DNA of 64,000 nt from the NCBI GenBank assembly GCA_017483465.1, contig JAFUWN010000012.1, positions 22,747 through 86,746 on the forward strand, given 5' to 3'. A program made the position numbers and the translations under genes. The notes under the pieces were generated by a model, which was not told the origin of the DNA, ran no database searches, and saw nothing but the letters and a program-made list of their open reading frames with translations. The number at the start of each line of letters is the position of its first letter. The first letter of the stretch is position 1. The stretch comes from Oscillospiraceae bacterium (lineage in GTDB: Bacteria; Bacillota; Clostridia; Oscillospirales; Ruminococcaceae). Below, piece by piece: positions 1 through 64,000 of the stretch.

Positions 1-1251
1 GATTCTGTAGGAATCGACGCATGGGGAGCGGATTATGCTCTGATTGACCGCCGGGGAGCTTTGCTGGGAAATCCGGTACAGTATCGGAATACCGGAACGG
101 AAAATTTTCTCAGAGAAGCAGAAAAATTCATCTCTCCGGACAGACTGCATTTGCTGACCGGGTGCGGTATCCGTCCGGAAAATACTGTTTTTAGATTATT
201 GCAGCAGAAAATAAATGCTCCTGAACTTCTCACACAGGCACAGGCCTTTTTATTAATGCCGGATTTGTTTGCCTATCTGCTGACGGGAGATATTTCTTCA
301 GAATTGTCTATCGCCGGTACAACACAGTTATGCAGTCCGTATTCCGGCGGCTGGTCAGGAGAAATGATCAAAGCCCTCGGACTGCCGGAACATATTTTCC
401 CGGCAATGGCACAGACAGGCACGGTCAAAGGCATGTTATCAGAAGAAATCTGCCGGGAACTGGAGATAAACTCCGTTCCGGTGATTGCCGTATGCGGTCA
501 TAACATACAATGTGCAGCAGCAGCTGTTCCGGCACTGGATCAGAAAAGTTATGCCTTTCTTCACTGCGATACACAAGCAGTACTCGGAACGGAACTTTCT
601 CATATGATCATCAATGCGGAAACTGCTTCGGCCGGAATTTCCAATACAATCGGACTGGAACATAAAATTCTTTTTGATAAACCCATCACAGGCACAGGGC
701 TTCTGCATGAAGTCAGACAGGCACTGAAAAAACAAGGGAAAGACTATCAGAGTTATGATCTTGAAAAACTGGCAGAATCTGCCGAAAGCTGTCAGAGATT
801 TATTGATATTGCTGCTCCGGCTTTTTCGTCTTCGGAAGAGCTTCTTGTAAAATTCCGTGACTGGTGCAGTGAAAGCGGTCAGCCTGCTCCTGCCGATATT
901 GCCGATATTCTCAGAGCTGTCTATGAAAGTCTGGCCTGTCGGTTCCGTGAAGTACTGGAAGAATTACAGGCCTGTTCCGGACAGAAATTTGAAAAGCTTT
1001 ATCTGCTTGGCGAGGGTGTGAAAGACAGACTGCTGTGTCAGCTGACAGCAGATGCGTGTCAGATTCCGGTCTGTACCGGAGCAGAAACCGCTTCTGCCTA
1101 TGGAAATGCTATGATTCAGCTGATTGTCTCCGGAGCTGTGCCGGATTTGTTTGAGGCCAGATGGCTGACGGCAAAAGCGGTCAGAAGCCGTACTTATCAG
1201 CCGCAGAATCCGGAATTATATCATTGTTATCAGGAAATATTTCACCCATAA
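1..1251 (+). CDS. Rhamnulokinase-like FGGY-family protein, 5' partial
   Basis: The reading frame is open from the first base and begins inside the N-terminal FGGY domain (DSVGIDAWGADYALID), so the start lies upstream of the window. The order of blocks matches rhamnulokinase, the ATP-dependent kinase of L-rhamnulose: GNPVQYRNTGTE, then an LTG block, then the C-terminal ETASAYGNAMIQL block. The active-site region is odd. Where rhamnulokinases have HDTASAV with the catalytic Asp, this protein has HNIQCAA (Asn codon at 502-504), and the SSGTW-like block reads HCDTQAV. It is therefore either a divergent sugar kinase or a catalytically impaired relative. No rhamnose gene is visible downstream. A terminator follows. 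Confidence 0.75.
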   Translation, partial: DSVGIDAWGADYALIDRRGALLGNPVQYRNTGTENFLREAEKFISPDRLHLLTGCGIRPENTVFRLLQQKINAPELLTQAQAFLLMPDLFAYLLTGDISSELSIAGTTQLCSPYSGGWSGEMIKALGLPEHIFPAMAQTGTVKGMLSEEICRELEINSVPVIAVCGHNIQCAAAAVPALDQKSYAFLHCDTQAVLGTELSHMIINAETASAGISNTIGLEHKILFDKPITGTGLLHEVRQALKKQGKDYQSYDLEKLAESAESCQRFIDIAAPAFSSSEELLVKFRDWCSESGQPAPADIADILRAVYESLACRFREVLEELQACSGQKFEKLYLLGEGVKDRLLCQLTADACQIPVCTGAETASAYGNAMIQLIVSGAVPDLFEARWLTAKAVRSRTYQPQNPELYHCYQEIFHP

Positions 1252-1255
1252 AAAC

Positions 1256-1278
1256 AGCCGGAGTGCAGAACTCCGGCT
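1256..1278. terminator. Bidirectional terminator between convergent genes
   Basis: A 9-bp perfect stem (AGCCGGAGT/ACTCCGGCT) with a 5-base loop is followed by TTTTGTTTT on the plus strand and preceded by an A-run that gives U-residues on the minus strand. It serves the kinase-like gene and the GH53 gene. Confidence 0.8.
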
Positions 1279-1284
1279 TTTGTT

Positions 1285-3150
1285 TTATCTTTCTGCAAAA
1301 ATCTGACGTTTGAGAAGAATCCAGTCATAGATATTAATCATACCGTCCTGATTCAGATCGGCAGACTGTGCCTGTTTCTGTGTAAAAGATTCTTTTTTAG
1401 TCAGATATTTATGAAATGTGATAATATCCAGCAAATCAATCTGCTGATCGTGACAGACATCGCCTTTTCGGGGTTCCTCTTCTGCAATGCAGGTCAGGAC
1501 AAACTGCTGACTGGATGACAGCAGGGCTTTTCCGTAGTCTGCCCAGGAACCGTCCCAGGTACTGCCGTCGAAAATATCCAGACATTCTGTATCTGAGATC
1601 ATGAAAGTACAGGTCTGATTTTCATTCTGAACAAGTCTGAAATTCTGTCCGGAATCTCCCAGCCGGATTTTATTGTTTCCGTCATTGAGATCAGAAATCA
1701 TAATATACTGATCATCATCTGTTCTGAGAAGATAACCGTCTTTCTGAGCTTCTAAATGCCATTGCACGGGCGTTTCTGACTGGATGATATTATGATTTTC
1801 ATCATAGGCAAGATAATAATTGCTGTTCTGATTTTTAATTTCATAGATTCCGGAAACAGGCTGATAAGAATCTGCTTCCTGATAATGATAAGCTTTCGGA
1901 TAAATATTCTGATATACATTCAGAGAATCCAGCGGATAGCCCCAGAAATTAAACAGTGCCTGATTGTCATAGCTGGAGCCGCCTGCTTCCGTCACAGAGT
2001 CATCATATTCCGAAGCGAAGGAAGTCGCCCAGCCGGAGCCGTGTTTCTGCCAGCGGTCTTTCTGATCATTCCAGGAAGCGTTATAATCACCGATCCAGGC
2101 AGGTTCCCAGTAGAAAGCCCCGATTCCCTTGGTACCGACATCGGCAACTGCCTGAAAGACATCCGAAAAGCATTCGGCCTGCCCGTCTACGGAAATCTCA
2201 TAGCGGAAAACAGAATCCTGAGCATTTTCAGAAATGACATTGACAAATTTATCGCCGTCCTCATTGGTATAGGGGTAAGCAGTTTCAGCGACCATGACAT
2301 ATTTATCATAAGTATCGGCAACTGCTTTCAGGACAGAAGTCAGATTTTCCGTTGTTCCGTGCCAGTAGGGATAATACGAAGTCGCAAAGACATCATAATT
2401 GACTTCGCATTCGTTCAGAACCTGTGCATACCAGGGATATTTCCCGGAAGCCGGATTTGCAAAATGCAGAACTCTGAGAATATTCTGATCAAAATCGCTG
2501 ACGGCATTACAGCCGGCTTTCATGAGCTTACAGATCGTATACATATCAGATTCCCCGCACATGACACCGTTGGTTTCATTTCCGATCTGTACCATGCCGA
2601 TCTCTGCACCGGCCTCCCGGATGGTCTGCAAGCTTTCGAGTGTATAATCATAAATTGCCGAACCTTTTTCATCAGCGGAATAATTCTGCCAGGCTTTAGG
2701 AGTTCTCTGTTTTTCAGGGTCAGCCCAGAAATCAGAATAATGGAAATCGACAAGCAGTTTCATTCCGTACCGGGCGGCACGTTTTCCGATTTCAGCGGCA
2801 GTTTTTACATCGTTATGACCGCCTCCGTAGCTGTTGCCGTTCTGATCGCTCGGCTGATTCCAGACACGGACACGGATATAATTGACTCCGTGATCAGCCA
2901 GGATTTTAAAAATATCTTCTTCTTCGTAGTCTGTATCGTTATGAAATACAATACCAGATTCTTCGAGAGCGATCACAGAAGAAATATCCGCCCCCCTGAT
3001 CGGTTCACCGCCGTTGACAGACCGGTCAAAATTCTCGAATACGACTGTTTTTATCTCTTTTTCATCCGAGGCGGAAACGGATTCCGGCATGGATGACACC
3101 GCAGAAAGACATAATCCTAACGATACTAAAAATGCATATATTTTTTTCAC
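1285..3150 (-). CDS. GH53 endo-beta-1,4-galactanase with dockerin
   Basis: This is a secreted arabinogalactan endo-beta-1,4-galactanase that would cut pectic galactan side chains as a cellulosome component. The 621-residue product has a signal peptide (about 1-27), a GH53 catalytic domain (about 40-420) starting at RGADISS, a beta-rich domain resembling a ricin-type fold (about 430-555), and a C-terminal type I dockerin (about 561-621) with two DxNxD-type calcium loops. The family's catalytic pair fits Glu192 (GNETNG) as acid/base and Glu289 (VAETAY) as nucleophile. Translation starts at GTG 3150 behind a strong AAGGGGGAA ribosome site. A good promoter lies upstream, so it is probably monocistronic. 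Confidence 0.92.
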   Translation of the reverse strand: MKKIYAFLVSLGLCLSAVSSMPESVSASDEKEIKTVVFENFDRSVNGGEPIRGADISSVIALEESGIVFHNDTDYEEEDIFKILADHGVNYIRVRVWNQPSDQNGNSYGGGHNDVKTAAEIGKRAARYGMKLLVDFHYSDFWADPEKQRTPKAWQNYSADEKGSAIYDYTLESLQTIREAGAEIGMVQIGNETNGVMCGESDMYTICKLMKAGCNAVSDFDQNILRVLHFANPASGKYPWYAQVLNECEVNYDVFATSYYPYWHGTTENLTSVLKAVADTYDKYVMVAETAYPYTNEDGDKFVNVISENAQDSVFRYEISVDGQAECFSDVFQAVADVGTKGIGAFYWEPAWIGDYNASWNDQKDRWQKHGSGWATSFASEYDDSVTEAGGSSYDNQALFNFWGYPLDSLNVYQNIYPKAYHYQEADSYQPVSGIYEIKNQNSNYYLAYDENHNIIQSETPVQWHLEAQKDGYLLRTDDDQYIMISDLNDGNNKIRLGDSGQNFRLVQNENQTCTFMISDTECLDIFDGSTWDGSWADYGKALLSSSQQFVLTCIAEEEPRKGDVCHDQQIDLLDIITFHKYLTKKESFTQKQAQSADLNQDGMINIYDWILLKRQIFAER

Positions 3151-3186
3151 ACAGGATTCCCCCTTATGTTAAATCTATTTAAATTC

Positions 3187-3215
3187 AGTATAACATGAAA
3201 TCCGGAATCTGTCAA
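3187..3215 (-). promoter_or_regulatory. Promoter of the GH53 galactanase gene
   Basis: On the minus strand, TTGACA (3210-3215) and TATACT (3187-3192) are separated by 17 bases, about 40 bases upstream of the GTG start. Confidence 0.65.
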
Positions 3216-3241
3216 TGAAAATTTGATAATTTATTCAAAAA

Positions 3242-3622
3242 TTATTCAAAAAAGAACGTATCTGCCACAGAGGAAAATCCATAACGGGAAATCAGCTGTT
3301 TCATGCCGTTTTTCAGTTCTTCAGGTGTCGAGCCGTGTTCTGTAAGATAGGCTTCCTCCTGACTGCTCAATACAGAATAGAACACCAGCCCCATCAGCAA
3401 ATGTTCGAGTGTATTTTCTTCCGTCAGATCAGAAAGTGCCTGAATCGCAGAAGAAATATTTTCCTGTTCTGCTTTCAGGAGCAATGCTTCTGTTTTTTCT
3501 CTTGTCTCCTGATTTTCGATCAGATACGGAGAAAGTGTTTCTGTCTCTATCTGGAATACCATTTTTGCCAGTGCCTTTGTCAGATCATGAATCAGCCTCA
3601 TAAAATAATCCTGTTCAAACAT
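3242..3622 (-). CDS. DUF6483-family protein
   Basis: A 126-residue soluble, helical, acidic protein starting MFEQDYFMRLIHDL, which I recognise as the opening of the DUF6483 family common in Clostridia; no function is known. There is no signal peptide or membrane segment. It has its own TTGACA-17-TATACT promoter and a GAAAGGAAG ribosome site, and is divergent from the neighbouring transporter gene, so the two may share a control region. Confidence 0.75.
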   Translation of the reverse strand: MFEQDYFMRLIHDLTKALAKMVFQIETETLSPYLIENQETREKTEALLLKAEQENISSAIQALSDLTEENTLEHLLMGLVFYSVLSSQEEAYLTEHGSTPEELKNGMKQLISRYGFSSVADTFFFE

Positions 3623-3661
3623 TGCATGAAACTTCCTTTCCTGTATGATTGGTTATCTTTC

Positions 3662-3690
3662 AGTATAGCACGGAACTCACAGCCTGTCAA
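3662..3690 (-). promoter_or_regulatory. Promoter of the DUF6483 gene
   Basis: Minus-strand TTGACA (3685-3690), 17-base spacer, and an extended -10 TGC-TATACT (core 3662-3667). Confidence 0.65.
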
Positions 3691-3760
3691 GCATGTTTTT
3701 CCGGAAATACGCATAGAATCTTTCAGAAGCATATCTCTCCTGAAAGGACGGAACAGAATT

Positions 3761-5269
3761 TTGAAACGAAATATCCTGAAAGATACCATTCTGCTGACTG
3801 TAATACAAATGACACTGGACGGGCTGGGGCTTCTGCTGAATGCCTTTATGACAAAACATCTGGGTTCGGAAGCAATGGGAGTCCTGACACTGACAGGTTC
3901 CTTTTTCCGGCTTGCCTCTATGATTGCAGGCGGAAATGTATTCTTATGTGCAAGCAGATTTATTTCGGAAGAACTCGGAAAAGAACACCGGAATCCTAAG
4001 AAAGTATTAGGCTACTGTCTGACGGTCAGTATGCTGCTGAGTTTTGCTGTCATGCTGCTGATCATGCTGTTTGCACCGTTTTGCAGCAGATATTTTCTGA
4101 AAAGTTCTGATCTGACAAATCCGATCCGGCTGATGGCAGTCTCTCTGCCGCTGGTGACAGTAACAGCCTGTCTGAAAGGCTATTGCAATGCCTGCTGTAA
4201 GACGGGAATCTGTGCGGCAGCGGATGCGGTTGATTTTCTGATGCATACGATTCTGACGGCCTGTGCGGTCTGGCTGATACCGCCGGCGACTCATGCCGGA
4301 TTATGTAATATGACAGCATACTGCACGATCGGAAGCGAACTGATCACACTGATTTTTTTATTATGCAGTCTGCCGTTCTGCCGGACGGAAACGACAGGGC
4401 GAGTTTCAATTTCAATCAAAAGATATATTCAGCTTGCAATTCCGGTGATGGCTGGTTCTGCGTTGACATCGTTTCTGAGTGCGGCAAATGATGCACTTGT
4501 ACCGATCACGCTCCGGCAGTCAGGGGATTCGAGTGCAGAGGCACTGAGTCAGTTCGGAATTTTTGAAGCGATTGTCATTCCGGTATTATTTTTCCCGTCT
4601 ACAGTATTAGTCTCGCTGTCGGGAATTTTAGTCACGGAAACAGCGAGAGAAAATGCCGCCCGGCACTACAGCCGGATTACGGGCATAGCAGAAAAGGTCG
4701 TCAGGCAGACAATTGTATTTGCTGTATTTGTTACAGAGATTTTGATTTTATTCGGTGATGAGATCGGTGAACTGCTCGGCGGCGGCATGACGGCAGGCAG
4801 GACAATTGCTCTGATCGCTCCGGTAGTACCGTTTATTTATCTTGAAATTGTACTGGAGAGTATCATCAAGGGAATCGGTTCACAGGCGTTTTCTTCGCTG
4901 AATTATCTTGCAGAATATATTGTCAGAATCTCCTGTGTACTGATTTTTATTCCGGTGCTGGGCTTTTATGGGATTGTGTTATCTTACTATGCAAGCAATA
5001 TTTTCGGGAATATCAGCCGTCTGATACATGTGATCAAAAAAACAGGCATGGAATTTTCCCCGGTACGTCTGTTAGGAATTCCGATTTTTTCAGCCGTCTT
5101 ATCTGCGGAACTGATTTTCATGCTGTTTCATATGCTGCATATTCCGCCGGAAACGAATCTGATCTGTATGCTGATTTTTATTTTGTTATGCTGTCCGGTA
5201 TATTTCATCATCCAGAAAGAATTATTTCATCTGCACAGCAGAGCAGAACTGCAAAAAAGCCGTCTGTGA
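3761..5269 (+). CDS. MATE/Wzx-fold polytopic membrane transporter
   Basis: A 502-residue integral membrane protein of the MOP (MATE, polysaccharide flippase, SpoVB-like) superfamily, with about 12-14 hydrophobic segments. The N-terminal stretch DTILLTVIQMTLDGLGLLLN and the repeat SALTSFLSAANDALVPITLRQ about halfway are the paired inner helices of the two six-helix halves. The substrate cannot be read; a lipid-linked or drug/organic substrate is equally possible. The frame is open from 3335, but the most likely start is TTG at 3761, behind GAAAGGA at 3742-3748, because translation upstream of it has no membrane-protein character. The stop codon lies inside the terminator stem. Confidence 0.78.
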   Translation: MKRNILKDTILLTVIQMTLDGLGLLLNAFMTKHLGSEAMGVLTLTGSFFRLASMIAGGNVFLCASRFISEELGKEHRNPKKVLGYCLTVSMLLSFAVMLLIMLFAPFCSRYFLKSSDLTNPIRLMAVSLPLVTVTACLKGYCNACCKTGICAAADAVDFLMHTILTACAVWLIPPATHAGLCNMTAYCTIGSELITLIFLLCSLPFCRTETTGRVSISIKRYIQLAIPVMAGSALTSFLSAANDALVPITLRQSGDSSAEALSQFGIFEAIVIPVLFFPSTVLVSLSGILVTETARENAARHYSRITGIAEKVVRQTIVFAVFVTEILILFGDEIGELLGGGMTAGRTIALIAPVVPFIYLEIVLESIIKGIGSQAFSSLNYLAEYIVRISCVLIFIPVLGFYGIVLSYYASNIFGNISRLIHVIKKTGMEFSPVRLLGIPIFSAVLSAELIFMLFHMLHIPPETNLICMLIFILLCCPVYFIIQKELFHLHSRAELQKSRL

Positions 5270-5282
5270 ATTTCCAGACGGC
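5259..5282. terminator. Bidirectional terminator
   Basis: GCCGTCTG/CAGACGGC stem with an 8-base loop. An A-run lies before it and TTGATTTTA after it, between two convergent genes. Confidence 0.7.
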
Positions 5283-5288
5283 TTGATT

Positions 5289-5831
5289 TTATATATTTTT
5301 TCCTGTAATGCGGGGTTTTAAGACTTTCAGATAGATTTCACATAATCCGTCAAGGGAAGTATCATACATGAGAAAAAACGGATTTAATAAAATCAGCATA
5401 ATTTTTCCGGCATGTTTTCCGTATTCCTGCAATTCTTCAAGAAGTTCCTGCATTCCGAACAGATAGGTATTTAAATAAAAATATATAATCATGCTGAGAT
5501 TGAATAATACCAGTTTCAGAATCGTCCGGAGCGGTTTTGCTTTGATTTTCTTCATGTAATACCGGATTAACGGATAACATCCGAAAAACAGGATAAAAAT
5601 CAGAGCCGCTTCTTTATCGTAAGTCACAAAGAGCGATAACAGGCCGACAGCGATATAAGTCACCCATGCCCATTGAATCCCGACTTCCATGACGACAATC
5701 AATAGCAGAACACCGGCGATCATCGGCAGAACTAAATATAATAACGGAAAGATTCCGGTCAGAAACATGCTCATCAGACAGAAAGCCGAAACAATTCCGC
5801 CGAGTGCGATTCTGTAGCTCAGATTCTGCAT
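5289..5831 (-). CDS. Small polytopic membrane protein, function unknown
   Basis: A 180-residue protein with about five hydrophobic helices (IALGGIVSAFCLMSMFL at the start), of a type widespread in Firmicutes without an assigned role. It resembles the S-component-like, vitamin-uptake style of small membrane proteins, but no ligand motif is visible. Its ATG overlaps the luxS stop by one base (TAATG), so it is probably translationally coupled as the last gene of the YkgJ-like/purB/luxS operon. Confidence 0.7.
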   Translation of the reverse strand: MQNLSYRIALGGIVSAFCLMSMFLTGIFPLLYLVLPMIAGVLLLIVVMEVGIQWAWVTYIAVGLLSLFVTYDKEAALIFILFFGCYPLIRYYMKKIKAKPLRTILKLVLFNLSMIIYFYLNTYLFGMQELLEELQEYGKHAGKIMLILLNPFFLMYDTSLDGLCEIYLKVLKPRITGKNI

Positions 5832-6301
5832 TATGCAGTCGGATAGATCAGTTTTTCAGGCGACCAGTCTTTAAGGACTTCGATCATATCGGCAGCGATT
5901 TTCTTGGCATCGGGAATATCATGCAGAAGATACTGACCGCATTCGATACGTTTACCGCCGGGCATTTCACCTTCAAAGTCACGGATGAAAACAAGGCTGT
6001 CCTGAACTAACTTGATAGCTGTTTCTTCGGGGACATCATCACGGGTCAGGAAGTAGAAGCCTGTCTGACAGCCCATAGGGCCGACATAGATGATACTGTC
6101 AGTATAGTCGCTGTTTCTCATATAAGTAGCCATGAGATGTTCAATTGTATGAGCACCGGCCGGAGAGATATAATCATTTTCGGGATTATTGGGCTTTTTC
6201 ATGCGAACATCATAAGTGATGACATCGCCGTCTTTTCTGGAAATATACATGCCTTTATCCAGGACATCATGATTGACGGAAAAACTTGCAATTCGTTTCA
6301 T
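5831..6301 (-). CDS. luxS: S-ribosylhomocysteine lyase
   Basis: LuxS splits S-ribosylhomocysteine into homocysteine and DPD, the precursor of autoinducer-2, as part of the activated methyl cycle. The 156-residue protein has the metal-binding HTIEH motif, the catalytic Cys in GPMGCQTGF, and the third metal ligand region ECGQYLLHD. Length is normal for the family. It follows purB by 52 AT-rich bases and overlaps the next gene by one base. Confidence 0.96.
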   Translation of the reverse strand: MKRIASFSVNHDVLDKGMYISRKDGDVITYDVRMKKPNNPENDYISPAGAHTIEHLMATYMRNSDYTDSIIYVGPMGCQTGFYFLTRDDVPEETAIKLVQDSLVFIRDFEGEMPGGKRIECGQYLLHDIPDAKKIAADMIEVLKDWSPEKLIYPTA

Positions 6302-6353
6302 AGATCTTCGACTCCTTATTATTTATTAATTATATTATAATTATATATGATGA

Positions 6354-7793
6354 TCAGACGTTGATTTCAGCCTTATCATCAGAAACACCGTTTTCATCAA
6401 GCACAGGCTGAACGCAGTTCTGAATGAATTCTTCCACCTGCTGCGAACATCTGCCGATATAATTTTCAGGTTTCATGACAGCATCGAGTTCTTCTTTAGT
6501 GATCATGAACATGGGTTCAGCGAGGATTAATTCACAGAGATTATTATCAAGGCCTTCTTCTTTGACACGTTTTCCGGCCTGCATGGAGAGCTTACGGATT
6601 TTCTCATGCAGTTCCTGACGATTTCCGCCTTTTTTACAAGCATCCATAATGATATTTTCCGTTGCCATGAAAGGCAGTTCCGCCATGACACGCTTGGTAA
6701 TAATCTTATCATAGACAACAAAGCCGTTTTCAGGGTCAGTCACATTGAGCATGATATTTAAAATGGCATCGACTCCGAGGAAAGCTTCGGCAACAGCGAT
6801 TCTCTTGTTGGCAGAATCATCAAGAGTTCTCTCAAACCACTGTGTTCCGGCTGTGAAAGCAGGATTGAGCACATCACACATGACATATCTTGCAAGGGAA
6901 GTAATTCTTTCGTCACGCATGGGGTTTCTCTTGTAAGCCATTGCAGAAGAGCCGATCTGATTTTTTTCAAAAGGTTCTTCCATTTCTTTGAAGCTCTGCA
7001 TTAAGCGGATATCATTCGAGAATTTGCTTGCAGACTGTGCAATCCCTGCGAGGACGGAGCATACCTGATAATCCACTTTTCTGGAATAGGTCTGACCGGA
7101 TACCGGAACAACAGAAGCAAAGCCCATTTCTTCAGCGATCAGAGTTTCTAATTTCTTGACTTTATCAGTATCGTTATTGAATAATTCCATAAAAGAAGCC
7201 TGTGTTCCGGTCGTGCCTTTAGAGCCTAACAATTTCAGAGACTTGATTCTGAAATCAAGATCTTCGAGATCCATTAATAATTCATTGCACCAGAGTGTCG
7301 CTCTTTTGCCGATGGTCGTCAGCTGAGCAGGCTGTAAATGCGTATAGGCCAGGCAGGGGAGTGCCTTGTATTTATCAGCAAATTTTGCAAGCTGAGAAAT
7401 GACTTTGACAAGCTTTCTCTTGACGACTTCGAGAGCGTCTCTCATGATGATAATATCTGTATTATCGCCGACATAGCAGGAAGTTGCCCCCAGATGGATA
7501 ATACCGGCAGCTTTCGGACAAGCCTTGCCGTAAGTATAGACATGAGCCATGACATCATGACGGACTTCTTTTTCCCGTTCAGCAGCGATTTCATAATTAA
7601 TATGATTAATATTTGCTTCGAGTTCGTCAACCTGTTCCTGCGTGACATTCAGACCGAGCTGCATTTCAGCACGGGCAAGAGCCACCCAGAGTCTTCTCCA
7701 GGTAGTGAATTTTTTATCCGCAGAGAATAAATACTGCATTTCCTTGCTTGCATAACGGGTACAGAACGGACTTTCATAACTTTGATTCGACAT
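6354..7793 (-). CDS. purB: Adenylosuccinate lyase
   Basis: PurB catalyses two fumarate-releasing steps in purine synthesis (SAICAR to AICAR and adenylosuccinate to AMP). The 479-residue protein carries the fumarase/aspartase-family signature SSAMAYKRNPMRDERI and the upstream catalytic-His block TSCYVGDNTD. Its start overlaps the end of the upstream YkgJ-like gene by 20 bases, which suggests translational coupling. No other pur gene is adjacent. Confidence 0.95.
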   Translation of the reverse strand: MSNQSYESPFCTRYASKEMQYLFSADKKFTTWRRLWVALARAEMQLGLNVTQEQVDELEANINHINYEIAAEREKEVRHDVMAHVYTYGKACPKAAGIIHLGATSCYVGDNTDIIIMRDALEVVKRKLVKVISQLAKFADKYKALPCLAYTHLQPAQLTTIGKRATLWCNELLMDLEDLDFRIKSLKLLGSKGTTGTQASFMELFNNDTDKVKKLETLIAEEMGFASVVPVSGQTYSRKVDYQVCSVLAGIAQSASKFSNDIRLMQSFKEMEEPFEKNQIGSSAMAYKRNPMRDERITSLARYVMCDVLNPAFTAGTQWFERTLDDSANKRIAVAEAFLGVDAILNIMLNVTDPENGFVVYDKIITKRVMAELPFMATENIIMDACKKGGNRQELHEKIRKLSMQAGKRVKEEGLDNNLCELILAEPMFMITKEELDAVMKPENYIGRCSQQVEEFIQNCVQPVLDENGVSDDKAEINV

Positions 7794-8307
7794 GATTCAA
7801 TTCCTCCAGATAATTTTCAAAATTTTGATCTTTCCACAACAGCACCGGATTTCTGTCATCATAAGGCCGGATGACATCCGGGTGCTGTTCGGCATAGGAA
7901 AATAGTTTCTCTGCGAGTTCTGTTTTCAGGACTTCGAGCAGAGTGCCAAGCGGCTGCTGTATCATGACTTCACACAGCGGAGAGAGCATGATTGCTAATC
8001 TGTGATTCAATTCCGTGACCTGAAACGGATAAATCTGACACTCGAACGGCTTTTCTGCTCCAAGCAGACAGCCTTTTTCTGTATCAAGAAGCGGACAGAG
8101 AAATAAATCAGCAGTCACGGTCTCCTGCACACGGAACAGAAAAGATTCTTTGCCTTTGTGAATAAATTCGGCCTGCGGCAGAAGCTGACGGGCTTTCTGC
8201 TGATTTTCAGGGCTGAGGGCAGGCTGTGCCCAGATGTCATAAAGGCTGAATACACAGCATTCTTTACAGTCCGCACAAGAGGCATGGCTTAGTAATTTTG
8301 TCAGCAT
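7774..8307 (-). CDS. YkgJ-like CxxCxxCC metal-binding protein
   Basis: A 177-residue soluble protein beginning with a Cys cluster, CADCKECCVF, and carrying later Cys residues (CPLLDTEKGCLL, FECQIYPF). This is the layout of the YkgJ/UPF0153 family, presumed to bind zinc or an iron-sulfur cluster; the biochemical role is unknown. It is the first gene of the leftward operon that continues into purB and luxS. A possible promoter (CTGACA at 8373-8378 on the minus strand) lies upstream but is weak. Confidence 0.7.
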   Translation of the reverse strand: MLTKLLSHASCADCKECCVFSLYDIWAQPALSPENQQKARQLLPQAEFIHKGKESFLFRVQETVTADLFLCPLLDTEKGCLLGAEKPFECQIYPFQVTELNHRLAIMLSPLCEVMIQQPLGTLLEVLKTELAEKLFSYAEQHPDVIRPYDDRNPVLLWKDQNFENYLEELNHVESKL

Positions 8308-8415
8308 AGTAATCTCTCCGGTAATTCATGATGTTATTATTATACTATATTTTACAAGAAAATGCAATAGCTTGTCAGAACTTTTTTATATTATGAATAA
8401 AATATGAATTTTCTC

Positions 8416-8444
8416 TTGCAATTCTGAGAACAATATGCTATAAT
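8416..8444 (+). promoter_or_regulatory. Promoter of the HD-GYP gene
   Basis: TTGCAA (8416-8421), 17 bases, extended -10 TGC-TATAAT (core 8439-8444). Confidence 0.65.
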
Positions 8445-8489
8445 AAACTTATAGTAAATTATTTAATTCAGATTACGGATGTGATATCT

Positions 8490-9851
8490 ATGCGGACGCA
8501 TATCTATGAATGTGCCAAACTGACTCTTGATTTTATCACAATGATGATGCTTTCCCGTTATATTTTCCTGATTCGGCCGCTGAAGAAAAAATCAGAAAAA
8601 CAAATTGCCAGTCCGCAGTTTCTTTTTATTGCCCTGGCATATGTCCTGATTCTGGCATTTTGTATTTTATCCGGAACGATTGCAGGTTCGATTGTGATCG
8701 GCATTGCAATGGCGGTTTACTGCTTCCTGACAAGTACCGGAACAAAAAAGAAACGCTTTCTGAGTACACTGCAGTTTATTCCGATTGCAGGTATCTGTTA
8801 CGGATTGTTAATGCCTCTGGAAACGCTGCCGGTGACGATTCTGCACCTGAACCAGCAGGCCGAAGAAATTTATGCAATGGGGCTATATTTAGTACTGGGA
8901 ATTATTTTAATTTCCTTTCTGTTCTCCGGCCGGGAGTGGCGAAAGAATTTCCGGCAGGAACTGCATTACAGAAAACTGGAAATCTGGGAACGGATTTTGT
9001 TATATGTCATCGGCATTCTGATGTATGGCTTTGTCGCCGCAGTGTATTCTTATTATAATATTAATCCTGATAATTTTGAACAGATTGCTATGCTGGAAAG
9101 TATCATGATCAGTATGATCGGCTTTGCCGTGACGATGACTGTGATGATTCTGATTCTGGTCGGCAATAAAAACGCCCATATGCATCAGGAGCTTCTGGAA
9201 ATGCAGCATAATATTATTATCACTATGGCCGATATTGTGGAAAACCGTGACGAAAGCACCGGCGGTCATATCCGGCGGACAGCAAAATATGTACAGATCA
9301 TCGCAGAAGAACTCCTCGAAGAAGGCTGGTATCAGAGCGTATTGAACAGACAGTATATCAAAGATATGGTCATTGCCGCACCTCTGCATGATATCGGAAA
9401 AATTCATGTTCCGGATTCCATTCTGAAAAAACAGGGGAAACTGACTGACGAAGAATATGCTGTCATGAAAAGCCATACCACAGAGGGCAGAAAATTATTA
9501 TTACATGCCGAAAAATCACTCGGACATTTCAGTTATCTGGATATTGCCGTAGAAATGGCCTATGGTCATCATGAATGGTGGAACGGCAACGGCTATCCGC
9601 AGGGAGTCGCAGAACATAATATTCCGCTGAGTGCCAGAATCATGGCCGTGGCTGATGTTTTTGATGCGATCGTTTCACAGAGATGTTATAAAGGCTCTAT
9701 GAGTATCGAAGAAGCTTATGCAATTATTCAGAAAGAAAGCGGAACGCATTTTGATCCGATTGTTGTTTCTGCTTTTCTGAAATCCCGTGATAAGATCTCC
9801 GAAGCTCTGAAAGAATTTGAATCGCCTGAACTTCATAAAGAATCTGCATAA
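8490..9851 (+). CDS. Membrane-anchored HD-GYP domain protein
   Basis: The N-terminal half has about seven hydrophobic helices (roughly residues 15-235). The C-terminal half is an HD-GYP phosphodiesterase domain of the type that degrades cyclic di-GMP. Motifs are HIRRTAKY, the HD pair in LHDIGK (His300-Asp301) and HHEWWNGNGYP (from His360), all intact, so activity is expected. The frame also offers GTG at 8481; ATG 8490 is preferred because GGA at 8477-8479 is then well spaced. The gene has its own promoter and terminator. The membrane half resembles no sensor domain I can name. Confidence 0.88.
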   Translation: MRTHIYECAKLTLDFITMMMLSRYIFLIRPLKKKSEKQIASPQFLFIALAYVLILAFCILSGTIAGSIVIGIAMAVYCFLTSTGTKKKRFLSTLQFIPIAGICYGLLMPLETLPVTILHLNQQAEEIYAMGLYLVLGIILISFLFSGREWRKNFRQELHYRKLEIWERILLYVIGILMYGFVAAVYSYYNINPDNFEQIAMLESIMISMIGFAVTMTVMILILVGNKNAHMHQELLEMQHNIIITMADIVENRDESTGGHIRRTAKYVQIIAEELLEEGWYQSVLNRQYIKDMVIAAPLHDIGKIHVPDSILKKQGKLTDEEYAVMKSHTTEGRKLLLHAEKSLGHFSYLDIAVEMAYGHHEWWNGNGYPQGVAEHNIPLSARIMAVADVFDAIVSQRCYKGSMSIEEAYAIIQKESGTHFDPIVVSAFLKSRDKISEALKEFESPELHKESA

Positions 9852-9860
9852 AACAAAAAC

Positions 9861-9881
9861 GACTGAGCATTCCGCTCAGTC
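9861..9881. terminator. Bidirectional terminator
   Basis: GACTGAGC/GCTCAGTC stem with a 5-base loop and ATTTTTAT tail, between the convergent HD-GYP and nitroreductase genes. Confidence 0.75.
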
Positions 9882-9895
9882 ATTTTTATGATAAA

Positions 9896-10417
9896 TTACT
9901 TAATATAAATATAATTTTCTTTTCTCGGAGCAGGAGGATTCGCTTCAGAAGCCGCATATCCAATCGCACAATGTCCGATACCCTCATAATCGCCTTCGAT
10001 TCCCAGTTCTTTCAGGATGGCCTTGCCCTGATCGGAATCGAATTCTTCTTTTGCTCTGTGAATCCAGATACTGCCGATATTCAGACTCTGTGCGGCAAGC
10101 ATGAGATTCTGCATTACCAGAGAACCGTCATAGACATGTGTCGGGATATTCTTGTCAGCTAAGACGATCAGAATCACAGGAGCATGATAAAACGGGTCAA
10201 AATTTTCTTTCCCCATAATGTTTGCATTCATTGCAGAAATCTGATCTCTCAGAGCCTGATCTTTGACGGCGATAATAATCGGCGACTGTCTGTTCATACC
10301 TGTGGGAGCATAAGAACCGGCCTCACAGATCTGCCGGATGACTTCATCCGGAAGCATATCAGATTTAAAATTCCGACAGCTTCTTCTTTCTTTGATTGTT
10401 TTCATAACTTCGTTCAT
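9896..10417 (-). CDS. Nitroreductase-family flavoprotein
   Basis: A 173-residue FMN-dependent oxidoreductase of the nitroreductase fold. The N-terminal TIKERRSCRNFK and SYAPTGMNRQ blocks are the family's FMN phosphate and isoalloxazine contacts, and GIGHCAIGYA near the C-terminus is the usual second FMN-binding strand. The natural substrate cannot be inferred. It begins only 36 bases after the stop of the amidase gene, with no terminator in between, so it may be transcribed with it. Confidence 0.85.
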   Translation of the reverse strand: MNEVMKTIKERRSCRNFKSDMLPDEVIRQICEAGSYAPTGMNRQSPIIIAVKDQALRDQISAMNANIMGKENFDPFYHAPVILIVLADKNIPTHVYDGSLVMQNLMLAAQSLNIGSIWIHRAKEEFDSDQGKAILKELGIEGDYEGIGHCAIGYAASEANPPAPRKENYIYIK

Positions 10418-10453
10418 AGATCATTCAAATCCTTTCTTGTATAAAATATATTC

Positions 10454-12091
10454 TCAGAAGCCGAAATAATCAGAAATTACTTTTGCTTCTGCCTGTGCCA
10501 TACGTTCAAGATTTTCATCCACCATGAGCCATTTTGTCGCCCGATAGTTGGAATGAAAACTATGTTCGAGTAAAATACCGGGAGTTCCGACCTCTGCTGC
10601 TCCATAAAGAACAGAATACCAGTCATTTCCGGGTTCGTTGGTACTTTCCCGTTTCCAGATTCTTCCGGACTGATTTGTCCCCATCACTTCATGAATTTTA
10701 TTTGCAAGCTGTAAGCCGAGTTCATCCGTCACACCGCTGACCTGACAGCAGGCAAGCGGAAAATCCAGTGAATAATTATTATCATAATTTGAGTGTACAC
10801 TCAGGAATAAATCACAGCCCTCTGACATATGTCCTCGTTCCCGAAGTCCGAGGTCTTCTTCTTTCTTTTCTCTGGTAGTGATGACTTCAAAGCCATAGCT
10901 TTCAAGAGCCGGAATCAAATGCAAGTGCATATCCCATGTAAAATTGGATTCATAATAAGAATTGACTACCGGACTGTGATTATATCTTGAGCCGTAATGT
11001 CCGGCATCGAGACAAATTTTTCTCGGATGATAGATACCGTCTGTCTGGAAGCGATAAGTTTTATCTTCGATAGTGACAAGGCCTGTCTGCATGATACCAT
11101 TTGTATCAAAATAGTAAGTATGCTCATCAATATCCTGCCAGCCGGTCTGCTGAACTCCGTCAGTATTGAAATAATAAATCTGATTATCAAGAGTCTGCCA
11201 GCCTGTCAGCATGATACCGGAGTTATTATCAAAATAATAATTTTTATCGCCGATATTCTGAAAGCCTTTCTGTAAGATACCGTCAGGATTAAAATAATAG
11301 ATATTATCATCAATATTCTGGAAGCCTGTCTGCTGAACTCCGTCAGGATTGAAATAATAAATCTGATTCTCAAGAGTCTGCCAGCCTGTCAGCATGATAC
11401 CGGAATCAGAATCAAAATAATAATTCCTGTCATAGATTTCAGTAAATCCGGTCTGCATTTCACCGTATTCAGAAAAATAATATTTCTGATTTTCGATCTC
11501 TGCCCATCCGGTATGTAATTTATAATCTTCATCCGCATAGTGCCGGTCATCAAGCCAGCCTTTTTGCAGATTGCCGTTTTCATCGGCCTGATAGCAGGCG
11601 AAGCCGAGGGGTTCGGAGAGCTTGCCTGCACCCTGTTCGGAAGCGTATATCAGGATTCCGGCAGCATCGGCGGCATCAATCATCTGATCGCCGTTAATAT
11701 CCGTAATTTGTAAGGTCTGATAGGTACTTGTAAGAGTTTCATGCTGAGAGAGTAAAATTTCTTCCGGACTTTGATTTTCTGTTCCGGCGGCAGCAGCAGC
11801 ATATAAAATATAGGCGGCATCCAGAGAATCCGTCATATTGCTTCCGTCGATATCGCCTTTATGGTATTCCGGTGTGATACTGAAACGTCCTGTCTGCATT
11901 TGATTCTGAATCATAAAATGAGCATTTCCGTTTTCGTCATAGATAAGACCGTCTGTAGTTTCGTTTTCTTCTGCGAGCGGCAGAGCGATATTTCTGATCT
12001 CCGGATGTGAAGCCGAGGCAGAAATGGCCTGCATTCCGGAAAGCAGCAGAATGCAGCCTGTAATGCCGCATAAGATCTGATAAGATTTCAT
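10454..12091 (-). CDS. Secreted N-acetylmuramoyl-L-alanine amidase with wall-binding repeats and a dockerin-like segment
   Basis: A 545-residue secreted protein. In order: a signal peptide (about 1-28), a dockerin-like segment (about 78-155) with loops GDIDGSNMTDSLDA and DINGDQMIDAADA, about nine 19-21-residue cell-wall/choline-binding-type repeats (about 175-350, pattern GWQTLENQIYYFNPDG), and an Amidase_3 domain (about 354-545). Zinc ligands fit LDAGHYG, the Glu of YESNF and the His of LSVHSNYD; the catalytic Glu fits GILLEHSFHS. It probably cuts peptidoglycan for remodelling or lysis. The dockerin-like part is more degenerate than those elsewhere in the window, so cellulosome attachment is uncertain. 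It is divergent from the topoisomerase gene, with its own promoter. Confidence 0.85.
   Translation of the reverse strand: MKSYQILCGITGCILLLSGMQAISASASHPEIRNIALPLAEENETTDGLIYDENGNAHFMIQNQMQTGRFSITPEYHKGDIDGSNMTDSLDAAYILYAAAAAGTENQSPEEILLSQHETLTSTYQTLQITDINGDQMIDAADAAGILIYASEQGAGKLSEPLGFACYQADENGNLQKGWLDDRHYADEDYKLHTGWAEIENQKYYFSEYGEMQTGFTEIYDRNYYFDSDSGIMLTGWQTLENQIYYFNPDGVQQTGFQNIDDNIYYFNPDGILQKGFQNIGDKNYYFDNNSGIMLTGWQTLDNQIYYFNTDGVQQTGWQDIDEHTYYFDTNGIMQTGLVTIEDKTYRFQTDGIYHPRKICLDAGHYGSRYNHSPVVNSYYESNFTWDMHLHLIPALESYGFEVITTREKKEEDLGLRERGHMSEGCDLFLSVHSNYDNNYSLDFPLACCQVSGVTDELGLQLANKIHEVMGTNQSGRIWKRESTNEPGNDWYSVLYGAAEVGTPGILLEHSFHSNYRATKWLMVDENLERMAQAEAKVISDYFGF
11146..11404 (-). repeat. Near-identical internal repeats in the amidase gene
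   Basis: About 76 bases at 11146-11221 recur at 11329-11404 with only a few differences (for example CAGTATTG against CAGGATTG), 183 bases or 61 codons apart. This spans about three repeat units, consistent with recent duplication of a block of wall-binding repeats. Confidence 0.85.
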
Positions 12092-12132
12092 AATTGACTC
12101 CTTTGTGAATTTTAAATAAAATTATATATAAT

Positions 12133-12162
12133 ATTATACATCAAATATCTGAATTTGTCAAT
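12133..12162 (-). promoter_or_regulatory. Promoter of the amidase gene
   Basis: Minus-strand TTGACA (12157-12162) and TATAAT (12133-12138), 18-base spacer. Confidence 0.6.
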
Positions 12163-12172
12163 TATTTTTTTA

Positions 12173-12201
12173 TTGACAATCTTTCAAAATTGTGTTAGAA
12201 T
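12173..12201 (+). promoter_or_regulatory. Promoter of the topoisomerase B-subunit gene
   Basis: TTGACA (12173-12178), 17 bases, TAGAAT (12196-12201); about 10 bases from the divergent amidase promoter, so the two probably interfere or share control. Confidence 0.6.
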
Positions 12202-12240
12202 AAATATTAGCTTTATAAAAAAAGGAGTATGATATGATAT

Positions 12241-14220
12241 ATGGCTAAAAAACAGGATTACGGAAACGAAAGCATTACTATGCTGAAAGGTGCGGAGAAA
12301 GTCCGCAAACGTCCGGGGGTGATTTTCGGTTCGGATGGACTTGACGGCTGTGCTCATTCGATTTTTGAAATTATCTCGAATTCGATTGACGAAGCAAGAG
12401 CCGGTTTCGGCGATAAGATTATTATCACCCGCTGGAATAACGGTGAAATCGAAGTCGAGGACTTCGGCAGAGGCTGTCCGGTGGATTATAACAATTCTGA
12501 AAAAAGATATAACTGGGAACTTGTCTATTGTGAATTATATGCAGGCGGCAAATATGACAATGCAGAAGATTCCTATGATTATTCTTTAGGACTGAACGGC
12601 CTCGGACTCTGTGCGACACAGTATGCTTCTGAATTCATGGATGTAACTGTACACAGAGATCAGACAGAATATACCCTGCATTTCGAGAAAGGCGAGAATA
12701 TCGGCGGATTAAAAAAATCTCCCTGGAATCAGAAACAGACCGGAACCAAAACCAGATGGAAACCGGATCTGGAAGTCTTCACAGAAATTCATGTGCCGGA
12801 TGAATTTTTTCATGATACGCTCCGCAGACAGGCGGTTGTGAATCCGAATTTATTGTTTGTCTATCGTTCCCAGCAGGAAGACGGCAGTTTTCTGGAAAAA
12901 GAATATTTCTACGAAAACGGTATTTCTGACTATGTACAGGAAATCACAGGCGAGAAAGCCATGACTTCTGTCCAGTACTGGACAGCTGAACGCATGGGAC
13001 GTGACAGAGCCGATAAACCAGATTATAAAGTCAAATTATCCGTAGCAATGACAATCTCTAATCAGGTGAATCTGCTGGAATATTATCATAATTCAAGTTT
13101 TCTGGAGCATGGCGGTTCTCCAGATAAAGCCGTGCGGAGTGCGTTTCTGTCGCAGATCAACAGTTATCTGAAAAATAACAATAAGCTTCAGAAAAACGAA
13201 TCTTCGGCTTCTTTTGATGATATTAAAGACTGTCTGGTGCTGGTATCTTCCTCGTTCTCGACACAGACTTCTTATGAGAATCAGACGAAAAAAGCAATTA
13301 CCAACAAATTCATTCAGGAAACTATGACGGAATTCCTGAAACATCAGCTGGAAGTCTATTTTATTGAAAATCCGGAAGAAGCGAATAAAATTGCAGAACA
13401 AGTCCTGATTAACAAGAGAAGCCGTGAAAATGCCGAAAAAACCAGATTAAACATCAAGAAAAAATTAGCAGGCAATATTGATCTTGCCAATATGGTGGAA
13501 AAATTTGTTGACTGCCGTACCAAAGACATTACCCGAAGAGAATTATATATCGTAGAAGGTGATTCCGCCCTCGGAGCGGTCAAGCTCGCAAGAGATGCCG
13601 AATTTCAGGCCGTCATCCCCGTCAGAGGCAAAATTCTGAACTGTCTGAAAGCCGATTATCCTAAGATTTTCAAAAGCGATATTATCACGGATTTATTGAA
13701 AGTCCTCGGGTGCGGTGTGGAAGTCAAGCTGAAAAATACCGGCAATATTGCACAGTTCAGCATGAACAATCTGAGATGGAGCAAAATTATCATCTGTACC
13801 GATGCGGATGTTGACGGCTTCCAGATTCGTACTCTGATTCTGACCATGCTTTACAGATTAACACCGACTTTGATTCAGAAAGGCTATGTCTATATTGCAG
13901 AATCGCCTTTATATGAAATCAATACAAAAGTCAAGACCTATTTTGCCTATACAGAAAAAGAACGTCAGGACATTCAGAAAAAAATCGGCAGTGCGAAATA
14001 TACAATTCAGAGATCAAAAGGACTCGGCGAGAACGAACCCGAAATGATGAGCCTGACGACTATGAATCCGGAAACCAGAAGATTAATCAAAGTCATGCCT
14101 TCTGAGGCCGAACAAATGCGTGATACATTTGATTTACTGCTCGGCGATAATCTCTCCGGCAGAAAAGAGCATATCGCTCTGCATGGTGCGGACTATATCG
14201 AATTGGTAGATGTATCTTAA
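12241..14220 (+). CDS. GyrB/ParE-like type IIA topoisomerase B subunit, stand-alone
   Basis: A 659-residue ATPase subunit of a type IIA topoisomerase. The GHKL ATPase motifs are EIISNSIDEA, VEDFGRGCPVD and GLNGLGLC; the TOPRIM motifs are EGDSA (Glu439) and DADVDG (from Asp521); a GyrB C-terminal block with RSKGLGENEPEMM follows. All catalytic residues seem present, but the sequence is clearly divergent: ISN replaces VDN, and EGDSALGA replaces EGDSAGG. No gyrA/parC-like partner is adjacent; the next gene is an unrelated HAD phosphatase, in the opposite direction. It is likely the atypical second B subunit known in some Clostridia, with its partner elsewhere in the genome. The ribosome site AAAGGAG (12221-12227) is rather far from the ATG. 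Confidence 0.88.
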   Translation: MAKKQDYGNESITMLKGAEKVRKRPGVIFGSDGLDGCAHSIFEIISNSIDEARAGFGDKIIITRWNNGEIEVEDFGRGCPVDYNNSEKRYNWELVYCELYAGGKYDNAEDSYDYSLGLNGLGLCATQYASEFMDVTVHRDQTEYTLHFEKGENIGGLKKSPWNQKQTGTKTRWKPDLEVFTEIHVPDEFFHDTLRRQAVVNPNLLFVYRSQQEDGSFLEKEYFYENGISDYVQEITGEKAMTSVQYWTAERMGRDRADKPDYKVKLSVAMTISNQVNLLEYYHNSSFLEHGGSPDKAVRSAFLSQINSYLKNNNKLQKNESSASFDDIKDCLVLVSSSFSTQTSYENQTKKAITNKFIQETMTEFLKHQLEVYFIENPEEANKIAEQVLINKRSRENAEKTRLNIKKKLAGNIDLANMVEKFVDCRTKDITRRELYIVEGDSALGAVKLARDAEFQAVIPVRGKILNCLKADYPKIFKSDIITDLLKVLGCGVEVKLKNTGNIAQFSMNNLRWSKIIICTDADVDGFQIRTLILTMLYRLTPTLIQKGYVYIAESPLYEINTKVKTYFAYTEKERQDIQKKIGSAKYTIQRSKGLGENEPEMMSLTTMNPETRRLIKVMPSEAEQMRDTFDLLLGDNLSGRKEHIALHGADYIELVDVS

Positions 14221-14230
14221 TATGATAAAA

Positions 14231-14270
14231 AATAACCCCCTTTGCCGTCTGACAAAAGGGGATTATTTTT
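14231..14270. terminator. Bidirectional terminator
   Basis: AATAACCCCCTTT pairs with AAAGGGGATTATT across a short loop, with TTTTTATTTTT following on the plus strand. It lies between the topoisomerase and HAD genes. Confidence 0.75.
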
Positions 14271-15063
14271 ATTTTTCAAAAAAGCCGAAATGCTCCATAG
14301 CCTGATAAATACCGTCATGCCACAGATCAGCAGTCACATAATCCGCATAGGGGATTAATTTTTCACCGTTGCCCATTGCGACAGAAGTGCCGACACCCTC
14401 GAACATAGGCAGATCATTGAGACTGTCGCCGACAGCATAGGCATCGGATTTTGACAGTCCATAATAATCTAAAACAAATTCGATTCCGGTTTTCTTGCTG
14501 AAATTTTTCTGAGCCATTTCTCCGAAACCTTTTCCACGGTCGATATAAACAAAATTTTCTGCAATACCGTCTTTGAAGCGTTCCAGATCTGTTTTGTCAT
14601 CATAAGCGATGACGAATTTATCAAAACTGAAATCAGAATCATTCACGCTTCTCCAGACATTTTTTTCCTGCATTCGGAATGTATCTCTGATCAGCTTGAC
14701 AAATTCCAGTTCTCTGCATTCCGGGTCGAAATAGAATGCGTCTCTTCTCTCATAGAGAGGGGAAGCGTCACAGTCACGGACGAGCCGAGCCGTTTCCTGA
14801 CAGATCTGTTTCGAATTGGTATGATAAAATAATTCCTGCTGATTGCATTCGATATAAGACCCGCAGCCGCAGATATAGCCGTCAAAGCCTAAGACCCTGA
14901 CATCCCGATCGACATTGATGACAGGTCTGCCGGTATTGACATAGAGCAGATTTCCGGCTTCACGGGCGAGCTGTAAGGCCTTGACGGTACTTTCCGGCAC
15001 ATAATGAGAAGAAGAATCTTCCATCAGAGTGCCGTCAATATCGAAAAACATAATTTTCGGCAT
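14269..15063 (-). CDS. Cof-type HAD phosphatase at the end of the riboflavin operon
   Basis: A 264-residue HAD-IIB (Cof-type) phosphatase. Motifs: FFDIDGTL (nucleophile and acid Asp pair), NTGRP (motif II), a Lys in the NFSKKTGIEFVL block (motif III region) and VGDSLNDLPMF (metal-binding motif IV). Its ATG overlaps the ribH stop by one base (TAATG), so it is coupled to riboflavin synthesis. Known Cof-type HADs (B. subtilis YcsE, E. coli YigL/YbjI) dephosphorylate the pyrimidine intermediate 5-amino-6-ribitylamino-uracil 5'-phosphate, a step not covered by any other gene here. That assignment is inferred from position; the family alone is promiscuous. Confidence 0.88.
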   Translation of the reverse strand: MPKIMFFDIDGTLMEDSSSHYVPESTVKALQLAREAGNLLYVNTGRPVINVDRDVRVLGFDGYICGCGSYIECNQQELFYHTNSKQICQETARLVRDCDASPLYERRDAFYFDPECRELEFVKLIRDTFRMQEKNVWRSVNDSDFSFDKFVIAYDDKTDLERFKDGIAENFVYIDRGKGFGEMAQKNFSKKTGIEFVLDYYGLSKSDAYAVGDSLNDLPMFEGVGTSVAMGNGEKLIPYADYVTADLWHDGIYQAMEHFGFFEK

Positions 15064-15530
15064 TAGTCGCTGACCTTTCTGAGCATTTGTACAAGTTCCA
15101 GAGCGGACATTGCACAGTCATAGCCTTTGTTTCCGGCTTTGGTTCCGGCACGTTCAATGGCCTGTTCGATCGTATCTGTTGTCAGAACGCCGAATAATAC
15201 CGGAATTTCAGTTTCAAGAGAAACGCTTGCAATGCCTTTGGAGACTTCGGCACAAACATAATCATAATGAGAAGTTGCCCCTCTGATGACTGCACCGACA
15301 CAGATAATGGCATCATACTTTCCGGATTTGGCTAATTTCTTAGCTGCCAGCGGAATTTCAAACGCACCGGGCACCCATGCAAGAGTAATATCCTCTTCTT
15401 CGACATTGTGACGGCGGAGACAGTCTTCTGCACCGCCGACAAGCTTATTTGTGATAAACTCGTTGAATCGGGAAGCAACAATTGCGATTTTCAGGCCTTT
15501 GCCTTCGTAGAAACCTTCTAACACTTTCAT
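15063..15530 (-). CDS. ribH: 6,7-dimethyl-8-ribityllumazine synthase
   Basis: RibH condenses the ribitylamino-pyrimidine with dihydroxybutanone phosphate to lumazine, the penultimate riboflavin step. The 155-residue protein has the family blocks [36 protein letters not shown] (with the catalytic His) and [12 protein letters not shown]. Length is typical. It lies between ribBA and the HAD gene in the FMN-riboswitch operon. Confidence 0.97.
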
Positions 15531-15551
15531 AATAAAAACTCCTTTTTATAA

Positions 15552-16748
15552 TTAATTAATATTATCCAAAAGATGACCCATTTTCACCTGCTTGGTTTTT
15601 AAATAAAACAAATTTTCTTTTTTCGGAGCGATTTCGATCGGCTCACGGCTGATGATCTCGATTCCGTATTCTGACAAGTCAGAAATCTTATCCGGATTAT
15701 TTGTCATAATCCGGAGCTTGACAGCTCCTAAATCTTTCAGAATCTGAGCACCCTCGCTGTAGTCTCTCAAATCCGGAGCAAAGCCTAATTCGACATTGGC
15801 TTCGACGGTATCACGGCCGTGTTCCTGCAAATCATAAGCTTTAATCTTATTCAGCAGGCCGATACCTCTGCCTTCCTGCCGGAGATATACCAGAACGCCT
15901 CTGTTTTCCTGAGCGATACGTTTCAGAGCTTCTTCCAGCTGCTGACCGCAGTCACAGCGGCTCGAACCGAACACATCCCCGGTCAGGCATTCTGAATGCA
16001 CACGGCACAGAACAGGATTTCCGTCAGAAACATCACCCATCACAAGAGCGACATGTTCACGGCCGGTAATTTCATTCTGATAGCCATAGATCATAAAATC
16101 GCCGTATTTTGTCGGCAGATGGGCACTTGTGACAGGATTCATGAATTTATCATGCATTCTTCTGTAGATCTGCAAATCCTTGATCGTAATAATGATTAAA
16201 TGATATTTTTCAGCAAATTTGATTAATTCCGTTGTTCTCATCATAGTACCGTCATCGGCCATGATTTCACAGCATAAGCCGACCTGTTCCAGTCCGGCGA
16301 GCCGCATGAGATCGACAGTCGCTTCGGTATGGCCGTTTCTTTCTAAGACACCGCCCTGTTTGGCTTCGAGCGGAAACATGTGGCCGGGTCTTCTGAAATC
16401 CGCCGGACGGGAATTCTCATCAATACACATACGAGCGGTCAGGCCTCTTTCTTCGGCGGAGATTCCTGTAGTTGTCTTCACATGATCAATTGATTCTGTA
16501 AAGGCGGTTTCATGATTATCTGTATTATTGGCGACCATCGGGTGCAGACCAAGTTTCTGAATATATGCTTTTGACATAGGCATACAGATCAGACCTTTGG
16601 CCTGACTTGCCATAAAATTGACATTCTCTGTAGTCGCAAACTGAGCGGCACAGATCAGATCGCCTTCGTTTTCACGATCAGGGTCATCAATCACTAAGAT
16701 TAATTTTCCCTGTCTGAGAGCTTCGAGGGCTTCGGGGATAGTATTCAT
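15552..16748 (-). CDS. ribBA: Bifunctional DHBP synthase / GTP cyclohydrolase II
   Basis: This 398-residue fusion supplies both riboflavin precursors. The N-terminal half (about 1-200) is 3,4-dihydroxy-2-butanone-4-phosphate synthase, shown by [12 protein letters not shown] and RRPGHMFPL. The C-terminal half (about 205-398) is GTP cyclohydrolase II, with the zinc site [15 protein letters not shown] and the RQEGRGIGL substrate loop. Both active sites appear complete. It is the fourth gene of the rib operon. Confidence 0.97.
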
Positions 16749-16780
16749 AAAAATCAGCTTCTTTCTATTTTAATTAAATT

Positions 16781-17368
16781 TTATTTCAATACTCCGTCAA
16801 AATTATAATCGCTCTGCAATTTTCGTTCTTCATCAGTGTGATCAAGCAAACGGTAGGCAACATCCATAACATCCTGTTCCCACTGATCGAATCTGCCTTG
16901 TTCCTGCATGATACCGCCGAGCGGAGTCAGAACATATCCATCCTCATTATGAGGCATAACGGCCCGATCTTCCGGAGAGAGTTCCGAATCATCCGGAATT
17001 GTAAGAAACAACAGGGCGTCGAACATATCTGATAAAATATAAGAGTGGTTATATATCGGCATTTTTTTAAAAAATTTCCGTTTTGTTTTGTGAAAGGCTT
17101 CCTCGATACTGTTCACAGCATGAAGATAAGTATCAGAAGTTACAGCATAATCCGTATGATTAAAAACCGAATCGAGCAGACAGCCTGCTGTCCAGACTTC
17201 ATAGCATTTTTTCAGAGCGAGTTCATCAGAACAGACCATTTCATCATAATTATGAAGTGTCATCTGAATGATATAAGCCACTGTATCGGGGAACTGTTTT
17301 TCTTCTGTCATTTTGAGAATATCAGAAAGATAATTCTCCGCATATTGTGAATCAAACGGAGTCAGCAT
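16781..17368 (-). CDS. Uncharacterised 195-residue protein inside the riboflavin operon
   Basis: I do not recognise a family. The product is soluble, acidic and mostly helical, with no signal peptide or obvious catalytic motif. It lies between ribE and ribBA, with gaps of 19 and 32 bases on either side and no promoter or terminator, so it is transcribed under the FMN riboswitch. Its start is MLTPFDSQYAEN. It may have been inserted into the operon, or it may have a flavin-related role; the sequence does not decide. Confidence 0.7.
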   Translation of the reverse strand: MLTPFDSQYAENYLSDILKMTEEKQFPDTVAYIIQMTLHNYDEMVCSDELALKKCYEVWTAGCLLDSVFNHTDYAVTSDTYLHAVNSIEEAFHKTKRKFFKKMPIYNHSYILSDMFDALLFLTIPDDSELSPEDRAVMPHNEDGYVLTPLGGIMQEQGRFDQWEQDVMDVAYRLLDHTDEERKLQSDYNFDGVLK

Positions 17369-17387
17369 AGCATTTCACCTCATAATA

Positions 17388-18029
17388 TTATAAAAATCCA
17401 TGTTCAGCGAGGAAATTTTCCGAGATTCCTCCGGACGGATTCCTGAAATTGCAGAGTTTTTCGACATATTTAGCGATGATATCGCATTCCAGATTGACGA
17501 TCTCTCCGGCTTTTTTCTGTAATAAGATTGTTTCTTCTCCGGTATGGGGAATAATCGAGACAGAGAAATCCTGATTTGAAATTTTCGCAACGGTCAGGCT
17601 GATACCGTCAATTGCAACCGAACCTTTTTCGACGATATATTTTAATATCTCCGGTTTTGCCGAAATCTTTACCCAGACCGCATTTTTTTCTTTTTTGAGC
17701 GATTTGATCACTCCGGTTCCGTCAATATGACCGGAGACGATATGACCGCCGAATCTGCCGTTTGCAGACATGGCACGTTCCAGATTCACCGGACTGCCGG
17801 ATTTCAGAGAGCCTAAATTAGTTCTTCTCATAGTTTCGGGCATGACATCGGCTGAAAAGCATGTCTGATCGAATTTGCAGACCGTCAGGCAAGTACCGTT
17901 CACGGCGATACTGTCACCGATATGCAGATCTGATAAAATCTTGCTGGCTGATACGGTCAGCACGCAAGTATCAGCCCCCGTCTGAATTTTCCTGATGTTT
18001 CCGATTTCTTCAATAATACCTGTAAACAT
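17388..18029 (-). CDS. ribE: Riboflavin synthase, alpha chain
   Basis: It dismutates two lumazines to riboflavin and the pyrimidine precursor. The 213-residue protein has the MFTGIIEEIG start and two lumazine-binding repeats: GDSIAVNGTCLTV in the first and GSVAIDGISLTV in the second. The sequence FGGHIVSGHIDGTG joins them. It follows ribD by two bases, so it is tightly coupled. Confidence 0.96.
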   Translation of the reverse strand: MFTGIIEEIGNIRKIQTGADTCVLTVSASKILSDLHIGDSIAVNGTCLTVCKFDQTCFSADVMPETMRRTNLGSLKSGSPVNLERAMSANGRFGGHIVSGHIDGTGVIKSLKKEKNAVWVKISAKPEILKYIVEKGSVAIDGISLTVAKISNQDFSVSIIPHTGEETILLQKKAGEIVNLECDIIAKYVEKLCNFRNPSGGISENFLAEHGFL

Positions 18030-18031
18030 GA

Positions 18032-19123
18032 TTATTCTCCGAGTATATCATAATCTAATAAAATATCGCTTCCGTAACGTCTGATTTCAGGTTCTGTGAG
18101 CAGATAGGCTTCATCGACTTCGGCGACTCCCAAGCCTCCGACAGCAGTCTTTGCCGAAACACCGCCGAAAATTTTAGAAGCAATATAAATCTGAATATGC
18201 TGAACAATTCCGGCTCTTAACGCCGATTCATGCAGATGAGAACCGCCCTCCAGTAAAACACTGTCAATGCCCTGTGCTCCTAGTTTTTTCATGAGGGATT
18301 TTAAATCCACATAGCCCTCACAAGAGGGGACTTTCATAATCTGGACATTCTGATTTTCCAGTTTCTGAATTTTATTGCTGTCCTGACTGGCAGTTGCAAT
18401 AATCGTAGGCACATCCTTTGCTGTCCGGACAATATTGCAGTCCATAGGGATTCTGAGATGTGTATCACAGATAATTCTGACCGGATTGCTGGGATTTTCG
18501 ATTCTGCATGTCAGAGAGGGATTATCAGCGATCACAGTACCGATTCCGCACATGATACCGGAGAACAGTTTTCTTGTCTCATGGACATGCTGACGGGATA
18601 GCTCGCCTGTAATCCAGCGTGAAGCTCCGGTACGGGTAGCGGTCTTGCCGTCGGCAGTCATAGCGATCTTGATCATACAGTAAGGTGTTTTATTGGTAAT
18701 ATAATGAAAGAAAATCCGGTTGAGTCTGTCACATTTTTCTTTGCAGACTCCGGTAACGACTTCAATTCCGGCTTGTCTGAGCTGTTCAATACCTTTTCCG
18801 GCTACGAGCGGATTCGGGTCATCCGAGCCGATATAGACTTTTTTGATTCCAGCCTGAATAATAGCTTCTGTACAGGGCGGCTGTTTGCCGTGATGACAGC
18901 ATGGCTCGAGTGTGACATAAAGATCAGCCCCCTCCGGAGATTCGGTACAGTTCCGGAGGGCATTGCGTTCAGCATGGGGCTGACCGCAGGCTTCATGCCA
19001 GCCTTTGCCGATAATTCTGTCATCTTTGACGATCACCGCACCGACCAGCGGATTGGGATTGACAAAACCGATACCGTTTTCAGCGAGTTTGATGGCTGTC
19101 ATCATAAAAATATCTTCTTTCAT
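18032..19123 (-). CDS. ribD: Bifunctional pyrimidine deaminase/reductase
   Basis: RibD performs the second and third riboflavin steps. The 363-residue fusion has a zinc-dependent deaminase (about 1-145) with PHAERNAL and PCCHHGKQPPCTEA, and a reductase domain (about 150-363) with KIAMTADGKTAT, SRWITGE and the NADPH-site block DSVLLEGGSHLHESAL. It is the first gene of the operon, directly behind the FMN riboswitch. Confidence 0.97.
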   Translation of the reverse strand: MKEDIFMMTAIKLAENGIGFVNPNPLVGAVIVKDDRIIGKGWHEACGQPHAERNALRNCTESPEGADLYVTLEPCCHHGKQPPCTEAIIQAGIKKVYIGSDDPNPLVAGKGIEQLRQAGIEVVTGVCKEKCDRLNRIFFHYITNKTPYCMIKIAMTADGKTATRTGASRWITGELSRQHVHETRKLFSGIMCGIGTVIADNPSLTCRIENPSNPVRIICDTHLRIPMDCNIVRTAKDVPTIIATASQDSNKIQKLENQNVQIMKVPSCEGYVDLKSLMKKLGAQGIDSVLLEGGSHLHESALRAGIVQHIQIYIASKIFGGVSAKTAVGGLGVAEVDEAYLLTEPEIRRYGSDILLDYDILGE

Positions 19124-19172
19124 AAATTCAGCTCCTTATCATAATCATAATATATATATAAAGCAAATAAAA

Positions 19173-19194
19173 AGCCCCGGAAAATTTCCGAGGC
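19173..19194 (-). terminator. Intrinsic terminator of the FMN riboswitch
   Basis: On the minus strand GCCTCGGAAA pairs with TTTCCGGGGC and is followed by TTTTTATTTGC, between the riboswitch aptamer and ribD. This is the likely expression platform: FMN binding should favour termination. Confidence 0.8.
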
Positions 19195-19205
19195 ATGAAA
19201 AAGCA

Positions 19206-19313
19206 TTCTTCTCTCATCCGGACTATACCGTCGGTACCGGAATTTCACCGGTTCGGCATGTAGGCTTGCGGACTGTACCGCCGGTCATGACTTGCACATA
19301 ACCCCGAAGAATT
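19206..19313 (-). ncRNA. FMN riboswitch (RFN element)
   Basis: The minus strand carries the conserved RFN landmarks in order: TTCGGGG at the 5' side, GACCGGCGGTACAGTCCGC, GGTGAAATTCCGG and ACCGACGGTATAGTCCGG with the closing GATGAGAGAAG. This is a complete aptamer upstream of ribD, followed by a terminator hairpin. It should repress the whole rib operon when FMN is plentiful. Confidence 0.96.
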
Positions 19314-19334
19314 AATTTTTATATTTATAATTCT

Positions 19335-19364
19335 ATCATAGCATGTTTACGGCAGATTGTCAAG
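19335..19364 (-). promoter_or_regulatory. Promoter of the riboflavin operon
   Basis: Minus-strand TTGACA (19359-19364), 18-base spacer, extended -10 TGC-TATGAT (core 19335-19340), just upstream of the riboswitch. It overlaps the 3' end of the DUF3885-like gene. Confidence 0.65.
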
Positions 19365-19943
19365 TCTTTCCTGCATGATTTTTCTGTCATAGTCCAGGAA
19401 GAACGGTTCCAGCATGTAATAAAAATCCCGGAATTTCCGGCCGTCTGCGAAGACAATATCACAGCCTCTGTCATCATAGACAGAGAAAATACATTCGTTG
19501 CCGTAGGAAACAAAACTTTCTTCATGATTCTGCTTACCGAAATCCTCATAGATCAGATTTTTAATTATTTCCTGATGATTAAAATTTTGATGTCCGGCAT
19601 AACAGATAATTCTGTTTCTGTGCGTATGCATTTGACAGGCCTCATCCCAGTCATAGACAGGGAGATTTCTGATGATCTGATACTGATACTGATTCAGAAT
19701 TTCTGAAAAATCTTCTTCCGGCTGATCATCATAGTGCCAGTCATTGAAAATCAGAGCATTGGCTTTCTGATCAGGAAATACTATTTCATAAATCTGCAAG
19801 GCTCTGTCATAAGCGGTTTTCATCCGGATTTCATGGGTTTCTCCGACGGCCAGTTCACACCGGAGTGCAAGGGGATTCTGATAGAAATAAGGCTTGAGAT
19901 AGCTGAAATCCGGATTTTCTATCAGATTTTTAATTTTACTCAT
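19347..19943 (-). CDS. DUF3885-like protein
   Basis: A 198-residue soluble protein that resembles the DUF3885 family (YFYQNPLALRCELAVGE followed by a YDRALQIYEIVF block). No function is known. The frame stays open further upstream, but that part is a shadow of the overlapping Thr-rich gene; ATG at 19943, which overlaps that gene's stop by eight bases, fits coupling. Its 3' end overlaps the rib operon promoter. Confidence 0.65.
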   Translation of the reverse strand: MSKIKNLIENPDFSYLKPYFYQNPLALRCELAVGETHEIRMKTAYDRALQIYEIVFPDQKANALIFNDWHYDDQPEEDFSEILNQYQYQIIRNLPVYDWDEACQMHTHRNRIICYAGHQNFNHQEIIKNLIYEDFGKQNHEESFVSYGNECIFSVYDDRGCDIVFADGRKFRDFYYMLEPFFLDYDRKIMQERLDNLP

Positions 19944-20529
19944 TGCTGAAATCCGGAGCAACCGGATCGGCATTAATAATTTCTGCCTCCGGCGGAACAG
20001 TAACAGGGGGTTCTGTGACCACGACTTCTGTGATGGTCTGTACAGGTGGCTGTGTTTCCGGTTCCGGCGGAATCGTAACGGGTTCGGTCGGAGCAGGGGT
20101 TTCAATGATCTGCGGCTGTGTTTCTGTATAAACGGCAGTTGTAGTTTCTGTCTGTGTGACAGTATATACATTTCCGTAGTCATCTGTTTCGGTCTGGACG
20201 GTACTTGTAAAAATTTTGTCATACCAGGGAATATCGGTAGTTTCATCAGGGTCGAATGTTGTAGCGAGTGTTTCGGCACTGGCCGCCCAGGTCGAGAGCG
20301 TATGGGGCGGTTCTTTAGTTGTTTCTGCGATTTCCACGGGCAGTGTATCGGTTGTGGTAGTTTCAATAACAGTCGGTGCGGAAAGAGCGGCACTTCTGTC
20401 CCGCATTTTGATCGGGAACAGCATTAGGAAAAATAATACTGCTGCTGTAAACGCAAGCAGGACAGAACAGGCAATAACAGTCGCCTTGGTAGAATTATGC
20501 AGACCGGAAATCAGGCGTGAAAGTTTCAT
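19936..20529 (-). CDS. Membrane-anchored Thr/Pro/Glu-rich extracellular protein
   Basis: A 197-residue protein with a short cytoplasmic N-terminus, one membrane helix (about 18-40, ATVIACSVLLAFTAAVLFFL) and a long low-complexity outer part rich in Thr, Pro, Glu and Val (TETTTAVYTETQPQ, PPEPETQPP). No folded domain is recognisable. Similar layouts occur at 57741-58520 and 62247-63023. It may be a wall-spanning stalk or a glycosylated surface protein. Overlap with the next gene suggests the two act together. Confidence 0.75.
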   Translation of the reverse strand: MKLSRLISGLHNSTKATVIACSVLLAFTAAVLFFLMLFPIKMRDRSAALSAPTVIETTTTDTLPVEIAETTKEPPHTLSTWAASAETLATTFDPDETTDIPWYDKIFTSTVQTETDDYGNVYTVTQTETTTAVYTETQPQIIETPAPTEPVTIPPEPETQPPVQTITEVVVTEPPVTVPPEAEIINADPVAPDFSNE

Positions 20530-20591
20530 GAAAAAATCTATCTCCTCTGTTGTATCTCACATGTGTGAAGCAATATTTTTAGTCTTTTACT

Positions 20592-20620
20592 AGTATAGCA
20601 CACAGATCTGAAAAAATCAA
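20592..20620 (-). promoter_or_regulatory. Promoter of the Thr/Pro-rich anchored protein gene
   Basis: Minus-strand TTGATT (20615-20620), 17 bases, extended -10 TGC-TATACT (core 20592-20597). Confidence 0.55.
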
Positions 20621-21444
20621 GTACAGGGAACCGTTTTTTCATTTTCTTTTCCGGCGGACTGTACTCTCCGGAATGCTGTCGGAGTCATGCCGACATGTCT
20701 CTTGAACTGCCGCATGAAATACACATCTGTCTCGAAGCCGCACTGCTGGGAAACTGCTGCAATAGGCTTGTCAGTAGTGGATAATAATTTTTTGGAATAG
20801 GCAATCCGGCTGGAGATGACATCCTGTGTACAGGTTGTGCCGAATGCGGCCAGATATAATTTATGAAAATAAGGTCTGCTGATTCCCAGTTCATCACAGA
20901 TATCCTGAATATACCAGCTGTCTGACGGATGAGCGTAGATTCTGTGCCGCAGAGCGGTAAGCTTGTCATAATGCGGAATTTCGGCGGCTCTGGAGACAGT
21001 ACCGTCAGAAGCTTCCATCAGCAGGCACATCAGGAGCTTGAGGGCATGTTCTCCCATTTCCAGGGAACAAGAGTTGTTTTCTTCCATAAAGGGCAGGAGG
21101 ATTTTCCAGATTTCCTCGACGGCCAGAGGCTGTGCGAGGGTATGGACTTCATACAGAGTCATGCCGGCTTCCTGAATTTTCCTGAAATAGCTGTCTGTCA
21201 TGCGTAACTGCATATAGCGGTAGAATGTAGCTTCCGGGGCTTCAATTTTAACAGTATCTTCAATCGGATACAACAGGAATGTAAACGGCTGCATATAATA
21301 ATTTTTCTCCTGAATTTTGAGCATTGTCCGGATACCGCTCATCAGCAGCAGATAATTTTTATCTTTCCGGGCTGAAAATTCATGATTTCCGTTTTTGACC
21401 TGCTGTCCGCAGTCAAGCAGACTGATTTCTTTTGTGAGTATCAT
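20617..21444 (-). CDS. AraC-family transcriptional regulator
   Basis: A 275-residue regulator with an N-terminal cupin-like sensing part (about 1-150) and a C-terminal pair of helix-turn-helix motifs (about 165-265): WYIQDICDELGISRPYFHKLY, then KPIAAVSQQCGFETDVYFMRQFKRHVGMTP. AraC proteins with this layout usually respond to a sugar or stress ligand; neither ligand nor target is visible. Start ATG has a GGGGAG ribosome site. Neighbouring genes on the same strand are separated by their own promoters. Confidence 0.9.
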   Translation of the reverse strand: MILTKEISLLDCGQQVKNGNHEFSARKDKNYLLLMSGIRTMLKIQEKNYYMQPFTFLLYPIEDTVKIEAPEATFYRYMQLRMTDSYFRKIQEAGMTLYEVHTLAQPLAVEEIWKILLPFMEENNSCSLEMGEHALKLLMCLLMEASDGTVSRAAEIPHYDKLTALRHRIYAHPSDSWYIQDICDELGISRPYFHKLYLAAFGTTCTQDVISSRIAYSKKLLSTTDKPIAAVSQQCGFETDVYFMRQFKRHVGMTPTAFRRVQSAGKENEKTVPCT

Positions 21445-21500
21445 AGTAATTCTCCCCTCAGAATCATATAAAATTTGATAAACGAAGTGTTCATGATATT

Positions 21501-21529
21501 ATCATACTACATTTCAGAGAATTTGTCAA
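21501..21529 (-). promoter_or_regulatory. Promoter of the AraC-family gene
   Basis: Minus-strand TTGACA (21524-21529), 17 bases, TATGAT (21501-21506). Confidence 0.65.
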
Positions 21530-21614
21530 CCTCAAAAACGATTTTTTTTGACAATAAAAAGACTTTTCTGTCATACAGGCAACTGACGGATTATATTTTT
21601 ATTCTGAAAGCAAG

Positions 21615-21642
21615 AACTCCCCTTTGTGAGAAAAGGGGAGTT
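21615..21642 (-). terminator. Terminator of the lysine-biosynthesis operon
   Basis: AACTCCCCTTT pairs with AAAGGGGAGTT across a 6-base loop just after dapB. The U-tract on the minus strand is weak (TCTTGCTTTC), so termination may be partial. Confidence 0.6.
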
Positions 21643-21656
21643 TGAGAAGTATTGAT

Positions 21657-22418
21657 TTAATCGCTCATAAGAGCACTCATGTCATACATGCCGGTTTTCT
21701 GATTTTTCAGGAATACGGCCGCATTGACTGCACCGACAGCGAAGACTTCTTTAGAAGCCGCACTGTGTGAGAGTGTGATGACTTCATCATGACCGGCAAA
21801 AATAATATCATGTTCACCGACAATCGTACCGCCACGGATGGCATGTAAGCCGATTTCTGTTTTTTCACGCTTCTGTCTCTTGGAATGTCTGTCATAGACA
21901 TAATGATACTGCTGATCAAGAGACTGATTTATCGCATCGGCAATCATGAGAGCCGTACCGCTGGGGGCATCGATTTTCTGATTATGATGTTTCTCGACAA
22001 TTTCAATATCAAACTGATTTCCCAGAATTGCCGCTGCTTTTTTGGCAAGCTGTACCAGCAGGTTAATCCCCAGAGACATATTGAACGAGAAGAACACCGG
22101 AATGCGTTCAGAAGCTTTCCTGATCTTAGCAATCTGTTCTTCTGAATAGCCGGTTGTTGCCAGTACGCACGGAACACCGTTCACAAGGCAGTAATTCAGC
22201 AGAGTGTCAAGTACTGCCGGATTGGAAAAATCAATGATCACATCCGGCTTTTCCGGCAAGGCTGAGAAATCTTGATAGATTTTAAAATCTGCATAAGATT
22301 CTGTTCTGAGATCGACTCCGGCAAGGACAGTACAGTCCTCACGGCTTGCGACGGCCGCCGCAACTGCGTGCCCCATTTTTCCGGAAGCTCCGGAGATAAC
22401 AATTTTTGTCTGTTCCAT
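21657..22418 (-). CDS. dapB: 4-hydroxy-tetrahydrodipicolinate reductase
   Basis: DapB reduces the DapA product with NAD(P)H in diaminopimelate/lysine synthesis. The 253-residue protein has the nucleotide-binding GASGKMGHAV, the ATTGYSEEQ block and the substrate signature EKHHNQKIDAPSGTA with its His pair and Lys. A strong GAGGAG ribosome site precedes it. It is the third gene of a lysine-riboswitch operon. Confidence 0.96.
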   Translation of the reverse strand: MEQTKIVISGASGKMGHAVAAAVASREDCTVLAGVDLRTESYADFKIYQDFSALPEKPDVIIDFSNPAVLDTLLNYCLVNGVPCVLATTGYSEEQIAKIRKASERIPVFFSFNMSLGINLLVQLAKKAAAILGNQFDIEIVEKHHNQKIDAPSGTALMIADAINQSLDQQYHYVYDRHSKRQKREKTEIGLHAIRGGTIVGEHDIIFAGHDEVITLSHSAASKEVFAVGAVNAAVFLKNQKTGMYDMSALMSD

Positions 22419-22445
22419 AGCTTTTCTCCTCCTGATGTAAGAAAA

Positions 22446-23348
22446 TTAATCCACAACAGAAACAGGCATACCCAGTCTCTGCATTGCAGACATCAGACGG
22501 GCAACGTTATCCGTACTCATCTTGGTAAGCGGCATTCTGCACGCTCCGGAAGGCATTCCGAGACGGTTCATCGCTTCCTTGACCGGAATCGGGTTCACTT
22601 CGCAGAACAGGGAATTGATCAGCTCCAGATATTTCAGCTGCATTTCTCCGGCCTTCCGGAAATCGTTATTCAGACAGAGCTGTGTGATTTCATGTGTTTC
22701 TTTCGGCAGAATATTGGATAATACAGAGATGACACCCTTGCCGCCCAGAGACATGATCGGGACAATCATATCATCATTGCCGCTGTAGATATCAATCAGA
22801 TCACCGCAGACGGCCGCAACCTGTGCAGTATAGCTGATATTGCCGGAAGCTTCCTTGATAGCGGCGATATTCTTGTGATGAGCCAGCTTTTCTACTGTTT
22901 CCACAGCGATATTCATGCCGGTTCTGCCGGGGATATTATAGAGAATAATCGGAATCTTGACACTGTTTGCAATGATCGTGAAATGATCCAGCAGGCCTGC
23001 CTGTGTGGTCTTGTTATAATAAGGCGTTACTAATAACAAGCCGTCTGCACCGAGATTCTGTGCTTCTACAGAGAGTTCAATTGCATAGCGTGTGTCATTG
23101 CTGCCTGTTCCGGCGATGACCGGAATTCTGTGATTGGTATAATCCACCGCAAACTTGATACACTCACGATGTTCTTCATCGGACATTGTAGAAGATTCTC
23201 CGGTCGTACCGCAGATGACAATAGCGTCTGTGCCGTTGTCAATCTGATAGTCGATATTTTTTCCGAGACCCTCGTAATTAATAGAGCCGTCAAGATTGAA
23301 CGGTGTGGTAATGGCAACAGCCGCACCGGTAAAAATCGTATTTTTCAT
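22446..23348 (-). CDS. dapA: 4-hydroxy-tetrahydrodipicolinate synthase
   Basis: DapA condenses pyruvate with aspartate semialdehyde. The 300-residue TIM-barrel protein has CGTTGESSTM, YNIPGRTGMNI (catalytic Tyr) and the Schiff-base Lys in IAAIKEASGN. Length is normal. It lies between asd and dapB with short gaps. Confidence 0.97.
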   Translation of the reverse strand: MKNTIFTGAAVAITTPFNLDGSINYEGLGKNIDYQIDNGTDAIVICGTTGESSTMSDEEHRECIKFAVDYTNHRIPVIAGTGSNDTRYAIELSVEAQNLGADGLLLVTPYYNKTTQAGLLDHFTIIANSVKIPIILYNIPGRTGMNIAVETVEKLAHHKNIAAIKEASGNISYTAQVAAVCGDLIDIYSGNDDMIVPIMSLGGKGVISVLSNILPKETHEITQLCLNNDFRKAGEMQLKYLELINSLFCEVNPIPVKEAMNRLGMPSGACRMPLTKMSTDNVARLMSAMQRLGMPVSVVD

Positions 23349-23379
23349 AGCGAAAACCTCACTTTATGATAATAATAAA

Positions 23380-24459
23380 TTAATCAAAATAGCCCTTTGC
23401 AGCGAGTAATTCAGCCAGCAGAACGCCGCCGCCTGCGGCACCTCTGAGCGTATTGTGAGACAGGCACACAAACTTATAATCATACTGTGTATCTTCACGG
23501 AGACGGCCGACAGAAACTGCCATACCGCCCTCAAGCATTCTGTCAAGTTTTGCCTGCGGTCTGTTGTCTTCTGTGAAATAATGAATAAACTGCTTCGGAG
23601 CAGAAGGCAGCTCCAGTTCCTGCGGAACACCCTTGAATTCTTCCCAGAGCTTCAGGATTTCTTCTTTAGAGGGCTTATTTTCAAAGCTTACAAATACTGC
23701 CGCAGTATGGCCGTTGGAAACCGGCACACGCAGACACTGTGTTGTAATATTGGGAGTTTCTGCCTTGACGATCTGGCCGTTCTTGATTTCTCCCCATACT
23801 TTGAGCGGTTCCTGTTCGGATTTTTCTTCTTCACCGCCGATGAACGGGATTAAATTATCCACCATTTCCGGCCATGTCTCGAAAGTTTTTCCTGCTCCGG
23901 AGATTGCCTGATAGGTGCAGGCCAGCACGTTCTTGAGGCCGAATTTTCTCAGCGGGTGCAGAGCCGGGACATAGCTCTGAATCGAGCAGTTGGATTTTAC
24001 GGCGATAAAGCCCTTTTTCGTACCGAGTCTCTTTCTCTGGGATTCGATAATTTCGATATGTTCCGGGTTCAGTTCCGGCACAACCATAGGCACGTCAGGG
24101 GTAAATCTGTGGGCAGAGTTATTGGAAATCACAGGGCATTCAGCTTTTGCGTAGCGTTCTTCGAGGGCTTTGATTTCCTCTTTTTTCATATCGACAGCAC
24201 AGAACACGAAATCTACCTGAGAAACGATTTCATTCATATCGGCATTCAGATCTTTCACGATCATAGATTTCAGATTTTCCGGGATAGGTTCTGTCATAGC
24301 CCATTTTGCACCGGCGGCTTCTTCGTAGGTTTTGCCTGCACTTCTGGGAGAAGCGGCCAATACGGTAACGTTAAACCACGGATGATTGGCGAGCAGAGTA
24401 GCAAATCTCTGGCCGACCATACCTGTTGCACCTAAAATTCCGACTTTGTACTGTTTCAT
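23380..24459 (-). CDS. asd: Aspartate-semialdehyde dehydrogenase, archaeal type
   Basis: It reduces aspartyl phosphate to aspartate semialdehyde, the branch point for lysine, threonine and methionine. The 359-residue protein has GATGMVGQRF, SNNSAHR and the catalytic Cys in KSNCSIQSYV. The SNCSIQS form and length point to the archaeal/fungal type that is also found in Clostridia rather than the common bacterial PNCSTIQ type. It is the first gene behind the lysine riboswitch. Confidence 0.94.
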   Translation of the reverse strand: MKQYKVGILGATGMVGQRFATLLANHPWFNVTVLAASPRSAGKTYEEAAGAKWAMTEPIPENLKSMIVKDLNADMNEIVSQVDFVFCAVDMKKEEIKALEERYAKAECPVISNNSAHRFTPDVPMVVPELNPEHIEIIESQRKRLGTKKGFIAVKSNCSIQSYVPALHPLRKFGLKNVLACTYQAISGAGKTFETWPEMVDNLIPFIGGEEEKSEQEPLKVWGEIKNGQIVKAETPNITTQCLRVPVSNGHTAAVFVSFENKPSKEEILKLWEEFKGVPQELELPSAPKQFIHYFTEDNRPQAKLDRMLEGGMAVSVGRLREDTQYDYKFVCLSHNTLRGAAGGGVLLAELLAAKGYFD

Positions 24460-24524
24460 AACTGCATGACTCCTTTTAATTTAATTAATTTAATTAATTT
24501 AAGAAATTAAATCTATGAAAATAA

Positions 24525-24550
24525 ATGAACCGGCTTGAAAACCGGTTCAT
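24525..24550 (-). terminator. Terminator of the lysine riboswitch
   Basis: A perfect 9-bp stem, ATGAACCGG/CCGGTTCAT, is followed on the minus strand by TTTATTTT. It lies between the aptamer and asd and is the likely expression platform. Confidence 0.75.
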
Positions 24551-24569
24551 CATGTGCTATAATAGAAAT

Positions 24570-24750
24570 ACAGGCAGACCCTGCCGATAGCTCTCCATCA
24601 ACACATGATGACAGTGCAGGACTTGTTCAGCCAGGCACCAGAAACGGAATTTGTTCAGAAAACGCCGTATCTTCGGCGGTCTTGCCTTTTGCCGTTCGTC
24701 AGGGAACCGAACTTTCTCAGAACAGTGACTCATCTTGACCGCACCTCTAT
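24570..24750 (-). ncRNA. Lysine riboswitch (L box)
   Basis: The minus strand shows the L-box landmarks in order: AGAGGTGCGG near the 5' end, AGATGAGTCAC, the CGCCGAAG block, the CCTGGCTG region, and TGATGGAGAGCTATC at the 3' side. It sits between a good promoter and a terminator upstream of asd-dapA-dapB, so lysine should switch the operon off. This explains the 380-base gene-free stretch here. Confidence 0.93.
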
Positions 24751-24762
24751 CTTCATAGTACT

Positions 24763-24791
24763 ATCATAGCATGATTTGACTTATTTGTCAA
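24763..24791 (-). promoter_or_regulatory. Promoter of the asd-dapA-dapB operon
   Basis: Minus-strand TTGACA (24786-24791), 17 bases, extended -10 TGC-TATGAT (core 24763-24768). Confidence 0.7.
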
Positions 24792-24839
24792 TAGCTATTT
24801 TTAAATTTTTTATTAATTTTATGAAAGAAGGATGTTATT

Positions 24840-25871
24840 ATGCAGAAATCAGATTTTTATTATGACTTACCGGAAGAACTGATCGCCCAGCACCCTGCTG
24901 AACCGAGAAACAGTTCCCGTATGATGGCCGTCAGCAGAGCAACAGGGGAGATACAGCATTTACATTTCTATGATCTGGGGAAATTGCTGAAACCGGGGGA
25001 TTTGCTTGTCATGAATGATTCCCGGGTGCTTCCGGCCAGACTCTACGGAGAAAAGGAAAATACAGGCAGTTTTGTCGAATTTCTGCTTCTGAATCAGATT
25101 GCTGACAAACAGTGGGAGATCATCTGCCGTCCCGGTAAAAAATGCAAACCCGGTGCAAGATTCCGCTTCGGAAACGGCAGACTGCTCGCCGAAATACTCG
25201 AAATCAAAGAAGACGGCAACAGAATTGTCAGATTCGAGTGCGAGGGGAATTTCTATACTGCTCTTGAAGAAGTCGGACAAATGCCGCTTCCGCCTTATAT
25301 TACCGAAAAACTGGAAGACAAAGAACGCTATCAGACTGTTTATTCCAGAGAATTAGGCTCGGCGGCCGCTCCGACTGCCGGACTGCATTTCACAAAAGAA
25401 ATGCTCTCTGACTTGCAGAACCAGGGTGTGAATCTGGCATATGTCACGCTTCATGTCGGACTCGGAACGTTCCGGCCTGTGAAAGAAAATGACATTCTCA
25501 AACATCATATGCATACAGAACATTTTATGCTGCCGCAGAAAACAGCTGATCTGATCAATCAGACCAAGAAAAACGGCGGACGTGTGATCTCAGTCGGAAC
25601 AACTTCATGCAGAACGCTTGAATCTGCCGCTCAGAGATGTCCTGACGGCCTGACGGCCTGTGAGGGCGATACAGATATATTTATCTATCCGGGCTATGAA
25701 TTTCAGGTCATTGACGGTCTGATTACCAATTTTCATCTTCCGGAATCGACTCTGATCATGCTTGTTTCGGCCTTTATGGGCTATGAACATACTATGCAGG
25801 CATATCAGACCGCCGTAAAAGAGAAATATCGCTTTTTCTCGTTCGGAGATTCCATGTTGATTGCGGATTAA
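24840..25871 (+). CDS. queA: tRNA epoxyqueuosine precursor enzyme (SAM:tRNA ribosyltransferase-isomerase)
   Basis: QueA transfers and isomerises the ribosyl part of S-adenosylmethionine to preQ1 in tRNA, making epoxyqueuosine. The 343-residue protein has the standard blocks FYYDLPEELIAQHP near the start, NDSRVLPARL, GSAAAPTAGLHFT, VTLHVGLGTFRPV and TNFHLPESTLIMLVSAF. Length is typical. It has an AAGAAGGA ribosome site; tgt and other queuosine genes are not in the window. Confidence 0.97.
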   Translation: MQKSDFYYDLPEELIAQHPAEPRNSSRMMAVSRATGEIQHLHFYDLGKLLKPGDLLVMNDSRVLPARLYGEKENTGSFVEFLLLNQIADKQWEIICRPGKKCKPGARFRFGNGRLLAEILEIKEDGNRIVRFECEGNFYTALEEVGQMPLPPYITEKLEDKERYQTVYSRELGSAAAPTAGLHFTKEMLSDLQNQGVNLAYVTLHVGLGTFRPVKENDILKHHMHTEHFMLPQKTADLINQTKKNGGRVISVGTTSCRTLESAAQRCPDGLTACEGDTDIFIYPGYEFQVIDGLITNFHLPESTLIMLVSAFMGYEHTMQAYQTAVKEKYRFFSFGDSMLIAD

Positions 25872-25964
25872 AAAAATTTTTTATTTTTTTCTGAAAATCA
25901 CTTAGTGTTTTCCTGTGCTCAGTCCGTCTAAGTAGTGAAAGCCCCAGAAAGGAGTTATCCAGTT

Positions 25965-26513
25965 ATGGAAAACGGTGCCCGTAGCTACCGCCGTTTCCTT
26001 GCCGGAGATGACAGCGGTATGGTCGATCTGATTAAAGAATATAAAGACGGCCTGCTGTTGTATCTAAGCAGTTTTACTCACTCTCTTTCAGACGCAGAAG
26101 ACTGCGTACAGGAAACTTTTATCAAGCTTGCCATTAAAAAGCCGAAATTCAAAGAAAAATCTTCTTTCAAGACCTGGCTCTATGCCATCGGCAGAAATGT
26201 CACAAGAGATATGCTCCGCAGACACCGGGTTTCTGTTCCGATGGATGATCTGGCAGAACTCGCTGATCTGCATGATCTGGAGCAGGAGTATCTTATAGAA
26301 GAACAGAAAATCGCCGTACATAAGGCCATCCGGAATCTGAAACAGGACTATCAGCAGGTACTTTCCCTTGCTTATTTTGAAGAATTCAGCAACCCGGAAA
26401 TTGCTCTGATCATGCGGAAAACCAGAAAGCAAGTCGAAAATCTTCTGTACAATGCAAAGAAAGCTCTGAAAGCAGAACTCGAAAAGGAAGGCGTTGGCTA
26501 TGAAGAATTATAA
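25965..26513 (+). CDS. ECF-type RNA polymerase sigma factor
   Basis: A 182-residue group IV sigma factor. Region 2 (about 20-95) has LSDAEDCVQETFIKL and SSFKTWLYAIGRNVTRDMLRRH; region 4 (about 120-175) has LKQDYQQVLSLAYFEEFSNPEIALIM. The frame reaches back to GTG 25935, but ATG 25965 is chosen because AAAGGAG (25948-25954) is well placed for it. The next gene overlaps by 14 bases and encodes a one-helix membrane protein, the usual layout of a sigma factor and its anti-sigma partner. No TTGACA-type promoter is visible; CGTCTA at 25925-25930 resembles an ECF -10 box and could mean self-regulation. Confidence 0.9.
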   Translation: MENGARSYRRFLAGDDSGMVDLIKEYKDGLLLYLSSFTHSLSDAEDCVQETFIKLAIKKPKFKEKSSFKTWLYAIGRNVTRDMLRRHRVSVPMDDLAELADLHDLEQEYLIEEQKIAVHKAIRNLKQDYQQVLSLAYFEEFSNPEIALIMRKTRKQVENLLYNAKKALKAELEKEGVGYEEL

Positions 26514-27489
26514 ACAAATGGCAGAGGCTGTCTTATCTGCCCGTGATGACTACCTGCGGAAAAAACAGCTTGCTTTCCGGTATGTGCCTGTGATGGCAAG
26601 TTTCAGCTTTGCGGTGCTGATCGGTCTGCATATCTGGCAGGAGAAAGAAAAACTTCCGGAAATCCAGAAAATTCCGGAACTTGTCACAGAGTCAGAGTCT
26701 GCAATCATCAGTCCGACAGAAGCAGAAACAGAAAAAATAACAACAGCAGAAAGCCTCCCGGAAATTATTGTTACAGAAAGCAGTCCTGAATCTCAGCTGA
26801 CTGAAATTCCTGAAACTGAAACAAATTCTGCTCCTGCTGAAAGCATGATCACAGAACAGACAGAAACCAGTCCAGAATCAGAACAGGAAACAGAAATCAT
26901 TCCGGTGATCATCCGGCCTGAAACTCCCTCTCCGGAACCGGAACCCGTTCAGCCGGAAACATCTGCTGAAATTCTCAGCCCTGAAACAGAAACAGAAACC
27001 AGAACACAGATTCAAATTACCGTTCCGGCTGAAATTCCGGAAATTCCCGAAACTTCTGAATCTTCCGGAGAAACACAGGAATCTGTCATCCCCTGCGAAG
27101 AACCCGAAGAACCTGATACATTTCAGGAAGAAGCCGGCGGAATTTCTGATCAGACGGGAATTGTTTCCAGAATCTTTCTGCATTCGGTTTTGAATACGGA
27201 CGGAAGTACCCAGGCGGCTCAAGATACGGTATTCTGTTCGACAGGGTATCACGTTCCGGAAGCTCTCGTCAGTGACTGGTTTGATACCGTAGATGTGAAT
27301 TTAATCTATCCGGACGGCTCTGTCAGATTACTTGAAAATATCGGAAATGCCTATCTTGTGAAAAATACTCCCTATGGGAAATTAGCGGCTGTCCGGTTCG
27401 AGGGTGAAGAAGTTTATTATCTGTTCCGGAGCGAGGAGCTGGACACAGAAGAATTTCAGAAACTGCTTTCTGAATCCGGAATTCTATGA
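26500..27489 (+). CDS. Single-pass membrane protein, probable anti-sigma partner
   Basis: A 329-residue protein with a short charged cytoplasmic N-terminus (about 1-27), one membrane helix (about 28-46), a long Glu/Pro/Thr/Ser-rich outer linker (about 50-210) and a compact C-terminal domain (about 215-329). The C-terminal domain is not one I recognise. Position and topology suggest an anti-sigma factor sensing something outside the cell, as RsgI proteins do for cellulosome genes in Clostridium thermocellum, but the short N-terminus lacks a recognised anti-sigma domain. Start ATG 26500 is preferred over TTG 26494, with AAGGAAGG eight bases upstream. Confidence 0.75.
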   Translation: MKNYKQMAEAVLSARDDYLRKKQLAFRYVPVMASFSFAVLIGLHIWQEKEKLPEIQKIPELVTESESAIISPTEAETEKITTAESLPEIIVTESSPESQLTEIPETETNSAPAESMITEQTETSPESEQETEIIPVIIRPETPSPEPEPVQPETSAEILSPETETETRTQIQITVPAEIPEIPETSESSGETQESVIPCEEPEEPDTFQEEAGGISDQTGIVSRIFLHSVLNTDGSTQAAQDTVFCSTGYHVPEALVSDWFDTVDVNLIYPDGSVRLLENIGNAYLVKNTPYGKLAAVRFEGEEVYYLFRSEELDTEEFQKLLSESGIL

Positions 27490-27522
27490 AACGGATTGTC
27501 GGTCTGAATGAGTAAAACTATT

Positions 27523-27552
27523 ACTGTCAGAACTTTGGCGGATTCTGACAGT
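27523..27552 (+). terminator. Inverted repeat after the sigma/anti-sigma pair
   Basis: ACTGTCAGAA and TTCTGACAGT form a perfect 10-bp stem with a 10-base loop, followed by ATTTATAAAATTTATC. It could be a weak terminator, or an operator in front of the serpin gene. Confidence 0.5.
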
Positions 27553-27593
27553 ATTTATAAAATTTATCAAATATTTTAATGAGGTGATTTGTT

Positions 27594-29846
27594 ATGAAAA
27601 AAACAAGAATTTTTGCAGGTCTTACCGCTCTGCTGTGCTGCTTCCAGGCCGGATTTGCCATGTCCTGCCCGGCAGAGGCTCTCACAGTCGTTGAGATGAC
27701 AACAGAGAACGAATCAGAAACTTATGTGATCGAAGAAGAATCCGAATCAACAGGCCTTTCAGCAGAAGAAATGGACGCCTATTATCAGGTATACGGAGCG
27801 ATTAAAGATTTTATCAGTAACAATCAGCTGACAAAATGCGGTCTGTTTGATGACTCTGCTTATCTGACAATTGAAGTTTCTGTCAGCTATTACCCTGCCG
27901 GATGTTTCGGAGAAACAGAAGAATCTATCGCAGAAGCCAAGAATCAGCTCGAACAGGTCAGAACTTTCTGCGAAGAACAGGGCTTTACAGAACAGTATCA
28001 GATCAGATTCAATGCCTATCAGTATGAAATTGCTGTCGAAATTCCAGAGGGTGAAACACAGGAAACTACAGAACTCACTGACGAAGCTTCTGAAAATTCT
28101 GAAATGCAGGCCGTCTGCGAAGAAATCAGGAGTTTTATCAAAACCAATCAGCTGAAAGGCTGTAATGCAGTTGTATATGATTCTGTGATTCATGTGGAAT
28201 CCTGCCGTACATTCGGCTGGTCGGAAGAGCAGGGCTATTATGTCCTCACAGATGTTTCTGTTGCTACCGAGGAAGAAGCTCAGGCTCAGCTTGATCAGAT
28301 CAAGGCTTTCTGCGAAGAACAGGGCTATACTGAAAACTATCCGTTTGATTTCTTTACTTCTGAAATCGCTATGGAGGGAGAAGCCGGCTCTGCTCAGGAA
28401 GAAAACGGAACACAACCCTCTTCTGAAATCGTTACGGAATTCAAAGCCGGTGATGTCAATCTTGATCATACAATCAATGTGCTGGATGTGATTACAATCA
28501 ACAGAGCCATCTTAGGCAAGGACATCCTGACAGGTATGCAGAATCAGACTGCTGATATGAATCAGGACGGCAGTATAGATTCTTCCGATTCTCTGGCGAT
28601 TCTGAAATATATTGTCGGTATCGCTGAAACAAGTGAAGAAAAAGAAGCAATCCTGAAAGCCGTCAATTTAGGAGCTTCCGTACAGTCCGAAACCGTAGAG
28701 GGGAAACAGCTTGATCAGAATTTTATCACTGCTCAGACTGGTTTCTATCTTGATATTCTCAAACATGCCGAGAAAACCTCTCCGGAAGAAAATGTCTTAG
28801 TATCGCCGTATTCTGTCATGCAGGCTCTTGCGATGACCGCTAACGGTGCTGACAGTCAGACCCGTTCCGAAATGGAATCAGCTCTCGGCGGAATCGCTCT
28901 GGATGATCTGAATCAGTATTTATATACCCAGAGAGTCAATCAGCCGAATAATGAAAAATGCAAGCTCTCGACTGCGAATTCGATCTGGTATCGTCAGGAT
29001 GGAAATAATTTAAATATCTCTCAGAATTTCTTGCAGACCAATGCGAATTATTATGCCGCTGACGCTTTTTCCGCTCCGTTTGATGATTCTACTGTGAAAG
29101 ACATCAATACATGGGTCGATCAGAAAACAGATCATATGATTAATAAACTGATTGATAATATCGCTGATGATGTGATGTTATATCTGATCAATGCGGTCGC
29201 CTTTGACGGAAAATGGATTGATCAGTATGATATATTCTCTGTACATGAAAAAGAGTTCACCGCTCTGGATGGCTCTGCTCAGACAGTCGATATGATGTAT
29301 TCCGATGATGAAAATTATTATCTCGAAGATGAAAATGCAACCGGATTCTATAAATATTATCAGGGCGGACGTTATGCTTTTGCGGCTCTGCTTCCGAATG
29401 AGGGTGTTTCTGTGGATGACTATGTTTCCGGCCTGACGGCGGATTCGTTACATCAGACACTTGCGAATCCGGAGCGTATCGAAACACATACAGCTATTCC
29501 GAAATTCAGCTATGATTATGATATTCTGCTGAATGATACTTTGCAGGATATGGGTATGCAGACAGCTTTTGAACCCCATTATGCTGACTTCTCTGATATG
29601 GCCGCTCTGCCGGACGGAAGAAATTTATATATCGGCCGTGTGCTTCATAAGACTCATATCGAGATGACAGAAGCCGGAACGAAAGCCGCCGCTGTGACAG
29701 CTGTGGAAGTTTGTGCAGAATCTGCAATCGAAGTACCGCCTCAGTACAAGACCGTTTATCTTGATCGGCCTTTTGTTTACATGATCGTAGATACAGAAAA
29801 TTATCTTCCTGTCTTTATGGGAACTGTCAAGAGTATCGAAAAATAA
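27594..29846 (+). CDS. Secreted serpin with internal dockerin
   Basis: A 750-residue secreted protease inhibitor. In order: signal peptide (about 1-30), two related about 90-residue domains (about 60-150 and 173-263; both have an FCEEQG[FY]TE[QN]Y core), a type I dockerin (about 285-346, loops GDVNLDHTINVLDV and DMNQDGSIDSSDS), and a serpin domain (about 373-750). The reactive loop hinge runs from Glu693 (EAGTKAAAVTAVE), so by the P17 rule the cleaved bond is predicted at Glu709-Ser710. The alanine-rich hinge indicates an inhibitory serpin. Dockerin attachment would place it on the cellulosome to guard against proteases. It lies 104 bases after the sigma/anti-sigma pair. Confidence 0.94.
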   Translation: MKKTRIFAGLTALLCCFQAGFAMSCPAEALTVVEMTTENESETYVIEEESESTGLSAEEMDAYYQVYGAIKDFISNNQLTKCGLFDDSAYLTIEVSVSYYPAGCFGETEESIAEAKNQLEQVRTFCEEQGFTEQYQIRFNAYQYEIAVEIPEGETQETTELTDEASENSEMQAVCEEIRSFIKTNQLKGCNAVVYDSVIHVESCRTFGWSEEQGYYVLTDVSVATEEEAQAQLDQIKAFCEEQGYTENYPFDFFTSEIAMEGEAGSAQEENGTQPSSEIVTEFKAGDVNLDHTINVLDVITINRAILGKDILTGMQNQTADMNQDGSIDSSDSLAILKYIVGIAETSEEKEAILKAVNLGASVQSETVEGKQLDQNFITAQTGFYLDILKHAEKTSPEENVLVSPYSVMQALAMTANGADSQTRSEMESALGGIALDDLNQYLYTQRVNQPNNEKCKLSTANSIWYRQDGNNLNISQNFLQTNANYYAADAFSAPFDDSTVKDINTWVDQKTDHMINKLIDNIADDVMLYLINAVAFDGKWIDQYDIFSVHEKEFTALDGSAQTVDMMYSDDENYYLEDENATGFYKYYQGGRYAFAALLPNEGVSVDDYVSGLTADSLHQTLANPERIETHTAIPKFSYDYDILLNDTLQDMGMQTAFEPHYADFSDMAALPDGRNLYIGRVLHKTHIEMTEAGTKAAAVTAVEVCAESAIEVPPQYKTVYLDRPFVYMIVDTENYLPVFMGTVKSIEK

Positions 29847-29885
29847 ATAAAATTTAACTCTCCTTAAAATATATTTATATTCCAG

Positions 29886-29917
29886 AAAGAAGCCTGTCTC
29901 CGGACGGGTTTCTTTTT
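29886..29917 (+). terminator. Terminator of the serpin gene
   Basis: AGAAGCCTGTC pairs with GACGGGTTTCT over a TCCG loop, followed by TTTTTTTAT. Confidence 0.8.
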
Positions 29918-29927
29918 TTATCTGTAT

Positions 29928-29956
29928 TCATAATACGGACATGCTCTGCATAAGAT
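29928..29956 (+). promoter_or_regulatory. Candidate sigma-E promoter of the spoIIIA operon
   Basis: TCATAAT (29928-29934) and CATAAGAT (29949-29956) lie 14 bases apart. They match the mother-cell sigma-E consensus (KMATATT, 13-15 bases, CATACAHT) at 6 of 7 and 6 of 8 positions. SpoIIIA is a known sigma-E operon. Confidence 0.5.
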
Positions 29957-29986
29957 GAAACAAAAGCAGAAAGGATGTGCAGAAGC

Positions 29987-30853
29987 TTGACCAATCTCGA
30001 AAGTATCAAAGAAATTATGTGTTATCTCCCCGTCAGAGTCCAGAATTTCTTGAAAACTCTGTCAGAACAGAAATTATCTCAGATTCAGGAAATCAGATTA
30101 CGGAACGGAAAGCCTTTAGGAATCGTGAGTAACGCTCAGGAGAACTCAGAAAAGAATATCATCATCAGCTTTGAAGAGATTTCTAAAACTTTTCAGGCCG
30201 TCTGTTCGTATTCTGTGTATCGCTATGAACAGGAGCTGTCAGAAGGCTATATCACGGTCAAAGGCGGCTGTCGGGTGGGAATCTGCGGCAGTGCCGTCCG
30301 GAACGGACAGAATATCCAGTCATTGAAAGCCATCAGCAGTCTGAATTTCAGAATCGCCGGAGAAAGAATCGGAATCGCAGAACCGCTCAGGAATTATCTT
30401 TCCGGAAGTCTGCTGATCGCCGGAACGGTCGGAAGCGGAAAGACAACCTATCTCAGAGATCTTTGCAGACTGACCGGCAATCAGTCCAGAACGGCTCTGA
30501 TTGACGAGAGAGGAGAACTCGCCGCCGTATACAGAGGGATTCCGGCTCATGATGTAGGTCTGATGACGGATATTCTCGATGGCTATCCGAGAGCGGCCGG
30601 AATCCTGACAGCCTTACGGGTGATGACTCCGGAATATATCATCTGTGATGAGATCAGCACAGAATCTGACCGGGAAGCGGTTCAGCAGGCCGCCGGATGT
30701 GGAATCAAGCTGATTGCCGCCTGTCATGCCGGAAGTCCGGAAGAACTCAGACAGAGAAGTCTGCTCCGGCCTTTGCTGGAAGCAGAAGTGTTTCAGACAC
30801 AGGTTTTTCTGAAAGACAGAGAAATTCAGAAGATCAGCTATTTAAAAAAATAA
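29987..30853 (+). CDS. spoIIIAA: Stage III sporulation ATPase SpoIIIAA
   Basis: A secretion-type ATPase of the SpoIIIA-SpoIIQ feeding channel between mother cell and forespore. The 288-residue protein has EIRLRNGKPLGI, a clear Walker A (GTVGSGKTT), the LIDERGELAAVYRG block and EYIICDEIST as Walker B. An ATG at 29975 is directly against the ribosome site; TTG 29987, 12 bases after AAAGGA, is the better start. It is first in the eight-gene operon. Confidence 0.93.
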   Translation: MTNLESIKEIMCYLPVRVQNFLKTLSEQKLSQIQEIRLRNGKPLGIVSNAQENSEKNIIISFEEISKTFQAVCSYSVYRYEQELSEGYITVKGGCRVGICGSAVRNGQNIQSLKAISSLNFRIAGERIGIAEPLRNYLSGSLLIAGTVGSGKTTYLRDLCRLTGNQSRTALIDERGELAAVYRGIPAHDVGLMTDILDGYPRAAGILTALRVMTPEYIICDEISTESDREAVQQAAGCGIKLIAACHAGSPEELRQRSLLRPLLEAEVFQTQVFLKDREIQKISYLKK

Positions 30854-30870
30854 TACTTCTATCAGATCAC

Positions 30871-31045
30871 GTCAAGACAAAATACAAGACTGACCCTATA
30901 TCATATATAGAAATATAATTGCGACAAAAATTGCGACAGGTGGCTATATAATATATAGAAATATTGTCGCAAGTCAACAGGACAGATACAAAGAGGCTTA
31001 AAAGCCGCCTCTTTGTGAATCTGCCTGATCAGTTGACAAATCCGG
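30871..31045 (+). repeat. Hairpin-bearing intergenic repeat, copy A
   Basis: This 175-base element fills the gap between spoIIIAA and spoIIIAB and is homologous to 56581-56710. Its 3' part (30973-31037) is a long imperfect inverted repeat bounded by GTCAAC and GTTGAC. It centres on a perfect 10-bp stem, ACAAAGAGGC/GCCTCTTTGT (30988-30997 and 31007-31016). Its 5' part has palindromic CTATAT-ATATAG motifs. Copy A holds about 48 extra bases that look like a duplication of the CTATAT...GAAATA unit. There is no U-tract after the hairpin. Confidence 0.85.
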
Positions 31046-31068
31046 AATCAGAAAGGAGATCATCAGAA

Positions 31069-31560
31069 TTGAAACTCTCCGGAATGTTACTCCTCCTGTT
31101 CTGCGGCGGCGGAACAGGCTTCTATCTCTCCCGGCAGATCAGAAGTCAAATCAGAATCTGGTCTGTGCTGATTGCTCTGCTCGAAGACTGTATGATCTAT
31201 ATTCGCTATCAGCATTTGCCGCTCCCCGAACTGTTTGCACTCCTGAAAGAAAAACAGGCCTATCAGAATCTTGATTTCTTACAGAAATTGTCTTTCACTC
31301 CGGAGCTGTCACCGGAAACACTCTGGAATCAGGCTTTAGAGGGAACTCGGGTTCCACCTCAGGCAAGAGAAATTCTCCGGAATCTGGGTGCGGAACTCGG
31401 CCGGACAGATTTGCAGGGGCAGCTTGCCGTGCTGACACTCTGCCGGACACAAATGCAGAATGCTCTGGAACACTGCCGGACAGACTGCGAACAGAAAAGT
31501 AAATTATATCAGGCTCTGGGCTGGCTGGGCGGAGCGGCAATGGCAGTCCTGTTTCTGTAA
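31069..31560 (+). CDS. spoIIIAB: Stage III sporulation protein AB
   Basis: A 163-residue membrane protein of the SpoIIIA channel, related to type II secretion GspF. It starts with a hydrophobic helix (MLLLLFCGGGTGFYLS), has a helical body, and ends in a second helix (LGWLGGAAMAVLFL). The frame is open from 30964 across the repeat, but TTG 31069, ten bases after GAAAGGAG, is the likely start and gives the usual family length. Separated from spoIIIAA by the repeat element. Confidence 0.85.
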   Translation: MKLSGMLLLLFCGGGTGFYLSRQIRSQIRIWSVLIALLEDCMIYIRYQHLPLPELFALLKEKQAYQNLDFLQKLSFTPELSPETLWNQALEGTRVPPQAREILRNLGAELGRTDLQGQLAVLTLCRTQMQNALEHCRTDCEQKSKLYQALGWLGGAAMAVLFL

Positions 31561-31593
31561 TGAGACTATTTTTTCAAAAAGGGGCGGAATCAT

Positions 31594-31788
31594 GTGGAGA
31601 TTGATTTGATTTTCAAAATCGCCGGAATCGGGATTATTGTTTCTGTATTAAGTCTGGTACTGAAAAAATCAGACAGGGAAGAACAAGCAATGATGACTGT
31701 CCTCGCCGGACTAATTGTCGTGCTGATGTTGATCATTGAACAGATCAGTGCATTGTTTGATACCGTCAAGGCGGTGTTCGGACTTTGA
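31594..31788 (+). CDS. spoIIIAC: Stage III sporulation protein AC
   Basis: A 64-residue two-helix membrane protein typical of SpoIIIAC, with KIAGIGIIVSVLSLVLKKSDREEQA joining the helices in family style. Starts at GTG 31594 behind AAGGGGCGG. Its stop overlaps the spoIIIAD TTG start (TTGA). Confidence 0.93.
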   Translation: MEIDLIFKIAGIGIIVSVLSLVLKKSDREEQAMMTVLAGLIVVLMLIIEQISALFDTVKAVFGL

Positions 31789-32171
31789 GTCATCTGGAAT
31801 CTGTTCTGATTTTCTGTATCATCGGCTGTATTCTGATTCTGGTACTGAAACAGTATCAGAGAGCATACGGGGTCTTGTTAAGTATCGGAATCTGTGTGAT
31901 GGTTCTGCTGACGATTCTGCCGCAGGCGGAACGGATTCTGCATACGGCTGAGAATATCTATTTACAGAGCGGTCTTGACGGTTCATATTTCAAACTGCTC
32001 TGCAAGGCGATCGGGATTTCTTATCTGACACAGCTGGGAACAGATATATGTCATGACTGCGGAGAATCGGCGGTCGCCTCGGCAGTAGAGCTTTGCGGCA
32101 GAATCATGCTGGTGCTGTTATCTCTGCCGTTATTTCTCACACTTGCCGAAACAATACTGGAGCTGTTATGA
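31785..32171 (+). CDS. spoIIIAD: Stage III sporulation protein AD
   Basis: A 128-residue membrane protein of the SpoIIIA complex, with helices at both ends and the family core GSYFKLLCKAIGISYLTQLGTDICHDCGESAVASAVELCGR in the middle third (partly quoted as ISYLTQLGTDICHDCGES). Starts at TTG 31785, overlapping the spoIIIAC stop by four bases; its own stop overlaps the spoIIIAE ATG by four bases. Confidence 0.93.
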   Translation: MSHLESVLIFCIIGCILILVLKQYQRAYGVLLSIGICVMVLLTILPQAERILHTAENIYLQSGLDGSYFKLLCKAIGISYLTQLGTDICHDCGESAVASAVELCGRIMLVLLSLPLFLTLAETILELL

Positions 32172-33193
32172 ATAATAATAATAATAATAATTATTTTTAT
32201 GATGATATTCTGTCTGAACTGCTGGATTCTGCCGGATTTGAACTTTCAGGCTTTGAAAATACAGAAGCACTCACAGAAATACAGTTTTCCGATCTGACAG
32301 ATACGGTTCTGACGGAGCTGAAAACACAGATACATGCCCCTTTGCAGACACTCTCGTTGCTGACAGGGATTATTTTATTATCCGCTCTTGCCGGAAGTCT
32401 GAAAGGGGAGAAATCGTCTGTTTCGCAGATCTGTGATATCACAGCTGTCCTGTGTGCCGCCGGAACGGTGATTGTCCCGATTGCGGAACTGTTCCGGAAC
32501 TGTACAGCGATTCTGGAGCAGACAGCTGATTTCATGGCGGCATTTTCCGGAATTTTCGGGGGGATTCTGGCAGTCAGCGGCCATCTGACGGCTTCGGCAG
32601 GCTATCAGGGAGCTATGCTGGTATTATGTAACATCGCTCTGGAAATCGCTGTCAGATTCCTGTTTCCGTTCCTGATGGCCGGAATTGCCGCAGGTCTGAC
32701 CGATTCTGTGAGCCCGGAAGTTTCTCTGTCAGGAATTTTAAAATTTATCCAGAAAGTGACCGTCTGGGTACTGGGGTTTCTGATGTCTCTGTTTTTAGGC
32801 TTTTTATCGTTTCAGAGCGTGATTTCCGTTTCTGCCGACCGAGCCGGAACGAAAGCTGCTAAATACGCAATCTCCGGATTTGTTCCGTTTATCGGCGGAG
32901 CAGTCTCGGAAGCCTATACGGCAGTACTGGGGAGCATGAACGCTCTGAAAGCGGCCGCAGGCATGACAGGTGTGATTGCTGTTCTGCTGTTATTGTTTCC
33001 TGTGATCACAGAATTATTTCTATATAAAATGCTGATGGCTCTGGCTTCGGGCATGGCGGAGCTGTTCGGACTGGAGCAGTTAAGTAAATTATTCCGGAAT
33101 ACAGAATCTGTATTAGCAATCGGCTTTTCGGTCTCGGTCAGTTTCGGTGTGATGTTCATCACAGGCACAGGACTGCTGGCGGCCATATCCTGA
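32168..33193 (+). CDS. spoIIIAE: Stage III sporulation protein AE
   Basis: A 341-residue polytopic membrane protein of the SpoIIIA channel with about eight helices; blocks such as ISGFVPFIGGAVSEAY and TGVIAVLLLLFP match the family. The ATG overlaps the spoIIIAD stop. The N-terminus is odd: seven AAT codons follow the start, giving MNNNNNNNYFYDD, where relatives have a signal sequence. The run is a trinucleotide microsatellite, so its length could vary without changing frame. Confidence 0.92.
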   Translation: MNNNNNNNYFYDDILSELLDSAGFELSGFENTEALTEIQFSDLTDTVLTELKTQIHAPLQTLSLLTGIILLSALAGSLKGEKSSVSQICDITAVLCAAGTVIVPIAELFRNCTAILEQTADFMAAFSGIFGGILAVSGHLTASAGYQGAMLVLCNIALEIAVRFLFPFLMAGIAAGLTDSVSPEVSLSGILKFIQKVTVWVLGFLMSLFLGFLSFQSVISVSADRAGTKAAKYAISGFVPFIGGAVSEAYTAVLGSMNALKAAAGMTGVIAVLLLLFPVITELFLYKMLMALASGMAELFGLEQLSKLFRNTESVLAIGFSVSVSFGVMFITGTGLLAAIS

Positions 33194-33211
33194 ATTAATA
33201 TAATAATTATT

Positions 33212-33649
33212 ATGAATCTTATCTTTTCTTCTGTACTGGGAGTCTGTCTGCTGACGATCTCTGTTTCTGTCTGTATGATGATCTGTCCGGACAGCTCTAT
33301 GAAAAAACAAATCCGGTTTCTGATCGCTCTGCTGTTTGTCTGTGTTCTGATTCAGCCGGTCAGAGAATTTCAGATTCCGGATTCTCTCGAAGCCGTTCAG
33401 AAAGCACAGTCTGACAAAACCGCTCAGGCTCTGACGGAACAGACGGTAAAGACTGCCATATCGGAACTTCTCTCACAGAATCAGATTTCCTGTTCTGAAA
33501 TCTCTGTGAATCTGCATATTGATGAAAATCACCGCATATCTATTAGTGAAGTAAGTCTGACATGTGATGATTATCAGAATACTGTCAGGCTTCTGCGTGA
33601 GATACTGGGCGAGGGGGTGACAATTCATGTTTCGGAAATTCTGGGATAG
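33212..33649 (+). CDS. spoIIIAF: Stage III sporulation protein AF
   Basis: A 145-residue protein with two N-terminal membrane helices (about 5-25 and 32-50) and a ring-building-motif-like soluble domain at the C-terminus, as in SpoIIIAF. Its end overlaps spoIIIAG by 23 bases. Confidence 0.88.
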   Translation: MNLIFSSVLGVCLLTISVSVCMMICPDSSMKKQIRFLIALLFVCVLIQPVREFQIPDSLEAVQKAQSDKTAQALTEQTVKTAISELLSQNQISCSEISVNLHIDENHRISISEVSLTCDDYQNTVRLLREILGEGVTIHVSEILG

Positions 33650-34124
33650 CTATAAAAATAATTTCAAAAAAGAGATTTTAGTGCATATTTTAATCATCAT
33701 CGGTCTGATCGGCATTGTCTGTATCGCTCTGTCATCCTGTTTCGAGCAGAAACCGGAAATCTCTCAGGAACCGGAAGTCACGGAAACTTCTGAACAGGAA
33801 GCCTACCGGGAAGCCTTGCAGAATCAGCTTTCCGTCATGCTCAGTCAGATCGCAGGTGTCGGCCGGGCAGAAGTTCTCGTCACGCTCGAGGGCAGTAAAA
33901 CCTGTCACTACGCACAGGACGCAGACAGCCGTTATGTCACTGTCGGCGGTTCGCAGAAAGAAGCTCTGATCGAATCGGTTTCACTTCCGGCGGTGACGGG
34001 GGTGATTGTCGCCTGTGAGGGCGGTTCTCAGAGCACCGTACAGGAAACAGTCTATCAGACTGTTTCCGTTGCCTGCGGCCTGCGTTTCTCACAGATTTAT
34101 GTCACAGCACTGGAGCAGAAATAA
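33627..34124 (+). CDS. spoIIIAG: Stage III sporulation protein AG
   Basis: A 165-residue single-pass protein (helix about 14-34) with a soluble domain that in the family forms the large ring in the space between mother cell and forespore. Family blocks: QLSVMLSQIAGVGRAEVLVTLE and VTGVIVACEGG. Overlaps spoIIIAF. Confidence 0.92.
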   Translation: MFRKFWDSYKNNFKKEILVHILIIIGLIGIVCIALSSCFEQKPEISQEPEVTETSEQEAYREALQNQLSVMLSQIAGVGRAEVLVTLEGSKTCHYAQDADSRYVTVGGSQKEALIESVSLPAVTGVIVACEGGSQSTVQETVYQTVSVACGLRFSQIYVTALEQK

Positions 34125-34155
34125 CCACCGGCTCTATAGAAAGGATTTGAGTATC

Positions 34156-34713
34156 ATGCAGAAACCGTCTTTGATTATCGGCAAAAAACAGCTTGTTTTA
34201 TCCTGTCTGACTGTCCTGCTGGCGGCGGCAGTCTATATGAATTATACTTATACAAGAACTGATCTGACAGCCGTCCGGACGACTCCGGTCACAGAACTGG
34301 AACAGAATCCGCCTGCTCCTCACTACGGCGATACGGAATTTGTCAACGCAGAACCAGACCCCTCAGCAGATTATTTCGCTAAAATCAGACTGGAAAAAGC
34401 GACAAGCCGTGACGAAGCCGTCCAGACGTTACAAACCATGATCGGCGGCGGAGATGTCACAGAAGACGAGGCCGTGACAGCCGCCCTCAATGCCGCAGAA
34501 GTCGCCGCTCTGATCGAACATGAGGGTGTGATCGAATCCCTGATCAAATCGCAGGGCTTTTCTGACTGTGTGGTCTATCTGGATGACAATGCCGCTAAAG
34601 TCGTTGTGAAAACCGACGGCCTGGACGCTTCCGGAGCGGCTGTGATCAAAGAAGCCATTCTCGAAGAAGTCACCATTCCGGCCGAAAATATCAGGATTTT
34701 TGAAGTCAAATAA
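34156..34713 (+). CDS. spoIIIAH: Stage III sporulation protein AH
   Basis: A 185-residue single-pass protein (helix about 12-30) whose soluble domain binds forespore SpoIIQ in B. subtilis. The core AALIEHEGVIESLIKSQGF and DDNAAKVVVKTDGL matches the YscJ-like ring fold. The frame is open from 34006, but ATG 34156 follows AGAAAGGA and begins the expected MQKPSLIIGKKQ N-terminus. It ends the spoIIIA operon. Confidence 0.92.
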   Translation: MQKPSLIIGKKQLVLSCLTVLLAAAVYMNYTYTRTDLTAVRTTPVTELEQNPPAPHYGDTEFVNAEPDPSADYFAKIRLEKATSRDEAVQTLQTMIGGGDVTEDEAVTAALNAAEVAALIEHEGVIESLIKSQGFSDCVVYLDDNAAKVVVKTDGLDASGAAVIKEAILEEVTIPAENIRIFEVK

Positions 34714-34731
34714 AATTTAATCAGATTACGA

Positions 34732-34760
34732 TTGACAAGCAGGAAGTTTTGTGGTAAAAT
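34732..34760 (+). promoter_or_regulatory. Promoter of the asp23-nusB-recN operon
   Basis: TTGACA (34732-34737), 17 bases, TAAAAT (34755-34760). Confidence 0.65.
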
Positions 34761-34816
34761 AATATATATCATCATGTGTTTATTTTTTTAAAATCCCGAA
34801 AGGAAGTCAGATCACT

Positions 34817-35131
34817 ATGAGTATGGATAAAATCAATCATACAGACCGTACAATTCAGATTTCTGATGATGTGCTCCGTCAGGTCGCCGCACTTTCTGCC
34901 AGAGATACCGCCGGTGTGGCAAGTCTGGCACAGGAAAAGCCCGTGAAGATCACCAATCTTGGCGGAGCAATTTCCGTAGAAATCCGCCTGTTCGTCAAAA
35001 GCGGCACCCGTGCCGCCAATGTCGCCGCAAGAGTACAGCAGACCGTCAAGCAGAGCATTCAGGATATGACCGGTGTGACGGCTGTCCATGTCCATGTGGA
35101 AATCAGCGGTATGCAGCAGGAGGAACTATGA
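34817..35131 (+). CDS. Asp23/Gls24-family envelope stress protein
   Basis: A 104-residue protein of the Asp23/Gls24 (DUF322) family: IQISDDVLRQVAALSARDTAGVASL, then a GGAISVEIRLFVKSG strand and a C-terminal VTAVHVHVEIS strand. Such proteins sit near the membrane and affect envelope stress. In Clostridia this member often precedes nusB, as here; its stop overlaps the nusB ATG by four bases. Confidence 0.9.
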   Translation: MSMDKINHTDRTIQISDDVLRQVAALSARDTAGVASLAQEKPVKITNLGGAISVEIRLFVKSGTRAANVAARVQQTVKQSIQDMTGVTAVHVHVEISGMQQEEL

Positions 35132-35529
35132 AAATCAGCCAGTACAGAGAAAATGCATTTTTAATCCTGTTTGAAGCCTCGTTCCGTGACGATACACCGG
35201 AAGAATTATTCGCCCTTGCCGAAGAAATCGGAGAAATCAAGCTGAATGACAAATCCCGGAATCTCGTCAGAGGCGTACTCTCCCGGACAGAAGAACTGAA
35301 TCAGATTATTGCTTCCTACAGTCCGAAACGGGCACTCAGCCGTATTGCAAGAGTCGATCTGATTATTTTAAGAATGGCTGTCTATGAATTGCAGAATTCT
35401 CCGGAACTGCCTGTCGGTATCACCGTCAGCGAGGCGGTTCATCTTGCAGAACTCTATGCTTCTGCCGAAGATACGGCTTTTATCAACGGCATTCTGGGAA
35501 ATTATGTCCGTGATCAGGAGAAAGCCTGA
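35128..35529 (+). CDS. nusB: Transcription antitermination factor NusB
   Basis: NusB binds boxA RNA together with S10 for antitermination of rRNA operons. The 133-residue protein shows the family ends: RENAFLILFEASF at the start and GITVSEAVHLAELYASAEDTAFINGILG at the C-terminus. It overlaps both neighbours (four bases and one base). Confidence 0.95.
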   Translation: MKISQYRENAFLILFEASFRDDTPEELFALAEEIGEIKLNDKSRNLVRGVLSRTEELNQIIASYSPKRALSRIARVDLIILRMAVYELQNSPELPVGITVSEAVHLAELYASAEDTAFINGILGNYVRDQEKA

Positions 35530-36464
35530 TGAGTGTCTTTCTCGGACTGGATACCAGTAATTATACCACTTCGACGGCTCTTTATGATTCTGATACAGGA
35601 GAGATCACACAGGCCAAAAAGCTTCTGCCTGTCAAGCCCGGAGAAAAAGGCCTCCGGCAGAGCGACGCTGTGTTTCATCATACAGTACAGCTTCCGGAAG
35701 TTCTGCAAAAACTGGAAATTCCGGAGCTTTCCGGTATCGGGGTATCTGTCAGGCCACGAAATGCAGAAACATCTTATATGCCCTGTTTCCTCTGCGGAGA
35801 GGGCACAGCCCGGATGATCGGACAGGTTTTACAGATTCCTGTGTATCAGACCAGCCATCAGACAGGCCATATTTTAGCGGCTCTGTATTCGGCACAGAAG
35901 CTTGACTGGATTCACAGGGAATTTCTGGCATTTCATGTCAGCGGCGGTACGACAGACTGTGTATACTGTCAGCCGGAAGCAGGACAGATTTTACACATCA
36001 CCCCTGTTTCCGGTTCTCTGGATTTAAAGGCCGGACAGCTGATCGACAGGGTAGGCCTTATGCTGGGCTTACAGTTTCCCTGCGGAATGGCTCTGGAAAC
36101 GCTGGCCATGCAAAGTGAGAAAAATTTTAAATACAAACCTGTCATGAAAGAGCTTGACTGCTGTCTGTCCGGACTGGAAAACCAGTGCCGTAACATGCTG
36201 ATTTCTGAGCAGCCCTGTGATATTGCAAAATTCTGTCTGACGGCCGTTGCCTCTGTGATTTCTGTGATGACGGAAACAGCACAGGAACGTTATCCGGCTC
36301 TGCCTGTACTGTATGCCGGCGGTGTCATGTCAGATCAGTATATCCAGAATCAATTAAAGCAGAATCTTCAGACAGAAACCGCCTTTGCCGAACCTGTCTT
36401 TTCTTGTGACAATGCCGCCGGAACGGCGGTTTATGCCGCTTTGTGCCATGCTGACAGTCACTGA
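35529..36464 (+). CDS. TsaD-paralogous peptidase M22-family protein
   Basis: A 311-residue ASKHA-fold protein of the glycoprotease (M22) family. It has LGLDTSNYTTSTALY near the start, a HxxxH metal site (SHQTGHILAALYS), and the C-terminal AGGVMSDQYIQNQL block. It is shorter and more divergent than the universal tRNA-modification enzyme TsaD and is most likely the clostridial paralogue of unknown role that commonly sits between nusB and xseA. Its end overlaps the next gene by 17 bases. Confidence 0.85.
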   Translation: MSVFLGLDTSNYTTSTALYDSDTGEITQAKKLLPVKPGEKGLRQSDAVFHHTVQLPEVLQKLEIPELSGIGVSVRPRNAETSYMPCFLCGEGTARMIGQVLQIPVYQTSHQTGHILAALYSAQKLDWIHREFLAFHVSGGTTDCVYCQPEAGQILHITPVSGSLDLKAGQLIDRVGLMLGLQFPCGMALETLAMQSEKNFKYKPVMKELDCCLSGLENQCRNMLISEQPCDIAKFCLTAVASVISVMTETAQERYPALPVLYAGGVMSDQYIQNQLKQNLQTETAFAEPVFSCDNAAGTAVYAALCHADSH

Positions 36465-38274
36465 ACTCAACCGGAGAGCCGCCGATATAATTAAGAATAA
36501 GAAAAATCTGCAATTGCTTCTGACAGAGGGCGAAATTGCCGGACTCCGGATACAGGACGGACATCTGTTTTTTTCGCTCTGTGATACGGAAAGCTCTGTC
36601 AGAGCCGTCATGTTCCGGAATCTTGCCGAAAGACTGAAATTCCGGCCGGAGAACGGCTTGTCTGTCATCGCCGCCGGAAGTGCGGAACTCTATCCGGTTT
36701 CCGGTCAGTTTCAGTTCCGTGTCACGGATATGCTGATACAGGGAATCGGCAGCATTCAGAGAGGCTTTCAGACCAGAGAACAGAAATTGCAGGCAGAAGG
36801 GCTTTTTTCTGAAACAAATAAAAAAGCCGTTCCGGAGAACCCGAAAAAAATCGGCGTGATCACATCCGAATCCGGAGCGGCTCTCCAGGATATTCTTCAG
36901 ATTCTGAAACGGCGGTCGCCGTCTGCCGAAGTGATATTATTTCCCGTTCATGTACAGGGCAGACATGCCGAAGCGGAAATCTGTCAGGCTCTGGAACACG
37001 CAGACACGCAGAATCTGGATGTTCTGATTTTAGGCCGTGGCGGCGGAGCTTCGGAAACGCTTCGTGTATTCGATTCTGAAAAAATCGTCCGTGCGGTATA
37101 TGCCTGCCGGACACCTGTGATTTCGGCAGTCGGACACGAATCAGATGATACACTGACAGATCAGGCCGCTGATCTGCGTGCTCCGACACCCTCGGCGGCA
37201 GCAGAACTGGCCTCACAGAAACGACATCCGGAAATTTTATTAAATCATCAGAAAATTTCATCTGTAAACCAGATACAGACAGGAGACTGTCTGAAAATTG
37301 CTCTGCCGGACGGGTGTCTGATCGTCCGGACAGAATATAAGGAGCGTGATTTTATCATGAACGAATTCCAGAAAACAAAAATGAAATCCTATGCCGGACG
37401 TGTGGAAGAAAAACTGCTTTCTGTAATTGCCGGTCTGCAAAAAACAGCAGAATCCAGAAACATGCAGATCAATACGCTGTTTGAAGCTATGCGGCATTCC
37501 CTCACAGCCGGCGGAAAACGAATCCGTCCGGTGCTGATCTATGCATTCTGTGAAGTCTGCGGCGGTACGCCGGAGCAGGCCGATTCTGCCGCCTGTGCCA
37601 TGGAAATGACACATACGGCTTCTCTGATTTTTGATGATCTGCCTGCCATGGATGATGATGATCTGAGACGAGGCAAACCCTCTTGTCATAAGGCATTCGG
37701 TGAAGCTACAGCGATTCTCGCCGGGTGCGGCCTGATGTGCTCGCCGTTCGGCATTCTCGCAGATGATCAGAATCTTTCCGAAAAACAGAAACTGGCGTTA
37801 ATCAGCCTGTTAGCCCGTGAAGAAGCTTCTTCCGGCATGGTCGGCGGTCAGGTGCTGGATATGCAGTTTGAAACACAGGAGCATGTCACGGCAGAAGAAC
37901 TCGAAATCATGTGCAACGGCAAAACCGGAGCACTCATGAAAACGGCCTGTCAGATGGGCTGTCTCTGCGGCGGCGGTTCTCCGGAGCAGTTACAGGCTGC
38001 CGGAACATACGGCCTTGCCCTCGGACTGGCATTCCAGATTATTGATGATATTCTTGATGTCACAAGCACTTCGGAACAGCTCGGCAAACCTGCCGGAAGC
38101 GACGCCGAAGAACAGAAACAGACTTTCGTCACAATTCTGGGAATTGAAAAAGCCCGTGAACGTGCGGCCGCTCTGACAGAGCAGGCCTATGCAGAACTGG
38201 ACAGGTTTCCGGCTTCTGCGGCTGTTGATTTTCTCCGTGCCCTGACAGAAGCTATGCTTGTCAGAGTGCAGTAA
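36448..38274 (+). CDS. In-frame XseA-IspA fusion: truncated exonuclease VII large subunit joined to farnesyl diphosphate synthase
   Basis: One uninterrupted frame of 608 residues. Residues 1-303 are exonuclease VII large subunit: an OB-fold, then the catalytic part with IGVITSESGAALQDIL, ILGRGGGASETLRVF and SAVGHESDDTLTD (His and Asp of the active site). After PTPSAAAELASQ only about 45 residues remain, ending in the usual SVNQIQTGDCLKIALPDG tail; the long coiled-coil that holds the XseB subunits is absent, and no xseB gene is present. Without a stop codon the frame enters farnesyl diphosphate synthase (from Met304), with LIFDDLPAMDDDD and FQIIDDILD. IspA also has its own start and ribosome site, so both a fusion and a separate IspA may be made. 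Confidence 0.85.
   Translation: MLTVTELNRRAADIIKNKKNLQLLLTEGEIAGLRIQDGHLFFSLCDTESSVRAVMFRNLAERLKFRPENGLSVIAAGSAELYPVSGQFQFRVTDMLIQGIGSIQRGFQTREQKLQAEGLFSETNKKAVPENPKKIGVITSESGAALQDILQILKRRSPSAEVILFPVHVQGRHAEAEICQALEHADTQNLDVLILGRGGGASETLRVFDSEKIVRAVYACRTPVISAVGHESDDTLTDQAADLRAPTPSAAAELASQKRHPEILLNHQKISSVNQIQTGDCLKIALPDGCLIVRTEYKERDFIMNEFQKTKMKSYAGRVEEKLLSVIAGLQKTAESRNMQINTLFEAMRHSLTAGGKRIRPVLIYAFCEVCGGTPEQADSAACAMEMTHTASLIFDDLPAMDDDDLRRGKPSCHKAFGEATAILAGCGLMCSPFGILADDQNLSEKQKLALISLLAREEASSGMVGGQVLDMQFETQEHVTAEELEIMCNGKTGALMKTACQMGCLCGGGSPEQLQAAGTYGLALGLAFQIIDDILDVTSTSEQLGKPAGSDAEEQKQTFVTILGIEKARERAAALTEQAYAELDRFPASAAVDFLRALTEAMLVRVQ
37357..38274 (+). CDS. ispA: Farnesyl diphosphate synthase (internal start)
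   Basis: The likely independently translated form of the second half of the fused frame. ATG 37357 follows AAGGAG (37339-37344). The 305-residue product is of full family length, begins MNEFQKTKMKSYAGRVEEKL and carries LTAGGKRIRP, the first Asp-rich motif DDLPAMDDDDLRRGKP and the second DDILD. It makes farnesyl diphosphate from IPP and DMAPP; dxs follows two genes later. Confidence 0.85.
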   Translation: MNEFQKTKMKSYAGRVEEKLLSVIAGLQKTAESRNMQINTLFEAMRHSLTAGGKRIRPVLIYAFCEVCGGTPEQADSAACAMEMTHTASLIFDDLPAMDDDDLRRGKPSCHKAFGEATAILAGCGLMCSPFGILADDQNLSEKQKLALISLLAREEASSGMVGGQVLDMQFETQEHVTAEELEIMCNGKTGALMKTACQMGCLCGGGSPEQLQAAGTYGLALGLAFQIIDDILDVTSTSEQLGKPAGSDAEEQKQTFVTILGIEKARERAAALTEQAYAELDRFPASAAVDFLRALTEAMLVRVQ

Positions 38275-38308
38275 TCAAAATTATCAGAATAACAGAAAGT
38301 GAGAAACC

Positions 38309-38746
38309 ATGATATATAATCCGATTCTGTGTGCCGGTATTCTGGGATGGGGTGCGGCACAGGTGATCAAGTTTATTTTATTTATCTTCCAGAACAAGTC
38401 TGTTAAGATGGAGCGGCTGTATGGTTCCGGCGGTATGCCGAGTTCTCATTCTTCTATGGTCTGTGCCACACTGATTTCCACAGGCAGAGTCTCGGGGTGG
38501 GATTCTCCGGTGTTTGCGGTCATGTTTGTGGTGGCGGCGATTATCATGTATGATGCTGCAAATGTCCGGCTCGAAGCCGGAAAACATGCCAGACAGCTCA
38601 ACGAAATCATGCAGAAGCTTTTCTCTCAGGGAGAAACTGCCGATAAGGAAACGCAGTTCAAAGAACTGCTTGGCCATACGCCTTTGCAGGTCGTATGCGG
38701 TGCAATTCTTGGAATCGGTATCGGAGCATTCATGCCGATTTTATAA
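38309..38746 (+). CDS. Divergent PAP2-family membrane protein (DUF212)
   Basis: A 145-residue membrane protein of the DUF212/divergent PAP2 family, with the GSGGMPSSHSSMVCA phosphatase-like motif and three to four helices. It may act on isoprenoid or lipid phosphates, which suits its place between ispA and dxs, but this is inference. Confidence 0.88.
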   Translation: MIYNPILCAGILGWGAAQVIKFILFIFQNKSVKMERLYGSGGMPSSHSSMVCATLISTGRVSGWDSPVFAVMFVVAAIIMYDAANVRLEAGKHARQLNEIMQKLFSQGETADKETQFKELLGHTPLQVVCGAILGIGIGAFMPIL

Positions 38747-38783
38747 TAATATAAAAAAATGATTGACAAGTAGTGATAAATCT

Positions 38784-40676
38784 ATGAGTATAACAAATCA
38801 GGAATCCGGAGAATATCAGCTCAAAGACCTGAATCTTCCGGAGGATTTGAAAAAACTGAATTTTTACCAGTGCCGGAAGCTAGCCAAAGAAATCCGTTCG
38901 CTGCTGGTGCGTGTGATTTCCAGAAACGGCGGTCATCTTGCCTCGAATCTGGGTACGGTAGAGCTGACAATGGCTCTGCACCGTGTTTTTGAATCTCCGA
39001 AAGACAAGATCATCTGGGATGTCGGCCATCAGTGCTATACGCATAAAATTCTGACAGGCCGTGCCGGTCAGTTTGCTACCATCCGGAAAGAAAACGGAAT
39101 TGCCGGCTTTCCGAAACCGGAAGAGTCCGAACATGATATTTTTATCAGCGGTCACAGCAGTACTTCCATTTCCGTTGCCTGCGGCATTGCCGAAGCAATG
39201 AGAATGCAGGGCGATACCCAACATCATGTGATTGCCGTGATCGGAGACGGTGCCCTGACAGGCGGTATGGCTTTTGAAGGGCTGAATAACGGCGGCAAGA
39301 AAAAAATGAAGAATCTGATCGTGATTCTGAATGATAATAACATGTCTATTTCCGGAAATGTCGGAGCAGTTTCCGGCTATCTGCGTTCGATTCGGGAAAG
39401 TGAAGAATATGTCCGCAGAAAACAGCAGCTTGAAAAGAATCTCATGAATACGCCCGGTGTCGGCACACATGCCGTCAGAGTCCTGAAAAAGACAAAAGAC
39501 AGCTTCAAGCGTGTGATGTTCCAGCAGGCCACTATGTTTGAACAGTTCGGCTTTGTATATTTAGGCCCTGTTGACGGCCATAACATGCAGGAACTGGAAG
39601 AAGTGCTCCGCACGGCAAAGCGTTATGACGCTCCTGTGTTTATTCATGTGAATACCGTCAAGGGAAAAGGCTATCTCCCGGCGGAGAAAAATCCCAGTCT
39701 GTTTCACGGTGTACCTAAATTTGATATTATCACCGGAAATCCGGAAGTCTCCGGAAATGACTGCTATTCTGAAATTTTCGGCAAAGAACTCACGGAAATG
39801 GCCGCACAGGACAAAAGAATCTGTGCTGTCACAGCGGCAATGACATTCGGAACAGGCCTGCAGTATTTTCAGGAACAGTTCCCGGAAAGATTCTATGATG
39901 TCGGCATTGCCGAACAACATGCGGTTACGTTTTCGGCCGGACTTGCCGCCGCCGGGATGATTCCGGTATTTGCTGTCTATTCGACATTCTTGCAGAGAGC
40001 ATATGATCAGCTTCTGCATGATGTCGCCATCGGAAAACTGCATGTGATTCTCGGCATTGACCGTGCCGGGATTGTCGGCGAGGACGGAGAAACCCATCAG
40101 GGAACATTTGATGTGCCTATGCTGACTTCCATTCCCGGAGCTGTGATCTATTCTCCGGCCTGTTATGAAGAACTCCGGCTGTGCATGAGGAGAGCCGTCC
40201 GGGAAGATACCGGCCTGACAGCGGTGCGGTATCCCAGAGGCAATGACAAAGCTATGACATTCCCGAAAGAACATCTCAATACAGAGTATACATTCACAGA
40301 ATCCGGCTCGGATATGCTGATGATTTCTTATGGCCGGGTGTATCAGGCACTGTGGGAAGCACACTGCACCTGTGAAAAAATCGGCTATCAGACAAGCTTA
40401 TTGAAATTAACCAGAATTTTCCCTGTCATGGAAGAACTGGTAGAAAAAGCGTTATCTTACCGGATTGTGATGTTTTTTGAAGAAAGCAGCGGTTACGGCG
40501 GAATTTCTACAATATTCGGTTCTCTGCTGGCACAGTACGGATTCAAAGGCCGTTATGTCAGAGTTTCGGCAGACTGTTTCCTGAAACAGGCTTCTGTGCC
40601 GGCTCTGCTGGAAAAATCGGAACTCTCCGCACATGCCGTCTGTCGGTATATCTATGCGTATGGAAACAAGGATTGA
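38784..40676 (+). CDS. dxs: 1-deoxy-D-xylulose-5-phosphate synthase
   Basis: Dxs is the thiamine-diphosphate enzyme that starts the MEP isoprenoid pathway. The 630-residue protein has SNLGTVELTMALHRVF, WDVGHQCYTHKILTGR, GDGALTGGMAFEGLNN (ThDP binding) and DRAGIVGEDGETHQG. The frame extends to TTG 38763; ATG 38784 is chosen, but neither has a good ribosome site. Its end overlaps tlyA. Confidence 0.95.
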   Translation: MSITNQESGEYQLKDLNLPEDLKKLNFYQCRKLAKEIRSLLVRVISRNGGHLASNLGTVELTMALHRVFESPKDKIIWDVGHQCYTHKILTGRAGQFATIRKENGIAGFPKPEESEHDIFISGHSSTSISVACGIAEAMRMQGDTQHHVIAVIGDGALTGGMAFEGLNNGGKKKMKNLIVILNDNNMSISGNVGAVSGYLRSIRESEEYVRRKQQLEKNLMNTPGVGTHAVRVLKKTKDSFKRVMFQQATMFEQFGFVYLGPVDGHNMQELEEVLRTAKRYDAPVFIHVNTVKGKGYLPAEKNPSLFHGVPKFDIITGNPEVSGNDCYSEIFGKELTEMAAQDKRICAVTAAMTFGTGLQYFQEQFPERFYDVGIAEQHAVTFSAGLAAAGMIPVFAVYSTFLQRAYDQLLHDVAIGKLHVILGIDRAGIVGEDGETHQGTFDVPMLTSIPGAVIYSPACYEELRLCMRRAVREDTGLTAVRYPRGNDKAMTFPKEHLNTEYTFTESGSDMLMISYGRVYQALWEAHCTCEKIGYQTSLLKLTRIFPVMEELVEKALSYRIVMFFEESSGYGGISTIFGSLLAQYGFKGRYVRVSADCFLKQASVPALLEKSELSAHAVCRYIYAYGNKD

Positions 40677-41391
40677 TATTGCCATGACCGAACGGCAGCT
40701 CTGTCAGAGCCGTTCCCGGGCAAAGTTATTGATTACAGACGGCAGAGTCTTGTTAAATCATCAGATCTGTACAAAGCCGTCTGCACTGGTTTCTGACAGC
40801 GACCTGATCGAGGTCGAAGATCTGCCGTTTGTCGGCAGGGGAGGGCTGAAATTAGAAGGTGCTCTGAAAGCGTTTCCGGTTTCTCCGGAACATAAGATCT
40901 GTCTGGATATCGGAGCTTCTACCGGCGGCTTCACAGACTGTATGTTAAAGCACGGAGCAGAATTTGTCTATGCAGTGGATGTCGGTCATGATCAGCTGGC
41001 TGAAAGCCTGAAAGAACATCATCAGGTAAAAAATCTGGAAAATACAGATATCCGGAATTTAAACAAGTCTGATTTTGAAACGCTTCCGGAATTTTGCAGT
41101 ATTGATGTCTCTTTTATTTCGCTGAAATATATTCTGCCCTCGGCATTTGCATTGCTCGCAGATCAGGCGGATTGTATCGCCCTTGTCAAACCGCAGTTCG
41201 AGGCCGGAAAAAAAGCCCTGAACAAACAGGGGATTGTGAAATCAGAAAAAATCAGAATACAGATTCTGCATGAAATCGAGGCATTCGCTGTTCAGACCGG
41301 CTTTCAGGTGAAAGCTTCCTGTGAATCGCCGGTTCAGGGCGGAACAGGCAATATTGAATATCTGCTGTATCTCAGGAAAGAATCATCATGA
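40654..41391 (+). CDS. tlyA: TlyA-type rRNA 2'-O-methyltransferase
   Basis: A 245-residue protein with an N-terminal S4 RNA-binding domain (RIDIAMTERQLCQSRSRAKL) and a FtsJ-like methyltransferase domain with the SAM motif CLDIGASTGGFTDCML and the KDKE-type residues in SIDVSFISLKYI and LVKPQFEAG. Known TlyA enzymes methylate 16S and 23S rRNA; the older name is hemolysin A. The start is placed so that the S4 domain is complete, within the 3' end of dxs. Confidence 0.92.
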   Translation: MRMETRIDIAMTERQLCQSRSRAKLLITDGRVLLNHQICTKPSALVSDSDLIEVEDLPFVGRGGLKLEGALKAFPVSPEHKICLDIGASTGGFTDCMLKHGAEFVYAVDVGHDQLAESLKEHHQVKNLENTDIRNLNKSDFETLPEFCSIDVSFISLKYILPSAFALLADQADCIALVKPQFEAGKKALNKQGIVKSEKIRIQILHEIEAFAVQTGFQVKASCESPVQGGTGNIEYLLYLRKESS

Positions 41392-42224
41392 AGAAGAACA
41401 AGAAAAAAATCCGCCTGATGTTACTGGCGGTTCTGCTGATTTTTATCATTCCCGGTCTGGATCAGAGATTATATCTCCGCAAATATGAAATGGATTCGGA
41501 TAAAATTCAGACCCCTGTCAGGATTGTACTGCTTACTGATCTGCATTCCTGTTATTACGGGAAAAATCAGGAACGGCTGTTACAGGCGATTGCTTCTCAG
41601 AATCCGGATATGATCACCCTTGCCGGAGATATTTTTGATGATCAGCTCCCGGATGAAAATACAGAAACAGTACTGAAAGCCGTTTCTGAAAAATATCCCT
41701 GCTGTTATGTCACCGGTAATCATGAAGGCTGGTGTACAAAGGAAAAATTTCAGAAAAATATGCAGTTTCTGAAAGATCATCATATTATGATCCTGGCAGG
41801 GAAATCAGAAATACTGGAAATTCAGAAACAGAAACTGATCATCTCCGGCATTGATGACCCGGATTCGCTTGCCTATTCTGAAAATAAAAACAATACAGAA
41901 CAGCAAATGCAGGGATTGAATCCGGATTCTCAGGAGCAGACTTATCATATTTTGTTATCCCATCGGCCGGAACTGTTTCCGGAATATCAGAATCTGAATT
42001 TTGATTTAGTCCTGTGCGGACATGCCCACGGCGGTCAATGGCGGATTCCGTATCTGCTCAACGGCCTGTATGCTCCGAATCAGGGCTTGTTTCCGGAATA
42101 TGCCGGAGGGCTTTACCAGTCAGGGCAGATGACGATGATCGTCAGCCGGGGACTCGCAAGAGAATCGACTAAACTGCCCAGATTCTATAACCGTCCGGAA
42201 CTTGTCGTGATTGATCTGAAATAA
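41388..42224 (+). CDS. Membrane-anchored metallophosphoesterase
   Basis: A 278-residue calcineurin-like phosphoesterase of the YkuE/YaeI type, with one N-terminal membrane helix (about 9-24) and dimetal motifs TDLHSC, GDIFDD, GNHEGW and CGHAHGGQW. YaeI-type enzymes act on lipid phosphates. Starts four bases into the tlyA end. Confidence 0.9.
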   Translation: MKKNKKKIRLMLLAVLLIFIIPGLDQRLYLRKYEMDSDKIQTPVRIVLLTDLHSCYYGKNQERLLQAIASQNPDMITLAGDIFDDQLPDENTETVLKAVSEKYPCCYVTGNHEGWCTKEKFQKNMQFLKDHHIMILAGKSEILEIQKQKLIISGIDDPDSLAYSENKNNTEQQMQGLNPDSQEQTYHILLSHRPELFPEYQNLNFDLVLCGHAHGGQWRIPYLLNGLYAPNQGLFPEYAGGLYQSGQMTMIVSRGLARESTKLPRFYNRPELVVIDLK

Positions 42225-42241
42225 AGTGAGTGAGGAAAATT

Positions 42242-43111
42242 ATGCTGAATTTTGCAATTTATCCCAATTTTCAGAAACAGAATGCTCTGTCCTGTGCGGT
42301 GGAAGTCTGCCGGAGACTGCATGAACTGGGCGGTACGGTCTGGCTGGATGAGGAGTATCAGAGCGAGTTTTCTGATCTGCCTTATGTAAAATACGGTATT
42401 TTTGCCGTTCTTGCTCAGAAAGCAGATATTGTCATCGCCATCGGCGGAGACGGAACAATGCTCCGCTGTGCCCGTGAAATGATCGGTTCTCCGGCCAGAC
42501 TGCTGGGGATTAATACCGGACATCTGGGGTTTATGGCCGGACTGGAAACCGATCAGCTCGATCAGCTGAACAAGCTTTTTACAGGAGAATATTACCGCTC
42601 TGACAGAATTTTATTACAGGCGGTTCTGCGGGGGGAACATAAGAAAATTAAATTTCATGCCCTGAATGATTTTGTGATTTCCGGATTATACGGAAAAGTA
42701 TTTGATTTTTCTGTGATGGCAGATCAGGCCGTAATCGGCCGTTACCGGGCTGACGGAGTGGTGTGCAGTACGCCGACAGGCTCGACCGCTTATGCCCTTT
42801 CTGCCGGAGGCCCTCTGATGGAACCGGAATTGTCCTGTATTGAAATTACGCTGATCTGTCCGCATTCGCTGTTTAACAGACCGCTGCTGCTGTCTTCTGA
42901 AAGAAAGATTACCATCCGGCATACGGCGGACTGTTCCCGCAATATCTGCCTGAGTGCAGACGGTGAACCGCCTGTTGCTTTTCCGGCAGGCTATTCGCTG
43001 GAAATCAGAAAATCCAGATATTCGACCGCACTGATCAGCATGACAAACAGCAGTTTTTTTGATTCTGTCAATAAAAAATTAATGCAGTCGATCAAAGGCA
43101 TACCAGAATGA
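42242..43111 (+). CDS. nadK: NAD kinase
   Basis: Makes NADP from NAD. The 289-residue protein has the GGDGTML motif, NTGHLGFM and the conserved DGVVCSTPTGSTAYALSAGGP block. The frame begins at GTG 42230, but ATG 42242 with GAGG upstream is preferred. Gap to the phosphoesterase is 17 bases. Confidence 0.95.
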   Translation: MLNFAIYPNFQKQNALSCAVEVCRRLHELGGTVWLDEEYQSEFSDLPYVKYGIFAVLAQKADIVIAIGGDGTMLRCAREMIGSPARLLGINTGHLGFMAGLETDQLDQLNKLFTGEYYRSDRILLQAVLRGEHKKIKFHALNDFVISGLYGKVFDFSVMADQAVIGRYRADGVVCSTPTGSTAYALSAGGPLMEPELSCIEITLICPHSLFNRPLLLSSERKITIRHTADCSRNICLSADGEPPVAFPAGYSLEIRKSRYSTALISMTNSSFFDSVNKKLMQSIKGIPE

Positions 43112-43124
43112 GAAGTGAGTGAAT

Positions 43125-43553
43125 ATGAGAAACAGCAGACAAAACACAATTCTCCGGCTGATTGCAGCCGAACATATCAGCACACAGGAAGAATTACAGA
43201 AACGTCTTCAGACAGAGGGCTTTTCTGTCACACAGGCGACTATTTCACGGGATATCCGTGAATTACATCTGATCAAGAAAGGCGATGTCAACGAACGCTA
43301 TTACTGTCAGGAACAGACTCCCCCTGATCTGCTTGGCGGCAATCCGGTCGAGGCAGATTATGCCGGAAATACGATCGTGCTCCGGTGTACCAGCGGTACG
43401 GCACAGGCGGTCTGTACTGTGATTGACAGTATCGGTCATCCGGAAATTGTCGGCACGCTCGCCGGAGACGATACGATCTTTGTACTTGTCAGAAATGCAG
43501 AACTCGCCGGAAAAACCGCCGGAGAACTCACAGAAAAATTCCAGAGCAGATGA
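43125..43553 (+). CDS. argR: Arginine repressor
   Basis: A 142-residue ArgR/AhrC family regulator with a winged-helix N-terminus (VTQATISRDIRELHLIK) and a C-terminal hexamerisation/arginine-binding part (GTLAGDDTIFVLVRN). ATG 43125 follows a weak GTGAGTGA site. In Clostridia argR commonly precedes recN, as here. Confidence 0.94.
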   Translation: MRNSRQNTILRLIAAEHISTQEELQKRLQTEGFSVTQATISRDIRELHLIKKGDVNERYYCQEQTPPDLLGGNPVEADYAGNTIVLRCTSGTAQAVCTVIDSIGHPEIVGTLAGDDTIFVLVRNAELAGKTAGELTEKFQSR

Positions 43554-43565
43554 GGCATAATAATC

Positions 43566-45254
43566 ATGTTGGAAGAATTGTATATTGAAAATCTCGCCGT
43601 AATCGAAAAGGCCTGCATTCGGTTTCAGAAGGCATTTCATGTCTTTACAGGCGAAACCGGTGCAGGCAAGTCTATTTTAATTCATGGAATCCAGGCCGTA
43701 CTGGGGCAGAGGGTTTCCCGTGACTGGGTGCGGACAGGCTGCGAACGGGCAAGCATTACGGCTTTGTTTACTGATTTGTCAGAGCCTGTCATGCAAATGC
43801 TCACAGACCGGGGCATTTCCTGCGAAGAAGGACAGATTACCCTGACAAGGGAAATCCGTGCAGACGGCGGCAGTATCGGCAGAATCAACGGGAAAACGGC
43901 TTCTGTCTCGGCACTGAAAGAAATCGGCTTGTTACTGATCTCGATTCACGGACAGCATGATAATCAGATTTTACTGAATCCGGAAAATCATCTGCATGTA
44001 CTGGATGAATTCGGCGGCAATCCGGAATTTCTGAAAGCATATCAGACAGCGTTTCATGAATTGCAGAATGTCGCAAAAGAACTCGGCAGATGTAAGAAAA
44101 AAGAACAGGCTCGCCGGGAGAAATCGGCAGTATTGCAGAAACAGATTCAGGAGATCGGTGCTCTGCATTTGAAGCCGGACGAGGAAGAAGAACTGGAAAA
44201 TGCTCTGATACAGGCGGAAAATTCTGAAAGAATCATCTCGGCTCTGGCAGGCAGTGCCGGCTTGCTGGGACTGGATAACGAAGATTCTGCTTCGGAACGA
44301 GTGCGTTCTGCTTTGCTGTTATTGCAGGAGATCGAAGATGTCTATTCTGATACCGGTGAGATTGCCGGGCGGTTGCAGACCTGTCTGATCGAATTGAAAG
44401 ATATTGCTCAGGATTTGCAGGGGATGTCCGAAAGTATCAGTCTGGATGAGAATCAGTTGCAGAAAATGCAGCAGAGATATCAGGCTATCAGTCAGGCAAA
44501 AAAACAGTTTTTCTGCGATTTTGACGAACTGATCAGAATTTATGAGAACGCTCAGCAGGAAATGCAGAATATGCAGGAAGATACGGAAAAAATCGCCGAG
44601 CTCGAACAAAAGAAAAATCTTCTGCTTGCGGATGTGACCGAAAAAGCCAATGCATTGTCAGAATACAGAACCGAATCCGGAAAGAAATTTGCCGGACGTG
44701 TTGCCGAAGAACTGAAATTTTTAGATATGCCGGACGTGGTTCTGACCGTTCGGCAGGAAAAGGGAAAATTAACCATTCAGGGCAGGGATTCCGTTTCGTT
44801 TCTGATTTCGGCCAATAAGGGCGAAGAACCGAAGCCGATTTCTAAGATCGCTTCCGGCGGTGAATTGTCAAGAATTATGCTGGCTTTGAAATCTGTGATT
44901 GCTGACCGTGATCAGATTCCGACTCTGATTTTTGATGAAATTGATACCGGAGTCAGCGGCAGAGCAGCTCAGAAAATCGGAATCAAGCTCAGAGAAATCA
45001 GCCGGCAGAGACAAGTGCTCTGTGTCACACATCTGTCACAGATTGCTGTCATGGCCGATACACAGTATATGATAGAAAAACATCAGGAACAGGACAGAAC
45101 CGTCACACAGGTGCATGTACTGGATTTTGAAGGCCGTGTACAGGAAATCGCCCGTATCATGGGCGGTGAGAATCCGAGCGAACTCATGCTCGAAAATGCC
45201 CGTGAAGAACTGAAAAAAATCAGTCAGGAGAGTGAGAAACATGGAAATGCATGA
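43566..45254 (+). CDS. recN: DNA repair protein RecN
   Basis: An SMC-like ATPase for double-strand-break repair. The 562-residue protein has Walker A GETGAGKS, a central coiled-coil (about 155-370), the signature KIASGGELSRIMLALK and Walker B LIFDEIDTGVSG. Length is typical. Confidence 0.96.
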   Translation: MLEELYIENLAVIEKACIRFQKAFHVFTGETGAGKSILIHGIQAVLGQRVSRDWVRTGCERASITALFTDLSEPVMQMLTDRGISCEEGQITLTREIRADGGSIGRINGKTASVSALKEIGLLLISIHGQHDNQILLNPENHLHVLDEFGGNPEFLKAYQTAFHELQNVAKELGRCKKKEQARREKSAVLQKQIQEIGALHLKPDEEEELENALIQAENSERIISALAGSAGLLGLDNEDSASERVRSALLLLQEIEDVYSDTGEIAGRLQTCLIELKDIAQDLQGMSESISLDENQLQKMQQRYQAISQAKKQFFCDFDELIRIYENAQQEMQNMQEDTEKIAELEQKKNLLLADVTEKANALSEYRTESGKKFAGRVAEELKFLDMPDVVLTVRQEKGKLTIQGRDSVSFLISANKGEEPKPISKIASGGELSRIMLALKSVIADRDQIPTLIFDEIDTGVSGRAAQKIGIKLREISRQRQVLCVTHLSQIAVMADTQYMIEKHQEQDRTVTQVHVLDFEGRVQEIARIMGGENPSELMLENAREELKKISQESEKHGNA

Positions 45255-45414
45255 TTATATCATCATAGATATTCAGGGCGATTATGCCCAGCTGAAACAG
45301 CTCGATGCCGAAAATCCGGAACTGTTCCCGGTAGCAGTGGCACTTCTGCCGTTCGGGAGCGATGTCGGAACAAAGCTTCACGGCATGATGGGGATGTTTG
45401 AAATTGTAGAATAA
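45241..45414 (+). CDS. Small conserved-looking protein at the end of the recN operon
   Basis: A 57-residue protein (MEMHDYIIIDIQGDYAQLKQ...) with no membrane segment and no family I recognise. AGGAG at 45226-45230 is ten bases before ATG 45241, inside the recN end. It is followed directly by the operon terminator. The good ribosome site and well-placed stop support it as real. Confidence 0.65.
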   Translation: MEMHDYIIIDIQGDYAQLKQLDAENPELFPVAVALLPFGSDVGTKLHGMMGMFEIVE

Positions 45415-45417
45415 CAA

Positions 45418-45447
45418 AAATCCGCAGAAATAACATTCTGCGGATTT
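45418..45447. terminator. Bidirectional terminator
   Basis: AAATCCGCAGAA/TTCTGCGGATTT stem flanked by A- and T-runs, between the recN operon and the convergent ABC transporter gene. Confidence 0.85.
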
Positions 45448-45453
45448 GTTTTT

Positions 45454-48400
45454 TTATTCTGTCCGGAGAGCGGTAACAGGGTCTTTTGTCGAGGCTTTGC
45501 TTGCCGGAATCAGACCGCCGATCAGAGTTAATACAACGCTGATGATTACCAGAATCACAGCCGCTGCCGCCGGAAGTGCCGCACTGACGGCATCGGTTTC
45601 GGCAACCGAATGAATTACAATATTAGAGGGAATCAGAATCAGTTCCGTCATGCCGACACCGATCAGACCGGAACAGAGACCGATAATAAAGGTTTCGGCA
45701 TTGAATACCTGTGAGATATTCCGCTTGGAAGCACCGATTGCTCTTAAAATACCGATTTCTTTTGTTCTCTCCAATACAGAGATATAAGTAATAATACCGA
45801 TCATGATCGAAGATACCACCAGAGAAACCGCAACAAAGGCAATCAGCACATAAGAAATCACGTTCACGATTGTCGTGACGGAACTCATCAGCAGACCGAC
45901 ATAATCTGTATAGCTGATCTGGTTTTCTTCGGAAACCTCTTTGTTATAGTCTTCAATGCATTTCTGAATAGATTCTTTTGCTTCAAAGCTGTCGACATAG
46001 AGATTGATACTGGAAGGAGCGTCAAAGCTGACAACACCGAATTTGCTCATGTTATTATCATAACTGCCGGAAGCAATATACTGATCATAGATTTCAAGAA
46101 GCGTATCCCGGTCAGGAGACTGCATATATTCATCAAGTTTCTGAGCGAGTTCCGTTTCGGAGAGATTGGCCAGAGACATCATCTCCTGCATACCTTCCTG
46201 AGAAATGCCCTGCTGTTCGGCATAGATTTTCATAAGTTCTTCCTGAGACATAGAGCCGTCCATATAGGCTTTCATCATTTCTTCCGGAGTCATGATTTTA
46301 TTGTCAGAAGAATCAGAACCGGTGCCGGACTCTGCCTGCATGGTATACATTTTCATGAGATCGTCTTTTGACATGCCCGTGGAAGAAGCATAAGCATTCA
46401 TGAGATCATCCATAGAAGAACCGGAAGCCGAGGCATAAGCCTGCATAAGATCCTGTGCGGATGTGCCGGAAGCTCCGGAAGCAGTATCCTGAAGATATTT
46501 TTTCATCAGATCTTCCTGAGAAACACCGGAAGAAGCCGTATATAACTTCATTAAATCCTGAGCCGAAGTACCGCCGGAAAGAGCTGAGGCCGGATTGGAA
46601 TACATGGATAATACATCCTGCATACCGGAGGCCGCTGTATACATGGACATTAAGTCCTGTAAGCTCTGGGAATTCATGCTTTGATTCTGATAGCCGGAAA
46701 GCAAATCCTGCATACCGGAAGCGGAGGTATACATAGACATTAAGTCCTGCATGGACATGCCGCCGGAAGAAGAACCGCCCATCTGCTGAAGATACATCCG
46801 GAGCAGGTCTTCCTGTGTCATACCCTCTGCCGGATTCAGAGTGCCGGTATCGGGAATCATCTTGCTGAGAGAGGCAAGAGCCTGTAAAGTATCATAAAAA
46901 GAAGCCAGTTCCGAACTGATATTATGATACAGCTGTCTGCCGTTACTGATCACAGATTCGATATTTTCCTTGCCTGTGCCCATGATGTCAGAAATATTGC
47001 TTTTGAGATTTTCAAGATACTGCTGAATCATTTCAGGAGTCAGGTCATCCGGGGCAGGGGAGCTTTCTGTTTCGGATTCTGATTCTGACTCGGATTCTGA
47101 ATCTGTTTCCTGGGATTCTGTTTCGGATTCTGAAAGAGATTCTTCCGGTTCGGACGGTTCTGTTTCGGGAACGGATTCTGATTCCGGCTCGGAGATACTT
47201 TCTTCCGGCTCGGACGGTTCTGAAAATTCTGTATTTTCCGGTTCAGAAAGTTCAGAAAGTTCTGATTCTTCCGGAATTTCCAGAGCAGAAAGCGGTCTGA
47301 CAGAAACGGAATCCGGATGAAAGGCCATACTCATGAACCCTGCATTCTGTTCCGGCTGATACATGACAGTCTTGATTTCAGAAGTTTCGGTTTCTTCTGA
47401 TGATTTGTTTTTGCCTTTCAGGAGCTGTTCTGTCATCATGATAGACTGATACATCACAGCTTTGTCAGAGATATTCAGATCATTGATATATTTTGTCACA
47501 TCGTCAATTTTTTTGTCATCATCAGAATCGACATCAAAATGCATACCGTTGAGGATGTTTAATTTTTCCTGTTTTTTCTGAGCCTTGACGACATCGCTTT
47601 TTTCTGTATAATCAATCAGATATTCTGTCAGGGCACTGGTATAGCCGACAGCACTGTTGATCAGGGCATTGTCTGTATCGTCATTCAGACGGATGACACC
47701 GGAGATTTTCAGCTCCAGAGCGTGATCAAGCAGAGACTCCATTTTTTCGGTATTTTTAGTATCAATTTTTTTATATAAGCCGTCTTCTGTTTCTTCGTAG
47801 AGATCGCATTCCGGAACAAGATAAAATTTCTGACTGCATATTTCTGTATAGCTTAATTTTTTGGTATCTAATTTGATTTCCTTGCTGTCCTCGACTTCTT
47901 TCATAATATCTTTGTATTCTTCCGATGGGAAAAAGCCGAGCTGATATAATACTGTCAGAGGCAGTTCGTTTTGTTTATCCAGAATCAGGACAATTTCGTC
48001 ATAAGATGACGGCATGGAGCCGTACAGAATATCATAATGATCAGTAATGGCCTGACTGACAAGCTCGCCGTTTGCACCGGGCATCATCTGTTCAAAATTG
48101 TTCGTACTGGTAGAAACCATACTGCTGGTGAAGCTTGTTGTCAGCATCATATTGACCATGTAGTCATTATTTTCTGATAACGTACTGCCGTCCGTGTTGA
48201 CCAGCGTATCATCTTCATCATAAGTAAAGACAGAAAATTTGGTATCATAGTTATAGACAATACCGTTTTCACCGATATAGTGATTAATATCGCTTTCAGG
48301 ATCATCAAGATATTTCTTGAAATCCGTCAGATTATTGGCTTTGATACTTGTCTGGAATGTCGAGGCCATTTCCAGATTACTCCCGTCAGAATAGACGGCA

Positions 48401-49410
48401 TCTAATTTATGGTCAGCGTCTTCCAGAAGCTTTTCTTTTTTCTTGTTCTGTCCGGAGAGCATTAAAGTCGTGAAATCAAAAGACTGTGCTTCGATCGAAA
48501 TCGGATAAGATGTCATAGTATCTTTCTGTAAATCCTGAATATACGTATTGACACCGTTCGAGAGTGACAGAATCAAGGCAATGCCGATAATACCAATCGA
48601 ACCGGCAAACGAAGTCAGCAGTGTTCTGCCTTTTTTGGTTCTCAGATTATTGAAGCTCAGTCCCAGAGCCGTCAGCGGAGACATGGAAGATTTCCCCATA
48701 TTCCTGTGTTCGGCCGGCTTTTCTTCTTCCTGTGTCAGAGGCATGGAATCTTCCTGTATTCTGCCGTCCTTGACTTTGACGATTCTGGTGGCATATTCAT
48801 AGGCAAGTTCCGGGTTATGTGTAACCATGATGACAAGTCTGTCTTTGGCGACTTCTTTGAGCATATCCATAACCTGAACGCTGGTTTCGGAATCCAGAGC
48901 ACCGGTCGGCTCGTCAGCAAGCAGAATCGCCGGATTATTGACCAAAGCTCTTGCGATGGCGACTCTCTGCATTTGACCGCCGGACATCTGATTCGGTCTT
49001 TTATGAATCTGATTGCCGAGGCCGACTTTTTCCAGAGCTTCTTTGGCACGTTTTCTGCGTTCGGATTTGGAAATCCCTGAGATCGTCAGAGCAAGTTCTA
49101 CATTGGCTAAGACACTCTGATGCGGAATCAGATTATAGCTCTGAAATACAAAGCCGATCGTATGATTTCTGTAAGAATCCCAGTCACGGTCTTTATACTG
49201 TCTGGTAGAAATGCCGTTGATGATCAGATCACCGGAATCATACCGGTCAAGACCGCCGATGATATTCAGCATAGTGGTTTTGCCGGAACCGGACGGCCCC
49301 AGAATTGCAACAAATTCGTTATCTCTGAAATTCAGGCTGACACCGTCAAGAGCCGTCTGAACCAGATCGCCTGTGATATACTGTTTTCTGATATTTTTAA
49401 TTTGCAGCAT
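45454..49410 (-). CDS. Giant ABC transporter ATPase-permease fusion with extracellular repeats
   Basis: A 1318-residue MacB-like fusion. In order: an ABC ATPase (about 1-225; Walker A GPSGSGKT at 38-45, signature MSGGQMQRVAIARAL), a first membrane helix (about 267-290), a very large extracellular region (about 290-1175), and an FtsX-type permease domain with three helices (about 1179-1318). The extracellular part holds an unusual Glu/Ser/Pro-rich stretch (about 714-787, SEPEES and SESE motifs) and then about twelve degenerate repeats (about 861-1090) of the type S-x-QDLM-x2-Y-x3-SG. MacB-type proteins do not pump across the bilayer directly but drive extracellular or export processes. A TTGAAA-17-TATAAT promoter drives it alone. 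Confidence 0.9.
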   Translation of the reverse strand: MLQIKNIRKQYITGDLVQTALDGVSLNFRDNEFVAILGPSGSGKTTMLNIIGGLDRYDSGDLIINGISTRQYKDRDWDSYRNHTIGFVFQSYNLIPHQSVLANVELALTISGISKSERRKRAKEALEKVGLGNQIHKRPNQMSGGQMQRVAIARALVNNPAILLADEPTGALDSETSVQVMDMLKEVAKDRLVIMVTHNPELAYEYATRIVKVKDGRIQEDSMPLTQEEEKPAEHRNMGKSSMSPLTALGLSFNNLRTKKGRTLLTSFAGSIGIIGIALILSLSNGVNTYIQDLQKDTMTSYPISIEAQSFDFTTLMLSGQNKKKEKLLEDADHKLDAVYSDGSNLEMASTFQTSIKANNLTDFKKYLDDPESDINHYIGENGIVYNYDTKFSVFTYDEDDTLVNTDGSTLSENNDYMVNMMLTTSFTSSMVSTSTNNFEQMMPGANGELVSQAITDHYDILYGSMPSSYDEIVLILDKQNELPLTVLYQLGFFPSEEYKDIMKEVEDSKEIKLDTKKLSYTEICSQKFYLVPECDLYEETEDGLYKKIDTKNTEKMESLLDHALELKISGVIRLNDDTDNALINSAVGYTSALTEYLIDYTEKSDVVKAQKKQEKLNILNGMHFDVDSDDDKKIDDVTKYINDLNISDKAVMYQSIMMTEQLLKGKNKSSEETETSEIKTVMYQPEQNAGFMSMAFHPDSVSVRPLSALEIPEESELSELSEPENTEFSEPSEPEESISEPESESVPETEPSEPEESLSESETESQETDSESESESESETESSPAPDDLTPEMIQQYLENLKSNISDIMGTGKENIESVISNGRQLYHNISSELASFYDTLQALASLSKMIPDTGTLNPAEGMTQEDLLRMYLQQMGGSSSGGMSMQDLMSMYTSASGMQDLLSGYQNQSMNSQSLQDLMSMYTAASGMQDVLSMYSNPASALSGGTSAQDLMKLYTASSGVSQEDLMKKYLQDTASGASGTSAQDLMQAYASASGSSMDDLMNAYASSTGMSKDDLMKMYTMQAESGTGSDSSDNKIMTPEEMMKAYMDGSMSQEELMKIYAEQQGISQEGMQEMMSLANLSETELAQKLDEYMQSPDRDTLLEIYDQYIASGSYDNNMSKFGVVSFDAPSSINLYVDSFEAKESIQKCIEDYNKEVSEENQISYTDYVGLLMSSVTTIVNVISYVLIAFVAVSLVVSSIMIGIITYISVLERTKEIGILRAIGASKRNISQVFNAETFIIGLCSGLIGVGMTELILIPSNIVIHSVAETDAVSAALPAAAAVILVIISVVLTLIGGLIPASKASTKDPVTALRTE
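46150..46830 (-). repeat. Degenerate protein-coding repeats QDLMxxY in the ABC transporter
   Basis: About a dozen units of 13-33 residues (for example TSAQDLMQAYASASG, SSMDDLMNAYASSTG, MTPEEMMKAYMDG, SMSQEELMKIYAEQQG). The core [QED][DE][LM]M-x2-Y is constant, while the Gly/Ser linkers vary in length. At DNA level, units share the TAAGTCCTG and ATACAT segments, indicating expansion by duplication. Confidence 0.85.
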
Positions 49411-49455
49411 GAATCATAATTCCTCCCATATTATTTTTATCTTCTGTATTATTTC

Positions 49456-49484
49456 ATTATAGCATATTGTTTTGAAATTTTCAA
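49456..49484 (-). promoter_or_regulatory. Promoter of the ABC transporter gene
   Basis: Minus-strand TTGAAA (49479-49484), 17 bases, extended -10 TGC-TATAAT (core 49456-49461). Confidence 0.65.
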
Positions 49485-49502
49485 TAGTTTATTGACAAAA
49501 AT

Positions 49503-49531
49503 TTGACAGATAAAATCAACTATGCTATAAT
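49503..49531 (+). promoter_or_regulatory. Promoter of a small membrane protein gene
   Basis: TTGACA (49503-49508), 17 bases, extended -10 TGC-TATAAT (core 49526-49531). Confidence 0.7.
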
Positions 49532-49588
49532 TAGGGAAAAGAAGCGTCTTTTTATGCTGGTATGCCGATTAAGTAAGGGGGAATTTTT

Positions 49589-49831
49589 ATGAGTGATCTA
49601 TTTTTATCTGTACTTTGTTTCATATTTGAAGCAGTTATGTCAATAGCTTCAATAGTAGAATTTATCGTATTTATTGTAAACCTGATACTGTTTCTGAAAA
49701 CAGACGAATATGATAATAATTTACGTAATACCCGTAAAAAGAGAGCCATCCGTTCTGTGATAACATCAATTGTTTTGTTAGTTCTCGGTCCACTTCTTTT
49801 TTTAGCATTCAAAAACGAAATACTTATGTGA
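49589..49831 (+). CDS. Small two-helix membrane protein
   Basis: An 80-residue protein with two hydrophobic helices (about 5-35 and 55-75) around a basic loop (LRNTRKKRAIRS). No family recognised. Support comes from a strong promoter, the AAGGGGGAA ribosome site and a terminator behind it. It is divergent from the giant ABC transporter, which might mean a functional link. Confidence 0.75.
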   Translation: MSDLFLSVLCFIFEAVMSIASIVEFIVFIVNLILFLKTDEYDNNLRNTRKKRAIRSVITSIVLLVLGPLLFLAFKNEILM

Positions 49832-49868
49832 ATTCATCCAGATATATGTACTTTTAATTTTTAAATAC

Positions 49869-49898
49869 AAGCAGAACCGGAAACTTCCGGTTCTGCTT
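49869..49898. terminator. Bidirectional terminator
   Basis: AGCAGAACCGGAA/TTCCGGTTCTGCT perfect 13-bp stem with a 2-base spacer and TTTC tail, between the small membrane protein and tspO genes. Confidence 0.8.
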
Positions 49899-49904
49899 TC
49901 AGTA

Positions 49905-50384
49905 TCATGCATTCCTGTTGAGCAAATAAATTCCGATCGTCAGATAAGAGGCAAAAGCCGTCCAGAGCAGATAGGGAAGATTAAGCCAGGCAGCGGATTT
50001 CCGGATTTTTTTAAATTTTATCATCATCAGAATAATTAAAATTAATAATAACAGAATTACAAATACTGCTCCGGATAATGACCGGAATCTGAAAAAGACT
50101 ATGCTCCATAAGAAATTCACAGCCAGCTGAATGGCATAAAGCCTCAGAGCAGGGAGTTTCCTGTGATCATCAGACTGATAAATCTGATAGGCAGATATTC
50201 CCATCAGAGCATAAAGAATCGTCCACATGACAGGAAACAGCCATCCGGGCGGTGCAAACGGCGGCTGATTCAGAGACTGATAAAATTCAGAAAAATTCCC
50301 TCCGGATAACAAACCCGATAACCCTCCGACAAGTTCCGTGCCGATGATAAAAAATAACAATACTTTCAGATCTGCTTTTTTCAT
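49905..50384 (-). CDS. tspO: TspO/MBR-family membrane protein
   Basis: A 159-residue, five-helix TspO homologue. The family hallmark is the tryptophan/proline-rich stretch FAPPGWLFPVMWTILYALMGIS; AVNFLWSIVFF and NLPYLLWTAFASYL follow. Bacterial TspO proteins bind porphyrins and affect tetrapyrrole and stress responses. The ribosome site is GAAAGGAGC; no clear promoter was found. It is divergent from the P-loop gene. Confidence 0.9.
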   Translation of the reverse strand: MKKADLKVLLFFIIGTELVGGLSGLLSGGNFSEFYQSLNQPPFAPPGWLFPVMWTILYALMGISAYQIYQSDDHRKLPALRLYAIQLAVNFLWSIVFFRFRSLSGAVFVILLLLILIILMMIKFKKIRKSAAWLNLPYLLWTAFASYLTIGIYLLNRNA

Positions 50385-50444
50385 AAAAACTGCTCCTTTC
50401 CTGGATTAGTATGTGTAAAATAGTCTCTTTTTTTCAAAATTATA

Positions 50445-50473
50445 TTGACAGTTCTGTAAAAATATGCTATAAT
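50445..50473 (+). promoter_or_regulatory. Promoter of the P-loop protein gene
   Basis: TTGACA (50445-50450), 17 bases, extended -10 TGC-TATAAT (core 50468-50473). Confidence 0.7.
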
Positions 50474-50513
50474 ATGATTAATTATGAAATTAATGAAAGG
50501 AATGTTTCCTGAA

Positions 50514-52367
50514 ATGAATGAAAAAAGAACCATTACAATGGCATTGATTGCCCCGACCACTTTCGGAAAAACTACAATGATTGCAATGCTTTCGGCTAAT
50601 CCGGAAGCACTGATCAGACTGTCTTCCGGTACAGAAGGAAGAACAAAAATTACAACAGAATATTGCTTTGAGGCTGGTATGAAGCCGGATTGTTTCAAAC
50701 TGGAAAAAAAATACATCTCGGAAAAAAATTATCAAAATATTCTTGATCTTTTGGCAGACAAAGAAACAGAAACATTAAAAAGTTACTCACAAAAAGAAAA
50801 AAATAATTTTAAAGAGATTCTTGGTCTGAATAATCCGGATGCGGAAATTCTGAATAAAATAAAAGCGATTCTACAGGATGAACAGGCATACCAGAAAAAA
50901 GAGTTTGATGATCTGAAAAATCAAATAGAAGATGTCATTGACCATCATCTGTGTAAAGAGTATTCTATCATCAATGGAATCACGGCATTAAAAACCATTC
51001 TCTGTACAAACGGAATAGATCGTTTTATCTGCCGTGTCACGCTTAGAATTGCTCCATCTGAACGGCTGAAAGATTTTCTTGAAGAAAAAGGTATTAACCT
51101 GATAATCAGAGATACCAAGGGGCTGTTTGACCTTGATGAAGCAACCCTTGCTTATATGGCTGATATGATGGAAAAACAACAAAAAAATAATACCGAAAGC
51201 GGTATAAGCCTGATTGATCTCGGTCTGGAAGACTTGGATGCAGTATTGATCGGAGGAAGCAAAGCTCTCTATAATGCAGGAAACATTGAAAAAGTAGAAA
51301 AATTCTATGGTCAGTTGTTAGTTGCCGCTCTGAAATCAGTGCCCTTTTTCATTCTGGTTCGTGATGACAATGACGATGACTATAAAGCAACACTTTTTAT
51401 GCTTGCTTATCTTGGACTTGCAGAGCCTACCTCTAATGGTACTTATGAATTGAAAAACGATTATTTTCAAGATCAGATTAAGATTAAGTATAGCATTCCA
51501 ACTAGTGGGTCATTAGCAAAGTGGAGTGATGATGAGATGTTGAAGGAGAAATTCCCCAATATTATACCAATATTCCCGTCAAAAGAATCAAATTTTATTA
51601 ACTTGCAGAATGAGGTATTTTTATGTATCAAATCGAAAATCGAACTTATTATTGATGTATTCGATAAGTTTACAGAAGCGTTAATAAATCTGAAATCAAG
51701 TGAGAAGTTCAAATTGCTGAATGTAAATAAAATTCCTTTCCAAGATATAATTGACAATTATATAAAGTCGCAGATCCCATATGAATATGATGTTAATACA
51801 AAAAGAGTATACTTAACTCTGAAAGGAAAGAAATATGTGGCTATTCGTACCAGGTATTCTGATTCTAAATGGTATGGCGGAAGGGGGAATATTATTAATG
51901 ATATCAGCATGTGCGGAATTCTTGGACCCAGAGGCGGAATCACAGGAACGGCAAATCGCCATACTATGCTGACACTTTCCTATGCTTATGATGTATTAAG
52001 CGATCTGATTGATGAAATGGAAATTCCGGATGGAATTAGTCTAGTAAATGAGAAAGGCGAAACAGTCACATTGTTTCAAAATATGAATATAGAAAAAAGA
52101 AATGCTTTGATTAGAATGACTTTTAACAAAATTCTTCTCTATGATAATATTGAAGAACGTGTAACTTATCAGAACTCACCGCTGATAGAACGCTATTTCG
52201 CAAAAGAGCAGGTGGAACGTGTGCGTGAAAAATTCCTTGGTAAATCCGGTGCATTTATTTTAGAAATGTCCATCCGACTGATCGTTGCTCAGAGCTGTAT
52301 TAAGTCAAGCAGCGTAAAACTGTCAGAAGAAGAAATCTGGGCTTTGCTTCCACCGCTTGAAAACTGA
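50514..52367 (+). CDS. Uncharacterised large P-loop (GTPase/ATPase-like) protein
   Basis: A 617-residue soluble protein. The N-terminus has a P-loop-like APTTFGKTT (Ala13-Thr20; Ala replaces the first Gly of GxxxxGK[ST]) and, later, IIRDTKGLFD (Asp200-Gly203), which looks like the G3/Walker B motif of a GTPase. A clear NKxD motif is not seen; ILVRDDNDDD at the expected place is a poor fit. A charged, probably coiled stretch (about 60-145) separates the two motifs, as in dynamin-like proteins. The C-terminal half is unknown. It stands alone with its own promoter and terminator and is more AT-rich than its neighbours, which suggests acquisition. ATG 50514 is chosen for its spacing from GAAAGGAA. 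Confidence 0.72.
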   Translation: MNEKRTITMALIAPTTFGKTTMIAMLSANPEALIRLSSGTEGRTKITTEYCFEAGMKPDCFKLEKKYISEKNYQNILDLLADKETETLKSYSQKEKNNFKEILGLNNPDAEILNKIKAILQDEQAYQKKEFDDLKNQIEDVIDHHLCKEYSIINGITALKTILCTNGIDRFICRVTLRIAPSERLKDFLEEKGINLIIRDTKGLFDLDEATLAYMADMMEKQQKNNTESGISLIDLGLEDLDAVLIGGSKALYNAGNIEKVEKFYGQLLVAALKSVPFFILVRDDNDDDYKATLFMLAYLGLAEPTSNGTYELKNDYFQDQIKIKYSIPTSGSLAKWSDDEMLKEKFPNIIPIFPSKESNFINLQNEVFLCIKSKIELIIDVFDKFTEALINLKSSEKFKLLNVNKIPFQDIIDNYIKSQIPYEYDVNTKRVYLTLKGKKYVAIRTRYSDSKWYGGRGNIINDISMCGILGPRGGITGTANRHTMLTLSYAYDVLSDLIDEMEIPDGISLVNEKGETVTLFQNMNIEKRNALIRMTFNKILLYDNIEERVTYQNSPLIERYFAKEQVERVREKFLGKSGAFILEMSIRLIVAQSCIKSSSVKLSEEEIWALLPPLEN

Positions 52368-52380
52368 ACAGTCTCTCGTG

Positions 52381-52417
52381 AATACTGCTGTACATTTTCC
52401 GTACAGCAGTATTTTTC
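52381..52417 (+). terminator. Terminator of the P-loop protein gene
   Basis: AATACTGCTGTAC/GTACAGCAGTATT perfect stem with 7-base loop, followed by TTTC. Confidence 0.85.
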
Positions 52418-52446
52418 TTGACAAATGCCTGAAAATATGCTAAAAT
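52418..52446 (+). promoter_or_regulatory. Promoter of the GH5 gene
   Basis: TTGACA (52418-52423), 17 bases, extended -10 TGC-TAAAAT (core 52441-52446), immediately behind the preceding terminator. Confidence 0.7.
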
Positions 52447-52484
52447 AAAATTATATTAATTTTGAAATATACGGAGGGTTATTT

Positions 52485-54173
52485 ATGAAAAAACATGTGC
52501 TATCTGCTCTTGTCACAGGAGCAATGCTCCTGAATCTGACGGCTTCACTGCCTGTTTCAGTTTCTGCCGCTGAACCGGATGAATATCATGACGACTGGCT
52601 GCATGTCGAAAACGGTGTTGTCGTAGACAGAAACGGCAATGAAGTCTGGATGACCGGTGTCAACTGGTTCGGCTACAATGTAGGGAGTCAGGTCTTTGAC
52701 GGTGTCTGGTCGGCCAATATGCATGACTGCCTGAATTTAATTTCTGATCACGGCTTTAATTTACTGCGTGTGCCGATGTCTACGGAAATTATTTTACAGT
52801 GGAAAAATAATGAGCCTGACCCTATTATTAAAGTCAATGAATATTCCAATCCTGAACTGACAATAGAGGGTGTTCAGGGCGGTACTGTCAAATACAGCTT
52901 TGATATCTGGAATCAGGCCGTTGCATGGTGCAGAGAAAACGGCATTAAAATTATGATGGATATTCATAGTGCGACTACCAATGCCGCAGGTCATAACTAT
53001 CCTTTATGGTATGATGATAATTTCAGTACTGATGACTGGCTGGAAGCATTGTCCTGGTTCGCTGAATATTACAAAGATGATGATACAATCATTGCAATTG
53101 ATTTGAAAAATGAACCCCACGGAAAACCCGAAGAAGGCAAATTTGCAAAATGGGATGATTCTACGGATGAAAATAACTGGAAATATGCTGCGGAACGTGG
53201 TGCAATGGCTTGTCTGGAGCAAAATCCGAATCTGCTGATTATGGTAGAGGGTACAGAATGCTATCCGGATTTTTCAAGAGGTGCAGACTGGTCAACGCCT
53301 TCTGTGGATTATGCTCATTACGGAGAACCCAGTAAAATTTTCGGTGCATGGTGGGGCGGAAATCTGCGTGGTGTGAAAGATTATCCGGTAGACATCGGCG
53401 AGTATACAAAACAGATTGTGTATTCTCCTCACGATTACGGCCCCGAAGTATGGAAACAGGACTGGTTCTATCTGGATGATGATTCCAAGACTTTCACAAG
53501 ACAGACGCTTCTTGACGATTACTGGTATGATTCATGGGCTTATCTGGTAGAAGAAAAACGCTATCCCTTGTTAATGGGCGAATGGGGCGGCTGGGTCGAT
53601 GATGAACACGATACCACCGGCGAAAACAGACACTGGCTTCAGGAAATCCGTGACTATATGACAGATATGCATATTCATCATACATTCTGGTGCTTCAATG
53701 AAAATTCTTCTGATACAGGCGGTCTGGTCTATGACAATTTTGAAAAATGGGATGATGTGAAATATGATTTCATCAAGTCGGCCTTATGGCAGACAGAAGA
53801 CGGTAAATTTATCGGTCTTGATCATAAGATTCCGATCGGAGTGAACGGCATTTCTCTTGATGAATATTACGGCTCAGGAAATACCACTCCGACTGAAACC
53901 AAGCCCGTAGAAACCGAAACGGAAACAGAAACAACAACAGTTTCTGAATCAGAATCAGAAACAGAATCTGTTCTTTACGGTGATGTGGATGATAACGGCA
54001 TTATTAATATTCTGGATGTCATCACGCTGAATAAGAATCTGCTCGGAAAAGAAAATATTTCCGAAAAACAGCAGAAACAAGCCGATGTTGATCAGAGCGG
54101 TCTGCCGGATTCCAATGACTCTCTTCTGATTCTGAAATATATTGTCGGGATAATAAAAAATTTCACAGCATAA
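52485..54173 (+). CDS. GH5 endoglucanase with dockerin
   Basis: A 562-residue secreted cellulosomal glycosidase, most like GH5 endo-beta-1,4-glucanases. Signal peptide about 1-29, GH5 barrel about 35-455, a Thr/Glu/Ser linker (about 465-492, ETETETETTT) and a C-terminal type I dockerin (about 495-562; loops GDVDDNGIINILDV and DVDQSGLPDSNDS). Catalytic residues fit Glu210 (LKNEPHG, acid/base) and Glu366 (LMGEWGG, nucleophile). Own promoter and terminator. Confidence 0.93.
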   Translation: MKKHVLSALVTGAMLLNLTASLPVSVSAAEPDEYHDDWLHVENGVVVDRNGNEVWMTGVNWFGYNVGSQVFDGVWSANMHDCLNLISDHGFNLLRVPMSTEIILQWKNNEPDPIIKVNEYSNPELTIEGVQGGTVKYSFDIWNQAVAWCRENGIKIMMDIHSATTNAAGHNYPLWYDDNFSTDDWLEALSWFAEYYKDDDTIIAIDLKNEPHGKPEEGKFAKWDDSTDENNWKYAAERGAMACLEQNPNLLIMVEGTECYPDFSRGADWSTPSVDYAHYGEPSKIFGAWWGGNLRGVKDYPVDIGEYTKQIVYSPHDYGPEVWKQDWFYLDDDSKTFTRQTLLDDYWYDSWAYLVEEKRYPLLMGEWGGWVDDEHDTTGENRHWLQEIRDYMTDMHIHHTFWCFNENSSDTGGLVYDNFEKWDDVKYDFIKSALWQTEDGKFIGLDHKIPIGVNGISLDEYYGSGNTTPTETKPVETETETETTTVSESESETESVLYGDVDDNGIINILDVITLNKNLLGKENISEKQQKQADVDQSGLPDSNDSLLILKYIVGIIKNFTA

Positions 54174-54184
54174 ATATAAATAAT

Positions 54185-54215
54185 AAAGAGCGTTCCGGAA
54201 ACAGAACGCTCTTTT
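54185..54215. terminator. Bidirectional terminator
   Basis: AAAGAGCGTTC/GAACGCTCTTT stem with 8-base loop and TTAG tail, between the GH5 and deacetylase genes. Confidence 0.8.
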
Positions 54216-54217
54216 AG

Positions 54218-54892
54218 TTATAATAAAATTTCTGAATTTGTGCCGTAGAAAATATCCGGTTTTCCGGCAATCTGATCAAGAAGTTTCTCGATTCTGTTCC
54301 AGTTGTGATTGCCGTCAAATTCATAGCTGTGACCCCAGATATAGAAAATCTGAATCTCGTCAGAATCTGATTTCAAAAACTGATCGGCCAGCTGAAACAG
54401 ATCTTCATCATCATGATGACAGGTCGGCTCGAAAGCCAGTAAATTTTTCTGAGGCTGAAAGCTGTGATTCGCATTGACTGTCCTGCCGTACCGGATTCCG
54501 GCTTGCTGTAACATGCTGATCACTGTCTGATTATAACAGCCATACGGATAGGCCATCCCGACAGGTGTCTGATGAAAGAGTTCTGTAAGCCTGTCCCGGT
54601 CAGAGAAAATTTCATCATGCAGAGAATCAAAATCCAGTTCTGTCATATTTCTGTGATATTTCCCGTGTACGGCAATTTCATGATTCCGGTACAAATCCAC
54701 ACAGTCCGGAAGATTCAGCCGTTTCACGGGCATGTCTTTATACAGCCATGTATCAGAGCTGTTCAGGCCGGAATTTAAATTAAACGTACATTTTACATGA
54801 TATTGATTGAATAATGCTATCAGCCGGATATCCTGCATATTGCCGTCATCATAGCTGAACGTGACGGCTTTTCTGTACCGTTCCGGAATCAT
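54218..54892 (-). CDS. Polysaccharide deacetylase-family (CE4) protein
   Basis: A 224-residue NodB-like deacetylase fold without a signal peptide. Motifs: TFSYDDG (Asp pair), HGKYHRN (H-x3-H metal ligands), and AYPYGCYN in place of RxPYG. The cytoplasmic form suggests action on a small or intracellular substrate. Its ATG overlaps the fprA stop by four bases (ATGA), an unusual coupling. Confidence 0.85.
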   Translation of the reverse strand: MIPERYRKAVTFSYDDGNMQDIRLIALFNQYHVKCTFNLNSGLNSSDTWLYKDMPVKRLNLPDCVDLYRNHEIAVHGKYHRNMTELDFDSLHDEIFSDRDRLTELFHQTPVGMAYPYGCYNQTVISMLQQAGIRYGRTVNANHSFQPQKNLLAFEPTCHHDDEDLFQLADQFLKSDSDEIQIFYIWGHSYEFDGNHNWNRIEKLLDQIAGKPDIFYGTNSEILL

Positions 54893-56049
54893 TGGCAGAG
54901 TTCCTCAGCCATAGCCTCGATCTGAGCAAGCGTATCAGCCTTGACTGCTGCCGTGATCTTGACAGAAGTTTCCAGCCATGTGATATTTTTGGATTTCTCG
55001 AACATAGCTTTCATGGTCTTAGCGGCGATCGGTGCCCAGGAGCCGTTTTCGATCAGGCCGATTGTTCTGTTCTGATAATTTCTTTCTGTCAGCGATTCGA
55101 TGAAATTTCTCATGAATGGGAAAATATCGCCGTTGTAAGTCGTAGTTGCAAGAACAAGTTTTCCGTAACGGAAAGCGTCTTCGACAGCTTCTGCCATATC
55201 CTCACGGGCGAGATCGCAGACAACCACTTTCGGACAGCCTTTTTCTGTCAGTTTTTCAGCGAGGCATTCAGCGGCTTTTCTGGTATTGCCGTATACGGAA
55301 GTATAAGCGATCATAACGCCTTCGGACTCGACTCCGTAAGATGACCATGTGTGATATAAATCAAGATAATCATTTAAATTTTCTTTCAGGACAGGCCCAT
55401 GCAGAGAGCAGATCATCTGAATTTCAAAATCAGCAGCTTTTTTCAGGACAGCCTGTACCTGAGCACCGAATTTTCCGACAATGCCGAAATAATATCTTCT
55501 TGCTTCGCAGACCCAGTCTTCTTCAATATCCAGAGCACCGAACTTTCCGAACGCATCGGCAGAGAATAATATTTTATCTGTATGATCATAAACAAACATA
55601 ACTTCCGGCCAGTGTACCATAGGAGCAAACAGGAACTGAAGTTCGTGTTTGCCTAAGACAAGCCTGTCACTGTTGGAGACAACTAATTTTTTATCACCGA
55701 GATCAAGATCTTCAAAATACGCACTGAGCATTTGGAAGGTTTTCGTATTTCCGACAACAACCGTATCCGGATAAAGTTCCAGAAACGCTTTGATATTGGC
55801 AGAATGATCAGGCTCCATATGCTGAATGATCAGATAATCCGGCTTTCTGTCTCCGAGAACTTCTTTCAGATTCGCAAGCCACTGATCTTTGAAATTAAAA
55901 TCTACAGTATCGAATACAGCGATTCTCTCGTCAAGAATCACATAAGAATTATACGCCATACCGTTCGGAACGATATATTGACCCTCGAACAAGTCAAGAT
56001 CATGGTCATTCACGCCGATATAAGCAAGAGTATCTGTAAGCATTGTCAT
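54889..56049 (-). CDS. fprA: A-type flavodiiron protein
   Basis: A 386-residue flavodiiron protein that reduces O2 or NO in anaerobes. The N-terminal metallo-beta-lactamase-like domain has the di-iron ligands HMEPDHSAN, a further ligand near FSADAFG, and CSLHGPVL; the C-terminal flavodoxin domain starts at MIAYTSVYGNTRKAAE. There is no extra rubredoxin domain. Promoter TTGACA-17-TAAAAT and an AGAAGGAA ribosome site lie upstream. Confidence 0.94.
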   Translation of the reverse strand: MTMLTDTLAYIGVNDHDLDLFEGQYIVPNGMAYNSYVILDERIAVFDTVDFNFKDQWLANLKEVLGDRKPDYLIIQHMEPDHSANIKAFLELYPDTVVVGNTKTFQMLSAYFEDLDLGDKKLVVSNSDRLVLGKHELQFLFAPMVHWPEVMFVYDHTDKILFSADAFGKFGALDIEEDWVCEARRYYFGIVGKFGAQVQAVLKKAADFEIQMICSLHGPVLKENLNDYLDLYHTWSSYGVESEGVMIAYTSVYGNTRKAAECLAEKLTEKGCPKVVVCDLAREDMAEAVEDAFRYGKLVLATTTYNGDIFPFMRNFIESLTERNYQNRTIGLIENGSWAPIAAKTMKAMFEKSKNITWLETSVKITAAVKADTLAQIEAMAEELCQ

Positions 56050-56083
56050 AAAAATTCCTTCTTTCTGATTTCATATATTTTAT

Positions 56084-56112
56084 ATTTTAACATAAAATCA
56101 GGCTGATGTCAA
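56084..56112 (-). promoter_or_regulatory. Promoter of fprA
   Basis: Minus-strand TTGACA (56107-56112), 17 bases, TAAAAT (56084-56089). Confidence 0.65.
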
Positions 56113-56136
56113 TGAATTTTTTGTGAAAAATACAGA

Positions 56137-56165
56137 TTGACAAAACAAATCAATCATGCTATTAT
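56137..56165 (+). promoter_or_regulatory. Promoter of the frameshifted small gene
   Basis: TTGACA (56137-56142), 17 bases, extended -10 TGC-TATTAT (core 56160-56165). A TATAAT at 56163-56168 overlaps it. Confidence 0.6.
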
Positions 56166-56202
56166 AATGTAAATATAATTTACATCAGAAGGGGGCATTC
56201 TT

Positions 56203-56554
56203 ATGCAGAATTATCAGGTGTGGCTGAATGAAGATCAGAAACAGCAGGTCTTACACTTCAACAGTCATTGCACTTGTGATGTTTCTCCGGGGAATCGGAA
56301 AGATTTTCGGAAAAAATTCCGATTATGACTGTATCAAGAAAGATCATTATACGCTGAATATGAGAAAATTCGCCGGAAAAAAGCCGGATACCGGCAAACA
56401 TCCGTATTTTGTGGATGATTTCTACGGAAATACCTATCAGTGCATTAATTTTCTGGACTGGAAACACGCTCATGACGGAGATATGCTGATCTGTATCGAA
56501 TTAAAAAACGGGCAGAAATATGCAATTCTACAGAAAGTCATGCTGAAGAAATAA
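56203..56554 (+). pseudogene. Small gene split by a one-base frameshift
   Basis: ATG 56203 follows a very strong AGAAGGGGGC site and a good promoter, but its frame stops at 56326-56328 after 41 codons (MQNYQVWLNEDQKQQVLHFN...). A natural-looking C-terminal part continues to 56554 in the next frame (KDHYTLNMRKFAGKKPDTG... to ILQKVMLKK). Removing one A from the AAAAAA run at 56311-56316 joins them into one protein of about 116 residues. The second part also has an internal ATG at 56228, but without a ribosome site. It is a pseudogene, a slippage-dependent gene or a sequencing error. No family recognised. Confidence 0.6.
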
Positions 56555-56580
56555 ATTATTTTTATATTAATATTATATCA

Positions 56581-56710
56581 TGTCAGGACAGAATACAAGA
56601 ATCACCCTATATAATATATAGTAATAGTATTGTCAGTCAACAGGACAGATACAAAGAGGCTTGAAAGCCGCCTCTTTGTAAATCTGTCTGATTCTGTTGA
56701 CAAATCTGAA
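56581..56710 (+). repeat. Hairpin-bearing intergenic repeat, copy B
   Basis: Shorter relative of 30871-31045. It shares the opening TCA[AG]GACA[AG]AATACAAGA, CTATATAATATATAG (an odd palindrome) and nearly all of the 66-base inverted repeat bounded by GTCAAC and GTTGAC (56636-56701), including the perfect ACAAAGAGGC/GCCTCTTTGT stem. The right boundary TTGACA is the -35 box of the next gene's promoter. Confidence 0.85.
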
Positions 56711-56725
56711 ATTTTGTGTTATACT
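56697..56725 (+). promoter_or_regulatory. Promoter of the lipoprotein gene, -35 within the repeat
   Basis: TTGACA (56697-56702, the repeat edge), 17 bases, TATACT (56720-56725). Confidence 0.65.
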
Positions 56726-56774
56726 ATACATCAGATATAAAAATATAAAATATAAAATATAAGGAGCGAGATTT

Positions 56775-57695
56775 ATGAAAAGAAAATTATTTCTGATTGT
56801 CGCATTGTGCCTCTGTGCAGGAATGATTACTGGCTGCGGTAAAAGCAGTTCAGGTTCTGAAGCAGATACCGGCAGTTCTCAGGCTGAAAATACAAATTCT
56901 GCTGCCGAACCGCAAAAAGAAAGTATTCCGTTTGAAAAAACAATCGGTGTATGGACATACAGTGATGATATTGTCTTTCATTCCAGTGACGGAAAACGGT
57001 ATGCCTTAACAGAAGATACAGCCGGAACGGTTCAGGCTCAGGACGGGACAAGCTATGCTGTACAGGATTGTGATTATAAACTGATTACGATCGTGAATGT
57101 CAGTGATACCACGCTGAACGTCAAAGAAGGCAGATTCTCAGAAGCATATGTCGGCAGTAAAGATTATCCGGACGGCTATAAAACTATGATGATTGCTTAT
57201 CAGAAATCAGATCTGTTTGATCTTGATCAGCTGGAAGAAGCCGTCAAAGGCGGCGGAACTCCTGTCACTCAGGAGGAAACCACAGCAGAAACTGTCTCCG
57301 GAACAGAAGAAGTGACTGCAGAACCGGAAACAGAAACCGAAACAGAAACAACAGTTCCCGAAACGACAGAAGAAACGGCTGAAACACAGGCCTCTGAAAC
57401 TTCTGCTGAAACAGAATCTGAATCCGAAGCCGGAAATACAGAAGCTGAAGCAGAATATGCCGCTATCTATAAGAAACTGGAAGATTTCCTCGAAACAGAC
57501 AATTATAAACAGAAAGACCCCGGCAACCGTTCTCTGGAAGTCTTCAATTATCTGCATAATCTGGCAGATTCCAATATAGAAGAAAGTTCAATCACAAACG
57601 ATACTGCCAAGAATGAAGTCAGCTTCAAGTGTTATGAAAAATATCTGATTACGATCAATAATGCCGAAGCAACTATCACAGTCACAGAAGAATAA
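56775..57695 (+). CDS. Secreted lipoprotein with Glu/Thr-rich linker
   Basis: A 306-residue lipoprotein: signal peptide and lipobox MITGC with Cys21. An N-terminal beta-rich domain (about 45-155), a Glu/Thr/Ser linker (about 165-225, ETETETETT), and a C-terminal small domain (about 228-306) that starts EYAAIYKKLEDFLETDNYK follow. The C-terminal part recalls the small repeats at the N-terminus of the dockerin serpin in style (helix plus strands) but no family is recognised. Confidence 0.8.
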   Translation: MKRKLFLIVALCLCAGMITGCGKSSSGSEADTGSSQAENTNSAAEPQKESIPFEKTIGVWTYSDDIVFHSSDGKRYALTEDTAGTVQAQDGTSYAVQDCDYKLITIVNVSDTTLNVKEGRFSEAYVGSKDYPDGYKTMMIAYQKSDLFDLDQLEEAVKGGGTPVTQEETTAETVSGTEEVTAEPETETETETTVPETTEETAETQASETSAETESESEAGNTEAEAEYAAIYKKLEDFLETDNYKQKDPGNRSLEVFNYLHNLADSNIEESSITNDTAKNEVSFKCYEKYLITINNAEATITVTEE

Positions 57696-57703
57696 TAATA
57701 AAA

Positions 57704-57734
57704 AAATCCTCTTGATTCGTTCAAGAGGATTTTA
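57704..57734. terminator. Bidirectional terminator
   Basis: AAAATCCTCTTGA/TCAAGAGGATTTT perfect stem with a TTCG tetraloop region, between the lipoprotein and SH3 genes. Confidence 0.85.
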
Positions 57735-57740
57735 AATTAT

Positions 57741-58520
57741 TTAATTTAATCTTACCCAGCCTGCACCGGATTTGAGCTTGCCCCATTTCACACCGGCAGT
57801 ATCAGTCATTTCCTGTACGATTGTGAAAGAACCAGCTGAACCGATCGTACCGTTGGAACTTCCGTTCGGACTGGAATAAATACCGGCAGAACCGCTCAGA
57901 GCAATAACATAATTCGTATTTGATATCGTACCGTCTCCGGGAGTATTTTCCTGTACTGTTGTTGTCACAGTTGTATTTCCGTTACTTCCTCCGGCAGTTG
58001 TCAGAGGCGGTGCCAGAGTAGCAATTCCGGCATAAGGGTCAGTAGTCGCGACATACACAGGTGTAGGGCTGTCAGGTCTTGCCCCTGTCGTTGTATAGGG
58101 CGAAGCCGCTGTATAAACAACACCTGTAGTTTCCGGCATTGCAATGGTTTCTCCGTTTTCGTCTGTTTCGGGAGCAATGTCAAGAGAAGTTTCTATATAA
58201 GTAACACTCTCAGTTGTTGCGAGTGACGGATCAAGAACTTCTGCGGGAATGGGTTCGGTTTCTGTATTGCCGTGATTCGGGTCTGTTGTTGTCACAATAG
58301 GTTCAGTCGCCGCCGTTGGATCTTCCTCAGCAGGAGCTTCAATATGATAAACATTTCCTGTATTGGTATTTTCCGCACCATGGCCGAGACTCATGAAAGC
58401 CGCTACCAAAAGCACGATAATCACCAGCAGCAGGAGGAAAATCAGAACCACTCTTGTAACTTCAGAATCCATTGGAAATTTCTTGCTGTTCTTCTTGCTT
58501 TTCGATGTTTGACTTGACAT
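57741..58520 (-). CDS. Membrane-anchored protein with Thr/Pro-rich stalk and SH3-like domain
   Basis: A 259-residue protein: basic N-terminus, one membrane helix (about 23-45), a long Thr/Glu/Pro-rich outer stalk (about 55-195), and a C-terminal bacterial SH3-type domain (about 198-259, SGSAGIYSSPNGSS ... KWGKLKSGAGWVRLN). SH3-like domains of this kind bind cell wall or other surface partners. The frame extends to 58622, but ATG 58520 with AAGCTGAAAGA upstream is the likelier start. Confidence 0.82.
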   Translation of the reverse strand: MSSQTSKSKKNSKKFPMDSEVTRVVLIFLLLLVIIVLLVAAFMSLGHGAENTNTGNVYHIEAPAEEDPTAATEPIVTTTDPNHGNTETEPIPAEVLDPSLATTESVTYIETSLDIAPETDENGETIAMPETTGVVYTAASPYTTTGARPDSPTPVYVATTDPYAGIATLAPPLTTAGGSNGNTTVTTTVQENTPGDGTISNTNYVIALSGSAGIYSSPNGSSNGTIGSAGSFTIVQEMTDTAGVKWGKLKSGAGWVRLN

Positions 58521-58670
58521 TCTTTCAGCTTCTTTCTGTTGATATTTTCTTTCAGTCACATTCATTATACCATAAACGGCAGTTTTTTTGCTATTCGCAT
58601 TCTGTACAAATCGGACAGACAAAATGTGCTTGTTTTCGACAGATATGTAACATTCTGCCGGACTGTTTCT

Positions 58671-58699
58671 ATTATAGCAGAAAATGATGAAAATTGCAA
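58671..58699 (-). promoter_or_regulatory. Promoter of the SH3-domain protein gene
   Basis: Minus-strand TTGCAA (58694-58699), 17 bases, extended -10 TGC-TATAAT (core 58671-58676). Confidence 0.65.
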
Positions 58700-58728
58700 G
58701 TGCTAATCAGAAAATACTTGAAATGCTA

Positions 58729-58757
58729 TTGCAAATTTTGTGAAAATGTGCTAAAAT
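58729..58757 (+). promoter_or_regulatory. Promoter of the DUF4874/DUF4832 gene
   Basis: TTGCAA (58729-58734), 17 bases, extended -10 TGC-TAAAAT (core 58752-58757). Confidence 0.65.
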
Positions 58758-58795
58758 AAGAATACGATCTATTTTAGAAAAGGAGAGAATGCTGT

Positions 58796-61186
58796 ATGAT
58801 TTTCAAAAAATTTACATCTGTGACAGCAATTTCCGCCGGAATACTGTTATCAATATCTGCCGTTCCGCTTGCTGTCAGTGCCGCAGAAACACAGACTCTG
58901 ACAGATTCCGGCATGAATTATCAGGAATCTGTAGCAACGATCAATAATCCGGGAGCAGGGTATACAAAAACACTCTGGTACACCTGCAAGCCCGGAGCAA
59001 CTGCCGTACAGAACCCGACAGGAAATCTGGTATTGATGTTTATTGATATCGGTGCATTTTCATCAGGTGTCAACGGAACGACAGCAACAGATACTGACGG
59101 AAATTCTGTCTATACCGAAGGAACAGACTATGATTTAGACCCGCAGTTTTTTACAGCCATGAGAGGCACGCTCGAAAACTGCCGGAAAAACGGTTCGACA
59201 GTCGCCGTCAGATTCCGCTATGACGCTAACGGGAAGACGAATCCGGAACCGGCAAGCTTTGCACAGGTGCTTCATCATATTGATCAGATCAAACAGGACG
59301 GCTTTTTAGAAGACTATAAAGATATTCTGATGTATGTCGAATCCGGCTTTGTCGGAGCATGGGGCGAACAGCACAGCGGAAAATATACATCTCTGGAGTA
59401 TAAAGCACAGCTGCTGGAAGCTGTTTTAGACATGACTCCGGATGATATTCCTGTTACTGTCAGAACACCGAATATTTTCGCTCAATGGGCTGGAATCGAA
59501 ACAAAAGATCTTGCTGACTGGGTTTCCGAACCTGAAAGCAAGGCCGCAAGAGTCGGCTTATATAATGACGGCTATATGGGTTCTGATTCTGATCTCGGAA
59601 CTTACTCGAACCGTGAAATTGAAACCACATGGCTCGGCAAGCAGACAACAAGAACCTATTACGGCGGAGAATTCTCCGGTGCTCTCGACTGGGCAAAGAA
59701 ATTTGATACCTATTTGCCGGAAAATGCAATTCCGGAGATGTACAAAACCCATCTGAGCTATATTAATTCCAATATTTATACTATGTATAAAGATCATATT
59801 TTTGATCAGCAGTATGATATTTCCGGTGTGGATAACTCAGCCTATTACGGACAGACTGTCTTTCAGTTTATCCGTGATCATCTCGGCTATCGCTTTGTCA
59901 TCCGTGACTGTGATCTGAATCAGACGGCTGAACAGGGGAGTACGTTCCATCTGAATTTCTCTGTTGAGAATACCGGCTTTGCGAATCCCATCAGACCGCA
60001 GAATGCAGAAATTCTCCTCGAAAAAGACGGCAATTATATCATTCAGGATATTGCCATAGATTCCCGTGAATGGTATTCCTGTACGACTTCACAGGAAAAT
60101 CTTGAAATTCAGGTTCCGGATAATCTCGAGGCCGGAGAATGGAATGTCTATTTAAGACTCTCTGTCGGCAATCAGGACATTCCTGACGGCAATCTGCGAA
60201 CCGTACAGTTTGCGAATCCGGACATCTGGAACGCTTCTTTAGGGGCAAATAAACTCGGCTCTGTGCAGATTACAGAAAATAATAATATTAAAAAAGCAAA
60301 TTATCAGACTGATTTCTATACCTCCGGAAATGTCTTTATCTTTGACGGCATTCGTTCAAGCGAATCCGAATGGACAGAACAGAATCTGATTGCTGAATCC
60401 GGAGAAAATAAGCTCTACATGTCCGCGGATGATCAATATCTCTATATCGGAGCAGAAGTACATCATAACGTGAGTCAGCCCGTCTGGAATCTCCGGCTTG
60501 AACATGACGGCGATTCGTATTGGATTTATTATCAGTCTGCCGGATGGTGCTATTATTCCAAAGGCGATGACCATACGGGATTTGATTTCAGGAAAAGCTC
60601 TGATTTCGCTGAATTCAAGATTGATATGAAATCCATGAATATCGAATCCGGAACAGTTTTCGATAAAGTCAGAATCTTCGTTCAGGATGAGGGCGACAGC
60701 TGGAAAAATGTCGGTGAACTTGTCGCAGAAGGGTGTACGCTGAACAGCAGTTTCCCGATCTATTCAGCATATCAGAAAGTATCTCTGAATGAAAATCAAA
60801 ATTATACCATGCAGGCGGTTACCTCTCTGGAGAACGTTTCTTATCAGTGGCTGAAAGACGGAGCAGAAATCTCCGGAGCAGTCAATCAGACTCTGACACT
60901 GAATGACATCAGTCAGGAATCAGCAGGGGATTACACTGTCAGAATTACGGCTCAGAACGGCGTATCACAGGAAATTTTATTATATACCATCGAGAATATC
61001 TATCCGGAACAGGCGGTTCAGAAAGGCGATCTGAACGCTGACGGCAGTATCAACAGTCAGGATATTAAATTATTACAGGATTATCTGCATAAACGTGATG
61101 TGCATATTTCAAACAATGCTGATCTGAATGCGGACGGTATCTGGAATATCTATGATCTGATTCTGCTCAAAAGGCTGGCAAAATAA
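58796..61186 (+). CDS. DUF4874/DUF4832 protein with Ig-like domain and dockerin
   Basis: A 796-residue secreted cellulosomal protein of unknown activity. Signal peptide about 1-30; DUF4874-type barrel about 45-210 (NNPGAGY start; MYVESGFVGAWGEQHSGKYT); DUF4832 about 215-475; a beta-sandwich, carbohydrate-binding-like region about 500-650; an Ig-like domain about 660-735 (YQWLKDGAEISGAVNQTL); and a type I dockerin about 742-796 (GDLNADGSINSQD, DLNADGIWNIYD). The acidic residues in the barrel suggest a glycoside hydrolase-like fold. Dockerin attachment implies polysaccharide breakdown. Confidence 0.88.
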   Translation: MIFKKFTSVTAISAGILLSISAVPLAVSAAETQTLTDSGMNYQESVATINNPGAGYTKTLWYTCKPGATAVQNPTGNLVLMFIDIGAFSSGVNGTTATDTDGNSVYTEGTDYDLDPQFFTAMRGTLENCRKNGSTVAVRFRYDANGKTNPEPASFAQVLHHIDQIKQDGFLEDYKDILMYVESGFVGAWGEQHSGKYTSLEYKAQLLEAVLDMTPDDIPVTVRTPNIFAQWAGIETKDLADWVSEPESKAARVGLYNDGYMGSDSDLGTYSNREIETTWLGKQTTRTYYGGEFSGALDWAKKFDTYLPENAIPEMYKTHLSYINSNIYTMYKDHIFDQQYDISGVDNSAYYGQTVFQFIRDHLGYRFVIRDCDLNQTAEQGSTFHLNFSVENTGFANPIRPQNAEILLEKDGNYIIQDIAIDSREWYSCTTSQENLEIQVPDNLEAGEWNVYLRLSVGNQDIPDGNLRTVQFANPDIWNASLGANKLGSVQITENNNIKKANYQTDFYTSGNVFIFDGIRSSESEWTEQNLIAESGENKLYMSADDQYLYIGAEVHHNVSQPVWNLRLEHDGDSYWIYYQSAGWCYYSKGDDHTGFDFRKSSDFAEFKIDMKSMNIESGTVFDKVRIFVQDEGDSWKNVGELVAEGCTLNSSFPIYSAYQKVSLNENQNYTMQAVTSLENVSYQWLKDGAEISGAVNQTLTLNDISQESAGDYTVRITAQNGVSQEILLYTIENIYPEQAVQKGDLNADGSINSQDIKLLQDYLHKRDVHISNNADLNADGIWNIYDLILLKRLAK

Positions 61187-61188
61187 TC

Positions 61189-61710
61189 ATGGATGACTGG
61201 AAATCAACAGCATGGCAGGAAAGGGCATTGCAGAAGCCCGTCAGATACTGGATTCGTGACGAGATAGAAGAAATCATCAAAGAAGAAAAGATTGACAGAA
61301 AGAAATTTCATGAGTATTCTAAATTTAATTATGATAAAATTATCAGAAAATTTTATTATACTTTCTGCGATTATCAGAATTTTACACCGTCTGTCATTCC
61401 TCTGACACACAATCACATGCATATCAGAAAAGATTTGCATTCTATCGGCATTGCCGGAGTTCTCCAGACTTGTAACTGGACAGAGTATCTGCATAAAATC
61501 CGGACTGAAATACCGGAATCAGCAGGGAAGTGCTTTCTGATTTTATCCGAAGGCTGGGTTTATGAAGGCTGTCCGGAGGAAATCTTTCAGGTTCTGAATG
61601 AGACTGACGGCTGGCTTGATGATTTTATCATACTCTCCAATCGGTTTGACTGGTTTATCATTCATGATGATATTGCTGAATGTGCAATTCTATATTATAA
61701 AAAAATATAA
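61189..61710 (+). CDS. Small soluble protein, possibly DUF6756-like
   Basis: A 173-residue soluble protein starting two bases after the dockerin protein's stop. The C-terminal half (KCFLILSEGWVYEGCPEEIFQVLNE, then DDFIILSNRFDWFIIHDD) recalls the DUF6756 family, but the match is by eye and uncertain. Its role and any link to the upstream secreted protein are unknown; it has no signal peptide. Confidence 0.65.
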   Translation: MDDWKSTAWQERALQKPVRYWIRDEIEEIIKEEKIDRKKFHEYSKFNYDKIIRKFYYTFCDYQNFTPSVIPLTHNHMHIRKDLHSIGIAGVLQTCNWTEYLHKIRTEIPESAGKCFLILSEGWVYEGCPEEIFQVLNETDGWLDDFIILSNRFDWFIIHDDIAECAILYYKKI

Positions 61711-61772
61711 ACCTGTGTATTATGCTGAATCTGCTCAGTGACAAAACACTTTCATTTTCGTCATAATATACA

Positions 61773-61808
61773 AAAACAGCACTCTGTCCGGAACAGGGTG
61801 CTGTTTGT
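61773..61808. terminator. Bidirectional terminator
   Basis: AAACAGCACTCTGT pairs with ACAGGGTGCTGTTT, with A-run before and TGTTAATT after, between convergent genes. Confidence 0.75.
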
Positions 61809-61812
61809 TAAT

Positions 61813-62241
61813 TTATTCTGATAATAATTCTATTGCCTTATGATACTTCTCACAGCGTTTACGGGCTTTTTCATCAATGACATCTAATCTTGACAGATCG
61901 CTGTTATGCCGCAGATCGGCAAGCTTGACGACTCTTGCAATCGGATTCTGACGGATTCGCATGACATAATCCATATATTCTGAATGATCATCATGAGTCA
62001 GCAGGGAAACGGCTTCTAAAATCTGTTCAGAAAAGCCCATATTCCGCAAATCTCCGATTGTATAGTCAGTATCTTCAATCACATCATGCAGAAGAGCCGT
62101 AATAACGGTTTCTTCTGTCTGCATTTGTTCTGCCAGGTGAAACGGATGGAACACATAAGGCATACCGCTTTTATCAACCTGATCTTTATGAGCTTCAAAA
62201 CAGAGCTTCAATGCTTTTTTAGTAGATTCTGTATAAATCAT
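61813..62241 (-). CDS. Small HD-domain hydrolase (SpoT/MESH1-like)
   Basis: A 142-residue HD-domain protein like the hydrolase half of RelA/SpoT: H-x-HP (VFHPFHLAEQM), ALLHDVIEDTDYT (HD-x3-ED motif), and KLADLRHN. Such single-domain enzymes may hydrolyse (p)ppGpp. ATG 62241 is nine bases after GAGGA; ATG 62250, overlapping the upstream stop, is the alternative. Confidence 0.88.
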   Translation of the reverse strand: MIYTESTKKALKLCFEAHKDQVDKSGMPYVFHPFHLAEQMQTEETVITALLHDVIEDTDYTIGDLRNMGFSEQILEAVSLLTHDDHSEYMDYVMRIRQNPIARVVKLADLRHNSDLSRLDVIDEKARKRCEKYHKAIELLSE

Positions 62242-62246
62242 AATTA

Positions 62247-63023
62247 TCATTCCTCATCATATTCATAAGCAGGCGGAGGCGGAGCAGTTTCAGGGGCTTC
62301 CGGTTCATATTCCGGTTCAGGAGGGCTGGTCACCACCGGAGCAGGCGGAGCGGTTTCCGGAACTTCGGGTTCATAATCCGGTTCGGTATATGTCGGCGGA
62401 GGGGGAGCGGTTTCCGGTTCTTCTGTAACTACCTGGACAGTTTCTGTTTTTCTGGTAGTTTCTGCCTGTGATTTAGTTGTTCTTTCTTTTTCGGTAGCTG
62501 CTTCAGTCACAGTTGTTGTTTTTTCTGTCGTTCTTCGGGTTTCTTCGTCATCATCGGCAGTTGTTTTAGATTTTTTGGTACTGGTTTCATCGGTATCTGT
62601 CTCAGAGTTATCCGTTTCTGAAGTAGTTTCGGTTTCATCAGAGTCAGTTGTTTTTTTATAACGTGTTGTATATTGATAATCCTCATATTCCGTTTCGTAG
62701 AAATCGAAACTTGTTGCAGTTGTCGAAGTAGAAACTTTTCTGTGCGGAGCAGTTGTAACTAAATCCAGATGTTCGGCAGTGGTCTGAATCATAGTTGTAG
62801 AAGTTGTTTCAAGTTCGTTGCGGATATAGTCCAGATTATCTCTGGGACTTCGCTTTGCAAGATTGACGAACCCGAACCCTAAGACAGCAATAATTGCAAT
62901 AATCAGAAAAGCGATCAGAAGAACGGGAGCAGCTCTGGAAATCAGAGATTCAGATTCTTCTTCGATTTTTTCCTCAACGGGGACATCAATATCCATATCT
63001 TGATTGTGATGCGGACGAGCCAT
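62247..63023 (-). CDS. Membrane-anchored Thr-rich protein with Pro repeats
   Basis: A 258-residue protein: charged N-terminus, one membrane helix (about 31-56), a Thr/Glu/Ser-rich outer stretch (about 70-200), and a C-terminal tail of degenerate repeats with ETAPPPP and EPxYEPE motifs (about 203-258). No folded domain. Third member of the anchored Thr/Pro-rich type in this window. Own promoter and AAAGGAG ribosome site. Confidence 0.78.
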   Translation of the reverse strand: MARPHHNQDMDIDVPVEEKIEEESESLISRAAPVLLIAFLIIAIIAVLGFGFVNLAKRSPRDNLDYIRNELETTSTTMIQTTAEHLDLVTTAPHRKVSTSTTATSFDFYETEYEDYQYTTRYKKTTDSDETETTSETDNSETDTDETSTKKSKTTADDDEETRRTTEKTTTVTEAATEKERTTKSQAETTRKTETVQVVTEEPETAPPPPTYTEPDYEPEVPETAPPAPVVTSPPEPEYEPEAPETAPPPPAYEYDEE

Positions 63024-63086
63024 GTTAAAAATCTCCTTTATTATTATTTTTTGTTTGAATTTGAAAACGATTACACTATGTTTTTT

Positions 63087-63115
63087 ATTTTATCACAAAG
63101 ACACGAAAATGTCAA
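63087..63115 (-). promoter_or_regulatory. Promoter of the Thr-rich anchored protein gene
   Basis: Minus-strand TTGACA (63110-63115), 17 bases, TAAAAT (63087-63092). Confidence 0.65.
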
Positions 63116-63179
63116 GAGGGAGAATGAGATATAAAATTGCACCAAATATAAATTTTGTGTAACTTAGACCTGCTTTTTC

Positions 63180-63413
63180 TCAGAACGGAAGTGCAAGCCC
63201 CTGAATCTCTTTTTCAAAGTCTCTGAAACCTTCATCAAGCGGTTTCATCAGCGAATAGTCCACCAGTTCACACGCCTTGGAAAAAGAATCAAAGTACCAG
63301 CATTCTTCACAGTACTTTTCACCGCAGTCACAGGCTTCACAGTTTCTTTCCACACATCCGTCATACCAGTTACAAAACCATTGTGAACACGCTTTCATAC
63401 CATATTCTTTCAT
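63180..63413 (-). CDS. Small Cys-rich protein, probably metal-binding
   Basis: A 77-residue protein with nine Cys residues in its first 50 positions, including CEACDCGEKYCEEC. The spacing suggests one or two zinc sites, but no known family is recognised. GAGAGG lies about 12 bases upstream of the ATG, next to the stop of the preceding small gene, so the small genes at this end probably form one operon. Confidence 0.6.
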   Translation of the reverse strand: MKEYGMKACSQWFCNWYDGCVERNCEACDCGEKYCEECWYFDSFSKACELVDYSLMKPLDEGFRDFEKEIQGLALPF

Positions 63414-63428
63414 TTTTTATTCAACCTC

Positions 63429-63689
63429 TCAATCCAATTCAATCACCGGTTTTTTTACCGTTTTCGGAGTGATACTGTATTTATTAACTTCATAATAGTC
63501 AGCAATGGCCAATTTTACGAGCTTTACGAATTTTTTAATATCACTCCTCTGATTCACATCAAACGGCATTCGCTGAAACAGTTTAAACGGCTCTGCTCCT
63601 GCCTTTGGATTGTCATACAGAAAAATATGCGGAAAATTAAACGCATCGAGTCTGACAAATACAGAAGCCGTTCCCTGCTCCAGTCTCAC
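63429..63689 (-). CDS. Small uncharacterised protein
   Basis: An 86-residue soluble protein (RLEQGTASVFVRLDAFNFPH...). The frame is open back to GTG 63773, but GTG 63689 overlaps the stop of the upstream small gene (GTGA), the typical coupled arrangement, and codon use before it is unlike the rest of the window. No family recognised. Confidence 0.5.
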   Translation of the reverse strand: MRLEQGTASVFVRLDAFNFPHIFLYDNPKAGAEPFKLFQRMPFDVNQRSDIKKFVKLVKLAIADYYEVNKYSITPKTVKKPVIELD

Positions 63690-63901
63690 CAGAACGGCAA
63701 ACCGCCGCCGAATCTGCCTGATCTTGTCAGCAACTTCAGAATCATCAGAACGACAGCTGCTAAACACACCCACGGAACAGAGGGCTTTTTCAGTCCTCTG
63801 TTTTCTTCTTCAGAATTACTTTCAGCCCCTCCCCTGCTGAATTTTACATCCGGAAGACCCCGGAAGACCACTCCCCCGCACGCAATACAGGGCTTTTTCA
63901 G
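63686..63901 (-). CDS. Small membrane protein with CxxC motif, start uncertain
   Basis: A frame of about 71 residues with a Cys motif near its N-terminus (KKPCIACGGVVF), a charged spacer and one membrane helix (VPWVCLAAVVLMILKLL). No ATG, GTG or TTG sits before the Cys motif; the only candidate that includes it is CTG at 63901, overlapping the upstream TGA (CTGA). GTG 63871 would give 61 residues but is directly against its ribosome-like sequence. A KKP(C/S) segment occurs twice in the gene. Confidence 0.4.
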   Translation of the reverse strand: MKKPCIACGGVVFRGLPDVKFSRGGAESNSEEENRGLKKPSVPWVCLAAVVLMILKLLTRSGRFGGGLPFW

Positions 63902-64000
63902 CTTTCTGTCTTTCTGTCCAGATAATCATCATTTTCAATGCTTTCAGACTCCCCGACACGGAGACCGAGCAGAGCAAGCACATCCTGAGAGAATTTCTTG
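63898..64000 (-). CDS. 3' end of an unidentified gene, cut by the window
   Basis: The last 33 residues of a protein (FSQDVLALLGLRVGESES... ending LDRKTES) run in from the right edge. The acidic tail looks like a genuine C-terminus. Too short to identify. Its stop overlaps the possible CTG start of the next gene. Confidence 0.5.
   Translation of the reverse strand, partial: KKFSQDVLALLGLRVGESESIENDDYLDRKTES

Follow-up and report, generated by a model that had tools for sequence, protein, structure and literature searches.

Within one lineage of gut bacteria resembling Ruminococcus, the large subunit of exonuclease VII (ExoVII), XseA, has lost the coiled coil that binds the small subunit XseB, and the xseB gene is missing with it. 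In the 64,000-nucleotide stretch of DNA analysed here (the window), the shortened protein, referred to as mini-XseA, is in addition joined in frame to farnesyl diphosphate synthase (IspA). On the basis of sequence comparison, we consider it fairly probable that a single ancestral loss generated an XseB-independent minimal ExoVII that is still selected, that the fusion is secondary, and that IspA is mainly self-initiated. Specifically, the common ancestor of one Ruminococcus sub-lineage may have lost the XseA coiled coil together with xseB through one or two deletions, leaving a compact protein, made of OB fold, catalytic domain and C-terminal segment, that would need no XseB and would stay under selection. 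Most likely, this would be a small DNase that depends on metal, acts on single-stranded DNA and is either less processive or changed in its oligomeric state. The removal of xseB would have placed the end of xseA onto the start of ispA, and small indels at the junction would since have switched the two frames between the fused and the unfused state on several occasions. The object of interest is the XseB-free mini-XseA under selection, the fusion itself being probably an incidental, tolerated by-product.

The fused frame extends over positions 36448..38274 of the window, on the + strand like all the features described below, and comprises 608 codons plus the stop, with no stop codon between XseA and IspA, as an earlier note on this DNA had read it. 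Pfam and NCBIfam profiles account for both halves. In particular, residues 2-95 (36451..36732) form the OB-fold nucleic-acid-binding domain of XseA (PF13742, tRNA_anti_2, 2.7e-21), followed by the catalytic domain at approximately residues 103-258 (36754..37221), recognized by PF02601, by the motifs ALQDIL, GRGGG and GHESD and by alignment to the solved XseA chain 8txr_A. The match to PF02601 (Exonuc_VII_L; residues 119-306, 1.2e-61) covers only positions 1-165 of the 315 of the profile, and the NCBIfam xseA profile (TIGR00237) is matched over positions 1-259 of 389. At an approximate scar, 37216..37236, about 95 residues are missing that in intact relatives contain the coiled coil and the LDPLxxLxRGY motif. 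Beyond the scar, the XseA C-terminal segment SSVNQIQTGDCLKIALPDG is present and aligns with that of 15 intact relatives, so that the normal C-terminal tail is indeed kept, as had been claimed; the kept segment LLNHQKISSVNQIQTGDCLKIALPDGCLIV lies at 37237..37332 and is supported by this alignment and by dN/dS. In other words, mini-XseA resembles known XseA (TIGR00237, PF13742 plus PF02601, 8txr_A) in its OB fold, its catalytic domain with the aligned D, R, H and D, its C-terminal segment and its place in the gene order of intact relatives (TsaD-like gene, xseA, ispA, dxs), and differs from it in the absence of the coiled coil and of the LDPLxxLxRGY motif and, in the window, in a frame that continues into IspA. 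The TsaD-like gene (35529..36464; Pfam, NCBIfam) overlaps the start of xseA by 17 nt with its 3′ end, and dxs (38784..40676) served as the downstream marker for placing relatives; the order TsaD-like gene, xseA where present, ispA and dxs is kept together in the relatives read.

The ispA gene occupies 37357..38274 and retains its own ATG, which matches the start position in unfused relatives. Its product matches PF00348 (polyprenyl_synt; residues 343-582, 2.2e-61) and is close to full length on the FPPsyn profile NF045485 (positions 12-286 of 288; 306 bits against a cut-off of 275), with DDLPAMDDDD and DDILD, which we take to be the two aspartate-rich motifs of FPP synthase. It differs from other IspA proteins in the N-terminal in-frame extension by mini-XseA and in the AGD motif, whose D is a C in the window (AGCGL, 37720-37734). 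The AGC variant is shared with the IspA of one fused relative, G029, and most aligned relatives have AGD; since AGY is found in G018 and AGA in the intact genome G001, the residue here varies within the genus.

XseA is organized in an OB fold, a catalytic domain, an XseB-binding coiled coil and a C-terminal domain, as described in one study (PMC5684230). Eleven mini XseA proteins, from all mini genomes but G061, a near copy of G025, were aligned with 15 intact ones of the genus. The spacing between the TPSAA and RGYAA motifs amounts to 104-148 residues in all 15 intact proteins; all 11 mini proteins lack both the intervening stretch and RGYAA itself, while their last ~30 residues align well. 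The missing part had previously been taken for the coiled coil, and the absence from the window of precisely this stretch agrees with that identification. The shortening of the XseA half, put at about 303 residues against about 450, likewise stands, but the reference length does not: intact XseA measures 396 aa in 11 of 15 genomes of the genus and 418, 425 and 425 aa in three others, one being cut by the end of its stretch. Because the intact proteins are mostly of 396 rather than 450 residues, the loss in the window amounts to about 95 residues. Also confirmed is the absence of xseB: the genome of the window (95% complete) contains no match to PF02609 above cut-off, a difference from the ExoVII holoenzyme, which consists of XseA plus XseB. 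With E values up to 0.1, the only two PF02609 matches in this genome (0.018 and 0.066) are below cut-off and lie within frames of 868 and 1449 aa, and a hidden xseB elsewhere in the genome was rejected on this ground. As a control, PF02609 matched in 10 of 14 known genomes, in 9 of them above cut-off. A triple fusion of XseA, XseB and IspA, hinted at by open-frame values of ~790-810, was also rejected, as reading of the loci revealed separate xseA and ispA ORFs and the values had joined adjacent in-frame ORFs.

In E. coli, according to the same study (PMC5684230), the function of ExoVII requires the interaction between XseA and XseB, and losing this interaction abolishes ExoVII function in ciprofloxacin tolerance. 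For this reason, the need of exonuclease VII for its coiled coil and its partner is hard to test, and the loss of XseB in the present lineage could mean a loss of ExoVII function. Closely related species here cover the complete system, a trimmed XseA without either element, the trimmed XseA fused to a metabolic enzyme, and none of these, so that what the coiled coil and XseB contribute can be tested directly.

The distribution of these states was followed in a sample of 38 genomes of the genus, 30 of which have a readable xseA-ispA locus; the state counts refer to these 30, outside of which stand G006, G017, G019, G020, G023, G026, G030 and G036. Mini-XseA is encoded by 12 of the 30 genomes. 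It is fused to IspA in eight of them, namely the genome of the window (G000), G029, G018, G027, G025, G061 and G003, where the fused frame is in every case unbroken, and G035, where it is open until the contig ends after the junction. In the other four (G008, G014, G031 and G032) mini-XseA is unfused and there is a short out-of-frame overlap between xseA and ispA. Three further genomes (G033, G012 and G016, with completeness of 88, 78 and 63, respectively) have no xseA, and a TsaD-like gene, only partly on the contig in G016, is found directly 5′ of ispA. The intact xseA-xseB-ispA arrangement is present in the remaining 15. XseB scores above the PF02609 cut-off in 15/15 intact genomes, and in 0/12 mini, 0/3 xseA-less and 0/8 unreadable-locus genomes; four genomes of other genera of the same family (G184, G269, G285 and G314) have both XseB above cut-off and an XseA match (4/4 each). 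As a separate observation, in the three xseA-less loci (L018, L011 and L016, respectively), from which both xseA and xseB are lost, ispA begins a few dozen bases past the TsaD-like gene and is preceded by a strong Shine-Dalgarno match.

Relatives with an intact locus, which according to the earlier note would refute its reading if re-sequencing also restored the missing bases, thus exist, yet independent assemblies of close relatives repeat the structure of the window. A sequencing or assembly artefact, that is, a lost stretch accompanied by a frameshift, is accordingly hardly conceivable as an explanation. The named relatives are themselves metagenome assemblies, but fused frames recur in other species that were assembled separately (RUG14155, SIG535, UBA4321 and SRR14411347_bin.1; 63-77% protein identity), and UBA7013, in the same range of 63-77% protein identity, has the same structure with the locus spread over two contigs. 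A sequencing error was ruled out, the fusion being common to eight species-level genomes and the trimmed XseA to twelve. One of the fused genomes, G025 (5% estimated contamination), contains two differing copies of the fused locus on contigs C74 and C84 (L046, L047 and L035) and is probably a mixed bin.

A species tree was built from the TsaD-like protein, IspA and Dxs of 19 genomes and rooted on 4 of the 15 intact ones; it excludes the second, contig-cut copy of G025, and G018 fills just 44% of its columns. The 15 fused, mini and xseA-less genomes fall on one side of a 100/100 branch that separates them from the four intact genomes, a grouping that can be called one clade on the assumption of the root, since the tree was rooted on intact genomes. 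That coiled coil and xseB have disappeared together from 12 species-level genomes, all on one side of this branch, makes the change an evolutionary remodelling, as had been proposed from the window, rather than an error of base calling. The xseA-less trio is nested inside the clade, with support of 100/99 as a group and of 100/100 together with G003, G031 and G032. The simplest history would be that coiled coil and xseB were lost once, in the ancestor, and that xseA later disappeared entirely, again once, from the xseA-less trio. With respect to the fusion the picture is different: the deletion is shared by the 12 genomes, but the fusion is not one shared trait, because 4 of the 12 are unfused and the two states interleave on the species tree, with at least three changes of the fused label. 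When the fused species are constrained to a single group, the resulting tree is rejected (AU p ~1e-57), and these two results imply repeated gains or losses of the fusion. The gene tree of XseA unites the mini proteins (100/97) but attaches them, on long branches, to G184 of another genus (94/96) and not to the intact XseA of their own genus. Since the gene tree makes this connection, descent of mini-XseA from the intact XseA of the genus is not proven, and gene exchange and long-branch attraction cannot be told apart as causes of the grouping.

The dN/dS values of mini-XseA (NG86) range from 0.09 to 0.19 in 6/6 pairs: 0.121 for G031/G032, 0.145 for G003/G031 and 0.140 for G003/G032, three pairs that share members, 0.099 for G018/G027, 0.186 for G000/G029 and 0.091 for G025 versus its own second copy. 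In the same genomes, ispA gives 0.09-0.17 in five full-length pairs and 0.37 in the sixth, of 94 codons, and intact XseA gives 0.07-0.125 in four pairs. Judged from these ratios, mini-XseA is under purifying selection, with dN/dS like that of ispA and near that of intact XseA. For the C-terminal segment, two pairs of relatives, which include neither the copy of the window nor G003, together supply 82 codons and give a value of ~0.20. The positions aligned to D, R, H and D of 8txr_A, which we take to be the catalytic residues, are kept in 12/12 mini copies (in G008 as judged by eye); the deposited chain has an A in place of the aligned H. Mini-XseA is probably still a nuclease. A detail that counts against a functional reading is the sequence ETL in the window and G029, at a place occupied by EDL, EEL or EHL in the remaining mini proteins and by EDL in intact XseA.

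A possibility to be weighed here is that mini-XseA is a decaying remnant heading to loss, the frame of which would be kept open in fused species mainly as a lead into ispA. The three nested relatives without xseA between the TsaD-like gene and ispA, in which xseA is evidently dispensable, are in line with decay, as are the ratio of differences at codon positions 1+2 to those at position 3 (0.41 in mini XseA vs 0.32 in intact XseA) and the XseA/IspA protein-distance ratio (1.14 vs 0.99). The rise of the former ratio, however, is not special to XseA, because ispA and the TsaD-like gene rise likewise, to 0.41 each in mini genomes vs 0.34 each in intact ones. Decay is further opposed by the low dN/dS of all six pairs, by the catalytic residues kept in all 12 copies, by the lack of any stop codon in the compared XseA part of 13/13 aligned mini copies, and by the fact that unfused forms have no need of an open frame into ispA. 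On balance, this explanation appears unlikely. Highly improbable, in our view, is that mini-XseA has taken on a new role other than that of a classic ExoVII exonuclease, for example as an endonuclease or a nucleic-acid-binding regulator: the protein is conserved despite the loss of its XseB-binding part and, in the window, is far from the intact XseA of the genus (41-53% identity), but the four aligned catalytic positions are the same in every mini copy. As an observation on the locus, the protein-level rate of change of the TsaD-like gene, xseA and ispA in the mini clade is ~2.7-3.3 times that of dxs, the corresponding value being ~1.0-1.1 in four intact genomes.

Coming back to the minimal ExoVII with a secondary fusion, the junction indicates how IspA may be produced. 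Where the genes are unfused, the last few bases of xseA double as the beginning of ispA, read in a different frame (ATGA in G008, for instance); where they are fused, the two are in phase, with no intervening stop and the ispA start codon retained. The ispA start and ribosome site were reported to survive inside the frame of the window, and they do: a likely ribosome-binding site, AAGGAG (37339..37344), stands 12 nt 5′ of the ATG at 37357. Its duplex energy of -8.6 kcal/mol is equalled in 0.7% of locus windows. Shine-Dalgarno scores, in which spacing has no part, were computed for the ispA of all fused genomes except G061, of all unfused mini genomes except G032, and of 7 of the 15 intact genomes. 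They amount to -6.5 to -8.6 kcal/mol in 7/7 fused genomes, within the top 0.7-3.9% of locus windows, and reach percentiles of 0.9-5.2% in the three unfused mini genomes and 0.4-1.6% in three xseA-less genomes; among the seven intact genomes, two are in the top 3%, two at 16-20% and three near 43-51%. A strong ispA site is a trait of the mini clade rather than of the whole genus, a pattern that independent initiation of ispA would predict. The 12 nt spacing of the window, longer than usual for a Shine-Dalgarno sequence, is a point against this reading. The xseA start of the window, the only xseA start scored, has no strong site (-2.2 kcal/mol, equalled in 54% of windows).

The strong ribosome site kept within the frame suggests that IspA is made mostly on its own. 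Most of it, a protein of ~33 kDa, would probably come from the internal start, with some fusion produced by read-through. Since there is no stop between the frames, any ribosome translating xseA of the window must also make the fusion. Translation of xseA may be coupled to the overlapping TsaD-like gene, in which case ribosomes entering from there would read on to give a fusion of ~67 kDa. The ispA gene tolerates an in-frame extension of 303 residues 5′ of its own start.

Alternatively, the fusion itself could be selected. FPP synthases are dimers, and the IspA homodimer might replace the coiled coil as oligomeriser of two XseA catalytic domains, or the fusion might tie DNA trimming to isoprenoid supply. 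The prevalence of the fused state among mini genomes (8/12) would fit this idea, and so would the in-frame linker, near-constant in length in G000, G029 (with one codon more), G018, G027, G025 and G061. Nevertheless, we regard it as distinctly unlikely, given that mini-XseA is maintained unfused in 4/12, that the two states interleave on the tree and that the internal ispA start is retained; by frame alone, moreover, about one third of random junction indels would be expected to restore phase. Very unlikely is also a combined scenario, in which an XseB-free minimal ExoVII exists and, in fused species, uses the IspA dimer as a substitute scaffold for the coiled coil, as a true two-function enzyme for DNA trimming and isoprenoid synthesis. 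No result obtained here requires a function of the fusion. The fusion, given most prominence in the earlier note, therefore does not hold as the headline trait, in view of the unfused third of the mini genomes, the repeated changes of label and the strong ispA site of all seven fused genomes scored.

Within the class, XseA was matched in at least 281 of 293 genomes of ≥90% completeness. Thirteen of these matches, mostly picked for low scores and representing a subset of the low scorers, were re-examined. No clean mini-XseA was found among the 13: ten have XseA frames 373-482 aa long, and the other three are disrupted or partial, being divided into two frames (G092), located at a contig end (G070) or restricted to the C-terminal part (G242). 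In the literature, no title or abstract start describing a coiled-coil-less XseA or an XseA-IspA fusion was found, in a search whose coverage leaves out most subscription journals. Two minor observations emerged from the survey. In one family (f82), all four sampled genomes (G223, G240, G257 and G335) are without an XseA match among the matches listed, which suggests a family-level loss. In G092, a genome of 100% completeness, XseA is split into two adjacent frames (C18:2213-3329; L074 and L076) at profile position 197/198, reflecting either a frameshift or a real split.
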